From Laetiporus sulphureus 93-53 (Eukaryota; Basidiomycota; Agaricomycetes; Polyporales; Laetiporaceae), in NCBI RefSeq assembly GCF_001632365.1, contig NW_024468540.1, forward strand, positions 241,955 through 305,954: a stretch of DNA of 64,000 nt, in the 5' to 3' direction. How positions within the stretch are numbered: position 1 is the stretch's first letter; each line of letters starts with the position of its first letter. A program made the translations under genes and the position numbers. The notes under the pieces were generated by a model. The model worked only from the letters and a program-made list of their open reading frames with translations, did no database searches and was not told the DNA's origin. Positions 1-64,000 of the stretch are shown piece after piece.

Positions 1-500
1 TATGCACCCCATGTTCTTGCATGCTGTAAGATATTTGGAGATCACGTCTTTGTTACCGCCTGAGGCAGAGAGCACGCGCTCGATGAATCCGCCAGTGCTC
101 ACATAGCAGTCTGTTCACAGAGGACAGTCAGCAGTTAAACCGTGACCGTCAGCCATCCATTGATGGCATACTGTGTTTGTGTGCCGTCTCAATCAAATTT
201 CTCAATTTTTCTTCTGGCATCAATGAGAAGGCCCCACCAGCAAACTTGATCCCATCTACATAGTCGCCCCAGTCGCTGAGGAGCTCGTCGAGGTACGTCT
301 TCGTCACTGGTGCATAGTATGGACCACGGATCTCAGTGAGGCCCTTGATGCGCGGCTTCGTGTCGAGCGAGTTCGCGGGAAGAAAGTCGAATGGGAATAC
401 TTGTGCTTTCGGGGCGAGACGCGGCGCAGTCGTGGTCAGCGCGCGGGTCAGAGTGCGTGTCTGCAAGAGTGCACGGCGGAGGTGAGTTGCGGCGAGCATT
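1..500 (-). CDS. ComA-like phosphosulfolactate synthase family protein, 5' part (cut by window edge)
   Basis: The reverse strand encodes the start of a ComA-family protein; in archaea this family makes phosphosulfolactate from sulfite and phosphoenolpyruvate, while the role of fungal members is unclear. Exon 1 runs from the ATG at 500 (an upstream in-frame codon at 586 is also open) to 172 and includes GLTEIRGPYY, KFAGGAFSLMP and LIETAHKH, all typical of the family. An intron of about 61 bp (111-171, GTATGC...ACAG) joins it to exon 2, which continues CYVSTGGFIERVL down to base 1. The first ~35 residues are rich in R, T, L and A with almost no acidic residues, as expected of a mitochondrial presequence (inference). 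The catalytic barrel lies largely outside the window. Confidence 0.8.
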
Positions 501-2258
501 GTCGATCTCTGGGAAAGAGGTGAAGTGACAGAAACCGGCTTTACCTTCCTATGAGGATATATAGCGTGCAGTCTCCAATTCTCCAAGGACTGACGTCAAA
601 TCGACGCATAGTGACAAACTTTCCCCCCCAGGATGGCCGGTGGTGCTGCTAATGTGATCTGCAGATCTTCAGTGTCGAATATACCTGCAACGTAGGATTT
701 GCATATCTGCGTGAGCGCAGTGGAATGCGAAATCGCGCAGAAGGAACTTGGAAGAGGACATCTTAAGGCCATATAACTTTAGCGCTCAAGTGGACGCGCC
801 GGGCGCTCTGGAGTTCCGACGGCACACGAGTCCATGAACACTTCTCACATTTCCAGGCTGGTAGGCCTGCGCTTTGCTATTGAAATGGTTGTAAGGTATC
901 AACATATCAAGCTAGATCAAGATCCACGCAAGATGATTGTCACAATGCTTCGTGGCATCCCGATATTTCTGGTGTCATATTCAGCAGCGGCGAACATCCG
1001 AACTACTACAGTAGACTATCTCATAATGCATGATCTCATAATGCATAATATCTCATAATGCATGGCCTGACCTGGGAACCATGCTCGTCCCCAAGGGAAT
1101 TATGCATAAAATCTCATATCGCATATTGCATAACCAAATTTGGATTTTATGCATTATCAGATTGGAAATTTGACCTATTTTAGATGATTTGTGCATGAAA
1201 ATGGTGTCAAAAGCTATCTATCATAGCAAAATTCTCATTTGCTTCTAATGCAATTGCCATGTCTGGGTCCAAAAGTACTCAGAAATTACACCCCAGAGTC
1301 ACCAAGGAACTCGGATTACTGCCTTATCTGTCTGTATTTATCGAGTTTCACATCAGTCTCCTTTTCGAGGCACCAGGCGTGACAACTGCTCAGTAAAAGG
1401 TCACAACTGTCACACTATGTAACACAATGTGACACATCTGGTAATGCATATCATCTCATAATGCATAGCCTGAGCCGGGAACCAACCTTATGCATTATGA
1501 GATAGTCTACTGTAGTTAATATTTGCCAACATGCTCTTGCAGTCGATGTCAGACCCGTCTACACGTGTTGGTCGTGATGGCTAGATTGTTCGCTTCCGTG
1601 CTTTGACTCCATATGTCAGGGCTGATAGCTAAGCACTGGCAGGTGTCTCGGTTGAACTTACGCAGTCATGCTGATGCATAGCGATAGGAAAATACAACAT
1701 GATCAATGTTGCTCTGACGAAGAGTAGATTCAACAACCTCGCGGCAGACCCTTATAGTATGTACCGTTAGCGCCGGGTCGTAAGATCGACGTCGTCCAAG
1801 ATGTGAATTTTACTCTAACATCGGGTTAGAAAAATTGAAGCTTCTCATTATTCGTGAGCATGATCTCCCGAAATCTCAAGCACTTGAAAGAATGTGCAGT
1901 TTCGTACAGTGCCAATGGCATGAAATGCGCCGCGTTGAACGGGACACGGTCACATGACTGCGAAATGGCTGCACATACGGTGGTGGCCAAATGGTGGCTG
2001 TTGTATCAGTTTCACGCCTGCACCGTATTTTTGGCAGAAGACCATTTCCCTTTACTTCTTATTTTGGTTGATATATGTAGACACTAGCATTACTGTTCAT
2101 GAACTCACTGTCCGCGACTGATTACGGCCGCACGAGGGACTGCCAAATACGCAAGCGCTTATCTTGACGCTCCTATAAACTGCGCGTGTACCCTGTCTAC
2201 GGCGTCTCCTCGTCGTCTTGAGAACCTCCATCATCCTGCAGTCGATATCGCTCGATAA
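501..2258. other. Divergent intergenic region
   Basis: This spacer separates the minus-strand ComA-like gene from the plus-strand E2-fusion gene, so it must hold both promoters. It contains the inverted-repeat element at 1005-1516. A TATA-like CCTATAAA lies near 2170, about 85 bases before the ATG at 2259. Short open frames here show no family resemblance and I see no RNA gene. Confidence 0.6.
1005..1516. mobile_element. Short MITE-like element with 26 bp terminal inverted repeats
   Basis: Bases 1005-1030 (starting ACTACAGTAGACTATC) are repeated exactly as reverse complement at 1491-1516. Just inside, a 32 bp block is present as a direct repeat at 1050-1081 and 1453-1484 with three mismatches (core TCATAATGCAT then GCCTGA and GGGAACCA). 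The interior is AT-rich, full of ATGCAT/TCATAATG words, and has no convincing frame. The ends resemble those of pogo/Tc1-mariner-like non-autonomous elements (inference); I could not find a clean TA target duplication. Confidence 0.7.
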
Positions 2259-5200
2259 ATGGAGGGGCCCAAGATACGTATTCTTGTTGATGTCCCGGCA
2301 GTTTCAGGACGCCCGCAAGGGCGTCTGGTGATTCCGATAGCATCAACGCACACGGTGGGCCAGCTTGCCGAGGAGATCGTGCGCCGGAGAGGATTGGGCC
2401 GAGAGATAGCATCCCAGATTTCGCTGGCCCTTCCCGATGGATCTCAGCTCTTTCCTGAAGACCAGGTGGGGGATGTGATCCACGCTGAGGAAGTCATACG
2501 TGCATATATCGGGTCAGAGCCCCCAGTTCTGGTTTCACCTCCTCCTGCATCCGCCGTCGTTGATGGGAATGTGGCGCGCACAAATTCCAACAATATCGGA
2601 AGAAAGAAGAATGGAAATCGCAACAAGAGAAAGTCAAAGGCTTTGCAGCAAGTGCACGCACAACCTACCAGCTCCGCCACCGTCGACAACCCGCCACCTT
2701 CCAGGAAACGTGTGAAGATAGCCGTTGTAACCCCGGAGCTTGCTCGCAACGATAGGAATGATGGGAATGAGGAGGTGGGAAAGCTCATGGCATTCCAGGG
2801 TAGTTCCGTTAGTGTCGATTTGCCCATGGTTAGCCTTCCATGTTTCTCCTCACAGATATTTGCTCATGATCACTGCCAGGGTGAAGTGCGCAGAGAGATC
2901 GCCCGGACTCTGGGCTGGCTTGAGAACTATCCTATTGCAGCAGATTATCACGAGAATCAAAGTGCGGAAGAAGAGAAGATTCGAGGGTCATGTGCATGCA
3001 CCGTGGCGAATCAGATCTATTTAGGTATACGGTCGTTTGGCTCAAGCATGCGCATACATGTCCTCATTCATTCTGCAGAAGGCCGTTTCGAGCAGCTTCA
3101 TTGCTCCAGGGAGATCAACGGTCAGCGATGTTTTTTTCAATGTCGTTATTCCCATGCTGCCCTCGGTAACAATCTTCCCATTTTACACTGATAGCCGGCT
3201 CATTATCTATCGACGTAAGGTGACGGAATACTCCGCAACTCTCTGTCTGATCTGGCAAGTATGGAGTGTCCAATTTGCATGGAATTATTCGGTATGGATT
3301 TGTTTCAGATGTGTCAGAGAAATAACGAGCTTGTTCTGACCACGTAATTACGGAGAATAGGATTCCCTTGTGAGAAATGCATTATCAAAGCCGGTGAAGA
3401 TAAAAGCGCCGCTTCTGGTGCTGAGAATATCAGACATTGTCCTTTGGTGCAGGTGTGCTGTCCGTTTCACTTTCCACATTTCCTAGCTCACTGTGTGCCT
3501 TTAGAATGCCGGGTATGTCTTTAATTAATCTATATATTCCCTTGGATTGACTTCATCTCTGTTTCTATGCATGTAGGTGCAAGCACATCTTTCATGCACA
3601 TTGCTATTTTGCCCGAACATCATCCACTCAGGGATGTCCCGCTGGATGCCCGAGATCGTCATTCTCAGCAGAGGCCGTCCCGTTCGATATGCGAAGTATG
3701 AACCTCTTTATCATCAGTGCGTATTAGAAATCGCGCTGATCTCACCATCGCGCTGCAGAGCCTCACTTAGTCGTTGTGTATTCGGGATCGGTAATTGATA
3801 CGGTCCCGCTGCCTGAACGCTACACGAATGCAACAGACGAGATGATAAATCTTGATGAGTCTGAGTGTACGTGCGACTTGTGAAGGTGACTAGTTGTCCC
3901 ACTGACATTGATCTGCAGTGCTTGCCATCCTTACTAATAAGTATGCACACTTCGGCCATGGGCTCAGCGTCAGAATGGTGAGCAGTCACCTGTTACTTCA
4001 CCCACTACAGAATTGTATGATCATGTCGCCATAGTTTGGCAGGGCAAACACCGGGTATGTTAAGAAAACGTTTGAGTTCGTCAAAGCACGGCTTGATGTA
4101 TCACTTTTACAGAGTGGTGTCGTTCCGACACTCGACAATCGTGTCCATTTGCTGTGCTTCTCGTCATGACGAGCCAGATGGAATACGTCGCTTCGAGCTA
4201 AATGGCCCCTACCGCCCCGTGACTCGATCACAAGCTTCACTCTACTTACACACTGCGTCGTCGCCAATATTCAACCAGTCATCTGCTGTTTCCATCGAAG
4301 ATCTGGGCCTGGATTCTGAGATTCCAAATGGTGGCCAGCTCACGCTGTACGTCACAAGAGGGACTAAAAATGAGGAACCGGACGGGAAGAGAGTCGGAAA
4401 GGCGGCAGTGTACACGTACCGAGAGGAATGGGTAAGTAGCACCTCAGGATTTCAGAAAATTTGGGCCATCTGATGTGCACATTTATCCATTTGTAGCAAC
4501 CATCCGTTGGGCAAAGTGATCGCGGCATGGCAACGTTCTTATCTTCTTTGCTAGTCTTCGCTAATTATCTATCGTAAGACATCAGCCTTCAGCCATCACG
4601 ACTGTTACAGCTAAGACAATTCGCATAGCACCGCGGATCAGAATACAGAGCAGCAGAATATGAAGCACAGAATGCTTCATCACCTCCTTGCTTTGACGTG
4701 CTTTCCTCCCGGTATGCACGTTTCTTCGTTCCACTGTCAGGTCTAACAATCCCCATCAGCGGTCCGGTCGTTGTACATCTTGATACAGAATGAGACGGTA
4801 CAACCAGAAGAAATGCGAGCATTATCAGACACAATGTATCACCTTGCATTAGATGTCGCGCATCCGCAGATCACCAAAGGTGATACCTCAAGAGTATTCG
4901 AAGGTGCTCGAATAATGTTCGGGGTTCTTATCGAACGTACCAAACGAATCTTCACCCTGCCGCAACATGATCAAGAGATTTCCACAATTCCTGTCTTCCA
5001 GGATGTCACCCTTGCCTGGTAAGCGTGCGCAATCGTTGAGGGATGCATCTATCTCACACTGACTGTGTTCTAGCGAGCTATCTGGAGAGCCGTTGAGGGA
5101 TCCCGTAGCCTTTGGAGGTCGGATAGTTGAGCGCAATGCAGCCAACGTCAGGCAACAAGGAGGTGCTCTATATAATCCCTCAGAGCCTATTCCGGTGATC

Positions 5201-8200
5201 GAGCCGGCCTTGCCAAGCTTGCGGCCGCTAATCCTCCAAATCGCGCGAAGGTCGCTGAAGCTCCCAGTGCTCAATAAGGCAATCCCACGCGTTACAGTCC
5301 TGTCTCGAAGGCTCAATAGCTTGCATTTGGCCGCTGCCATCGACATGGCCAATGTCGAGTTGCAGATTCATGCGCCTCTGAGCTTGCATCCTCCTGTGAC
5401 TACACCCTCATTAACGCTGGACCAGGCGGGGTATAACGCTGTGTACGTTTCACGTGGCGGACCATGTTCGCCTCCAGGCGAGGATGTTTTTCTCTTGAGA
5501 CCATGTCATGGAGGAGAGGTTGGAGTTGACGTTAATACAGTATGTTCATCGCTTCTCGAACGATCGGGACATTGATGCCAAGTGCGTTTCCTTGCACAGC
5601 TCGCTGTCGGCCTGCAGCCAATCATTGAGGCGCGCAAACGGGCAGGTGAATGGGACATTGATGCCTTTGGCAGTGCCAGGATGGATCGTGTTGACACCAG
5701 GGACATCGAGGAAGCCATTGGTGAGTTCTTGACTATTGGACACCCAATTTGTAAGCATGATTACAACCAACGACGCAGTGGTCGCCTTAGATATATCTCG
5801 TTCTATGGAAGAAAACTTCAATCCGGATGACGATTTCGAAGAGCAGAATGATCCAGATGAAGCTGCTTTGAAATATGTTCGCGAACAAATTGCCGCACGG
5901 CAAGGTAGAGGAGAAATACAAGCTGCTCTGACTCGAGGTATGCGCGTGTTAGTGATATTGTCAATCTTCGCTTAAGCTGTTGGCGTCCTGCAGCGAAGGA
6001 GCATCTCATCAACTTGGATTGTATGCCTAGCATCGTCCGGCATGTCTATCATGGACAGGTTGCGACACAGAGGTCTTGGTGGGGTAACGACAATAACATC
6101 TCCAGGAGAGAAAGAGTTGAAGCAGTCATTGATGAGCTAAAGGTTTTGTACATTCGTCAACACTGGCAGATGAGCCAGTCCGGTAACAATTGTGCCACGT
6201 CGATGTGAGTAGTCTTCCTGGAATTCGAACATTAGTTAGCAGTAATCACCTTGTCCAGGTTGCATATCTTGGAAGACTTCATCGCCGCGACGGAATATCC
6301 TGCTATGAAAGACCAGCTTGTCGAGCATCTGATGAAACAGGCAGCCACTGCTCGTGAAGTCTCTAGTGTTCGCACTGCACGTAATATACCGATGGTGAGT
6401 CTTTTTACTGTTGACACATGCACTCAATGCAGGACTGATATACGTCTCATCACAGAATCTAATTGACCCGTTGAGTGGCGAAATCTTCCGGGATCCTGTC
6501 CAAGCAAGCGATGGTATGAGTTTTGCGCTCAGGTTTTGAGAACTCTGATGGATCTCTTTTACAGGACTCGTCTACGAGCGTAGCAGTATAGAGGCATGGC
6601 TCAAGGCTCACAATACCTCACCAATGGACCCGACGGTGGAACTGAACCGTGGTTACGACTTGATGCCAATGAGAAGCATCCAACGGTCTGCTCTTGATTT
6701 CAGGAATGGGAGGCCGCGGGCTTTCTTGCAACCACAAAAGCCGCTCCTCGTGAAGATCCGCCATTATAGTCAAGAATATCTGTACATTGCACATCCGCGA
6801 CCGAAATCATTGCTCTCTATCTTGCTGGACGAGTGGTCTTTCTGGGACCGTAAACCATCTTCAACGAGAATGTGGCACGGTTTGTGACAGATAGCACTGA
6901 CCATATGTCCTAAATTTATGTTTTCCCAGGACTGAAGGATTATGGTGACGGCAGCATGCGTGGCAGTGCTCTCATGCCTCAGACCCTGACCTCCAGTCTA
7001 AGTTCCGAAACGGAACAAATAGCGGGTAAATTGCCAGCCGATTCGCTGACTTTGGATCGCCGCGGTGAGTCGTATTCACTTTGTTGTTTCACAGTGGCAT
7101 CTGTGTGTCTAATCAGGGATGGCAGCATGGCATCATATAGCCTCAGGTTCAGAGCGGCTCCGCGCGGATTCCCGATCACTGAGCAGGTACGTGTGCTATA
7201 TGTACTTATTCCAAAGCCTAATCCCGGATCGCTCTCAGATTAGACATTGTCAAACAAGCATTCGAAGCGTGGGTACTCGAACACTCTACAAGAGCGCTCA
7301 TACTGAAAACCTTCATGATTAGTTTCGTCGACAAGTCGGAGGCATTCAATTATCCGGTGGCCATAGGTAATGTGTCATCAGTGCGGCATTGCTGTCAATG
7401 TTGAATTGAGATCCCAGGGATAGTCACATTCGGAAAAGAAGTTCGTGAAGTCCAAGTAAGTGTGGCGACTACCCGTTAAGGGCTTATCTGAAGATACATT
7501 TTTAAGCCGATTACGCTCCTCAAAGAAGAGTTCCGCAATACACTTCAAAATGTCAAAGTGGGTGCAAAAAAATCACTCTGATTCAATGAAGTGATTCATC
7601 CTTTTTTTCATCGCAGGCCGACGGCGACACACCTCTTTTCGACAGTCTTCATGTCGCACATACTATGCTGGAAAGGTTCAAGGCGGAGGTGTGGATACAA
7701 TCATGGCGTCTTCCGTGATCATGTGATAATCCTCCTTTACCCCAGCATCCTTCCGCCGCATCGAGAATTATCTGTTTGACGGACGGTAAGCCAATCTACG
7801 TGAAATATGGCGTATGTACGCTCTGATTGGTCGTTTTTTCACATAGGAGTGGATGTCAATTCGAAGATTAAAAGTCACGTCGTTACTGCCCAACTGCAGA
7901 GGTCCAACGTTATTGTTGATTCCATCGCGATGCAAACCGGCGGACTCAGGAACATTCTGCATCCTATATCTGTGGTCACTGGAGGATACTCCTTCAAGGT
8001 TGACACGGTATGCATAACGTGTTATTACACGTGAGAAATCATCTAACACTACTATGACATTTGCAAGCTCGAGAATGCCTTGAATATCGTTGCACTCGAA
8101 ACTGTTCTTTGGTCCAAGGATCGGGTTCCGCGAGTGGGTTCTGGTAATGATCCTTGTGTTATATGCACCTGATTTCGCCTTTGCAGCCTCCCAAGCCCGT

Positions 8201-9403
8201 CGTGAGTCAGCCATGGCAGCTTATGAAGTATAACGACACGTGGACATATCCTGTACGTATCATTCTTCCTCTGAACGCCGCAGCTCAACGTTTCTCAGGT
8301 GGACGTTGTGACCGCTGAAACATGCCCTCAACGCAAGCCACATGCTGTAGGATCCCACTTTTGGTCGTCCGTACACATACAAACTGACATACTGGTCCTT
8401 TATCGTAGCGCCTTCACGAGCCGCTGCGAGCCGCGCAGAAAGCTGCAGCACGGAGCATTCCGCCGTCGACTGACAGACAACGGCGTCTTATGCAGGAAAT
8501 TCGCAACATTGTTAACTCACCACATCGTTAGTAAACTGCCAAGTAATTTTCCCGAGCACGGTGAAGCTAATTTCTTTCACAGCGGCAATTGACATCTATG
8601 CTGGCGATGATCTGGCGTTCTGGAAGGTGATTACTCTAACTGGTGACCGCAAAGTCATCGATTGACTTGTTCGTTAGGTTGTCATAGAGGCTCCTCATGG
8701 GGTACGTAACTTCCGCTAATGATTTACGTCCAACTTCAATGACCATTGGGCTGCATCAGTCCCCTTACGACGGCGGTACATTTTTGGCGTACGTTGATTT
8801 CGGCGAGAGCTATCCTCAGGTGGCTCCGGAAATGTATGCATTTCGGTTCTTGCAAGGACGTGCATGACACTTACCCATCCTTCAGTCGATTCATAACTCC
8901 TATTCTGCACCCCAACATCAATCGTCACGGGAAAGTGTGCCATGCTGCATTGGACAGAGGCTGGCTTGTCGACATGACAATGAGGTGAACATTTTCTGGT
9001 GCAGGTCATCATGTTGAAGTGATCTAAGTGCTGATCCACGGTGAACAGCGTCATCTTGCAGATTCTCTACGGCCTCCTGCTAACCCCTGATACGGATAAC
9101 CCAGTAAGGTTCCTATCCCTTCGTGCGGTAGAAGCCCACTCATATCGTCTAGCTGGATTTGCATGCAACGATGGAGTACAATGATGACACCGGTATGACG
9201 CACGCGATACATTCTCTACCAGCTTTTGTTGACGTTGAGCCTCCATTTATCCGTAGGTCAACACGCTCTGAAGGTTCATGAGATGGTGAGCATCTAATGT
9301 GTCCGAGACATTACGGCTACTTCATCTCCATCCGTTGTAGGTGAGAAAACACGCCTCGAAAACAAGGCGAGACTGGCGGAACGAATTAGGTGGAGGTAAT
9401 TGA
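2259..9403 (+). CDS. Ubl-RING-U-box-VWA-E2 fusion protein (single-chain ubiquitin E2/E3 candidate)
   Basis: About 39 short exons splice in frame into roughly 1,650-1,700 residues. Order of parts: ubiquitin-like N-terminus (2265-2510, KIRILVDVP...VIRAYIG); basic linker; RING-type finger (3271-3655, CPIC, CEKC, CKHIFHAHC, CPAGC) over five exons including one of 8 bases (3505-3512); a middle region; a U-box-like stretch at 5074-5210 (ELSGEPLRDPVAF); a clear U-box at 6457-6680 (IDPLSGEIFRDPV, VYERSSIEAWL); a VWA domain at about 7240-8130 (VAIGIVTFG, DGDTPLFDSL, RIICLTDG); and an E2 domain at 8450-9403 with SPYDGGTF and the catalytic stretch HPNINRHGKVCHAALDRGW. E2 asparagine and cysteine are both present. 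The stop is TGA at 9401-9403. Known biochemistry of RING/U-box and E2 families suggests a self-contained ubiquitin ligase; VWA may bind partners. Function is inferred, not shown. A broken paralogue lies at 48.4-49.5 and 61.4-61.6 kb. Confidence 0.85.
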
Positions 9404-9960
9404 TCTTTGACCAGCTCGCGCTGTAAGGTCCCTGTAGGAAGCACGATTGAGAAGTTCGGTATTTCTTTCGTTAGCGTGCATCATGTATTTCGAAATCCTG
9501 TTAATATTTAGTAAAGCTTGGAAGCCTCCCCGAAAATCATCGTTGAATCTTCAATGCAATCAAGCCTCAAGTTTATATGCAACAGACATATACAATGTAC
9601 ACATATAATGAGAGCGGCGGCCGTTCTGTTGACCTCGCACTACTGCTGACCGGGAGTTTTGGAAACAATTATGGAAGCGGATTTGGAGCGGCGGGTGCCC
9701 TTACTTCTAGGGCCGTAACCTCTTGATACGCGCCCGCACAGGAATAGAATGGTGGCTCAGTTTCGTAGCACCATATTGAAGACCGAGGAGAGGAGATGCA
9801 TGTCCAGTACGTGAGCAAAGTACTTTTAATTCTTGTAGCAATCAGTATCGCTTCTTGACAAGTAGTTGGCGGCATGCTACACTGGCCATGGACGACTTGC
9901 AAGGATCGAATCGCTCAAGGGATTGTTTATTCAGCGGTATGCCGAGATTTTAGCGTGAGC
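9404..9960 (+). repeat. Downstream flank shared with the inverted paralogue
   Basis: After the stop codon of the E2-fusion gene, similarity to the inverted copy (48430-49080) continues through about 9960, in patches such as ATATTGAAGACCGAG, GGCGGCATGC/GGTCGGCATGC and TTCAGCGGTATG. In the copy this stretch is open on the minus strand (48664-48365, starting MMAQSHMFSTTILKTE), whereas here the matching frame from 9751 (MVAQFRSTILKTEERR) meets stops. It is either the 3' UTR plus a decayed neighbouring gene, or conserved non-coding sequence. Confidence 0.6.
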
Positions 9961-11450
9961 TTCGGATTTACTGCGCATTACATCCAGAGCCTGATGCAAT
10001 GTTGGGGATAGCCCCGGCAAGCAAAAGCAGGAAAGGATGCTCGACTGGTGACGATGGCATTGAACACACTTCGATTCACCACGCTAACTGTGCGCTTCTT
10101 ACAGATTCAGGCGATGGAGCAATATGGTAATGCTCGTCGGTGTATCTTCGCAGGCGGAGATGAGAGGGAAGCTTCAACGTCAGTTTGATTGCCCATCGCT
10201 CGGATCCTGATTGTCCCTCACCGGTGCAGTGAAGTCACATCAAATCTCAGTTCATCAGGACGGCAGCACGACGGAAAGCCGTTGAGCGGACAGTGACGGC
10301 AGCAAGACCAAGCGGAGAATGGGCTGTTACGTGCAGAATGAACGCATCCCTTCAATGTGACTATCATATTTGAATTTGTGGCACAGATTCCGGTGTTACG
10401 CCATCGAGGTTGTCTCTTCAGTAAGCATTTGAAATGGCAGATGGTGGGAATGGCTTGGCAAGAGCAACCGGCTTGAATATCAATGGCAGGCACATCAACT
10501 GACGAAGAGCGTGATTACACTGAACTCAGGGGCGGGGAGAAAGCAAAGCCGGAACACGACTCTGCGCATTAAGTATGCCACTTGGTTCTTTCGACGGTGC
10601 CATCATCGTTTGCCTCCACGTAGTATGAGCATCCTACTAGGTGCACAACGCAGGGAAATCGCAAATTTCAAACAGAAAGAAAGGGTCCCTCTGTGCCATT
10701 GTACCGGATATACACGTCGGAAGTTTGATAAAGCTGAGCTTCGAAGCTTGAAGCTTTGAAGGATCGTCTCTGTACGTTTCGGCTGCAAGTGGAGCGATGT
10801 GGAGTCAGCTGAGATTTGTGCCTTGTAGCGAAGCAGTCGCAATCCAGCGACAACCTCAAGATGGCGACCAGAGGAGTCTGAACGGCGAGAACGAAAACTT
10901 CTAGTGGACCTCGAGGAGAGGAAGGTTGCTGAAGACAATAAGACAGAAGCGTACAGTCGGACGGCCACCGCGACTGGTCCACACGTGACCGTGAAAGGCG
11001 AGACGCGTTCCTGGGTGCACATTGCCGCACCTAACGAGACACCATCATTTCTCTGCAAGTTAGCTTGTCAGATATCCCGCTTGTATGTGTGGATCGCGCA
11101 GTGAGGCGGCTGGGCAGCCATGCTGTACAGCGGTCCATCACATGGAAAATGTGATATTAGGTCAGGATTGAGCGCGGACACTGGCGCCATCATGATGATG
11201 TCCGGGTCTCGGTGCGTTTCACTTCCTGCGTTCCCACCAGCAACAGCCCTTTTGGTAGCGATGTCTCTTCATAAAGTTACAATGCGGCGATACGGCCCAC
11301 GTAGCAGCAGTGTAATTCTCTCCACATCATGCACGCGCCGTTCAATCTGTCATAACGTCGGAGTCCAGCTCGTCCTCTATCCGTATTCTCAGGATATACC
11401 GTTTTCGTAGTCATTGGGATCGTCCTTCCGTGTTCTTGCTCCCGACCATC
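9961..11450. other. Intergenic region upstream of the G-alpha-like gene
   Basis: About 1.5 kb without a frame that I can support. Several short ORFs exist on both strands but show no splice-consistent extension or recognisable motif. The promoter of the G-alpha-like gene must lie at its right end. Confidence 0.5.
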
Positions 11451-13995
11451 ATGGCCGTCCTGACGATGGACTCACCCGACCCGTTGACGCTCGCGATGGC
11501 ACCCCCCAAGGACGAGTCACCCGCCGATCGTTGGGCCCGGGAACAGAGAGAGGCACAAGCTCGTCTGATCAGCGAGCAGATCGACGCGCACATCAAGGCA
11601 GAAAAGCAGGCCATGAAAAAGCGTGGCAAGCCCGTCAAGGTGCTTCTGCTCGGGCAGAGCGAGAGTGGCAAGTCGACTACTGTGAAAAGTATGTCCTATT
11701 CCTACTGCACTGCTTTCGCCATGAAGAGATTCCGGCGTATTATTGCGAGGGCGCAGGTCTTCTCCAGCTCCAGGAAGAGTTCAAGACTGTTCCTAGAGCT
11801 GAAAGATCGTCTACGTCGTAGCACTTCCGCTGTCCTGATTTCTCATCCATCGGTCACCGACTGTATGACCGCGTGCTGATGTCAGCGTTTTACAGATTTC
11901 CAAATGGCATATGCATATTCGTCTTTCTTGCAAGAGCGTTCCGCATGGCGTGCAGTCATCCACCTTAATCTCGTCCGCTCCATCAACACAATTCTAGACA
12001 CACTCGGCAAGGAACTGTCAGATTCACGATCGCAACCGCAGTCCACACGCTCCATGTCGCCGGCTCGATCGCACACTCGACCTTCCACTGCACAGGTCCG
12101 CCCTACCGTTTCAGATAAGGCGAGCACTCTACCTCGGCCCTCTACCGCTCGTACCAAGTACAGCCCTTCCATCGACACGGAAAATACACTGGTCAACCCT
12201 GTTGCAGGGGACCTTGATCCTGACACTGAGGATGATGGAGACGGCGAAGAAGAGGCATCGTCATTTTCGACATTGACGGATAAGCACCGTGTTCTCCAAT
12301 TACGTCTGGCACCGTTGCGACATGTGCAACGCGATCTGGAGCAGAGCCTTGGTGCAGCTACAAGTGAGGCCCCGGGATTTAGAGGGGATGCTGCTCCATG
12401 GACACGCCAAGAAGATCTTGCTGAACGTCGTCCGCGTGAATTCTTCATCACAAGCCGGACAGGGTGGAAGTCTGCACTCAATCGTGTCAAGTCTAGCTAC
12501 AATGCAGTGAGACGGGCCTCGCTAGGTTCGAGAGAGGATGCGGGCGATGCAGATGAGAACGCCATGTCGAATAAGAGAAAGGTGCGTTAATTTCCTCACG
12601 ATCTCCCTTATTTCCGTCTTTATTAACGGCACATAGCCATACGACAGGCGACGTGGACGACCGATTTCACCATTTGCATTCATGAATCGCGATGACAGCG
12701 ATGACGACGCTGATTGGTCCTCTCACACCGGCGAGTGCGAGCCACAAGCACAGACAGCCGCTGAGATCATCTCATCATCCGCGGAAGACATGGTGGCGTT
12801 GTGGGCGGATCCCGACGTGCAAGCTATCTTGGCGCGCCGGAAAGTCAAGTCCCGTCTGGAGGAGGGTCCGGGGTTGTGAGCCCATTTCTACTGTGGACAC
12901 GCTCTCCGCGGGGCACTGATTGACGAGCTCGGTATCTGTGATTGCAGCTTCCTCAACGACGTTGCTCGTGTTGCAGCACGTGATTATGAACCTTCTGACG
13001 AAGACGTCGTGCGAGCTCGTCTGCGGACCATGGGAGTGCAGGAGTACCGATTCAAGTTTGATAAAGGTGCGTATCGCCTCATCACTTCTGCAGACTGCGG
13101 CACCATTGCATCTCGCTCATTGATCAACTCAGGAGGCGTTGACGCGGGACGCGAGTGGATTCTCTACGATGTAGGCGGAGCTCGGTCCTCCGTGCGTGCA
13201 TCATGCATTATTCTGCGATCATCAGCTCATCTGACCGACACTGTACACAGCGGCATGCCTGGTACCCGTACTTCGACGATATCCATGCGCTCATCTTTCT
13301 TGCGCCCATCAGCTGCTTTGATGAGCGACTCGCGGAGGATCACCGCGTGAATCGTCTCCAGGACAGCCTCATGATTTGGAAGGCGGTATGCGGGTCCAAG
13401 CTGCTTCGTCATGTGCAGCTAATTCTGGTGCGTCCCTGTTGCGCTGTATGACTTGTCCCCCCCTGTCGCTGACATATCCCCCGTCGTGTGCGTGGGAACA
13501 GTTCTTGAACAAGTGCGACCTCCTGCAGAAGAAGCTGTCGCGCGGCGTCCGGGTCGTCAAGTACGTTCCCAGCTATGGTGATCGGCCGAACGACGCCCAG
13601 TCCGTCGCAAAGTGTGCGTATAGCGCCCATCGGAGTTCACGTATCGGTCTCACACTTTCGCAGATTTCCGCCAGCAATTCAAGGACGTGTTCATGAAGCA
13701 GTCGCCTGAGAAACGAACTTTCTACTCATATCTTACATCTGTCATTGTGAGCCTTGCTGTCTGCCTAGCGGCTTTCCTTTGAGTGATCTTTTGATACTTG
13801 GCATGATATATAGGACACGAAGGCGACAGCTATCACCGTTGCTACAGGTACGCATATGGAGTTAAATTTTCTCCTATTCAATTCTTCTTATCGCTCTGCT
13901 GGCGCATCTGATAAGTGGATGATCGCTAACTTGCTTGCGTTGCAGTGCGGGATGGCATTCAGCGCAATTACATGAAAGACGCCGACATCCTGTAA
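11451..13995 (+). CDS. G-protein alpha-subunit-like GTPase with large insertion and DVGGA switch II
   Basis: Nine or so exons splice in frame from ATG 11451 to TAA 13993-13995. Seen in order: an acidic/basic N-terminus without a Gly2 myristoylation site; P-loop LLLGQSESGKST (exon 1 ends about 11689); NFQMAYAYSSFLQERSAW after a 206 bp intron; a long polar insertion (Ser/Thr/Asp-rich, 12000-12280) inside the helical domain; switch I region ARLRTMGVQEYRF; switch II DVGGARSSRHAW split by an intron after ARSS; FLAPISCFDERL; and the guanine-specificity motif FLNKCDL. In classical G-alpha the switch II sequence is DVGGQ and that glutamine helps hydrolyse GTP; here it is alanine. As I recall, expanded basidiomycete G-alpha-like families also carry DVGGA. 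Receptor coupling is unknown. Confidence 0.88.
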
Positions 13996-14287
13996 TGACT
14001 AATATTGGCGTATCATGCTCTACACATGTCCATCTGTTAATTTGTGCGTGTCCCTGTCGACCAGATAAAACAGGTCCGAGGACGGAGGACTCACATTCTT
14101 GCTCCTCAGATGGGAACCTATTTGTTTATATACATCACATAGGTATTGTACCACTAGGACTACAGACCTGCACCAGTGCTCCATTCCTACATATATTACC
14201 TAAGTTTGACTGTATCTTATTTATTAATGTAGCACCTGGATCATAGATATTGACTGTCATGTATATGAGGTCTTCGCCAAATGTTCA

Positions 14288-14316
14288 CGCGTCTGTGGCT
14301 CGCCGCCACAGGCGCG
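14288..14316. repeat. Hairpin, 12 bp arms
   Basis: CGCGTCTGTGGC (14288-14299) pairs with GCCACAGGCGCG (14305-14316) with one mismatch and a 5-base loop. It lies about 290 bases past the G-alpha-like stop codon. It could be part of the 3' UTR or a transposon end. Confidence 0.6.
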
Positions 14317-14512
14317 TCAAATATTGAGCGCTCAAGCACGTGATATTTTTAACGATTTCTCATGAGTACGCTAATCTTCAATGTCGACGTCCTAGCTGAA
14401 GTATGCCGTCATCCCCATGTTGATTGCATTGATTTATCTATGCCGAAGTTTGGTAGATATGCTTAAATGCTGGAAAACGAGGTGAGTTCACGCACGTCGG
14501 ACCCGACAGACC

Positions 14513-14551
14513 TTACTCGCGAAACCCACAGGCTGCGGGTTTCGCGAGTAA
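14513..14551. repeat. Hairpin, perfect 15 bp arms
   Basis: TTACTCGCGAAACCC (14513-14527) is perfectly complementary to GGGTTTCGCGAGTAA (14537-14551) around a 9-base loop, and the flanks (CAGAC / GTCTG) extend the pairing after a short bulge. No coding frame crosses it. A short inverted-repeat element or a structured RNA are both possible. Confidence 0.7.
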
Positions 14552-15307
14552 AGCCTGTCTGACTCGCCGTGTGCTCCATCACTGCCTTTCCTTCATCTGT
14601 CGAGAACAGCACGAACGGGCAGCAATTATACTGAAGCTATATGGCTAGAAACGAGCTAATTGCGCACCGCGGGATCATCCGGCGATTGCTGACAGCAATG
14701 AATCAAAAGCGACATCCCTGACCTGCAGGGCCCACCTCCTTCTTGTACCATCTCTCGGCTTCTTCACTGTCTGCCTGATTTAGTGCACGCTCTGGGGGCT
14801 TTGTTGCGGGGAGCCGATGAAGAATGGATGCCCTAGAAGACCGACTCGGGTGATGTGCCCTCATCGCCTCTTGATCATCTTCATGATCTTGACTACCGAG
14901 TCTGCTTCTTCATCTAGGGTGATTGAGACACTGACTGCTTTGATTGAGGACTGCGGCTAGACAGGACGTTCTGGCACCATGGCTAGGCAGTTAATTCCCC
15001 GTGATTCGCCGGACACTGCGGACATCTTCTTTTCCTGTGTAGAGCCCCGGCGCTGATGGGCTTGATTGCTATCCGACAACCTCTCGACACTGAGCACCTC
15101 CGAATGGCAAATTACGTCTGCGACTTGTACCAGCCGGTGACAATAGATGTCTTCAAATCCAATGCGTTAGCTTCTCTCGCAGCTGGCTTTGCCGATTAGA
15201 TGTTCGGAAGACTGTCAATATTGAATCTTCAACGTGCTATTGCCTGTTCTGCAATGTTCTTGGTCGCTTACGCCATTCAGTGCAAAGAGGCTGGTTCGCT
15301 CGCATCG

Positions 15308-15812
15308 TCAGCCTCTTCCAGCTGAAATTGCTAGTTCAGTCACTAATCTAAGCTTCGAAATGCTATGTGGGCGAAGACACGCCGGTATATACAGTACGAC
15401 CCGCGCCCATTGGCTGGCTATTGGACGAAACATCCGAGGCGCTTTCCTTGATACAAGCCTTTGCAAGCGCGCATCTTTCCATGCTCGGTCTTGAGCTTGA
15501 TGCGTGATGGTAGCAGCCAACCATTGGATTACTGGCAATGCGACATCACCTGGCTTCACCATTGTATCGCTCACCATCAATGCATCAAGAGTTGATGATA
15601 TATCTTTGGGTTCTCCCGTACGGCCTTTACGTAATGACATGTGAAACAGTATCTCGCATTCGTCCATGCCGAGCATGCACATTACATGAAGATAAAAATG
15701 CCGTAATGGAGCGCGGTCTTGGAAATTTGCATTCCGACGCTAAAGCTGCTATTTTTACGACATCAAGTCGTTTCGATGGACCAGTGCTCTCGATCGCACT
15801 TTTGACTGCCAA
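15308..15812 (-). pseudogene. Possible decayed or unrecognised minus-strand gene
   Basis: Two overlapping reverse-strand frames look protein-like: one containing ALASECKFPRPRSITAFLS (15812-15627) and the next containing RKGRTGEPKDISSTLDALMV and VIQWLAATITHQAQDRAW (15682-15308). They overlap in different frames, so either an intron or a frameshift is needed to join them. I do not recognise the family. It may be chance. Confidence 0.25.
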
Positions 15813-16747
15813 GCTTCATTCCAAGCATCAAACTCTTTCAAAAGCAAGATTCTTTGCCATGCTGTGTCTGACTCCAACGTTCAACTGTTTACGCTGGATG
15901 TTGTGTCCTGGAATGCTCCCAAACGACGTCGGCCGCCTCTTAGGCTGCGCCACCAGTCGGTCTTGTGCCTGAACGGTCTTGTGATTGCCCGGCGCTGATG
16001 TTTACTCGACAAGGTTTGGCCTCCGGATCTCGTGGATGGCTTTCATAGCAATCCTTTGCGACAAGAAATCGAGAACTCAGGAATTTTCGCGAAGGCGGAA
16101 TTCAGCGCGGGACGTCAACGAATGCGGCATGGGTCTTGCCATAGGTAGAAGTTCGACTGTAGGGAGAAGACTCGAAAACACAGCATCTTTACCATGTCCC
16201 CGCATGGATCTCAGATACAGATGCCCACATCCGGCCTATGTCTTTTTTCAGATAGTTTCTCCCGTACCCCGCATCGCTTGACGCTCGGAGCTTATGAATG
16301 CACAGTCTCAGGATTGGTCACATTGAGCTGCTGGCAGGTGTGTGCCGCTGCTCACCGAGCGAGCTGGCCACTTATCTGTTCTCTCGATATTGAAAGGTTA
16401 TAAGTCCATCGTCGGATGCGTGGTGGATGCCTTGCGGCAGCGTGGAGGCTCTGCAGGCGAAGGAAGCGATCTACTCGCCAAAGTCGGTAGTTCTCACCGC
16501 CTCGCTACACTTGCTGTCGAAGTCCAATCCATCAGCGCGGGGCCTGATCGGGCAGAATGCATTCCTTCTGGCGGCCGCGTTCCCATCTCTCAGCTGACGT
16601 GCTAGTTGCATTCGTCGCTATCAAACCAAAGATTGAGCGCTTTCCCTGCACTACAAGTATCAGGGTCCCCCGAGCGTGGGCGTCGCGGTGGCTCCTTTCC
16701 CTTGTACGCCGTGCCCCCTTCGTGCATCCTTCCTGGCGCCCTCCGTT

Positions 16748-18409
16748 ATGACGAATTTCGACCCTCCTAGTACCCTCAAGCCAGCTCAAGTAGCGGTGGC
16801 GATGGTTGAGCATGGCATCGCTAAGCACAGAACGCGAGGAGATGTGGTCTTCCTCAAAGCGGTAAGTCGTGATATTCCGTTTTGTCTCTCTGAAGGAATC
16901 CATTCACTGTTTTTGCAGGTTCTTGCAGGTGTCATGCTGTCGTTCGGCGGTCTCCTCTCAGAGATTATCTCAGGTGGCTCAGCAGGAATCACCACCAATA
17001 ACCCCGGCTTGGTCAAGGTCTTGGGAGGGGCAGTGTTTCCCGTGGGTTTGATAATGTAAGGCGGCCTTCCTAATGCGCAGGAGCCCGTCCCTGGCATGGG
17101 CTAGCGTGGGCGTAGGGCGGCATTGCATAGTGGGACGAACTAACGTACGATTGCCAGGATTGTCCTTCAGGGTCAGGAACTGCTGACCAGCAACATGATG
17201 GTAAGCCCAGATATAGATGCATAGACACGCATGCTGACATTTGTGACCAGATATTTCCAATGGCCTGCTTGAAGGGTGCAGTGCCTTGGTGGGGACTTCC
17301 ATGGAATTGGCTTCTCGGTGGGTCATCTAAGCAGCTGCGCTTCTCAGCGCTTCTGAACATATTCCGAATAGTCACTTTCGGCAACCTATGCGGCAGCCTC
17401 TTCTTCGCAGCTGTCCTTACAAAATGCGAGCACCTCATGCCAGCGTGGACTAGCGAGGATTGCTGATAGCCATTCTTCATCGTGCAGATAGCGGCATCAT
17501 CTCAACAGAGCCATACATCAGCTATGCACAGGACTTCGCACTGTGAGTCAATTCAGCTGCTTGTTTGACTCGTGCTCATATGACACGTTCTCTCTCACCA
17601 TTAGACACAAGGCAAAGGAGCCGGAATGGTACCAAATCTTCCTCCGCGGCATTGGCTGTAATTGGCTCGTCTGCGTAGCAGTTTGGGTAAGTGTTTCACT
17701 GTATGGATGTTGTGAGCATGTTCTCAATAGAGGCATCTTTTCACATAGCAAGCTGCTGGAGCGCGTGATACGCTCTCAAAGGTCCGTTCTGCAAATAGCA
17801 CATCTCATAGAAGGCAGGCTGACTGCAACTGCACAGATTGTGGCTATATGGATCCCGATCATGGTAGGCTTTGTCATGTAACTGCGCGAGAACTGCACCG
17901 AAGTTCACTTCGTCTTATAGATTTTCGTCTCGGCAGCATTTGATCACGGTAAGAATCCTTCTCGTCGGCCTTGCGAGTCGATTGCTAAGACCTTCTACTA
18001 GTGATTGCGAACATGTTCTCCGTCCCATTGGGTATCATGTTTGGAGCTGACGTGAGTAACGTGGAAATGTTCTCGGGAATATCTGCTGATCGCTCCCTCA
18101 GTTGACGGTGGCCGAGTACATTCGAAAGTACGTGCCAAGGACACGCTGTCAAGTCGTCATTTATATTGACACGTTGTCCCCGAAAGGTCTCTGATCGCTT
18201 CGTACCTCGGGAACATCGTCGGCGGGCTGATCGTCGCACTGCCCGCCACATACTTCTATCTGTCCGATTACAGCGGAGGCGGCCTGCGCGGCGTGGAGGA
18301 AGGCGAAGTCCTGAACGATGCAGCAATTGTCAACAGCGACGAGGATAGCAGTCGAAATGGGAAAGGGCGAGAGGAGGCGTTTGAAGTGGTCCCTGGGAAG
18401 TCCGCTTGA
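16748..18409 (+). CDS. Formate/nitrite transporter (FNT) family membrane protein
   Basis: FNT proteins are pentameric channels moving small monovalent anions such as formate, nitrite or lactate across the membrane. From ATG 16748 (MTNFDPPSTLKPAQVAVAMVE) the spliced product shows six hydrophobic segments and family motifs: LAGVMLSFGGLLSE, GAVFPVGLIMIVLQGQEL with the conserved GQEL, FPMACLKG, WNWLLVTFGNLCGSLFF, GCNWLVCVAVW, and DHVIANMF near the fifth helix. Introns are around 50 bp, for example 16862-16918. The C-terminus is hydrophilic and acidic (EEGEVLNDAAIVNSDEDS) and ends at TGA 18407-18409. Substrate cannot be told from sequence alone. Confidence 0.92.
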
Positions 18410-19183
18410 TGGATTCTCTGCGTATTAACGTACTGTAGTGTAATATTCGGCTATTATTCGTGTCCTTTGTAACAGCGTGTACCTTGACGACCGTTCTACG
18501 TAATTTCTCCGGCCATCGTGCGACCGTACGAGAAGATTATGTTTCAAATGAGCGGTACCGCAGCTCCCTTCATGTGCGAAGTTACTGAGGTTCTTGTTTA
18601 CGAAGACTTCGCGACGAAGCATCATCGGAAGCCAGGCCTCTTTTTATCCTCGGATCGTCGGTCGCATTCGTACGGGCATATTTGACATTCGGTTCCCAGT
18701 GTCTGTCAGCTCTCTCTGAAAATAGAGCAGCTCTGAGAAACAAGCTTACATTGTGGCAGTCCGTCGTGAATTCCGTACATGACATGATCAGTTAACCGAA
18801 GAAACCTGACGCAGCCCGTCTGTCGGCCCGCGAGCCTGTCATAAATTTGTGCCGAAAACCATGGTGGCGACGCGCGATCCTGACGTTCTTGCAGCGCGTG
18901 GACTGGGGGCCGGGTCGCTTTTGAGTGAGTCTTCTCGCAGAGATATACATCTGTGATCCGTCAGGACACAGACCCGGTGATAAGGTCAGATAACGACCAT
19001 GGAGATCCGCGGACGAAACGGAAAGCGGAGACGAATGAGGAAAGACGCGTACGGATCCCGCATGTTTGCCGTGAGAAAGGATGAGCTATCAAAATCGCGA
19101 GCTGTATCAGGAACCAAGGATTGCTTCTTCAAAGGTGGGGAAAGCCATTCTATAGAAGATAAGTTACCGCGCGACACATGCAA
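18410..19183. other. Convergent intergenic region
   Basis: The FNT gene (+) and the M20 peptidase gene (-) end towards this spacer, so it should be mostly 3' UTR. The small frames at 18425-18625 and 18999-19295 have no features of real genes. Confidence 0.55.
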
Positions 19184-20724
19184 TCAGGCTTCCTGTATTT
19201 CATCCACACCAAGAAAGGTAGCAAATGCTAATGCCATGACCTCCATCCCAACCTTGAGCTCCTTCTCTAGGTCTATGCTCTCATCCGCTATGTGAGCCTC
19301 GGAGATATATCCTGGTCCGTAGACGATTGTGGATTCTATTGCGGGCCTCAATGAATGGACCAGGAAGCGCTGCGAAGAATGCAGGGAGGACCATGCACAT
19401 CAGTGGCAAGCAGGACAAATGCGGACGTAAGAACTAACTTAATCATCGCTGCCAGGAGAAGTCACAATGCCTGCCTGTTGGCCCGTCACCACCTTTATGG
19501 CATCTTGGAAGATCAGCGAAATGGGCTGCTTCGGATCCACCCAGGTCGCCTCGGTAGCATATTCCTCTTTGTACTCGTAATCGAGCCCCGTGCAATCTTC
19601 TCTGTCGTTCATGCTTGTCAGGATATCCATTATCTCTTTACGCGCATTTGCAAGGGTCTCGCCAGGCACGATGCGCCTATCGAAGTGCACGACGGCAATG
19701 TCAGGCACACTGTTGATGTTATCTCCTGCTTTGAGGATCGTGAAAGCCAATGAAGCCATGCGCGCTTCAGCAGGAATCACCGACTCGTCGACGCGTGACG
19801 CAAGTTTAGGGCAAAGGGTGGTCGTCGCGAGATGCACGAACGTGCATGCGTGATGAAGAGCGTTGATCCCGAGCCCCGGCATCGATCCATGCGATAATCG
19901 TCCGCGGAAGGTGATAGCACCCCATATCGTGCCTCGGTCTTGCAAGAAGATGATGTCATTAATGGAACATGAATGTGTGCGAAGCTACTCACGTCCACAA
20001 CAGACGTTAGTCGTGTTTAGTGGCTCGGTTATTACAACGGCATCGATCTTGTCGGCTCTGATATGGCCCGAATCAACGAGGAAGCCCATGCCGGCATTGT
20101 GAATGCCAGTGGTTTCCTCGTCTACTACCCCTGACTGTTCAATGTTGCCCTCGAGGCGAAGACCAGCTCTTTTGATGGCTTCTACTGCGAAGATCTGGGA
20201 TGATAACATTCAGTTTATCTTTTCAACACCTCGGAGCCGAATTGACATGCCTGAGCAGCAATGCCTCCTTTCATATCGGCAGTTCCCCGTCCGTACATCC
20301 TACCGTTATGGACCTCGCCACCGAATGGAGGGTACTTCCAATTCGCCGCTGTACCAATCGGCACGACGTCGAAGTGCCCATTCACATGCAGCGTCTTTCC
20401 TTGAGCGCCGTCGCTGCCAGACAGCCTGCCAATCACGTTTACACGGCGCAGACCTTCACCACTCGGTGCGAGGGTCGGGAGCTGATGCACAGGTACCTCG
20501 ACATATTCCACCGTATACCCGAATGACTTCAGAGTATTTCCGATGAGTTGTGCACATTCGGGATAATTCTTGCCAGGAGGATTGGTGGTGTCAATCTGAA
20601 TCAGTGAGGCCAGGAACTTTGCGCATTCTGGTAGTAAATCTGCTGCAGCTCGCCGGATAGCAGATACTTGCACCTCAGTAAGGCTCGGCGGCACTTTTGA
20701 CGGCTCTGCAGGCATTCTCGACAT
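19184..20724 (-). CDS. M20-family metallopeptidase (ArgE/DapE-like deacylase)
   Basis: Members of this family hydrolyse N-acyl amino acids or small peptides with a two-metal centre. From ATG 20724 the spliced minus-strand product shows ASLIQIDTTNPPGKNY, the first metal motif HVNGHFDVVP, the bridging-aspartate motif GRGTADMKGG, the EETTG pair (catalytic base and metal ligand), a dimerisation segment RLSHGSMPGLGINAL, and near the end TIVYGPG followed by EAHIADE, where the last metal histidine is expected (here A-H). The stop is at 19184-19186. Four or so exons; the acceptor before QRFLVHS is at about 19390. All expected catalytic residues seem present, so it is probably active. Subfamily substrate is open. 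Confidence 0.9.
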
Positions 20725-21190
20725 TCAGGTCGCAGGCCAGTGGCACTTCTCATCAGCTTATCGGTCGCAATAAAAACATGGCGTCAGTACCAACTACGAT
20801 AAGCTACACGGACTGTCACGTTTTTTCAAAAACTGCAGGACCGTTTGTGGCGGAGGACTGCCGCAAAGACAGCCATTTGAAACATGTTTTATACATAGTT
20901 CATGTGTAATCAACTGGTCGGAATGGCAATGGTGAACGTCAGGAAGAGTGCTGTCTTCAGCCACCGTAAGTGACATAACAGATATTGTGACTGCTGTCCA
21001 CGTGATCGTAACGGTCACGCCTGGAAGGTTTTCTTCGTCGAGTAACTCAGTGAATCCCCTTCGATTCTGAAAGTACCGTTTCTTGCCTGCAAATATACTG
21101 AGGAATGCCTAGATTTCCAGAGATTATTCTGACATAATGTCACAACAGTTCATTCCTGCTTTTGTTTTTTTTTGCACGCACCGTACACGG
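20725..21190. other. Intergenic region between two minus-strand genes
   Basis: This should hold the promoter of the M20 gene (start at 20724) and the 3' UTR of the phosphatase gene (stop at 21191). I see no further feature. Confidence 0.5.
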
Positions 21191-21907
21191 TCAAACTGAG
21201 TGCCTACGCTGACCCCTACTCCTCAAAATTTGTTCATACGCCTTCAATTGCCGCATGAACGCGCTGTTAGGTCTCACAACCTTCCTTCTTGAGATGACAT
21301 GCTTGCATGCAATGTCGAACGGCATCTTCTCCACGGCCATGAGATATGCGATCACGACGCTGGCACTCCTGCTCATCCCCCACACACAATGGACCATCAC
21401 TTGTCCCTTTTGCTCAAGCGCTTGGGCGATCCACTCTACGACAAAGTCCAAGTGTCCGAGAAGTTCCGCCTGGCGAGAATCGTCGATGGGGACCCAGACA
21501 TGCTGCATTGGTTTTGGGAATCGAGGACAGTCGTGCTTGATCACGGATGCGACGTGGGTGATGCCCAGTCCACGCACAACAGCCGGTGATGTGGCAGTGT
21601 AAATGTCGCAGACGAACAGTCCCGGAACGATCTCGCTTGCCTGGGGATGGAAATCGTCCAGTGGCGTCTTCTGTATGCACGTAGCGCGCAGCGCTCGACG
21701 CTCAAAGAAGTCGTCATCGAGACTCAGAGAACGAAGCATGGAGACAACTGAGTCTGCGCGAGGAGGGGACGAACACCTCTGCGGATGTAGGTAAGCGAAG
21801 TGCTGCAAGTTGAAGTGCCGAGCCACACTGACCTTGGCCACGCCTCGACGGGAGACGGTCTGACCGTCAGAAACAGGTAGGGTCTGCGTCGTATATGTGC
21901 AGTCCAT
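21191..21907 (-). CDS. Dual-specificity protein phosphatase
   Basis: An uninterrupted 238-residue reading frame. The phosphatase domain occupies about residues 80-230: EIVPGLFVCDIYTA at its start, a general-acid loop around HVWVPIDDSRQAELL, and the signature HCVWGMSRSASVVIAYLM, which fits H-C-x5-R-S with catalytic cysteine and arginine present. A recognition tail PNSAFMRQLKAYEQIL follows, as in atypical DUSPs. The first 75 residues are not conserved-looking and could be partly untranslated or regulated. Likely removes phosphate from phosphotyrosine/threonine of kinases; substrate unknown. Confidence 0.92.
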   Translation of the reverse strand: MDCTYTTQTLPVSDGQTVSRRGVAKVSVARHFNLQHFAYLHPQRCSSPPRADSVVSMLRSLSLDDDFFERRALRATCIQKTPLDDFHPQASEIVPGLFVCDIYTATSPAVVRGLGITHVASVIKHDCPRFPKPMQHVWVPIDDSRQAELLGHLDFVVEWIAQALEQKGQVMVHCVWGMSRSASVVIAYLMAVEKMPFDIACKHVISRRKVVRPNSAFMRQLKAYEQILRSRGQRRHSV

Positions 21908-24900
21908 GATGTTGACGTTGGATGCACAGAAGACAGAGTGCGAGCATCGTATACCTACATGATGACGGTTTGGATGGCGAGGGAATGATACCTGCGGATG
22001 TAGCGGATACGATCGTACTCGGACGTGCCGCGAGTTTCAATCCGGACCAAACTCTCCTCTTCCGCCTATCTCCATCGATCCGCATCCGTTGGAGTGTAGT
22101 TCGTTCCCAACTGAGGATGAGGCTGAAAGTCTGAGGTATAGTCAAAGATGGAGGCAGAGTCACGTACGTCCAGGAGAACCAATGAGTGTGATCTCAGTCT
22201 CCGAGGTGACAGCACTCTCTTCAATCGGCCACAATTCAAATGACATTTTAAGCCGTGTCGTGCGTTATTTTCAATTCAATTGTAGACAGAACCTTGAGTC
22301 ACGAGCGGTGCAATCATTGTATGTTCAGTCGTGAATTGGGCCATGAGACGAGCAACCGTCCTTGGAGCTTGCTCAACAGGGAGACGAAAGGATATGCCAC
22401 CCAGTCAGATTGTGAGGATAGAGCTGTCGACTAGGGCCCATCTTCGTGATCTGGTCATGCATTACAGTCAGTCGATGTCCAGGAGTTAGCAGGCGGATGA
22501 TGAGAGCGCATTGGTGGCAAACCTCTTCTGCCTTTATGTCCAATATGAGTCACATGTCGATGGTCAGAAATCAAATCGCCAGCCGACCAGCTCAGACCAT
22601 CTCCGACTGAGTGCCTTTTCGACTAGTGCATTCCCTCATTCTCGCCTACTGGGGGCTATCGGCTGTCCTCCTCCCCGCGTCGTCACCATCATTGACGAGC
22701 CTTTCTTGCATCGTCGTTCTAACTTTTCATAATCTGGACAAACAAACGCCGTCGTTGCCAGTCACATCGCATGGCAGAAATATTCGTCAGTGCACCCAGA
22801 GCGATCTATCGCCATCGCCAGCACCCCAGTCACAGACCACGCGGTTACTGACGCAGGGGGGATTGGGGCTTGAACAATGCAATGTGCACAGAAGCATCCT
22901 TGTCTGCAGCATGCGGTGCGGACGGATGGCGCCCACCTTACGAATCAGTTATCGCATCCATCAATACATTGCAGGGCTCTGGTCGGAGGAAGACGTTTAG
23001 GGTTTCCGGTGAGTCATTCTCAATATGACCGTATGGAGGTGGGCAGGCTGCAGTAGGATGGACGGTCAGTGGAGACGGCGATCCATCGATTACTGTGTGG
23101 TGGAGCGTTGTGTCTTCTCCTTGGCGGTGGTCAGGCATATAATGGGAGTGAGTCGACGATGGACGGCAGCGACTTACATCCCAACGTCCTCTCCGCTGCA
23201 TAGAACGCATAGTCCCTCCGTGCATCCTGATGTACCACGAGGTCCGATTGGGCTTTCGCGGCCGGCTAAGGCTCGTCCAATTACCAGGCTGGAGAGGCCT
23301 GTCGGAACGGTCTCCCGCCGATCCTAGTGTCGCAGCAGCCCTATCGGGTCCACTCTATCATACAAATTGGTAGGTCAGTTCCTATTTACGAGGTGTAAGC
23401 AAACCTTGCAAGATCCGGAGGATACCCGAGATACTTCCACTTAAATTGTTCTATTCTAGATACGTCGCATCGGTCTATGCGGACAAACCGACTTCCGGAT
23501 GTCTCTACCAGTCTCGACTCTTCCTTCTCATATGTACTGTGACGAACACCCTGCACAAGGGCATTTGTTGCGGTACATACCATGAGAATGGAAGAATCGA
23601 GAGCGTTTCAAGGCATCCCGATTTAACCATCGCGATGGATACTCACCCTCATGCATGAAGCATACAGTTCGGAAGACGTATGCGCAGGACTCACCGACTG
23701 AATACGTGTCCCGCGCTCACAGAGACACATTCTTGAATTGTGTCCGTGTGAATGCATTCCTCTTCTACTCGACTGTTCCTTTGCCCAGCCGCCAAGCCGA
23801 GATGTCACCACTCAAGCTGACAACTCTAACTGTAATTCTGTGATGTATATAAACGCGTGAGGATCAAGTAGAGAAGGCTCACTCATTGGGCTCACCATTC
23901 AATAAAGGCAAAGGTAAAGATTAATCAATCAAACAGATGCAAGCAATCCAATCTAAGCTGCGACGAACGTAGTGTGGTATGATTCTTGCCTCCGTTGTGT
24001 GTTCTATCCGTTTCCAGTTCTGTTCACCGACACACCCATCTGCAGATTTGGAACGTTTGAACACGTAGGATGTCCGGAATTGATCAAGGCATCACATAGC
24101 GACACTTGGTGACACGGTGATTCGCGCGCCGTACTATGAGGGGCGATATACTTCAAGTTGTCCGCCCGGGCGCGCCAAACCGTACATCAGTAAGATTGCC
24201 TGCAGTCAGGAAGCGCAGCGAGGAACCGCAGGTGAACGTAAGGATGCGGATTGGTAGCTTTAGGGTCGAACGCTAACGACCTAGCAAACAGAAGGTTCGA
24301 AAGTTGGGAGACTTTACGAGTAATGCCTGACTCACCAAAGAGTACTTAACAGCGACTGACGAACGCTCTCCGCGGTGCCGTGTACACACTGCCCAATCCT
24401 GACGTGTCAACGTTCAACCATCCGGGGTAGCAAATGTTCCGACCCCCGAAAAGCTTTCCGCGAAGTGTGGTCGTAGGTGAAGCTTTTTCTCTGAAGGTGT
24501 GTCTACGAGTCTGATCCTTACGTACGAAGCGCCTCATTGTCACCGCGGCCGTCTAGTGACGTTTTATAAATTCCTCACAACTTTGCTTAAGCGTTCATCA
24601 ATTGACGATCATTTGGCCTCACGCGCACGCCTGATCCTTCTTATCTTTGTATGCTGCGCAGTCGATTGTTCAAGCTGATCGTGCTTCTGTAAAATAACTA
24701 GGACTGCGACTCTGATGGACTTCCGCCGCGTCAGGTGGCGGCAGCTACTCTGTTGCCTCGCTGTACTATCGCCACACGACCTCGTGATTCTGTTGCCCTC
24801 TGGAAATTCGAGTCAGGCTGATGTCAACATCGTCTTGCTCAATGTGAAGTACTCGGGGATACAATCTCGCTTGCAAGAGCGCATAAGTGGCGTAGATGCC

Positions 24901-25614
24901 GCACAGCGTGCAATCCTTAGCCGCTCATCCCATCCTGGACGAAGGCCGGGTTGATCCTGATACGCCTGACGGCCAAGCGACGCTACGCAGCTCTCTTTTA
25001 CGACCAGTGCAAGGTGTGACGATGCGCAATTTCGCCCCATTGATTGTATATATTTCGGTCGATCTACTCCGCCTCACTGCGCTCCGTGAATACAATGTTG
25101 CATATTCCTCGGCAAGCTCGCCCGGAACATCACCATGAGACTCATTGCAATAATTACAGAAGAAATAATTCATGCTGGAGGGAAGGCTAATCTCCGCAAC
25201 CTGAGTGTGATTTAGCGTTGGGATGGCAGGAGGAAAACGAGGTCGGGGATTTCGTAATTTCCGAGTGCGCGCCGTGCCCATCTTGATCCCAGTTATTCTT
25301 CAACGTCAGTACAGCTACAATTCGTCTCTATTGCATCACGCCTTCGCAGCAGCAAAACGCATGATCATCTCAAATGGTCGCATATATATCCGCTACTCAT
25401 GTTGATCTCGTGTTCATTAGCCGGAACGCAGACATCGGTGCTGCACTGCATTGGATGCTTCCATCGGGCTGTAGCTCATTGTACAGGAAAACGTCTAACG
25501 GTGCTGCTCTAATGTTACATGGATCATGCACAGGAGAAAACGTGGTTTTCCTATCGCCCACACGCCGCCACCTCAGCGGCCCACGGAAATTGCTGTAGGC
25601 AAATGACCAACCAT
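21908..25614. other. Long gene-poor region
   Basis: About 3.7 kb in which no frame could be supported. A TATA-like TATATAAA occurs near 23845 without a convincing gene after it. Small frames at 24715-24954 and 25223-25405 (starting MAGGKRGRGFRNFRVRA) and a minus-strand frame at 24925-25281 are protein-like only in short stretches. Confidence 0.45.
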
Positions 25615-26895
25615 TCACGACTTCGTCTTTCCGCTCAACTCATGCTCTATCTTCACGATGTCCTGAACATGGGGGTGTGCCCAGAGCGCCTCAAACGCTG
25701 CAGGCTCGAACGGAGGCAAAGGCTTGCGCGGAACACCACCGTAGCCGTATATCTTCTCCAGCAACGCCTTTGTGCCGGAGATACTAGCTTTTGCGATGGT
25801 GAAATCTGCTCGGCTAACAATACCTTGTACACGCTGTGCCTCCGGAAGAAGGGAAGGGTCCTTGTGCGCAGCCTCAGAGAGCTGGAAGAGCTTCATGATT
25901 GTATACTGGGATTATTGGCTCAGTAACTGGAAGGTTCAAGGGACGTGAAGGAGCCACTCACGGGTGCAACGTTCGCCAGACCTGTGATGGCACCATGTCC
26001 GTTCGCGTAGGAGGATGGGAGGATGAAATCAGCGTAACCACCCAGCACCAAGAATGGCGCATCAAGGTTCTTCCGGGGATATAGTGATGAGAAAGATGGG
26101 TCGGACACGGCTGCGCAGATCCGCGTCAACTTGCCAACGCTACCGCATCTATAAGAATGTGAGCAACAGAAACTAGTGCGTAAACAGTAAAAAATGGACT
26201 GACGTGAGCTTGACACCGGCCAAGTTAGGGCACTCAGTCGCCAACTCCGTGATTAGATCAGAATCAAGGTCGATGCCGCCACTCGCAGCGGGATCTGCCC
26301 AACGGGTCAACCTCGCTGATCATGTGTGAAAACCGATCAATTCACAGTTATAGATTACGACGGGAATAGGGCTCTTCTCCGCCACCTCTGACCAGAATGC
26401 CTTCAATGCCTTCGGGTTACCGGCCAGGACACCGGCATAGTATCCGCTTGCGATGACAATTGCGTAGTCCGCTCCTGCCGACGCGGCCTCCTTGCAGAGC
26501 TCGATTGTCTCGCGTGTGCTGCCGGTGCCAGTACCTGAGATGATGGGCATCGATTCGAAGCCAGCATCGTCGAGTGCTTTCCGTGCGGTCTTGATGAGCA
26601 GCACACGCTCGCCGTGTGTTAGGTGCGCGCCTTCGCCCATGGATCCTGCGAGGAGGGGCTGCACGCCGGCTTTCGCGCAACGAACGACATGTTCCGCGAG
26701 AGTGGTAAGATCTTGGAAACAGATGAAAATCCTCAATCCTCTGTGCGCTATTGAATGACCTGGAGAACACTCACCGAGCTCCTCAGTCTCCGGTTGGTAG
26801 AACGTGGGGATAGGTGCATAAATTCCTGGAGTCAGCGGGCGAGAAACGTGTCGGCTGTGTCCGTTGAGTCCATGGTGGATTGCGTGGTCCATCAT
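25615..26895 (-). CDS. Dihydrodipicolinate synthase (DapA)-family aldolase/lyase
   Basis: This family of TIM-barrel class I aldolases uses a Schiff-base lysine on pyruvate-like substrates; fungal members often act in sugar-acid or hydroxyproline breakdown rather than lysine synthesis. The spliced minus-strand product begins at ATG 26895 (MMDHAIHHG; the frame is open further to 26955) with GIYAPIPTFY, then LLAGSMGEGAHLTHGER (the substrate-binding G-S-x-G-E motif), MPIISGTGTGSTRETI, GADYAIVIASGYYAG (the conserved Tyr region), IPVVIYNC, LAGVKLT (Schiff-base Lys), VLGGYADFILPS and GHGAITGLANVAP. A final exon (25896-25615) gives the C-terminal helices ending ELSGKTKS. Catalytic residues appear intact. 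Confidence 0.9.
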
Positions 26896-26955
26896 GGTTT
26901 GAGATAAGGAGGTGTCGAGGAACTTGCACACAGGCGGGAAGAATGGTACGGACAC

Positions 26956-29900
26956 CCGAAGTTATTAAGGAAGGGGACCATCGGGAGGGCTCGACGGGCC
27001 GCCGGCCCGTCATCTGGGCTTGTCCATCACGTGCCGGGTGATCCGAGGCGCGGCCCGGATTCAGTCTTCCTGCTGTAGACGCCCGCACTGCGCTGGTTCT
27101 CTGCCTGAACGCGAAGGCGGCGCGCTATGGGGGGCCAGGTTGGCTACGCACAGTCGGCATAGGCGCCTCGTCTTAGCCGAACACTTTGGAAATGAGATTA
27201 CGACAGATATACACCGGTTGCACCCGTGAGCATTCTTGTTCTAACGCTCGCAATCCCATGACCCTTGCCGGAATACAAGGGAGGCCGTGGCACTGGCGAA
27301 CATCGGTGGAGGGATAGGACCGTCTGAGCCTGCACAAGGCTGGGCTCGCCAACAGGACATTTGGCTATTGACTTGTCAAAGGCACAGACATTGAAGGCAT
27401 CCGTGGAGCTACAAGGTCGATGGCATCTTGCATCAAGTTGCACCGAGAAGGAATGGTCCAGCGTAGATGCAACGTATGTACCAAGGTTCAGAACCGCGTG
27501 TTCATTGTTCGAAGAAAACATACCTCGTCTTTTGTTATCAACCGACGAAATGGCTGAAGAGAAGGACACGTACTGAAAGCAGAAAATGTGATATCCTTTC
27601 TCTGTTACTACCATCCAAGAACCAGTTAGCGGCCTGCTATTGTATGAGTTGACAGACAGAACCGCTGGGACGCAAATCATGGGACGCACCGGCATATCAA
27701 TATGCTAGCAAAGCCGACACATACGGGTACTATAACGAAAGCAGTCAATACAGCGGTGTTATCAGTCCTATTCCTAGCCCATCGCTTTTCTTTTGGCGGC
27801 CCGGCTCAATAGCCAATCGCAACTGATTGATGTCACCGTCCACCTGCGCTTCACTGAATGGGCTCGGAATGTGTTGGCTTCGTCCCAGGAGAATATGAGA
27901 TCGTTCGCGGTGCCGCTGCTCCCGAAGATCTAACTTGGCGCTGTTCTCGCCTTGAACATAGGAAGCAGCAGCATCTTCTCGTGCGTGATCTCAGCCGTAT
28001 CAACTATGGGACTGTTACGTTAGTTCAGGAGCAGATTGATCGCGACACACATCGACCCTGATGAGAGAACGAGGGATTCGCATATAGACGATGTGCGACG
28101 CCTTGGGCACCATCGTATGCACCAGTTTCAGCATGCGATCCTCTGGGAGTCAATAAGTCAAGCAAAATGGTGATCGATAGGTGCGAGCTACTGGAAATGC
28201 TCGCGCACATTACGACAGGATATAAGAAGCCAAACCTCTTTGCGGAAAAATAAACTGTTCTGGTTGGACGATACTGTGTTTTCCATTCCACCGTTGCGCT
28301 TCATCATATAGTCACGAAACTCAATTGCGCCACAAGTTTCAACACAATGTGCACCACAGAATCACCCGCAGGAAGTACAGCGACTGCAAAACGTTAGTAG
28401 ATGCTAGATTTGTCGTGCGTGAACAAAGGCGTTAGATTTTCTGGTTCATTGTCAACCACTTAATGACCCGCTTACGACTTGCGTTTAAGCAATTGCTGAC
28501 AAGAATTTCGTACTGATATTTCCTAACGGACAGCCTGTGCAAATATCTAAAGCTTGTTATCATGTTCAGGGTCGTCGTTGCAATCATTGCCGTCGTCATC
28601 AACATCCTATCATGGTGAAACGTGTCGGGTCCATTATCGTGGTCGTCTTGCTTTTTTGAGACAGCTTGAGCAGGAAAATTGGCCATCCAGTCCCAGGACT
28701 TGACTCAATCAGAGATTTGGCATACTGGTGAGTAGCAAACAGATTAGAATTCAGGGGGCAGCTCGAAGACAACTCGCACCATTCGTGCAGGCTCAGCACT
28801 CCAAATCGCAGGCTTCACTTTGCCCCTCTGCCTCTATTCAAGGTGAAATATTCCAGATCAAGCCACGCTGCTGCCAGAAGGTGCAGATAATCATCAGTGC
28901 GAGGTGATCACAGCGTCAAATTTGAAGGTGACAAACAACAATGCCGGTAAGGTTAAGAGAGGACGGACCTAGAGGAGAGAGATATGATATGATGCTCTCA
29001 AATTTGAAGGATGCAGCGCATTGAGACGCGGAGTCTTTCACTTCATCGAGTCTAAACACGGATACATTCTTCAAATAAAGACACGGAGCAGCAACCGTTA
29101 GTGCTGAGACCATCAGGAGAGATACGCAGGGATTTTAGAAGTTTGAAATACCGGGAAAAAAACACTTACGATTGCCGGTACTCTCGATGCATTCTGATGG
29201 AAGATGCACTACAGGCAAAGCTTGAAGCCTTTGTCTAGGGGACAGTGTCTGTAGGGTCTGCTTGTCCAGTGAGGAACACGTCAATTCGCAGCGACATCTT
29301 CATAGACAGCGTCATTCTACCCGTGAGATAGTCGGGGACAGTATGGAGTCATCATAGTGACAAATAGAAATCCCCATGCATGACACCGTACACGTTGATG
29401 GCGAACAGGCTATTCTCCCGGGGTGGATAGGATGTCCGGTGTGTTCAACACGATGCAGTACGTGCCATCATATAACGAGGTTGAATGGGTACAGATCGAC
29501 GACATGAAGGAAACGGTTCAAAATAACTATGATGTCGCGGTACCAAGTAAATGTTGTCGCGTGGCGTCCTGCACAATCACATGACCGTGACACCCTCCTC
29601 TGGTTCCACACCTTGCGCACCTTCCGAGTTTCAAAAATGTCTAAACTCGCCACGTTGTATATGTTGCTGCATCTTTTCATGTATTTATGAGCGAATTGAT
29701 GTAGGCAAGGGAAGATTCGGACGCGAATGCTGAAACATCCGGTCGGTCATATGACCAGGACGCGTCGCGCTTGTGGCTAACAGTTACCGTTTCGGGAGTT
29801 GTTACCACAAGGCAAATGTACAGCAGCTTACCTTTCACAAAAGAAGGTTACACAGAGAGGGAGATGGAATATTATATTATGGTATGGATGCGATGTAGTA

Positions 29901-30072
29901 GATCATCTAATAGTACATATGTTGCATGAGGGCCGAGGCAAATATTGATATAGAGCCATTCACAGGTCGCAATAAGTTAGTAAAAGTACAGTATGCGGGA
30001 TCGTACAATGCATATGCAGGTTCATCCCTCCCGTGGCTCATAAGTATCGTGAACATAAGCATGCTCTTCTCG
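26956..30072. other. Long gene-poor region
   Basis: About 3.1 kb without a supported gene. The minus-strand frame at 27198-27695 is long but has no recognisable motif or splice-consistent neighbours, and the small frames around 28432-28799 and 29926-30183 look like chance. Confidence 0.45.
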
Positions 30073-31780
30073 TCAAGTCTTCGCCTTCTTGGCGCGCGTG
30101 CTTGTCTTCCGCGGTACAGGCAGCCTCTTGGGCGCGACGTCCGCCTCGCGAGCCTTCGCCGTCTTCACCACGGCGCGACGTGACTTCCGCCGTGGACCCT
30201 CTTCCTGTCCCTCCGGAGTCTCTTCGCCATCAATTCCCTCAATCTCGGCGGCCTTTCTCTTCTTCCCTTTGGGCTTCGAGCCGCCGTCCTCTGGGACGAC
30301 CGTCTGGTCAGAATCAGCACTGTCACTAACCACAGTACTGGAGCGCGTGGTGGGAAGAGACTCGACTGCAGGCGTAGTAGACGGTGCGCTCAGCGCGGCC
30401 AGATCACTTGGGCAAGAAGTGTTCGCCGCTGTTGCTGAGGCCAGCGAAGAAGGCTCGGGTGCGGGCGTCGCGGTCCGTTTCTTCTGTACGCGTCTCGAGG
30501 AGCGTCTAGTAAGCGCCGGTCTAGCAGTGGCAACTGCTGCATCGACTGATGCAGGGATAGCAGCGATAGCGGCGACCTCTTCGGTGATTACGGACTCGTC
30601 ATGGACAGCAGGCTCCTCTTGAGTGGGTGCTGATCTAGCGATTTCAGACGGTGCATCGGCTGGTACACATATAGCAGCCATAGAGGCGGCTTCTTCGATA
30701 GGGACGGGTTTCTCGTCAGCGGTTGGCTCTTCAACTGTCTCGATATCGATGGCCGCATCCGCGGAAACCGTGGCATTTGCAAGCATGAGGATGGCACTGG
30801 ACGCTTGCTCGAGAACAGACTCGTTCTCCGCAGCCACAACCTCCGCCTCCTCCACAACCCTCGAGGCCGATCGCGTCCGGACGCGGTTCTCCGCCACCGC
30901 ATCCTCCTCGCCTAGCTTCGCCTTGTCGTTAGAGGTGGTCGTGCGCGAGCGTGTCCGCGGAGGGTTGACCGGAGCAACTGCGGTCTTTACAGTGACCTTG
31001 CGATCCCGGAGTGATCGCTTGTCCACTTCCGAATCGCTGACCAGCAGTCGGAGGAAGTGTGCCCGCGAGAGTGCTATAAGGTTCTCACTCTTGCCCACCC
31101 AGCAGACACTCGAGTGGATCAACCGGGGAGTGTGGCCTAAGTGCGCGGCGATGTCAGCGAGGAAGGGTCGATTGAAATACTTGTGACGTACACGAGACTC
31201 GCTGCACGACCGCCGCAGTGCGCTCCCTCACGCATTTCCCCCACAGTGCCCAGTGCGCCTGGTGATCGAAGCTGTAGAGCACCTTTAGCGCTGCCAGCGA
31301 GAGAATACACGCGCTCTGGAGTTCGTTCAACGTCAGCCCGATGTCCAGCACCGCGCTCACGTCCAGCACCTTCCCGACATTCAGTGAGCCCTTCATGTCC
31401 GGTGGCATATGGGAGATAAATGGCGTCATCTCGAGGTGCCCGATTTCCACGTTGTACACAGCAGCGAGGCGCTGGATGTATAGATCGACTAGTGGGTGGT
31501 CATCCGTTATTCTCCCATCCTCTAGTATCGCAGGCCTGTCCGCGCTCGAGTACGCTCCCGGGGCGTTGCGTCGTGGCTTCGTGGCGGCGTCAACCTTGGG
31601 AGGGCGGGAACCGGAAAAATGAGTTCGTGATGAGATGTTTGCAAGCAGGTCGTCATCCCTGACATAAGAATGGGGGAAATAGGTTCTCGGGTACGACTCC
31701 TCGTCGTCCGAGACTGTCCAGATAGATGTGGAAGAGGCGATGCCAGGTGAGCAAGAGCGGAGGCGATCGTAGCGGGACAT
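30073..31780 (-). CDS. Two-exon protein with conserved-looking N-half and low-complexity basic C-half
   Basis: Exon 1 starts at ATG 31780 (MSRYDRLRS; the frame is open to 31858) and ends at about 31190; the GTACGT donor and an acceptor near 31138 keep the frame into exon 2, which ends at 30073. The N-half is globular (HPLVDLYIQRLAAVYNVEI, SFDHQAHWALWGKCVRERT, ENLIALSRAHFLRLLVSDS). The last ~300 residues are Ala/Glu/Ser/Thr-rich with many short basic patches (KPKGKKRKAAE, PRRKSRRAVVKTAKAR, TSTRAKKAKT), which suggests nuclear location. I do not recognise the family. Confidence 0.75.
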
Positions 31781-32766
31781 GACAGGCAGCTCTGAGATGT
31801 ATGGATGGGGTATAGTAGATGAAGGGATGGATATACTAGATGAAGAGGTTGGGAGCAATAAAGTGTCGCTAATGCCTAATGTGGGGAGGTGCGTGAGGCG
31901 GTGGCTGCGCGGTGGCCGTAGGCGATGCTCTGTGTGTGGTTAAGAAGGCCTGCACGAGGTAAATGGATACCAATGGAGAGAGAGTAGGTGAATATGCTGT
32001 GTTGATGGTATATGGGAAGAGAGAGAAAGGACGGATAAGCGGCGTGCTTTATGGCCAGAGCGATGTGCCAGTGGCCACCGTCAGATCGCCAGATCGTGCC
32101 AGCCACCGTGAACACGTGTTCGCGAGCCGCTTGATATCCGCTCCTCGCCACATGCTAGAAGTTCTGCAGGCACACACATGTTTTACGCGGACCACGGGCG
32201 ATGATAGCGACGGGGTTTCGAGCACAAAAAACAGCAGCGATTGAGTGGCACTAACCACAGAGCACCAGATGCCAGATCTTCCCGAGATCTAATCTGATCC
32301 CGCGATGCTACCACCGCATCAGAGCGCTCGCGCTTTGAATTTTCAACAGGAACGATGACAGGTAAGATTCATTATTTTCGTTCGGCGCACTAACTACGGT
32401 ACGCACATATGGAAGAGCAAGTCTGCACGCACGCTAATAGCTCGCACGCTTATCCGACCTCCCACTGAAACAAACGCAACGTCCAGAAGCTCATCGCAAT
32501 AAATCATGATGATCAGTCGTAAATTATAACGAGCACGAATCTAGCTTTCATATCTCCACAACGAACGCGTCGCGCCGCATTGATCAGGTGACCGCGAAAG
32601 CAAGCGCGTAGCATCGCTTGTGACTATTTCCGTTACGTCCGTCACGCTCCCGAACGGCTGTCTCTTTCAAAGCAGCAGATAGACACGGACAATTTAATCC
32701 TACTCGTTCCACTGATATTCATAGCCGCTAGTTCTCACCGGTATGATTTCCCGGCGTATGAGGAAT
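31781..32766. other. Intergenic region
   Basis: Contains the promoter of the minus-strand low-complexity protein at its left end and the 3' UTR of WDR83 at its right end. No other supported feature. Confidence 0.5.
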
Positions 32767-33998
32767 CTACGTTGCAGCATCAGGATATCGCCAGACCTTG
32801 ACGGTACCATCCGCGCTCGCAGTGACCAACTCTCCAGCCTCAATAGGATGTTGCTCTATCCATGTGATGACCTTATCGTGCACCTTCGGCGGCGGGTTCG
32901 GCTGCAGAGGTGTTGCCTGGCACAACAAAGCGCGTGAGACAATATCCGAATCAACGACGCGACTGCTTGCGAAACGTACATCAACCAAATCCCAAGCCCA
33001 CACCATTCCCTTCTCGTCGCCACATACGACGCTCGCCTCGCCATGTCCGAAGCATGTGCGACAGCGGTACGATGAGTTCGTGTGGCCGGTGAAATCATTC
33101 AGCATCTTGCCCGTGGTCATGTCCATTAGTCGGACGTGCGCGTCTAGCGTCATTACGAGATAGGTTTGACCGTCTTGGGAGGGAATGACAGCCGTCACCG
33201 GATCTTTGGCGACAGTTCAACTCGATGGACAGACAGCGAGAGTAGAGAGTGCGTACGTCCTATGAAATCCGAGCGCAGTTCTCCCATGCGGAGGTCGTAT
33301 GTACGCACATAGCCATCTACAGAGCCAGTCACAATGTAAGTCGGTCCTACATGAAGAGTCTGCACAGCGTCGTGCGCCTCTTCCAGTGTCTGTATGGGCT
33401 GGCGGTTTTGGGAACTAGAACACAGCAGGCTGTTATTGACAGTAAAGTTCATCTAGGACACGAGGACGCACCGAAGATCCCACAACCTAACCGTAGAATC
33501 ATACGAGCCTGCATATTGCTTCCAGTCGGTTGGACGCGACGATGTCGGCTAGGAGACATGAGGACGTACCGCTCGCTAGAACACTCGCATCTTCGTTGAA
33601 CTCTACAGCAAAGATCTTGCCCATGTGGCCTGGAATCCTCCGGATTGTGGTCCCAGTCACAACGTCCCATAAGAACACCTGGCGGTCTCCTCCAGAGGAA
33701 GCGAACTTGCTATTGTCGTGAGAGCTAAATCACCCTCCTCAGCCTCCAAGCACAGATATATACCGAGCATATAGACGTACACGGTAATAGATAGGACTTC
33801 ATAGCCATGAGCAGCATACGTCTTTATCTCCGTGCCCAAGTCCGGGTTCCACAAGCGCACGGTGCGGTCTTGCCCGCCAGACAGCACGTATTTCGCGGTC
33901 CCTTTGGCGTAGCGTACGACGTGCACGGATCCTTTGTGGTGGTCGAGCGTGGTGTGCAGTGTTCGAGCAAGGGGGGTTGGGCCACGAGACGGTGCCAT
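32767..33998 (-). CDS. WDR83: WD40 repeat protein, WDR83/MORG1 family
   Basis: WDR83 (MORG1) is a seven-bladed WD40 scaffold described both as a MAP-kinase organiser and as a spliceosome-associated protein. From ATG 33998 the spliced product reads HHKGSVHVVRYAKGTAKYVL, SGGQDRTVRLWNPD, SSGGDRQVFLWDVVTGT, GHMGKIFAVEFNEDASVLAS, SYDSTVRLWDLR, TGSVDGYVRTYDLRMGEL, TLDAHVRLMDMTTGKML and ending SADGTVKVWRYPDAAT. The order and length (just over 300 residues) match the family, and it appears complete. About six short introns interrupt it. Neighbour genes give no hint of its partner. Confidence 0.92.
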
Positions 33999-34828
33999 GG
34001 TAGGTGTTCAGGAATGCTATCCCGCCACAAGTTGGCCACAAGTTCCTTTTTTGTGTAGATGATCACGTGATCACCGCTAGCGCTCCATGATGTTACCAAG
34101 TGTGACATACGAGGCTCTAGTAGCGCTACTGAGCATCGAATGCTATCCGTCACAGCAAAGAATGCACGCTGACGAAACTGCCAGTGAGTCGGTCCGAAGG
34201 ACGGCAAGCATGACAAGGTTCTTCCACCGGAGAATCAATGGAAATATAATTTCATTTCCCCTTGCCGTGGCATTCTATCATCTCATAAGTCCACAGCCAA
34301 ACGCAGAAGTGAGTGCTCAGTCCCAAAGGTGCAAAAAAGCCTTCCGAAAGCACTCACTGGATGAGAATGATTCAGATCAACTCTGGTACCTTTCCTTCGG
34401 TGAGAAGTGGTATATTCTCTGCTGTTGAGCTACGCCATGAAGAAACTGTATGTTATTGTTTCATATTTACGTCGAAATTCGGAAAGTTTGAAAACGTTGC
34501 TTGCGCCGAACTTAGCTGGGTACTTTGCTGGTTCAACTCTTACTTCTCTCACTTGTGACATTTTTTTCCTTCAATCATAGTTCAACGTTCAACCTGGGTC
34601 GCATGAGGCTCGCCAGGTTCGTTTATGTTTAGTTGTATCAGGATTTACACATGCGTATGTTCAGAAAAATCACTGAGTGTTGCTTATAGTGAACAACACA
34701 AATTAGCAATTCAGTCCTGTTAGATCAGCTTCAGTGATGGGCTTGTCTCAGTCTACAATGCATGTTCAAGAAATCTACAATGCACGAGGACAGAATACGA
34801 TACAGCGCAAACAGCTCTACATCGATGG
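33999..34828. other. Intergenic region between two minus-strand WD genes
   Basis: Holds the WDR83 promoter and the 3' UTR of the F-box/WD gene. The plus-strand frames at 34087-34558 have no recognisable content. Confidence 0.5.
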
Positions 34829-36672
34829 TTATACGTCGAATCTCCATACTTGCACGCCATCTGTACCAACACTGATGATCCTCCTCTCGTCGAACACCAC
34901 GGTGCCCTTCACGCCCGATGCGGCCCGCAGCCTCGTCTCCTCACTCTCGACCTCGTCGATAGCGTGTGCAACAGCGACTCTCCCGCTGGATACCTCTGCA
35001 CCAGTCCCACCCTCCAGATCCCACACCCAAATACTCCCATTCACACCGAGGCTCACGCACCGCCCATCGGCGAGAGAGAGCGCAGAAACGGGGCCAATCT
35101 GCCCGTGCAAGCTTCGCACGAACGTCAACTTGGGCATCGCCGTGGGGGAAGACGATGCAGGCAGATAGAGGCGGTAGAGCTGCAACGCGTTTGCGGAGTG
35201 CAGACTTGAAGATGTGTAAAGCGACGAATGAGGAGACCGAGAAGGACTTGACGGAGGAGATGAAGATGCGGATGACGAAGAGGGCGAACCCACAGCATTC
35301 TTTTCCGCGGTACTGGTAGGAACGGCATCGCCAGGAGCAAGAACTACCCACTTCCCGTCAGTCTGTGTGTCTGCTACGCGGGCGACCTTGCGAGACCACT
35401 GCTCACGCATGAGGCGGAGCTTGTTCTCGTCGATCCACCCCTGAGGCACATCGATAGCACGAGCGGTACGCGTCCCGGTGACTGCCATTCGGCCGCCTGC
35501 TTCACTCGCAACCATCAGCTCCGTAGCACCAACACTCCAATGCGAAGGGTACACAGGAATCGCATATGCCAAGACGAGCTTGTATGTCCCTGGAGAAGGA
35601 GTGGAAAGGACGAGGGAACTTGGAGGGTGCGAGGTAAAGGATGTGAGCGTCTGCGTATGGGCTACGTTGTCGTTGGACAGGTCGTACAGCGACAGGTGGA
35701 ATGACTGTGAGAGCGTTACAAGCAACGGGTGGTGATATACTGCCTGAATGATCGGCGCTGTGCGTGACGTTCGGGAATTTGGCACGTAAGTGAACAGCCG
35801 TGATGAGTGGGTGGGAGTGTGGTGGTCTATGGAAAATAGAACAAACTCGCCCGTCGAGAGAAACGACACGAGCCGAGCATGGTGAGTAGTCGTTGGAGGG
35901 CATTGGTCAAGGGCGAGAGCCGTAACCTGCACTGTCGCCGACGGCCGGGTTGATGCAGACCGTAGAGTGTGTGTGCCATGCGTTGTATCAATAAGAGTGA
36001 GCACTGGATGAGAGGATGCCCGAGAACTGGCAGTTATCGTCATGCTGCCAGAGATTATAAGGAATGTTTGATCCTGGACACCTTGTGAATCTGAGCTGGA
36101 CGGTAGCAGCGTCCTATCCGACAAGGGGAAGTTGAGTCCAGTTTGCAATGCTTCCACCGAACAGCGTCCTGCACAATGATTTATATGATTTATTCGAAGA
36201 AGGATCAGACGTGAACGTACCTGTACGCCAATTCGAGCTTATGCGAAACATCCATTTCCAATCCTTGATGCCTTCCGAGTGCGCTCGACCGGGCAGTGGC
36301 CTAATCTCCCGGCCATCTGCCCGCCCTATGAAGCCTCGCACTCCACGAAGCCTCGATCTACCATACTCGCTCAGATACTGAGCCTTCCACAACTATCGCT
36401 CTGCGTTCAACGACGGGTTGTCATGAATAGTGCTCGTGGGGGATATGTACCTGGTTGTCGAGCGCGAGCCTCGACCAGTTTCTGTTTGTTCGCTGGATTG
36501 CGCAGAGATCTGTCCAAGACAGGTACGAGAAGATAAGCAGTATGATCTCGTCGTAAAGGAGCGTGTCAAAGTTCGGCCGCGGAGCATGCGGGATGGAAGG
36601 GGGGTTGTCGGATGTATGGAGACGCTTCGGCGGCGGGAGGAGATTGGGAGTCAGAGGTCGTTTGTTGGGCAT
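34829..36672 (-). CDS. F-box protein with degenerate WD40-like propeller
   Basis: F-box proteins bring substrates to SCF ubiquitin ligases. Exon 1 (36672-36451) encodes a proline-rich leader and the F-box (LLYDEIILLIFSYLSWTDLC, then IQRTNRNWSRLALDN). Exon 2 (36392-36221) continues LWKAQYLSEYGRSRLRG, the usual end of an F-box, and IKDWKWMFRISSNWRTG. Exon 3 (36168-34829) is a long propeller-like region with weak WD motifs near the end (ALSLADGRCVSLGVNGSIWVW and RRIISVGTDGVQVWRFDV). A Ser/Pro-rich loop (SPSSSSASSSPPSSPSRSP) interrupts it. Splice sites GTACAT/GATAG and GTACGT/GCAG preserve the frame. Substrate unknown. Confidence 0.88.
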
Positions 36673-37141
36673 GACGAGCGTTTGTAAAGAGCCAGTGCGT
36701 GTTCGCTATCAATGGCACACGGCAGAGCTTGAAGCTGCTTGAAGCTTAAAAATCAAAGGAGTTTCGAAATAACTGGGTGTATGGGGATGATTTGTCAGGG
36801 GGGAGTTGAGGACTGCGGTACGAAATATAAAGTATACTGCAAAGCTGACAATAAATGCCAGCGCTCCAGCGCGATCGACGTCCAGAATGATACACAGACA
36901 AGAGTGGATGAAGACTTGAGAGATACGGGAGAGTGGAAGAGTGAGTCGAAGGACGAGGGCACGCTGACCTCAGTGACCTGGGAATTGCCGAGTTCAGATT
37001 TCCTCCTACTTTTATGTCGGACTTGCGCCAAACTCAACAGCACAGGCCATAATCGGTTTGGCTTTCATTTCTCGCACAGAGATGAAGAAGGATGCTCAGA
37101 GAAGCAAAAATTCCGCATTCTTACATCAAGGATAACGAAAC
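36673..37141. other. Divergent promoter region
   Basis: Lies between the F-box/WD gene (-) and the TEN1-like gene (+). The open plus-strand frame at 36739-37176 overlaps the TEN1-like start in another frame and has no motif of its own. Confidence 0.5.
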
Positions 37142-37705
37142 ATGCCCCAGCTGCTGGACTGCGCGACTCCCGTTAAGTTATCTTCAATCACTCCAGAATT
37201 TACCTCGCGAAAGCTTCGAGTAGCCGGACGGTTGTGCAAGCCCTGTACTAATTGCTCTGTTACTGAACTGGGTCGATAGGATGCTCGCCTACATTCCGGA
37301 GACGAGCATGCTGCTGCTAGCTGATGGGCACGCCGCGCTTTTCGTGGACATATCTCTCTGCCTCAATCCCCATTCATCCATGCCATGGCTACGGGAACGA
37401 AACAGCGTGATTATGGCCATGGGGAATTTGGAGGAGTCGGAGGTGCGTAGAAGGTGGCATTCCCACCGTTGCTTGTCTTACCGTCCGATCTATTCGTATA
37501 GCACCCCTTCCCGCTGCCTATTCTCCCCTTGCACGCTCGGAAGAGTGAAATCGACCCATATCTTGTGCTTCGTGCGATCGTTGTGACGGATTCGCTCACG
37601 TTGGACCTGCGGTTATGGAACAAGGCTATTGAGGAGCGAGAGAAGCTGGCTGCAGCAAGTTCTGCGAAGCGGACTACTCCTTCCGATATTGGAAGTGTTC
37701 GGTAG
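37142..37705 (+). CDS. TEN1-like OB-fold protein (CST telomere complex candidate)
   Basis: Three exons that only become visible on splicing: 37142-37230 (MPQLLDCATPVKLSSITPEF), 37280-37442 (LAYIPETSMLLLADGHAALF, VDISLCLN, SVIMAMGNLEESE) and 37502-37705 (HPFPLPILPL, IDPYLVLRAIVVTDSLTLDL, WNKAIEEREKL), giving about 151 residues; introns are 49 and 59 bp with GT-AG ends and the frame holds across both. The layout, a small single OB-fold with TSRKLRVAGR as strand 1, a V-M-G-x-L-E turn and a final helix W-N-x-A-I-E-E-R-E, parallels TEN1, which with STN1 and CTC1 protects telomeres and helps fill in the lagging strand. Assignment rests on my recall of TEN1 proteins; another small OB-fold protein is possible. 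Confidence 0.65.
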
Positions 37706-37819
37706 ATACTGGTTCAGAAAGCTCACGAAGGCTGTCTAACTGCTACGCCTGATGGCACGATAATGATAACCTTTCGCGTGCTTGGATCGGTGAGCCAAGG
37801 AACTGATAAACATGTTGCA

Positions 37820-38757
37820 GGTATGTCAATAAGAACCTCAATGGTCCGCAGCTAGTGGTTGATCTAGATTGTTGTCACTTTAGAAAATTCTCCAATGCCA
37901 AGGTAGGACACTGGACGATTAGGACTGACCTTTGGAATGAAAATCTTACCTGCTCCAGTGATAATTTGCTTACATTTGACGGTCACTATCGAACAGCTTT
38001 TACATTTTTGCAGCGGAAGGCTGGATGAGTCGAGGTTTGGAAAGACATGATCTATCCATCGGGCAGCCCATTCAATCTCCTCATCGGCTTGGCCATCTGT
38101 GAACGAGACAGTGAACGACAACAGCACGAGTCCATAGAAGCAGCCGCAGAAGAGTTAGGGGAGAGAAGTCCACCTGGGACGCTCTCGATCTCGGGCACGA
38201 AGTTGAGAGAGCGATGTTTGATATCCAGTAAGTCTGTATTAGTGAGGGATGGTTGCATGTTGACATTCAATGTGAGCACCTAAGCCTTCGACTAAGCGAC
38301 CATCGTTTATGCGATATCCAAAGGGGAGAACTACCAGTCTAATAAGGTCAAAAATACAGTTATGAGCTGATGCAGCTTTAGCAAGAATTGAACGGACCCG
38401 TCTGATGCAAGAGGACGGTAGATGTCTGGGGAGCTTAGGATTTCCAAGGACCGCAATAACGGAGCAAATTTCGAAGCGATTGCCACGAACACGGCTTTCC
38501 ATGGGCGAGATCGTTGGGAAGTTGCCCTGGAATAGGAGAACAATCTCTTTCAGAGAAGGTACATAGAGTTCCGCAGGTATGCTGGAAGCCGGAGCAAGGT
38601 CACCGACTTAACGCAGGAATTGCAAAATTGGGGAGTCACCGCGACATTTGGTACGGATCTCGTCATCCTGCCGCCGCTGGTCTTCGTACATGATGTGCCA
38701 TCAGACCAACCGCTACTACTTGCCGTCAGTAAAGATAACGATGAAGATACATTGTGA
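37820..38757 (+). pseudogene. Possible unrecognised or decayed plus-strand gene
   Basis: Two separated protein-like stretches lie on the plus strand. One begins after a TTGCAG acceptor near 37820 and runs to about 38027 (NGPQLVVDLDCCHFRKFSNA, VGHWTIRTDLWNENLTCSSD). The other ends at 38757 (RRYIEFRRYAGSRSKVTDL, FGTDLVILPPLVFVHDVPSD) and extends upstream through an in-frame TAG at about 38539 into ISKDRNNGANFEAIATNTAF. The part between lacks a continuous frame. Either introns were missed or it is a remnant. Family unknown. Confidence 0.3.
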
Positions 38758-39354
38758 ATAGCGACACCGTCCTGGATAGTATATTGTCAGTGTAAATGGC
38801 GTGAAGCCCCTGATTCATCCAAAGTAATGTGTCGAGGAGGGGTAAGACTGAGTCTCAAGCCTGCTACTAGTGCGGTCGGGCAAATTCCGAGCTGGTGCAT
38901 CGGGATAACTTCGTCAATGCCACCGACCGGAGTCACATTCAATATATTCTATCCGTCTAAGCCGCTGTCCTACACAGCACGCTCGGTAGCAATTTCGAGG
39001 CAAGAAACTCTTTCCACTCCTGGAGAGAAGTTCACATAAGACCGCGGATCCGCGAACGGTTCTTAAATTCAGACAGTATGAGTCAATGCATTCCTAGCTT
39101 GCTGAGATGAGCGTAAACACGGTGGCGAACGTTACGCGAACCTACGACGTTTGTGAGAAGTCGAACTTATTGTGGTCGCACCTGAAACGACTCGAGTCGG
39201 CGTCCCTCAGTGGTTATAAGCGCCCATCCTTTGATGGCTGCAGGCGCCGCCAGCGCTTTCAGGCTCAAGCCAAACTCAAGTACTCAAGCTCAAGCCCCTT
39301 CATCAGTTCAACATTCATGTCACGGCGCAAGCTGAATTGTGGATGAATATCTAA
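38758..39354. other. Intergenic region upstream of the CDK8 gene
   Basis: No supported coding sequence; the frame at 38827-39039 is probably chance. The last few hundred bases should be the CDK8 promoter and 5' UTR. Confidence 0.5.
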
Positions 39355-40942
39355 ATGGCGGCTCTCGCTATGCATGACGAATTTTCCCCGAATTTGCTCG
39401 TCAATGATCCGATGCGGATCTACAGAGCCAAGCGCGATGCCGCCAGGGCAAAAGTAACAGACAAATACGAAATCCTTGGCTTCATCTCTTCTGGAACGTA
39501 TGGCAGAGTTTACCAGGCACGGAGTAAGGAAGGTGAAAAAAGGATATATGCGATCAAAAAGTTCAAACCCGACAAGGAAGGCGACGTTGTCACGTACACA
39601 GGCATCAGTCAAAGTGCCATCAGAGAAATTGCGGTGAGCATCACAAATGTGTAATTCCGTATTGGCTGATCCATTATTGTTCAGCTAAACCGCGAGATAT
39701 CGCACGAGAATGTTGTTGCATTGGAAGAAGTCATACTTGAAGAGAAGTCGATATATATGGTGTTCGAATATGCAGAGCACGACTTTCTGGTATGGTCACC
39801 GGTTGCCTTCGATATCCTTGTATGCTGATGAAGCCGCGAAAAGCAAGTCATTCATCATCACTCTCAAACACTCAGGAACCCCATCCCACAAGCAGTTCTT
39901 AAATCACTCACTTACCAGCTGCTGAATGGCCTTCTCTACCTCCACACGGCGCATATCATCCACCGCGATCTCAAGCCAGCAAATATTCTCATAAACTCAT
40001 CCGGCGTCGTCAAAATCGGCGATCTAGGACTAGCACGCTTGACGCACCAACCTCTGCAGCCGCTGTTCGCGGGCGACAAGGTGGTCGTCACTATATGGTA
40101 TCGCGCCCCGGAGCTGCTGCTCGGCGCAAAGCACTACAACAAGGCCGTGGACGTGTGGGCCGTCGGCTGTGTGATGGCAGAACTGGCGAGTCTTCGACCG
40201 ATCTTCAAGGGAGAAGAGGCGAAGCTGGACTCAAAAAAGAACGTGCCATTTCAGAAGGACCAGCTGCTCAAGATTTTTGAAGTCCTCGGCACGCCGGAAG
40301 GTGCGATTGCCTCGCAGCCTTCTGAAAAATAAGACTAACACTACTGCAGAGAAAGACTGGCCTGGCCTCAAAGATCTCCCAGAGTATCAAAATATGAAAC
40401 GTCTCGACATGTACGATGCCATCTGCAATTTAACAGCAGCATACTGATATATCCGCACACGTCTAGCTACCAGAATCGCCTGAGCGAGTGGTGCCAATCG
40501 CGAATCCGGTCTCCAGCAGGCGTGGATTTGTTGCGCGAACTCTTCGCGTACGACCCCGACAATCGGCTGTCAGCAAAGGAAGCTCTCCGGCACAAGTGGT
40601 TCCAGGAGGACCCGGTCCCCACTCATAAGTACGTTCTGTCGTCGTATATTCAAGTTGTATCGACTGACAGAAACCCATCGTAGTGCTTTCGCCTCGGTTC
40701 CAAACTCGCAGTATCCACCCAAGCGGCGCATCACGCACGACGACGCGCCGTCAATGATACCGCTGCCACCTACAACATCTCAGCTCGGGCAGGTGCAGGC
40801 TCAGGCACAGGCCCATTTATCGCAACAATTGTCACACCCACAGTCGGGGCGCGCTGGCAGCGTTGCGAGTTTCGCAAGCCTGAGCGGTGGCGCGGCGGGC
40901 TTGGGCAGCGGTCACGGTAGGAAGAAAGCACGGTTGGGATAA
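39355..40942 (+). CDS. SSN3: Cyclin-dependent kinase 8 (SSN3/SRB10), Mediator kinase
   Basis: CDK8 with cyclin C forms the kinase module of Mediator and modulates RNA polymerase II transcription. Spliced from ATG 39355: ATP-binding loop [12 protein letters not shown], Lys in [11 protein letters not shown], the CDK8-type C-helix sequence [11 protein letters not shown] (in place of PSTAIRE), [29 protein letters not shown], catalytic loop [15 protein letters not shown] in place of DFG (CDK8 proteins vary here, DMG in human), [20 protein letters not shown], and the CDK8-specific insert [20 protein letters not shown]. The C-terminus is Gln/Ala/Ser-rich and ends at TAA 40940-40942. All catalytic residues are present. 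Six or so exons; exon 3 starts with CAAGTCATTCAT near 39839. Confidence 0.94.
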
Positions 40943-41234
40943 GGGTGACATGCTTGCAAGGACTAATGCTACTAGTTGGATGTCATTCTCTATCTCCTTA
41001 CAGCGGCTACATACTAGACGGACGGCTGTACGTATAGCTTATACGGATGTACAATATGTTGCAGATTCAAGACAGGCATGGGACAGTGACAGTGGAAAGT
41101 TCGGAACCATTGTTGAAGACTCTGAACAAGATGGATGGTGCGACTACGTGAGCCTGAGAGCCGCGTCGTGGATAACGATATGGGCACGGCGTCCTCCTTT
41201 GCAGCCGTACCTACGGATGATCGTTAATTTGACT

Positions 41235-42277
41235 AGCGAGATCATTATTAGATGCTTCGGGCTGTCCACAGCGTACCATTTGTTGAAGAGGGGATTCAGT
41301 CGCATCGCAGTATTGAACCGGTCTACAGTCTTGCCTGCGCCTGATGCTGCAAGTTCTGATCTAAACAAAAGTACGTCTGTTCATTCCTCCAGATACGACG
41401 GAACCGAGAATGACCTTATATGTGGATGCAATCGTGCGCAGCTCTTACTCAGGCATGCTTTACGCGCATCTTGCTCGCGATCCCATCGAGGCATGGAAGA
41501 CGGGCAGGACTCAGAGTGGGGAAATACATATCATGAGTATGGGCATGCTACTCAGATCTCGCTGACATCCTCAACGTATTGACCTGTATACAGGTCTGGG
41601 GTGTTCGTCTTCCTCTCCGAAGGCGGCTCACACATGTGTAAGATGTACCTGAATGATGAGAAACTCGGTGCACAGGTCCAGTATCTCAAGGATGCCAACG
41701 CCATCCGCACGATCTTCCCACATGGAGTGGAAACAGGCTCCTTCGAAGACTGTGCCGGCTGAATCAATCGCGATGGAGGCTGGGTAGGACGCCCTCCAGG
41801 CACACAGGATCCTGATGTCCAAAGTGACCGCGCTGAGAAGACAAATCGTGGCTTGCAAAGAGGTCTCCAGCTTGATGCAGGCAGAAGGCAAAACCGCTGG
41901 GGTGAGGATGCTCCGATGGGACGGAGTACAATGCGGTCCTGATCGTGCTCAGCGTTGGCTCCTGGACGGCCTCTGCATTTCCAGGCTTAGGCTTGGAATC
42001 CCATTGTGTGGCCACTGCGTACGGTTGTCTGTTTTTTTCTTCGTCGTAGAGCTTGTTGCTTGCAGACAGAGCAATGCGATGGTCCAGCTCTCGCCAGATG
42101 AAGCGCAACGACACCGAGATGTTCCTGTATATCTCGACTTGATCACAGGGTTTTGCACGTTCCCGGTGAGTCCTACGACAGGGACTTTCATTAGCCTAAC
42201 ACTGAGGAGACGATTACTAGCCGAACAAAGACGAAATCATAAAGTCAGTGATACATACCGAGACGGACATAGCGTAG
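41235..42277 (+). pseudogene. Broken FAD-dependent amine/amino-acid oxidoreductase
   Basis: The plus strand carries successive pieces of a sarcosine oxidase/fructosyl-amino-acid oxidase-like flavoprotein: FGLSTAYHLLKRGFSRIAVL and LPAPDAASSDLNK, then IVRSSYSGMLYAHLARDPIE with AWKTG, then in another frame DSEWGNTYHEYG, then in a third MGMLLRS, later LGAQVQYLKDANAIRTIFPH and GVETGSFEDCAG followed by an in-frame TGA and INRDGGW, then LMSKVTALRRQIVACKEVSS, LIVLSVGSWTASAFPGLGLE and VQLSPDEAQRHRDVPVYLDL. The dinucleotide-binding glycine motif before FGLSTAYHLL is not recognisable. At least two frameshifts and one nonsense codon make a functional product unlikely. Similarity to family is from memory. 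Confidence 0.8.
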
Positions 42278-42667
42278 CACAGATGTGCACTCCGGATGAT
42301 CTCGTCGCATAGTGGTTATTTTTTACCACTGCACGATGTTGTACGCACTGGTTGGCGCATCAAGTTCCAAGCGATGAAGGGTTCATGATTCGTGTCTTGA
42401 GATGTCATATTCATAGCAGAGTGCGCTCACGACTCTTGAGCGCACTTCATTATGAATCTGGCAAACTAAATGTAACAAACAAGCACATCATATCGTATCG
42501 CACAAAACAGTCTTCACAAGAAGGCCCGGGACCACATCGCACGGCAGTCTTCGCCAAGCACCGAGCAAGAGGATTTGGAACCGCCGTAGCCTCCAACGTG
42601 AACAAAATCGCGAAGGAAACCAGACACATCTCACCTCTCAGCACACCCAAAGAACATACACAATCAA

Positions 42668-43007
42668 TCATTCCTCCCGCAACTTCCCAGCCTCCTCCCT
42701 AGCCTTCCGCCGCGATCCCAACATCAAGTCAACATAATCCGCTCCCCCAAGCACCGGCCCTTCCGCATCCCTCCCCCTATTCTTGAACACCTTAACCTTC
42801 GCGACAGACCTCTTTTTCTGGCCTTGTACGGAAACAGCGATAGCTGCTTGTTTAGTAGAAGGCGCCCGGGGCCCAGAGGCTGAGCCAGTGGAGCTTTTCT
42901 TTTGCTACATGGAACACGAACGATCGCACCTTGAGTACTTCAGCACCATTCAGGATGATTCTAAAGAGACATACCGATCTTTTATGTAATTTTGCGCTGC
43001 GTCCCAT
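42668..43007 (-). CDS. Small basic two-exon protein, 89 residues
   Basis: Exon 1 (43007-42975) encodes MGRSAKLHKRS and exon 2 (42904-42668) continues QKKSSTGSASGPRAPSTKQ and later QGQKKRSVAKVKVFKNRGRD, AEGPVLGGADYVDLMLGSRR and a terminal KAREEAGKLREE. The intron is 70 bp with GTATGT and CATGTAG ends and the frame holds. It is lysine- and arginine-rich, which fits a nuclear or nucleolar protein, but I cannot name the family. The globular-looking part is the last 40 residues. Confidence 0.65.
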
Positions 43008-43675
43008 TTTTGATGAGTTTAAATCATGAGAGGTGTCTGTAAACCAGCTGTGGCGCTGGGTAGGATGACTTCCCTTTTTGGTAAGCGTATGAATTGTGGC
43101 CCTCTCTTCTTGTTGGAAGATTAATAACTCTACTGATGAATAAAGCAACATGGCGAAGTTAAAGCATGCCGGCTCATTACTGCGAGGTCGTTCAATCGAA
43201 ATACGTTGTTACGATAATTCTATCCATTGACAGGCTGGTCTTTTCAAGGTCTCCCGCTCAGAACTCTCGCTGAGTACGTTTGCGATACATTCGTATCTCC
43301 ATATACTCGGACGATCATTACAAGACCGACCTTCATATATCAGACGTCAAAAGACACCTACCCTTTCTAACCTTACGCGCACCATCCCACACCGGCACAA
43401 GCTCAGAACTAGTATCGACCACCTTAACGAGCCAATGCAGCACACGCGCGATTTTGAGCTCAAACATAAACCACCAATCAATCCTGAACCCCCAAAGCCC
43501 AGATCCATGCCCTCTAATACGCAACAGTAAATGAAAATGAGACAGAGAACAACACAAACACCGCGAGTCCGTCGTGAGTATGATGCACATATGTACAGTG
43601 AGAGAGGATAGCAGGGAGGGCAGAGCAGAGCACGGGCTGGAGTGGGTGGGGCAGGCGGGTATGTAACCAGTGCGC
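43008..43675. other. Intergenic region
   Basis: Mostly the 3' UTR of UGP1 and the promoter of the small basic protein gene. The minus-strand frames at 43333-43679 are leucine-rich by chance and I see no support for them. Confidence 0.45.
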
Positions 43676-45797
<2,122 letters not shown>

Positions 45798-48429
45798 GTT
45801 GGACACAGGCGACGGCTGGTTGAGATAGACGGGGACGGTGGAGATGAGGAAGGGAGGAGGAGGGGGAGCGGAAAGAGTGAGAGCCGCACGGGGCTTGTGA
45901 TGACGCTTATATGCGTGGAGGGGGTCAACCACATCCGGATATGGGACTGGGACGGAGGACGTCGCACTCGTTTCCGGCTCCTCGCTGATGGGCTCGCAGA
46001 TCGGTTCCAGCTGTGAGAAGCTCCGCGCCGTCGGCAGCGTGCTCGCCAGCGACAGCCACGCAATGGGCGACGACGGTTGCGAGTGCCATCCGTGCGCATG
46101 CTGCGACGACCCCGTTGCGATTCTGTGCGGCCACGACGACGTTCGACCGGGGCGCGCCAGCCGCTGCGGCTCTTCTGCGAGCTGTGAGCACGAGCAACGT
46201 GCGTGCATGTCGGGCAGCAGCAGCACATGTTGGATCGTCGTTCGGGCGTGCCGGGCTTATGTACCTCCTCCCATGTTGGCGCTATCGCATTCTCCTCGCC
46301 TAGACCCAACAGCGCTATCCCTCCACGTTCGCCACTGTCAGCAGCCTTCTTCCGCCGTTTCTCCTCCGCGTCCTGGTACCTGCCTGCTAGCACCCGCCCA
46401 GTGTCCATGCTGCTTCGCTGAAAGCTGCCCGTCGTTCGGCACCAGCGCTGCAGCGGCGGCGGCAACGCGGAGGCTAATCGCAGCTCGCCACGTTAGCGTT
46501 GCCTCCGAGCTATACATAGGCCCGCGCTCCTCGTCCAACGTTCCTACTCGTCCCAACATCACACCGCCCGCGTCCGCGAGCAATCTCGCTGCCGACGCTT
46601 GCAAGTGCTTGCTTCCTGCTTATCGCAATCCATAGCCAGAAGCCGTGGACGTTCTAATACAGCTTCCTAGGATGATGACTGAATTGGGTCCCCCGCTAAC
46701 GCCGTTGAGTGCACGGCCTGTCACGCCCGCCCTGACCCTCGATCTTTGATCTCGTCGCCCTCGCCGGGGACGGACGATCTAACATCCGTGACAGAGGCCT
46801 CCCTCACGTCCGTATGGACCTGCTATTCTGTGCCTCTTGGCCGTACCTGTGCGGTGATACAATCCAGGACGAATGCAGTCGCTTCCGGTGAGCACCCTTG
46901 TCTCGGCTTCTCCTGCGCGAGCCTCCTCCGTAGTGCGTCCGAGGGCGAAGTGGCGAACATAAAGCTCGCCTTTCCTCTCCTCCCGTACGGACCACCCGCT
47001 GTACCCCGTGAGTAGGTTCATTCAAAGAACCACGTCTTCCGGCCCGTATGATCCTCGATAACCACGGAATACCAGGGAATGGTGCATGTGCGATGGACGA
47101 TAGAGCGACGAAGAATGAGGGGTCCAGGGACGATCCCGAAAAAGGACCGGATCGGATTGCATGGCTCGTGATCAAGCTCAAGATTGACATGAAGAGACGG
47201 AAACGAGGCCGAAGGTTGTTGATCAGCGCCCATCATAGACTTCACGGTGGTTGGTGATTTCCGATTTATCATTTGTCTCTCTTATATATAGCTCTCTTCG
47301 TGACGATCGCCACATTGACACATCCAGCGCCTTCGCAATTCAGTACTCATGATCCTTCTTTTGCAGGACAGAGTCAGCTCTATCTCCCGTTGCGTGCCTC
47401 TACAGCGCCTTCGAGGCATGCAACATGTGCTTCACGCTCAAACATCTCCTAGTGCTGCTCAAGCTGCCAAAGTGTCACCGCGCCATCACTTGCACTTTTT
47501 AGCGTTCTCACCATCTCGCCGACGACATCGACGTGCTCTCGATGCTCAGAGCGATGTCTTTCGAGCCATCCGGGAGTCGAATGGCTCGGTGGCATGTCTT
47601 AGCATCGCATCAGGGCACGAAAGGGACGCATATATGTATGCGGTGCATTCGGCACCCGCATGGCCGACCGTCATTCTCAGTCCTGTCCTTTCTACGTTAT
47701 AGATCAGGACGGCTATGTCGACATTTGGAGATTCGGCCCTCGGCTGATCATGCACGCTTTGTCAGGTATGCCTCGTACCTTCTCCGGTTCGTGCTGACTT
47801 TGGCTCGATTGGTACTAGTCCCAACTCTCAGTTCAACGGGGACTAGGCAGCCATCCGTGCTTCTTCTCGAGGCTAACTGATTCCTCATTATGTGCATTCG
47901 CTATCGCGGCCGCATCCATGGCCAGACAACTCCACTCGGCTGACTTCAGCACGTCCACGTTTTGCAGACCTGGGCCGCACGCGTACGTCGATGGTCGCCT
48001 TCCGTAGCTACGCGAGTCCGCAGCATCATAGAGCATCACGCATCGTGATTCGTTGCGAGACGACGTGCCGATCCGAGGAGCGGACGTAGGCTAATTGACA
48101 GTGATCTATACATATGTGCGTATCTTGTCTGCCCGGTACGTGGATGGCTCCGGGGGATGGTGCCGCAGCGGACAAGTTCCGAGAAGGTTTTGTGCGGTGC
48201 AGTGCGGTGCAGTGCAATGTCTTCGCCACTGCCAGCTCGGGCATCCTTTCCTGCCTTTTGCTCGTCGGAATGCCTATTCCCAACGTTGCAACCCCTTTAT
48301 GCATTGCAAGATTGCTCAGCGCTCAGCGCTCACGGCCAAAGCCTCCCATCGCGTTCGTATCATATTATCTTTGCTCTCGTATTCGTGCTGGATATCGAAT
48401 GCAAGACGGGAACGCGCAGTCAATCTTAG
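45798..48429. other. Gene-poor region upstream of UGP1
   Basis: The first ~800 bases are GC-rich and open in several frames on both strands, probably the UGP1 promoter and leader. A TATATATAG sequence at about 47283 precedes an ATG at 47349 by the spacing of a normal promoter, but the frame behind it (to 47702) has no recognisable content. A short GTGCGGTGCA repeat lies at 48192-48216. Confidence 0.45.
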
Positions 48430-49507
48430 TAGATCTGAACATTCGGCTCATAAAACTCAACTTTCTCCACATACCGCTGAACAAACAGCCAGGGTGTTTC
48501 GTCGCTTTTACTTCTTGCAATGCGTCCCAATGTGGCATGCCGACCACTTGTCGCGATAGGCGGTGCTGATCGCTACGAGTATAACAGTTGTTCGTGTACT
48601 CGCCACGTCTCCTCTGCTCGGTCTTCAATATCGTGGTCGAAAACATATGAGACTGGGCCATCATTCTATTCCTGTGCGTGGACGTCTCAAGAGGTTATGG
48701 CCCCTAGCAGAAGTACGGGTACCCGCCCCTCCAAATCCTTTCTTCCATGGGTTGTTTCCAGAACTCTTCAGGAGCAGTGCGAAGTCAACAAAATGGCCGC
48801 CGCTATCATAGTATATATGTACATTCAATATGTCTGATGCACATATAAACTTGGGGCTTGATAATACTCAAGGTTCAGTGATAGCTTTCGGGGAGGCTTC
48901 CAAGCTTTACTAGATATTGACAAGATTTCGAAGTATATGATGCACGCCGACGAAAGAAATACTGAATTTCTCAGTAGTGCTTCCTACAGCCTGGGACCTT
49001 ACAGCGCGAGCTGATAAATTTCAATTCCCTCCACCCAGTTCGCTCCGCCAGTCTCGCCTTGTTTTCGAGGCGTGTTTTTTCACCTACAACGGATGGAGAT
49101 GAAGTCGCCGTGATGTCTCGGACACATAAGATACTCACCATCTCATGGACCTTCAGAGCATGTTGACCTACGAACAAATGGAAGCTCAACGTCAACGGAA
49201 GCTGGTAGAGAATGTCTCGTGTGCATCATACCGCTGTCATCATTGTACTCCATCGTTGCATGCAAATCCAGCTGGACGATCTGAGCGGGTTTATATCGCA
49301 TGAAGGGATAGGAATCTTACCGGGTTATCCGTATCAGGAGTGAGCAGGAGGCCGTAGAGAATCGCAAGATGACGCGGGTCACCGTGGGTCAGCACTCAGC
49401 TCACTTCAACATGACGACCTGCAGCCAGAAAATGTTCACCTCATTGTCATGTCGACAAGCCAGCCTCTGTCCAATGCAGCATGGCACACTTTCCCATGAC
49501 GATTGAT
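48430..49507 (-). pseudogene. Inverted, broken paralogue of the E2-fusion gene: 3' part
   Basis: Read on the minus strand, 49507-49018 repeats the last E2 exons and introns of the gene at 2259-9403, beginning precisely inside HPNIN (ATCAATCGTCATGGGAAAG) and covering the catalytic cysteine, DRGWLVDMTM, LLLTPDTDNP, the LDLHATMEYNDD exon and the final KHASKTRRDWR exon. The splice acceptor that reads GAACAG in the intact gene is GACCCG here and one base is lost just after it, so the copy cannot splice normally. Similarity continues past the stop codon to about 48430, matching 9404-9960. The 5' continuation is at 61358-61589, on the other side of the transposon. Confidence 0.88.
49501..49507 (+). 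repeat. Target-site duplication, left copy (GATTGAT)
   Basis: Matches 61357-61363. In the uninterrupted gene the sequence (reverse strand of ~8915-8922) occurs once between the same flanks CCCGTGAC and GTTGGGGTGCAG. Confidence 0.75.
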
Positions 49508-49700
49508 CACCTGTACCTGGCAGGGTGATTCATCATACCCTGCCCTCACAGCCAACAGTGTATTATATCAATTCCTACAGCCGTAGCATTGTGGTATGCA
49601 TCGTTTCGCTCTGATTATAGCAGCTGATGATGCATCATCTGCTTTGTATTACAGTTACTTGCGCCGGCCTCCTCCCTCGCGTCATGATGCATCGCATGAT
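49508..49700 (+). repeat. Left terminal region with subterminal palindromes
   Basis: Starts CACCTGTACCTGGCAGGGTG. The inner part, CTCACAGCCAAC and TATATCAATTCCT (about 49548-49576), is repeated inverted at the right end. TGATGCATCA at 49628-49637, TGATGCATCG at 49685-49694 and a related TATGCATCG near 49594 are likely transposase-binding repeats (inference from other subterminal-repeat transposons). Confidence 0.65.
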
Positions 49701-50028
49701 CCTTGCATGTGATTGATCAACCCACGCATCGGCCTCCCTCCGTGATCCGGCGTGCTCTGATCCTCAGGAAGCCTTGCGCTGCGCCATCATCCCCACATGG
49801 TTCTGCCATCATCCCCGCACGGAGCCCCGCCCTGCTGTCATCACCCCCGCTCTTCCTGTATAACGTCTCTTTCCCGCCCCCGGCAGTCAGCGCTTCGGAC
49901 TACTTCACAACTCGGCTCCTTCCATCATCCCGTTCTTCCATAACTGGTATCTCCATGTGCGCTTTCGCTAGCTTCCTCATCATTCGTTCTGTTGTTCCAT
50001 AACTGGTATTTTATGCACTCTCAACTCC

Positions 50029-50728
50029 NNNNNNNNNNNNNNNNNNNNNNNNNNNNNNNNNNNNNNNNNNNNNNNNNNNNNNNNNNNNNNNNNNNNNNNN
50101 NNNNNNNNNNNNNNNNNNNNNNNNNNNNNNNNNNNNNNNNNNNNNNNNNNNNNNNNNNNNNNNNNNNNNNNNNNNNNNNNNNNNNNNNNNNNNNNNNNNN
50201 NNNNNNNNNNNNNNNNNNNNNNNNNNNNNNNNNNNNNNNNNNNNNNNNNNNNNNNNNNNNNNNNNNNNNNNNNNNNNNNNNNNNNNNNNNNNNNNNNNNN
50301 NNNNNNNNNNNNNNNNNNNNNNNNNNNNNNNNNNNNNNNNNNNNNNNNNNNNNNNNNNNNNNNNNNNNNNNNNNNNNNNNNNNNNNNNNNNNNNNNNNNN
50401 NNNNNNNNNNNNNNNNNNNNNNNNNNNNNNNNNNNNNNNNNNNNNNNNNNNNNNNNNNNNNNNNNNNNNNNNNNNNNNNNNNNNNNNNNNNNNNNNNNNN
50501 NNNNNNNNNNNNNNNNNNNNNNNNNNNNNNNNNNNNNNNNNNNNNNNNNNNNNNNNNNNNNNNNNNNNNNNNNNNNNNNNNNNNNNNNNNNNNNNNNNNN
50601 NNNNNNNNNNNNNNNNNNNNNNNNNNNNNNNNNNNNNNNNNNNNNNNNNNNNNNNNNNNNNNNNNNNNNNNNNNNNNNNNNNNNNNNNNNNNNNNNNNNN
50701 NNNNNNNNNNNNNNNNNNNNNNNNNNNN
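50029..50728. other. Assembly gap of 700 N
   Basis: Round-number run of N inside the transposon, immediately before a 78 bp minisatellite; the preceding bases also contain a repeated CCATAACTGGTAT. The gap is probably a collapsed tandem array of unknown true length. Confidence 0.98.
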
Positions 50729-50945
50729 CACAGCGAGGACGATACATCGAGCCTCAGCATCTCGATGCATCGTCCTCTCTCTGCGCCACTCGTCGCCTCT
50801 GCTCCTCACAGCGAGGACGATACATCGAACCTCAGCATCTCGATGCATCGTCCTCTCTCTGCGCCATTCACCGCCTCTGCTCCTCACAGCGAGGACGATA
50901 CAACATCGAGCCTTAGCATCTCGATGCATCGTCCTTCCTTCCTCC
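50729..50945 (+). repeat. 78 bp minisatellite (about 2.8 visible units) with internal hairpin
   Basis: Units start at 50729, 50807 and 50885 with CACAGCGAGGACGATACA. Each contains two near-perfect inverted arms, GAGGACGATACATCGAG and CTCGATGCATCGTCCTC, around CCTCAGCAT. Because 78 is a multiple of three, all frames stay open and give spurious 26-residue repeats (MHRPLSAP...). The array continues into the gap. Each unit also includes the GATGCATC word found at the transposon ends. Confidence 0.9.
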
Positions 50946-51148
50946 TTTGTGCTGCGCAGCTGTGCGGTTCTTCCCGCCCCCTCTGTGCTGTGCAGCGAGA
51001 GGCTCAATGCACCATGCACGGGTGATGGTGCTCACATCTGACCAAATATTGTCGGAGTCCTGCGCCATGACATGTCCATCGACACATAATGTACATATAG
51101 ATGTAATAATATACAACTGCCAGACTATCATGTCGCGACATATTATAG

Positions 51149-54100
51149 TCAACGTTCTTCTGCATCATCGGCAGTGTGTACTTCACCCGACTTCAGCCAT
51201 TCAGATACTCGCCTCCATGATTTCTCGCAGAACTTTCCCATCAACGTGCGTAGCTCAGCTTGTCGAAATGCATACGCGGCCATGCCCTCGCGGTTTTCAT
51301 CTGAGCTGGCAGGCTTTCTCCCTATGAGGCCCAGCCACCATTCAGCTTGGTAGTTGTGATACTGCACAACACGCCGCATCTCTTCTTTGAGTAATTGACA
51401 CTCTTCAGACCATCGATGGGCCCGTGCCCGTGCTTTGCACCATTCGACGCGTAGTGCTATAGCAGCGATCAGCACAGCACGGCACAGTGATTCAAAAGTT
51501 CTACTTACCTTCTTGAACTCCTTGATCTTCGCTGCTGCTATCGACAGGGCCGACACCAGGATTCCGCCAAATTCAGGACAGAGTGCGGCGGCCCTCGGTC
51601 TCTGTGAACAGGCCTTCAGACATACCTCTGATATCTCCGTCGTCAAGCTGGCGCAGCTCGCGCCGCCATGTCTGATCCCCGACGACTATGCTGAGAACTT
51701 CCACCGCACGGCGGGCCTTTCGATAACGCTTGGCATCTGTATCGACTTTTCTTTGTACAGTATCGATGATTCCACGTGCACGCGTGTTAGGACGTTGACC
51801 ACGCACGAACCTATCCTTGATATGGTAGAGGTGACTTCGTAGACGAAGGTGTCGCCGTAAGTTCTCTAGCGCATCGTGTGCCTGTGCCTGCCGCAGACGG
51901 TATTCACAATCCACAAGAAAAGGGTCACATCGTACTCTATCGAGGATCTCTGATGGCAGGTATAATCTTGCATGAGGCACGACGTTTGAAGTACTGTCCG
52001 AGTTTTGTGAACGCAAGATTGCGACCGCAGGGATGTACAGCTGCTGAACCTCCGACCATGCATCGTAGCGACGTTGAAGCGTGTTTCGACGCTCGAGCAC
52101 CTTTGCATGCTGGAGGTCAGTGGAGTGTGAGCCCAATTCGTCTGTATCTTCATGCAATCGACACCTGTGAATATGATGTTAGCAAACACACCAATGAACA
52201 TGAGCAAGGCTCACTGAAGCTTCTCCAACTCCAAGCTGCTCATTATCACCATGCTCGGTGATATCGTATCATGAACTGCACTGGCCTCACCATCCCGAAG
52301 CTGTGCTGCATCCTCCTCCACTAATTGAAGGCGTACACTTGCTTGCGTGATAGCTTTGGCGATAAATGAGCCATCAGTATTGAGAATGTCCATTTTAGGA
52401 TTTCCTGTACTCACTGCTTTGTGTAATCTGGAAAGGATTTGGCTTGGATGGATCTCTCTCCCATGCGGTGACGGCCTCCGTCCACTCTGTTACGTGCTCT
52501 GTAGGAAGAGCCGCCGAAAGTTCATGGAAGGCAGCGACATGGGTGCTGTGCTCTTCAATGGCATTTGTTATCTTGGTGAGCATGGATTCCGCTGTTCAGA
52601 TGCATTAGATGATGTCTATTACATGTATCTTACCACGACGCACCTATGCGAGTAATCTTGTTCCAATTATAGGCACCGAAGATGTCATCTAGCAAGTCTC
52701 GACGCGAACCGGGACCCATCTCCTTAGTGCTGGAAGCAAAGGGATTGACAGCTGCCCAGCCGCGTTCCACAGCTTCGCCGTCTGTGCGTCCGACTTGCGG
52801 TGTGATATTGAATGAGTATCGAAGGTGACAAGATTCTTGATGTGCGGGTAGATGAAATTTCGGAATGAGAAAGGTGATAGTGCGCCTGTCGAAATGGTGT
52901 TCGTACAATGCCATGCGTTCCCAAAAGTGGACCGACCACTGACATGCGATGTCGTATGATACCACAATAGAGATGGGGGTGTTCTGCTGCATGCTGCTCC
53001 AAAAAAGATAATCCATATTGACGTATCTGAGAAATACTGGTCAAACACATAACGGGCTCTATAATCACACAGGAAACGTACCGCTCTCCCTTCTGCAGGT
53101 CTCCGACAGAACACGGCCGCTTCATGTCATGGCGAGAACATTCCACTGTCCCCACTCCGCTTGCCGCTGTACCTTGAGAACCCTTCAAATTTGCGAGCTT
53201 GACTGCGTCATGGTTGTTGCATGTACTGGTTTCCTCCTTGATAACCTTGCCGTACATCTTGATATGCGCCTTGTATCGCTTTTCCTCAATGAAGAAGGCG
53301 ATCCCTGTATTGAGTCCTGGGTCGGCGGCATCAGACGAGACATTCTTCCGCTTGAGCCGGAAGTTCGCGTCCATGCCGAGGAATAGCCGATAGAGCCACC
53401 TTTCTCATAGACCATCATTAAGGCATGATTGAGAAGCTAATGGAAGTATGTACCTGCGCTCGGGCGGAGCTTCCTTCCAATTGTCAGGGAGGTTCTTTCC
53501 GGGGTGAGGGCACGCCGGACATTCCACAGCACAACTGCCAGGCGTAGTCCCTGACACTCCGCTTGGGTCATGACCACGGCCAAAGCGCTTGAGCATCTTG
53601 AGGTGTCGCCACTGACGCATCATGCGCATCAGCTCAGGGTACCGATCCTGTCCTGCAGCATGAGTTCAGCATGTTATACAAAAGCAGAAAGGTCTCACCT
53701 TGGGTGTGTCCAGGCCCGTATTATCCGTGCGTCGCTCAAGCATGGAGTAGAACCGAAAACCTGAAATGTTTGCTTGTGTTGATAGGAGGTGGAAGTGTTC
53801 AAGCAGCCGAAACGTTGCAGCCGTCTTTGGGTTGTCACTTGTCGCAGGGAACAGCTGAGCACGGAGAAGTTGAATGTCGTGGGGTTGAGCCATTTCGCAA
53901 TTGCAGAAATCTAGCCCGACGCTATGGATGCCAGATATGTCCATGACTACGAAGTCATCACCCCAGGCGCGCTCAGGATTGCGGCAACGCATGCTGGATG
54001 GGTGTCCGACCTGAATGCGAAGGCCAGCGTCTTTGAGAGTCTTGCGCCGGAAATGCGTTTGTACCCAGACCTGCGAGTCAGGACATCAGTGATTGCATGA

Positions 54101-54756
54101 TGGAATAGTTGTGATGGTCTTACCTTCAAACGGTGATATGGGTTCTGCTTGTGCATCACGACGGTGCATTCTTGACAATAGAGCGTGAGATCGTCACAGT
54201 CGACGCAACGGATCTCAGCTGTGGCTCCTTGACAACGTGGACATTTCTCCTCTGTAAATCCACAGCGGCCTTCATGGCGCAATAGTTCTGCCAGCCATTC
54301 GTTGTGATGCGGTATCCATTCGTGGAGAGGATGATCCTATGAGACTATTGTTAACATATCCAGATAAAAATGAAGTTTAACACTCACACCTGCAGTGCGT
54401 CGTCACCGTTTCAAGCGTTCGTCCATGTCAGGAAGCTCATGAATGTAATCCACATTGATATTGGCTAGGCCAGAATCGTCCCACGTAGAATCTTGAATGG
54501 ACATGCTTTCCGCTTCAGGTAGATAGGATGTAGCTGTATCGTTGTCGTTCGTAAGAGATGTACTTGCGGTGGAAGCGGTTGTCGCAATAAATGAAGTGCG
54601 GGCTGAAAGCCCATGATCGCGGGTGTATAGGTCGGTGTGTCTGCTGAGAGCATGAGGAGGTAGTCGAGATTGTGAGACTCGATCTTCATTGTCTGATTTG
54701 TCATGGAATCGAAAGTCACGGTCGCGTTGACGGCGCTGTCACTTTGATGCAGACAT
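51149..54756 (-). CDS. KDZ transposase with CxC2-type zinc cluster, early in-frame stop
   Basis: A multi-exon minus-strand gene. After a polar N-terminus (STWDDSGLANINVDYIHELP) comes a cysteine-rich cluster CPRCQGATAEIRCVDC with LYCQECTVVMHKQNPYHRLK (CxC2-like, common at the front of basidiomycete KDZ transposases), then QVGHPSSMRCRNPERAWGDD, FRFYSMLERRTDNTG, the catalytic stretch LGMDANFRLKRKN, VVSYDIACQWSVHFWERM, HLPAHQESCHLRYSFNITPQ and GRTDGEAVERGWAAVNPFAS, which hold the D, D and E expected in the RNase H fold. A helical C-terminal part ends TADDAEER at 51149. The likely start codon at 54756 (MSASK) is followed by TGA at 54741-54739; without it the frame QRRQRDRDFRFHDKSDNED continues into the rest. 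This copy may therefore be unable to make full-length transposase. Confidence 0.85.
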
Positions 54757-55080
54757 CTGCACGATGAAGTCTCTAACGCAGTGCAAAGCTGTTCAGTTTG
54801 TGATCATCAAAAGCTGAATGAACCGACTGTAAAGAAAATGGCACGGACCTTTTATGTGCAAACTGAAACTTTTGCATGCCCTCAAGGGCATAGTACGACT
54901 CTATGAGTATTAAAAGGGTATTTAAATTGATAATGATGCAGGAAAAAAAACAGACACACCTGATGAGTCCCTCATTATTCCAGAGGAACACACATGCCAG
55001 GGGCATCATACATGGTATATCTTCTTTCAGATGCTGGAGGGGAGAACTGGGGTGCAAGGATTTTTTGACATGTCAAGGAC
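54757..55080. other. Upstream flank of the KDZ transposase
   Basis: Directly upstream of the transposase start. AT-rich, with no supported gene; short frames at 54773-55057 and 54903-55115 are chance. Confidence 0.5.
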
Positions 55081-55480
55081 TTCACGAATGCGTCAGCATG
55101 AATACATCAGCATGAACGCACAAGAAAAGAGAGCACGTGCTTGACGCGTCGCGCATACAGCCAATAAGATTTTTTGACGCGTCATGGGCACGACAGAAAC
55201 AAGCGCGTGCTCGACGCGTCGCATGTCCAACCAATCAGATTTTCGACATGCATGAGCATGTCATTGTATTCTCGACATGTCGCCCATCCGGCCAATGAGA
55301 TTTTTCGACACGTCATGGGCGTGACAGAAAAAAGCACGTGCTCGACGTGTCTCACGTCTGGCCAATCAAATTTTTGACACGGCACAAGTGCGTCATTTGT
55401 TGTCTATTTGCAATCAGATTTCTGATGCGTCATGGAGCATGTGCTCGACACGTCCTGCATCCAGCCAATCAGCATCGTAA
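55081..55480 (+). repeat. Degenerate tandem array carrying CCAAT and CACGTG boxes
   Basis: About six irregular units of 48-70 bp. CCAAT (or CAAT) occurs in one orientation at 55161, 55231, 55292, 55362, 55410 and 55465, mostly followed by CAGATTTT-like sequence and then a GACGCGTCATGGGC-like palindromic stretch; CACGTGCTCGACGCGTC-like words occur between them. CCAAT is the binding site of the HAP/NF-Y complex and CACGTG of bHLH factors (known). It may serve as an upstream activator for the transposase or act as a structural repeat (inference). Confidence 0.7.
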
Positions 55481-55789
55481 TATTGACCATGCTGAAATCG
55501 ACGGCCAGTCTGTTTTGAAGTCAGCGTACCGTAGAAAATCATTTTATAGGTAATAAAAATGTGTGAAACAGTCTATAGAACCAGAAGAATTATATGGCTT
55601 ACATTGAGAGACGAAGTAACCAGAAATTACATCGAAGGACAACAAATTCTGGTTACACTCAGTATAGCGCCAGTAAGCGTTGCGCAACTTAATCGTACGC
55701 TCAGCCTGATATTCGTCACATCATCTACTGTCCTTGCTATGTCGCTCGCTCACTCCAACAACTTTCAGTTCAGCAATTATTGTCTCCAT

Positions 55790-56569
55790 CTATCGACGTG
55801 CATTCATACATTGCCACGGCAGTTCGCCCGCTCTTCTCGCTCTGTCCATCTCAACTGAACCTCCTTCCCCAATCTGCTGCTCCACCTTCAAGCAGCATAT
55901 GATCTTCGCACTCCACTCTATGCCGACGGTACGGGCGACATCTGCCAGTGCGCTACTATGTGGATCATTATTGCCTGCTGCACGCTGCCACGCCTCCAGC
56001 CTTTGCTCAATCTCGTCGTTTATCTCTCCCAACAATGCTTCCTTGTCACTGTCTTCTGATCATCGGTCTAACCTCAACCACCCCACATCTTTGAAGCGTT
56101 GGAATTGTGCTGCATGAAGGCCTAATGCTAATTCCTCTTTATCTTGCTGAGGTCCCTCGAACAGGTCGTCATCATTCGGAATGTTCTGTAACTCATCCGG
56201 GATCTCCAGAGTGAATGGATGCGCCCATATGCCCAGGTCATATGAATCTTCAGGAGTACTGCCCACATGGAATGGACGGCGTGCTAGGGTTATCACCTCA
56301 GATGGTATTCCGAGGATGGTATGGTGGAACGGGCTGGGGTATGATCCGGTGCGTGCGTTATATGCGTTCTTGTTCTGCATTGCACATTTTGCATGACCTC
56401 TGTCAATTGGCATCCATTCTCGTGAGTTCATCACCATACATACTGCTGTGCCTACCTGGCTGACTGCGCATACCTCTTTTGTTGCTCTCGCTTTGCTGCG
56501 ACCCTTTCGCCCAAAGTCTGGTACTTCGCACGACACCCCATGATGAGCTTTGGCAAGGTACAAATCCAC
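55790..56569 (-). pseudogene. KDZ cargo gene 1, unknown protein, in-frame stop
   Basis: Exon-like frame 56569-56060 reads HGVSCEVPDFGRKGRSKARA, VGTAVCMVMNSREWMPIDRG, FHHTILGIPSEVITLARRPF, EIPDELQNIPNDDDLFEGPQ and QFQRFKDVGWLRLDR, then TGA, and continues in the same frame as SEDSDKEALLGEINDEIEQR to ...GELPWQCMNARR at 55790. The continuation beyond the stop suggests a single nonsense mutation in an otherwise intact frame. An acceptor GAAGTAG at about 56585 extends it upstream (HHQHYPVDLYLAK), so the first exon is missing from this call. Family not recognised; seen with basidiomycete transposons in my memory only vaguely. Confidence 0.55.
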
Positions 56570-56834
56570 AGGGTAGTGCTGATGGTGCTACTTCGATGTC
56601 TGACAGGTAGGAACTAGTTGAATGCGAACGAGCATCGCTGCTGACAAGAAGCTAATGTATGTACATACAGCACAGTGAACGGGGTACATAGCACGGAAGA
56701 GGACACGATTATTGATAGCGTATGCGAGCAACAGAGTGGAGAGCGGCCAGGGGCACAACAAGATGACAGGTGAGCGAATCTATTTATTACATCCCCGACA
56801 ATTCGCGGTCACAGCATTTCATCCTCAAGAGACT

Positions 56835-57636
56835 CAGACAAAGATGACGGCAACGTGCCCATTTGTAGAGGCCTCCATGAAAGCATTGAGGGCAGCATTG
56901 AATGTGGGGTACCTCTGGAACAGGGATCCCGGCACATTGGTGACGAGAGGAGACGTATTTGGCCTGATATATGTTACACTGTGAGTCAAGGACTACCAGA
57001 TTGTACAGCGAGGTTCACTTACCACCCAGCAAACACTCTGACTGCTCAGCCACGGATGATACAGTACCAACGCGTTGAAGGCGGCTGCTCGAAGGCCACT
57101 ATGGGCCCAGCCTCATCACGATTGCGCTCAGGCCTCTCCTCAGCATTAACGTGCTGGAAGCCAGCATATTCAGCCTCGTGGGTGCGTGGGCTACTTGGGC
57201 TGCTGCTGCTCGACTCCGTGGTGACCAGGACAGAGGCATTGTGTGCGGTGGAGGTCGATGCGATAGAAGAGACCGTGGTGATGCTGGGGGATCGGTCACG
57301 AACTACTGAAGATATGGAGTTGCAGCCGACATCCTCCTGCTCTGAAAAACAAGCAGGATGCTAGACTTAGGTCCGAAAAAGTGGCCTCCGCAAAGGCGAC
57401 ATATTTATTGACTTACCTTGCTGGCGACGCACGTTGCGTTCAGCTGCATTGCAAATGTGAGTGTTGCTCAAGGTCATCGCAAAGAAAACGAACTCACTAG
57501 CACGCTGTTCAGCAACAAGACGCAGTGCCGCCACCATCATCTCCAGTGAAAACATATTCTCTTCATTGCTGTCATGCCTCGAAGTCTCTGGCTCAGCACG
57601 ATCCTTGCCACTGCGGCTACCGGTGGACTTCGACAT
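56835..57636 (-). pseudogene. KDZ cargo gene 2, RNase H1 N-terminal/viroplasmin-like domain, in-frame stop
   Basis: Starts at ATG 57636 (MSKSTGSRSGKDRAEPETSR). The first exon ends near 57415; a TTTTTCAG acceptor near 57340 keeps the frame into a Ser/Thr-rich linker (SPSITTVSSIASTSTAHN) and then STRWYCIIRG, a TGA, AVRVFAGW, and after another intron SPLVTNVPGSLFQRYPTFNA with ALNAFMEAS, ending at 56835. W-Y-x-I-x-R-G...G-V-F-x-G-W...F-x-x-F-P-T-F-x-x-A is the pattern of the RNase H1 N-terminal domain, which binds RNA-DNA hybrids. The TGA interrupts the domain; one C-to-T change in CGA would make it. Confidence 0.6.
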
Positions 57637-57954
57637 TGTTGGTAGAAAGCGAGAGAGGATGGAATCTGTGGTGCGCTTCTGCGGTCCTTATCCAGATGGC
57701 CTGGTTTAAAAGCGTATCAGGCCACTCGTGAGTGTGATTTATTAATTGGCTCACACCTCATGGCATGCTCTGTACATCGGTGGCCACTGTTCGGACGTCA
57801 TCGCCATTGTTCGCAACTCCTTTTGATTCGCTTGAGCATATGAAGTTAAAAGCACCACTACAGCATGGCGATGCATCGTGGTGCATCCGTAATGTATCAT
57901 TCCCCTCTCCTACGCGTTGCTCATGCTCACATGTCTTTCTTTAGATTCAACAAC

Positions 57955-60260
57955 ATGCCTGCTCGACGCTGGATGACAGACGAGGAATGCAACTTCCTTG
58001 AGAACAAGTATAGCAGCTATCTCAAGAGTCAGAAGGCGAGGACTCTGCGGAAGTTCTGGGTCGAGCTGGATCACGAGTGGTTCTAACTTTTCTCTGAGCA
58101 CGAGAAGTTGTTTGGTGAGATCGCAGAATTGACTAATGAACAGGAGGCACAGTACACCATGGCAATACAGCATCGCAAAATTGTACGCACCGTGATATAT
58201 ATAGAAGTTTACTTTGACTGACATGCACGTGTTGCATACAGCAACTACGCTCATGGTTTCGGAACAGATCTGCCAAGACTCGGCATCACGATGGGAGGAA
58301 ACTCCCTGCCCGCTTTGACATGGACCTCAGTGGCGCAACGAAGCCCATTGGTCGACGCCGACTCAAGCTTGTGGAAATCTATTCTCAGAAGTACTACAAT
58401 ACCAAGGTCCGAGCCGATGTCAAAAAGGCCATCGCAGAGCAGTCGCTCGGGCTGAAGCAAACACTCACCGTTATCAAGTCTCTGACAGAGAAAGCGTTTG
58501 CCGAGGAAGATGAGACCATCAAAGAAGAGGTTCAGGCTGAATTTGAAGCGCAGATGGACGTTCGCAATGAGGACGGTGAAGGATCAGAGGTTACGCCCAT
58601 GCCTGCAGCACAGCAACAGTATGTTATGCGCTATTCTCCATCTCACTTCTAATCCTCGTATCCAGGATGCTCGAATTTCTTCCATCCATAGTGAGGAAGT
58701 TTCTCGGAGAGCTCGCGCAGAAGACAGGATGGTCCTTCAGTCTCTTTGGTGGCGGACCTTGCCCTGAGGAAGATGGTGATATCAGGACCTTTTCGTACGT
58801 TGATTATCTTGATTGATGAAATGCGCGCTGATGCATCATGTCCAGTTACCATCATGGGAAAACGTCTGTCGGCCACCATTTTGGAGATGTCCAACCAGAC
58901 TTCAAGTCACAGGTTATCAAACCGTATATCGAATTCCTCAATGTCGTCTATCGTAAGTACATGTCCGCATGCAATCGAAGATATTGATGTGAAAAGCTAA
59001 TTATCTGTAGCTGCTGACGTTCGAGCAAGGTTCACGTTGCAAGCATTGGCTGAGGATCGGGATGAGGACGAGGATGCCCATAGTGAGCTGAACAATGAGC
59101 GCGTCTCTCAACTCGACCCGGATGACTTACAGCAAGTACTGGATGGCATGGAACTTGACCTGGACAACGTGGATGCCGACTCGGACACTGCCCTACTGTC
59201 AGATGAAGATGGCATCCACGTGTCGGTGACTAATGATGGCATCGAGGAGCCTACAGCCTTGGGGCAGTCAGGCAATGAGACTGCCATTGACGTGAGCCCT
59301 GTGACTTCATACCGTACGACATCCTCAGTGGAGTGCCCCGGTTCCGCCGGTCCTTCTATTGCTCAGATCAACACCCTTCCGCCTGCATCCAACGCACTGG
59401 GTCTCGATGATATCATGCCCTCTCACCTGCCCATCGCGGTGTCCACAGTTGCACCGGCCACCACCTGCATTGTTCCTACACCAATCTATTCCGCTTCCAT
59501 AGCAATGCAGCAGGGCCCGCGGCATGCTCATCCTACTGCTGAGCAGATCCAAGGGTACGATGCGCGCTGCTGGAATCAGCAGTCCGAGACACCATGGACC
59601 TTGTCCGATCACAATGGCATGCTTACGGAGATGACGAATATTGGCCTCGATAACGCGTATGATATAAACTTTGATTTCACGAACTTCTCATACACCGAGG
59701 TTCTGAATGCACCCTTATTTCCGCCGCTGATCACCGCAACCTCACACATTGACAATCCATTGGTCATACAGGCACCAACCGCATCGAGCATGTCTGCGGC
59801 CCCCAGTACCTTTTTGTTTCCCCCGAATCTGCCATCATCACTCCCATCCTTATCGGTACTGAGCACTTCAGCTGCTGTGTTACCGGTAATGGAGGCTCCG
59901 AACTCTCAGGGAGATACTGCCACCGGCCTGGGCGCGACTTCGCCTGCTGCACAGGTGTCACATGAGCAGCAAGCTGACGCTGCCACTTCTTCAGTGCCTC
60001 CCCCTATGACTGCCAAGCAGCCCAATGCCGACTCCGATGCTTCCAGCCACCCAAAACGTCAGACGAAGAAGCCAGTGCGACTGGACGCAACGCCACTTTG
60101 GAAGCAGCGGGTGTTGCCTGCGAGCGGAGCCAAGCGAGTAGAGAAAGAAAAACAACAATGCGCGAAGGAGAATGGACCGTCCGAAGTTGGGCAAAAACGT
60201 CAACCTACAGGTCAAATTGCTCAGCGCAGAGGTGGAAGGAATAAGAAGGCGAGGACGTAG
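57955..60260 (+). pseudogene. KDZ cargo gene 3, WFRNRS-motif transposon-associated protein, in-frame stop
   Basis: The frame from ATG 57955 reads MPARRWMTDEECNFLENKYS and RTLRKFWVELDHEWF, then TAA at 58084-58086, and resumes LFSEHEKLFGEIAELTNEQE. Spliced exons follow: LRSWFRNRSAKTRH (which resembles the DNA-contact helix W-F-x-N-R of a homeodomain), QKYYNTKVRADVKKAIAEQS, LEFLPSIVRKFLGELAQKTG, FSLFGGGPCPEEDGDIRTFS, YHHGKTSVGHHFGD and PYIEFLNVV, then a long Ser/Pro/Ala-rich tail from 59037 with a basic end (RRGGRNKKART) at 60260. I recall proteins of this plan as numerous, unstudied and transposon-associated in agaricomycetes. The stop is the only visible lesion. Confidence 0.65.
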
Positions 60261-61063
60261 CATGCGGACTGATTCGGGCTGGGATTGTATGCACGCATAG
60301 GTGCTCTTGTAAGCATTTCTGCCAATCTTCTCGATTTGAAGCGAACATTCTTCATGGGTCTGTTTTACAGCAGTGGTCGCATGCTTTGCTGCTCCGTCGA
60401 CGAACCGTCTTCTCGTTCTTCATCGCTGCACTGCCACTCGCACCTGCCATCGTACTATGTATCAGGGCACTTGGCCCATGCGTTCTTGGTAGTTCTTGGT
60501 CGTTATTGTCGTCGATTAGCCTTCTCATGGTATCGTTTCTTGATGTCCAGCTTGTTCAGAAAATTAGTATAGTCGGTAATATAGTAAATGAGATATATCT
60601 TTACAATTTGACAAAGTTGCATGATGATACAATAAACGGCATCCTTTAAAAATGTGAAGTCTGACTTAGCAATGGAAGGGAACCGCGCTTGGGCGCTTGT
60701 GAACCACAACATCACTAAGTCGAGCTCCACGCACCTTCGCTATCGCTATGATTTATTCCTTCATAAGAGTGGTATACTATTTCACTTACCGTAAGTGATC
60801 CGAATACTCACTTAACTAGACTGAAGGGTTATTAATATAGACTGTGCAGCCCCCAGCATTAATCCGAAAGGGTGGATGATGCGCCATCATTTTTGTGAAG
60901 ATGATCGACAGAAGCACGAGCGCAACATCCCCCTTTCAGACGTGATGTGCCAACGGTCGGACTTTCCGTGCACCGGAACGTGATTCTAGCCGGACGTAGC
61001 ATCAATACAACACGATGTATCAAAATACCGAGGCCATACGGTAATATGCTTTACAGTGCCCCG
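60261..61063. other. Non-coding right part of the transposon
   Basis: About 0.8 kb between cargo gene 3 and the subterminal palindromes. No frame is supported; the plus-strand hydrophobic frames at 60285-60649 are likely chance. Confidence 0.5.
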
Positions 61064-61356
61064 TGATGCATCATTACAATTCATCATAGCATATAGTGAT
61101 GCATCATATGACGCTTTACAGGCTACATGATGCATCAGATAAACTGCGAAGTAATGAAATGCTTTATTAGAGCGATTTGCGATGCATCAGCATAATGCAT
61201 TGTAGTAGTGCGTAATTTTTGAAAGTGCTTCATCATAGCACTAGTTGATGCATCAATGCGATGGATTGTAGCCATGCTCTACTCACAGGAATTGATATAA
61301 CAGCCAGTTGGCTGTGATTTCAGCTACATGATCTATCGTTATGACACTCACGCCTG
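61064..61356 (-). repeat. Right terminal region with five subterminal palindromes
   Basis: GATGCATCA-type words lie at 61064-61073, 61097-61106, 61128-61137, 61181-61189 and 61246-61255, then the inverted counterpart of the left terminal sequence (GGAATTGATATAACAGCCAG and GGCTGTGATTT at 61287-61321). The palindrome spacing is 25-65 bases. Confidence 0.65.
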
Positions 61357-61363
61357 GATTGAT
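61357..61363 (+). repeat. Target-site duplication, right copy (GATTGAT)
   Basis: Partner of 49501-49507; flanked on the right by GTTGGGGTGCAG, the continuation of the E2 exon. Confidence 0.75.
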
Positions 61364-61589
61364 GTTGGGGTGCAGGATAGGAGTTATGAATCGACTGAAG
61401 GATGGGTAAGTGTCATGCACGTCCTTGCAAGAACCGAAATGCATACATTTCTGGAGCCACCTGAGGATAGCTCTCGCCGAAATCAATGTATGCCAAAAAT
61501 GTACCGCTGTAGTAAGGGGACTGATGCAGCCCAATGGTCATCAAAGTTGGACGGAAATCATTAGCGGAAGTTACGTACGCCATGAGGAG
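61358..61589 (-). pseudogene. Inverted, broken paralogue of the E2-fusion gene: upstream E2 exons
   Basis: On the minus strand 61589-61358 matches 8690-8921 of the intact gene, with about ten differences over ~230 bases counted by eye. It keeps both the intron sequences and the exons SPY..GTFLAY, FGESYPQVAPE and RFITPILHPNIN, and stops in HPNIN, exactly where 48430-49507 takes over. Two changes alter the SPYDGGTF motif to SPYYSGTF. The left edge is the transposon target duplication; the right edge at 61589 abuts a copia LTR. Confidence 0.88.
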
Positions 61590-63590
61590 TGTTATGAACG
61601 CAACACTACGTCTCAGCCGTGCCGTACAATGGCGTACTCAACTCTACTACTGTACCTGTTATGAACGCAACGCTACGTCTAACCGATAAAATCAGTCCAA
61701 TGTCCGATAAACGAAAGGGAAAACGTGTCCGAGACTCACCTCAGCCGTGCCGTACAATGGCGTACTCGACTGAGGTGTCTACTACGAGAAACGCGTCGTT
61801 ATGTAGGTGCGCGCCAACCACGTGACCGCGCTGTCAAACCCGTCAATCCATTCCTCCCCATTCTCCCCATCGCTCCTGAGCGGTCTCGTTCCAACACTCC
61901 CCCTAGACCGCGACACCCAGCATGTCCAAATGTTTGCGAAGGGTGGGCTGTGCGAGTGGCTTGGTGAAAATATCAGCGGGGTTTTCGGTCCCGGGTATGT
62001 GTGCGATATCAATCTGTTTTTGTCGTATCGCTTCGCGCAACCAATGATATCGGACGTTGAGGTGCCTGATGCGCGTAAAATTTACCGCCCTCTTTGCTAG
62101 ACTCTCCCCACCTGTGCTGTCCATCCTTATGACCACTGGAGTGCTGATCGGAAGGAACACGTCAACCATGAACTTCTCTATCCACAATGCCATCTGTCCG
62201 GTATGAACAGCCGCAATATACTCTGCCTCGGTGGTCGATAGGGCCACAACCTCCTGGCAGCGTGAGCTCCAAGACACAGGCCCACCTGCCATGATCATAA
62301 TGTGCCCCTGCGTCGAATGGCCAGTGTCCGCGCAATCAGAATAGGATGAGTCCGAGTATAGGACAGGTTGGAGGCTCGACCTTGGGTGATCCGCGCTGTA
62401 GTAAGTGATCCCATAGTCCACTGTCCCCTTGATATAACACAGCACTCTCTTGAGGGCTCGCCAATGTTCAATCCCCGGATTTGCCATGTATCGGCTAAGA
62501 ACCTGCACGGAATACGAGAGGTCAGGGTGAGTTGCGACAGAGAGATACATGATCGATCCCAGTGCCTCGCGGTATGGGATGGTTGCCATCTCCGTTGCAT
62601 CATCAGGTGCAACAAGGTTAGTCAGTTTCGAAAGCTTCATGCTGGGTTCCAGGGGCGTCGAGACAGGATTCGCATCTTGCATACCAAAGCATTCTAGGAC
62701 ACGCAAGGTGTATGCATGTTGGGTCAAACACAGCGTGCCTTTGGCTCGGTCACGCTCGATAGCAACCCCAAGCATGTAGGTGAGCTCGCCTCCCCCACTA
62801 AGCTTGTAGCGTGCCACTAAGTCCCCGTGAGTAACGGCTAGCCCATCCGCAGAATCGGCAGCAGAAGTGATATCGTCCGTATAGGTAGCGGTGATGGAAA
62901 GACCATGATCGTCAATGCGCGCACGAATGCACTCATCGGTGCAGGACCGCATGAACCCCAAGTCCTGGTAAGTGCTGTCGAGATCATTCCACCATTCATG
63001 GCCAGACTGCATTACCCCATACAGGGCATGCTCCAGCGCACAGACTCAAAATGGACAACCGATGCGGTGGTCTCAAAGACGTCGACGCCCGGGATTTGAT
63101 GGAACCCCTTGGCTACAAGACGTGCCTTCAGTTTCCACTTCCCGACATCATTGTACTTCTGAGCATATGCCCACTTGCACCCCACAACGTTCATGTGATC
63201 CTGGTGAGGTACGAGCTTCCAAGCACCAATTTTGATTAGACCATCCATTTCTTTGTCCATCACAGGTGCCCATATCTCGCTCGTAGCCATGGCCTATTTG
63301 TACGTGGTAGGACAGGTCCCGCCTTCATATATGAATGGGTCTGATGAAGCAACAGATGCAGAATGACCGTCGGCGGTGAATGCCGCAATGTAGGCCGCGG
63401 TCGACGCGATCTCATCGTTGGCCCATGATTCACCATGCACGCGGGCCTCTTTCTCATGCTGGGTGGCCTCTCGTGACTCTCGCAGTGCTCGGCTTTCGAC
63501 AGGTTGCCGCGTTGATCGGCGTGGTACAGGAACGGATAAAGGGGCGGGAGCGAGCGCTGGTGCGGCCGTGTCACAAAGCACAAAGCACTT
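61590..63590 (-). mobile_element. Ty1/copia retrotransposon, defective
   Basis: Orientation is minus, so the 3' LTR is on the left. It begins at 61590 with TGTTATGAACGCAAC right after AGGAG of the E2 copy. The LTR region contains internal duplications: TGTTATGAACGCAAC recurs at 61657, and CAGCCGTGCCGTACAATGGC occurs at 61614 and 61742. The polyprotein remnant follows from 61903. Insertion beside the E2 exon means the paralogue was hit at least twice. Confidence 0.75.
61903..63581 (-). pseudogene. Copia reverse transcriptase-RNase H remnant with internal deletion
   Basis: 63290-63030 encodes the beginning of the copia RT (KEMDGLIKIGAWKLVPHQDH, NVVGCKWAYAQKYND, KARLVAKGFHQIPGVDVFET), then the frame changes around 63040. 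The frame resumes in LYGVMQSGHEWWNDLD and then TYTDDI (the Y-x-D-D active site), so roughly 80 residues around the first catalytic aspartate are missing. The RNase H part is present: LYSDSSYSDCADTGHSTQGH, ALSTTEAEYIAAVHTGQMAL, VIRMDSTGGESLAKR, and the end LTR-proximal DIFTKPLAQPTLRKHL. Upstream (63581-63294) is the integrase/RT linker, separated by an in-frame TAG before AMATSEIW. Not functional. Confidence 0.9.
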
Positions 63591-64000
63591 AACTCAATTA
63601 AGGACAAGTCTGCTTGTGTGACCTGCACAAATAAATCCACAACATAAAAGCCTGCCACAAGGGCTAGGCTGAGGATGGTGCACAGTGGCATACAACCAGC
63701 AATCAAGGCAAAGCCCCAATGCATGGCCTTGCACAAAAGGTGAAAGGGGGGAGCTGGCCTGCTGGCCGCATACAATAGTATAATGAATCTAAGGTTCTCC
63801 CTTAGATCCTCATGGGCTTATATACATGTAGGGCAGGGCCCCTGGCACTGTGCTACTGTGAGACCTCAGATACCTACATGTGAACATATTGCCAGAACCG
63901 GTAATGGTTCTGGACTTCATCATAGCAACTATCTACAATGGCCGTGGATACGCCGAGGTAATCCTATCTAATCCAATGAGATAAATGCCTGTAAGTGGGC
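63591..64000 (-). mobile_element. LTR-like or second inserted element, cut by window edge
   Basis: The pol frame ends abruptly near 63590. Minus-strand reading of the remainder shows a TATA sequence (ATGTATATAAGCCC at about 63815-63828) followed by a GGATCTAAGGGAGAACCTTAGATTC-type short inverted repeat (63790-63815) and pyrimidine-rich sequence, as in LTR promoters. It could be the 5' LTR of this element or a nested insertion. No counterpart of the 61590 LTR was spotted in it. Confidence 0.35.

Follow-up and report, generated by a model that had tools for sequence, protein, structure and literature searches.

The E2 and E3 components of ubiquitin transfer are normally separate, short-lived partners, and the transfer step between them is hard to trap. 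The locus described here raises the question of whether a single gene of the polypore Laetiporus sulphureus 93-53 (Basidiomycota; genome of 38.6 Mb in 124 contigs) encodes both in one chain, and how such a chain might work. It was analysed within a stretch of 64,000 nucleotides (the window; contig NW_024468540.1, positions 241,955 to 305,954 of the forward strand), and the nucleotide positions given below are those of the window; all features of the gene are on the + strand.

Gene structure

A homology search with a draft gene model identified an uncharacterised protein of 1,613 amino acids, LAESUDRAFT_814008 (P0001 in this study), already deposited for L. sulphureus 93-53. By exact spliced alignment, the whole gene at 2259..9403 (+) matches P0001 letter for letter, with 0 mismatches, in 42 exons including the stop; the coordinates and frame of the original prediction were therefore correct, and its number of exons (~39) was not. 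All 41 introns are of the GT-AG type, with lengths of 46-69 bases (median 55), and three of them (2829-2879, 3025-3078, and 7269-7322) have multiple-of-three lengths and contain no in-frame stop. Two ab initio gene models are superseded by the exact match: a model of 51 exons was over-spliced, and a model of 36 exons, made with a higher intron cost, was near-correct and kept three multiple-of-three introns. The predicted set of domains in one spliced frame (Ubl, RING, U-box, VWA and E2) was found in P0001, with RING and Ubl only as "-like" regions. No second full copy of the gene was seen in a search of the strain's own genome, in which E2 genes, two paralogues of the ubiquitin-like (Ubl) region, and fragments were matched.

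Genomic neighbourhood

The 3' end of the gene recurs in the window as two fragments: 8691-8923 at 61589-61357 (-), with 96% identity, and 8917-9903 at 49507-48514 (-), with 84% identity. The two fragments share seven bases (8917-8923), as would result from an insertion of ~11.85 kb, with target duplication, into one partial gene copy. An ORF of 369 amino acids at 61903-63012 (-), presumably the end of a copia-type retrotransposon, is followed by an LTR-like stretch that runs up to the gene fragment at 61589, and translated ORFs at ~50000-50800, inside the presumed insertion, contain X. The neighbouring genes include what we take to be a G-protein alpha subunit (~11386-11876, +; GQSESGKST) and a dual-specificity phosphatase (21191-21907, -; HCVWGMSRSA). 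A further stretch, at 31510-30943 (-), matches the tail (residues 784-959) of the deposited Postia relative P0006, a model that may merge two loci.

The E2 domain

The HMM search that had been proposed as a check placed the E2, U-box and VWA of P0001 above their Pfam cut-offs (27 bits for UQ_con, 21.4 for U-box, 23.8 for VWA, and 27 for VWA_2). The E2 (UBC) domain (approximately residues 1452-1592; 8466..9282) gave a UQ_con match of 96.2 bits at residues 1458-1592, and it carries the HPN motif (residues 1527-1529; 8908..8916) and the catalytic cysteine (Cys1537; 8938..8940) just as quoted in the original prediction. Its best solved sequence matches are ubiquitin E2s, among them ubiquitin carrier protein (2r0j, 3e95), E2 4, and UBE2D2, and the E2 part of the homologue models matches E2 structures. 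The catalytic position is Cys in all 65 of the family proteins (see below) that have an E2 motif, as scored with a pattern that did not demand Cys; of the five proteins without the motif, P0005, P0021, P0037 and P0038 end earlier, and P0008 has the Cys when aligned.

In UBE2D, the residue at Cys+2 and Asp117 are linked to ubiquitin transfer onto lysine, and Pro95 is an E3-contact residue. In the basidiomycete E2s scored (10/10), Cys+2 is Ala and the Asp117 position is Asn. The ascomycete group (n = 20, including P0064, which was assigned by tree) has Ser at Cys+2 (20/20) and Asp at the Asp117 position in 13/20, and the other seven, which were unmatched by the pattern, read Asp in the printed sequence. 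Among the remaining 35 proteins, Cys+2 is Ser in 28, Asn in six, and Val in one, and the Asp117 position is Asp in 33. The position equivalent to Pro95 is Pro in just three of the 63 proteins (out of 70) that were matched by pattern; hence, the contact to an E3 may be unusual.

The U-box within the VWA fold

The VWA and the U-box claimed in the original prediction are both present, but not side by side: by spacing and by the model of a homologue, the U-box is a predicted insertion within the VWA fold. The first part of the VWA, its first strand with the metal motif DISRS (residues 866-878; 5711..5807), was assigned by sequence, structure comparison and conservation. It is followed by an insert (approximately residues 881-1221; 5814..7169), delimited by spacing and the homologue model, which comprises helices, the U-box (residues 1038-1105; 6456..6710; Pfam match of 36.7 bits at residues 1035-1078), and a poorly predicted linker. 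The second part of the VWA (approximately residues 1222-1380; 7170..8091), assigned by Pfam, structure comparison and conservation, contributes the metal-site Thr and Asp; the Pfam matches are VWA with 34.2 bits at residues 1226-1376 and VWA_2 with 39.7 bits at residues 1215-1319. The metal site is complete, with DISRS (DxSxS), GDT (Thr), and LTDG (Asp), and the corresponding alignment columns are conserved.

In P0001, ~340 residues lie between the DxSxS motif and the next VWA helix, and in the predicted structure of a close homologue a single VWA fold closes across this gap. The predicted homologue models had pTM values of 0.51 and 0.50, and their match lists in structure comparison (VIA-align) were taken up by VWA folds, with E2 folds as well in the case of the fish model. 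The spacing counts cover 27 + 27, i.e. 54 of 70, proteins; P0003 was left out (131; model without the U-box stretch), as were 15 more proteins in which the motif was not found (12) or was mis-hit (P0040, P0055, and P0062).

The U-box is decayed in all five proteins from Agaricales, with loss of the DG..YER core and a precomputed U-box in 0/5. The placement of Collybiopsis confluens and Roridomyces was confirmed by look-up, and C. luxurians and two Mycena are, we assume, also members of this order. The E2 can therefore persist without a U-box, and in some lineages at least, the E2 of this family may work with different partners.

The N-terminal region

In the predicted RING cluster (residues 284-349; 3267..3649, interrupted exons), eight metal (zinc) ligands stand at RING spacing, a pattern that none of 500 shuffled versions of P0001 reproduced. 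Its Pfam score did not follow suit (zf-rbx1, 20.8 bits at residues 283-346; cut-off 31), and for this reason the cluster is named "RING-like" here. The strict ligand pattern is present in eight of 70 family proteins, and among the relatives P0034 has a RING of 55.5 bits and P0036 a precomputed RING.

The N-terminal Ubl region (residues 1-85; 2259..2513), another claim of the first reading, was matched by no Pfam model in the scan of P0001; it is retained for its look, which we take to be that of a Ubl, and for two paralogous segments of the strain's own genome (L017 and L018 on contig C39; 52-55% identity). Both segments are long open frames (450 and 514 amino acids), each bearing a Ubl of the N-terminal type, and a kinase-like ORF (VHGDLRSNNIM...VIDYDW) lies after L018, an arrangement that we presume to be reminiscent of Crinkler-type proteins. 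When compared with animal Ubl by hhalign, the N-terminal Ubl, a second Ubl-like stretch, and the region after the U-box each gave a probability of <1%. Docking of the Ubl to the proteasome would be speculation.

Two basic stretches, GRKKNGNRNKRKSKAL and PSRKRVKI (2598..2720, positioned from the P0001 sequence), presumably resemble nuclear localisation signals. Further downstream lies a U-box-like remnant (CELSGEPLRDPV..VER; 5017..5140), which is doubtful in fungi: hhalign gave 97% when the equivalent animal segment was compared with its own U-box, and 1-11% in fungi, and a conserved upstream remnant is thus well supported in animals but lacks such support in fungi.

Family, domain layouts and phylogeny

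At least 70 distinct relatives were found, their sources including Basidiomycota, Ascomycota, bony fishes, two sponges, and one EukProt entry. For 55 of the 70 proteins returned, the precomputed Pfam lists contain all three of VWA, U-box and UQ_con. This census is a lower bound, in which the candidates scored were those sharing most words (7988 and 7991). On these sequence comparisons, the proteins form an old and widespread family, for which we use the name VWA-U-box-E2, and not a basidiomycete peculiarity. No viral or prokaryotic relatives were confirmed in scans with two short E2 patterns from the animal-type alignment: the IMG/VR scan gave 15 and the scan of prokaryotic genomes 105 pattern matches, with 0 confirmed by tblastn in either.

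The survey of domain order that had been proposed showed that the combination recurs, but not in the same order throughout, and two layouts were distinguished in a scan of 14 proteins (seven of each). In layout A, in which the U-box is inserted in the VWA, six of the seven proteins have their U-box ahead of the VWA match, the seventh being the Mycena protein P0010 without a U-box; in layout B, the U-box follows the E2 in all seven, and in the animal members scanned the E2 precedes the U-box. An hhalign comparison of the inserted with the C-terminal U-box gave a probability of 98.8% (E 4.1e-16), although this alone is no proof of a move because all U-boxes are related. In a maximum-likelihood tree of the E2 and the rest of the VWA (36 of 70 proteins, with P0070 on a long branch and an odd composition in two of the fish rows), the inserted layout occupies one side of a branch with support of 95/94, which was found in 94% of 200 bootstrap trees. 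The tree is unrooted, so the change of layout may have run in either direction. It separates ascomycetes from basidiomycetes, as vertical descent would predict.

Some deposited models in the family look faulty. The model of P0003 (Antrodiella) is without the U-box stretch and has an extra PF15469, and that of P0005 (Abortiporus) stops just past the U-box.

Comparison with known systems

BIRC6 (BRUCE) and UBE2O are named as E2/E3 hybrids, enzymes that combine the E2 and E3 roles in a single polypeptide (PMC13061254), as P0001 is proposed to do. P0001 differs in its classical U-box and RING-like cluster, neither a VWA nor a U-box being named for BIRC6 or UBE2O in the available text of that source (PMC13061254). 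No BIR domain was detected in P0001 (Pfam to E 0.01) or in the draft gene model (to E 1), and P0001 is, as judged from its sequence, no relative of BIRC6. The domain content of P0001, with E2 and E3 domains in one polypeptide, places it among the E2/E3 hybrids; we infer its function from this content.

VWA and U-box occur together in Mb_UBOXa of Monosiga and in proteins of Naegleria and other protists (Marin 2010, PMC3087547). Mb_UBOXa is like the present family by description only; in the accessible part of that account, no E2 is named for it and the gene is called absent from animals, whereas the P0001 family has an E2 and members in fishes and sponges (PMC3087547). In Chlamydomonas, VWA is among the domains joined to U-boxes (PMC4378952). 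UIP5/UBOX5 shares with P0001 a U-box and a RING in one chain, of which the U-box and not the RING is needed for activity, and is described there without E2 or VWA (PMC3087547). The fungal clade 6A PARPs, like P0001, are multidomain proteins with a terminal E2 domain with Cys, in their case a C-terminal UBCc, but have a PARP catalytic domain where P0001 has VWA, RING and U-box, according to the available sections (PMC2964712).

Among solved structures, the VWAs of TFIIH Ssl1/p44 and of proteasomal Rpn10 were the top-scoring folds against the VWA of the homologue model; these, however, are contiguous over ~190 residues in the chains listed (e.g. 4wfq), without a U-box insert and without an E2. 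The combination of VWA, U-box and E2 goes unmentioned in the accessible portions of PMC4327156 and PMC11354881, and no study of it was found, judging by titles and the opening lines of abstracts, in the open-licence PubMed Central literature; the deposited protein LAESUDRAFT_814008 is apparently undescribed.

Proposed function and alternatives

We consider it probable that LAESUDRAFT_814008 is a single-chain E2/E3 hybrid, in which the chain's own U-box engages the E1-charged E2, and in which VWA, Ubl and RING hold a substrate or partner. In this scheme, an E1 would charge the C-terminal E2 at Cys1537, and the U-box in the VWA fold, possibly aided by the N-terminal RING, would engage this E2 once charged, either intramolecularly or across a dimer. 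Substrate or partner would be held by the VWA together with the N-terminal Ubl/RING region. Because the predicted insertion places the U-box in the loop that follows the DxSxS motif, and the metal site is kept, binding of a ligand or metal by the VWA might set the position of the U-box and hence switch the enzyme. Several results speak against a simple self-contained machine of this kind: the RING score below the Pfam cut-off, the Ala at Cys+2 and the Asn at the Asp117 position of the basidiomycete E2s (10/10), the scarcity of Pro at the Pro95 position (3/63), and the decay of the U-box in Agaricales (5/5).

The domains may instead be fused without being partners, i.e. the E2 would use separate E3s (or the RING), the U-box would recruit other E2s or be a structural element of the VWA, and the fusion would serve co-localisation. 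The interface in cis between E2 and U-box is hypothetical, the rarity of Pro at the Pro95 position (3/63) points the same way, and so does the decay of the Agaricales U-box (5/5) next to an E2 that keeps its Cys. Yet U-box and E2 share one chain in both layouts across the tree, and the U-box has changed its position relative to the E2 and stayed in the chain, so that we regard this explanation as rather unlikely.

We give little credence to a changed chemistry in basidiomycetes, by which the E2 would hand ubiquitin to a cysteine or a non-lysine target, by analogy with UBE2L3, which passes ubiquitin to cysteine and not directly to lysine. It would fit the Ala at Cys+2 and the Asn at the Asp117 position in 10/10 basidiomycete E2s as against the Ser/Asp of ascomycetes; but working E2s such as UBC9 have Ser or other residues at Cys+2, the Asn may still serve, and no HECT or RBR partner domain was found by Pfam in the chain of P0001.

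That two adjacent genes were fused by annotation is highly improbable, since, although the deposited relatives P0003 and P0006 do look merged or faulty, the split point would bisect one VWA fold, and homologues join the same domains in one chain (55 of the 70 returned), among them P0032 with VWA, E2 and U-box, an EukProt entry (comp21825_c0_seq1) that is labelled a complete ORF on one assembled component, the label presumably denoting a transcript assembly.

Returning to the single-chain hybrid, a broader and more tentative proposal, which we hold to be possible but doubtful, is that of an ancient family in which the metal-site loop of the VWA bears the E3 element and a ligand or metal gates transfer within the chain; between the two branches, the U-box would have been relocated, in one direction or the other, between a site after the E2 and the VWA loop without ever leaving the chain, and later the surroundings of the E2 active site would have changed in basidiomycetes and the U-box decayed in Agaricales.

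With E2 and E3 joined in one chain, in two alternative layouts, the family is a naturally pre-assembled pair suited to structural studies, and it makes control of ubiquitin transfer by a VWA testable. It also provides an example of a U-box lodged in the fold of another domain with the metal site of that fold kept. If active, these proteins would extend the short list of E2/E3 hybrids by a branch with members in fungi and fishes.
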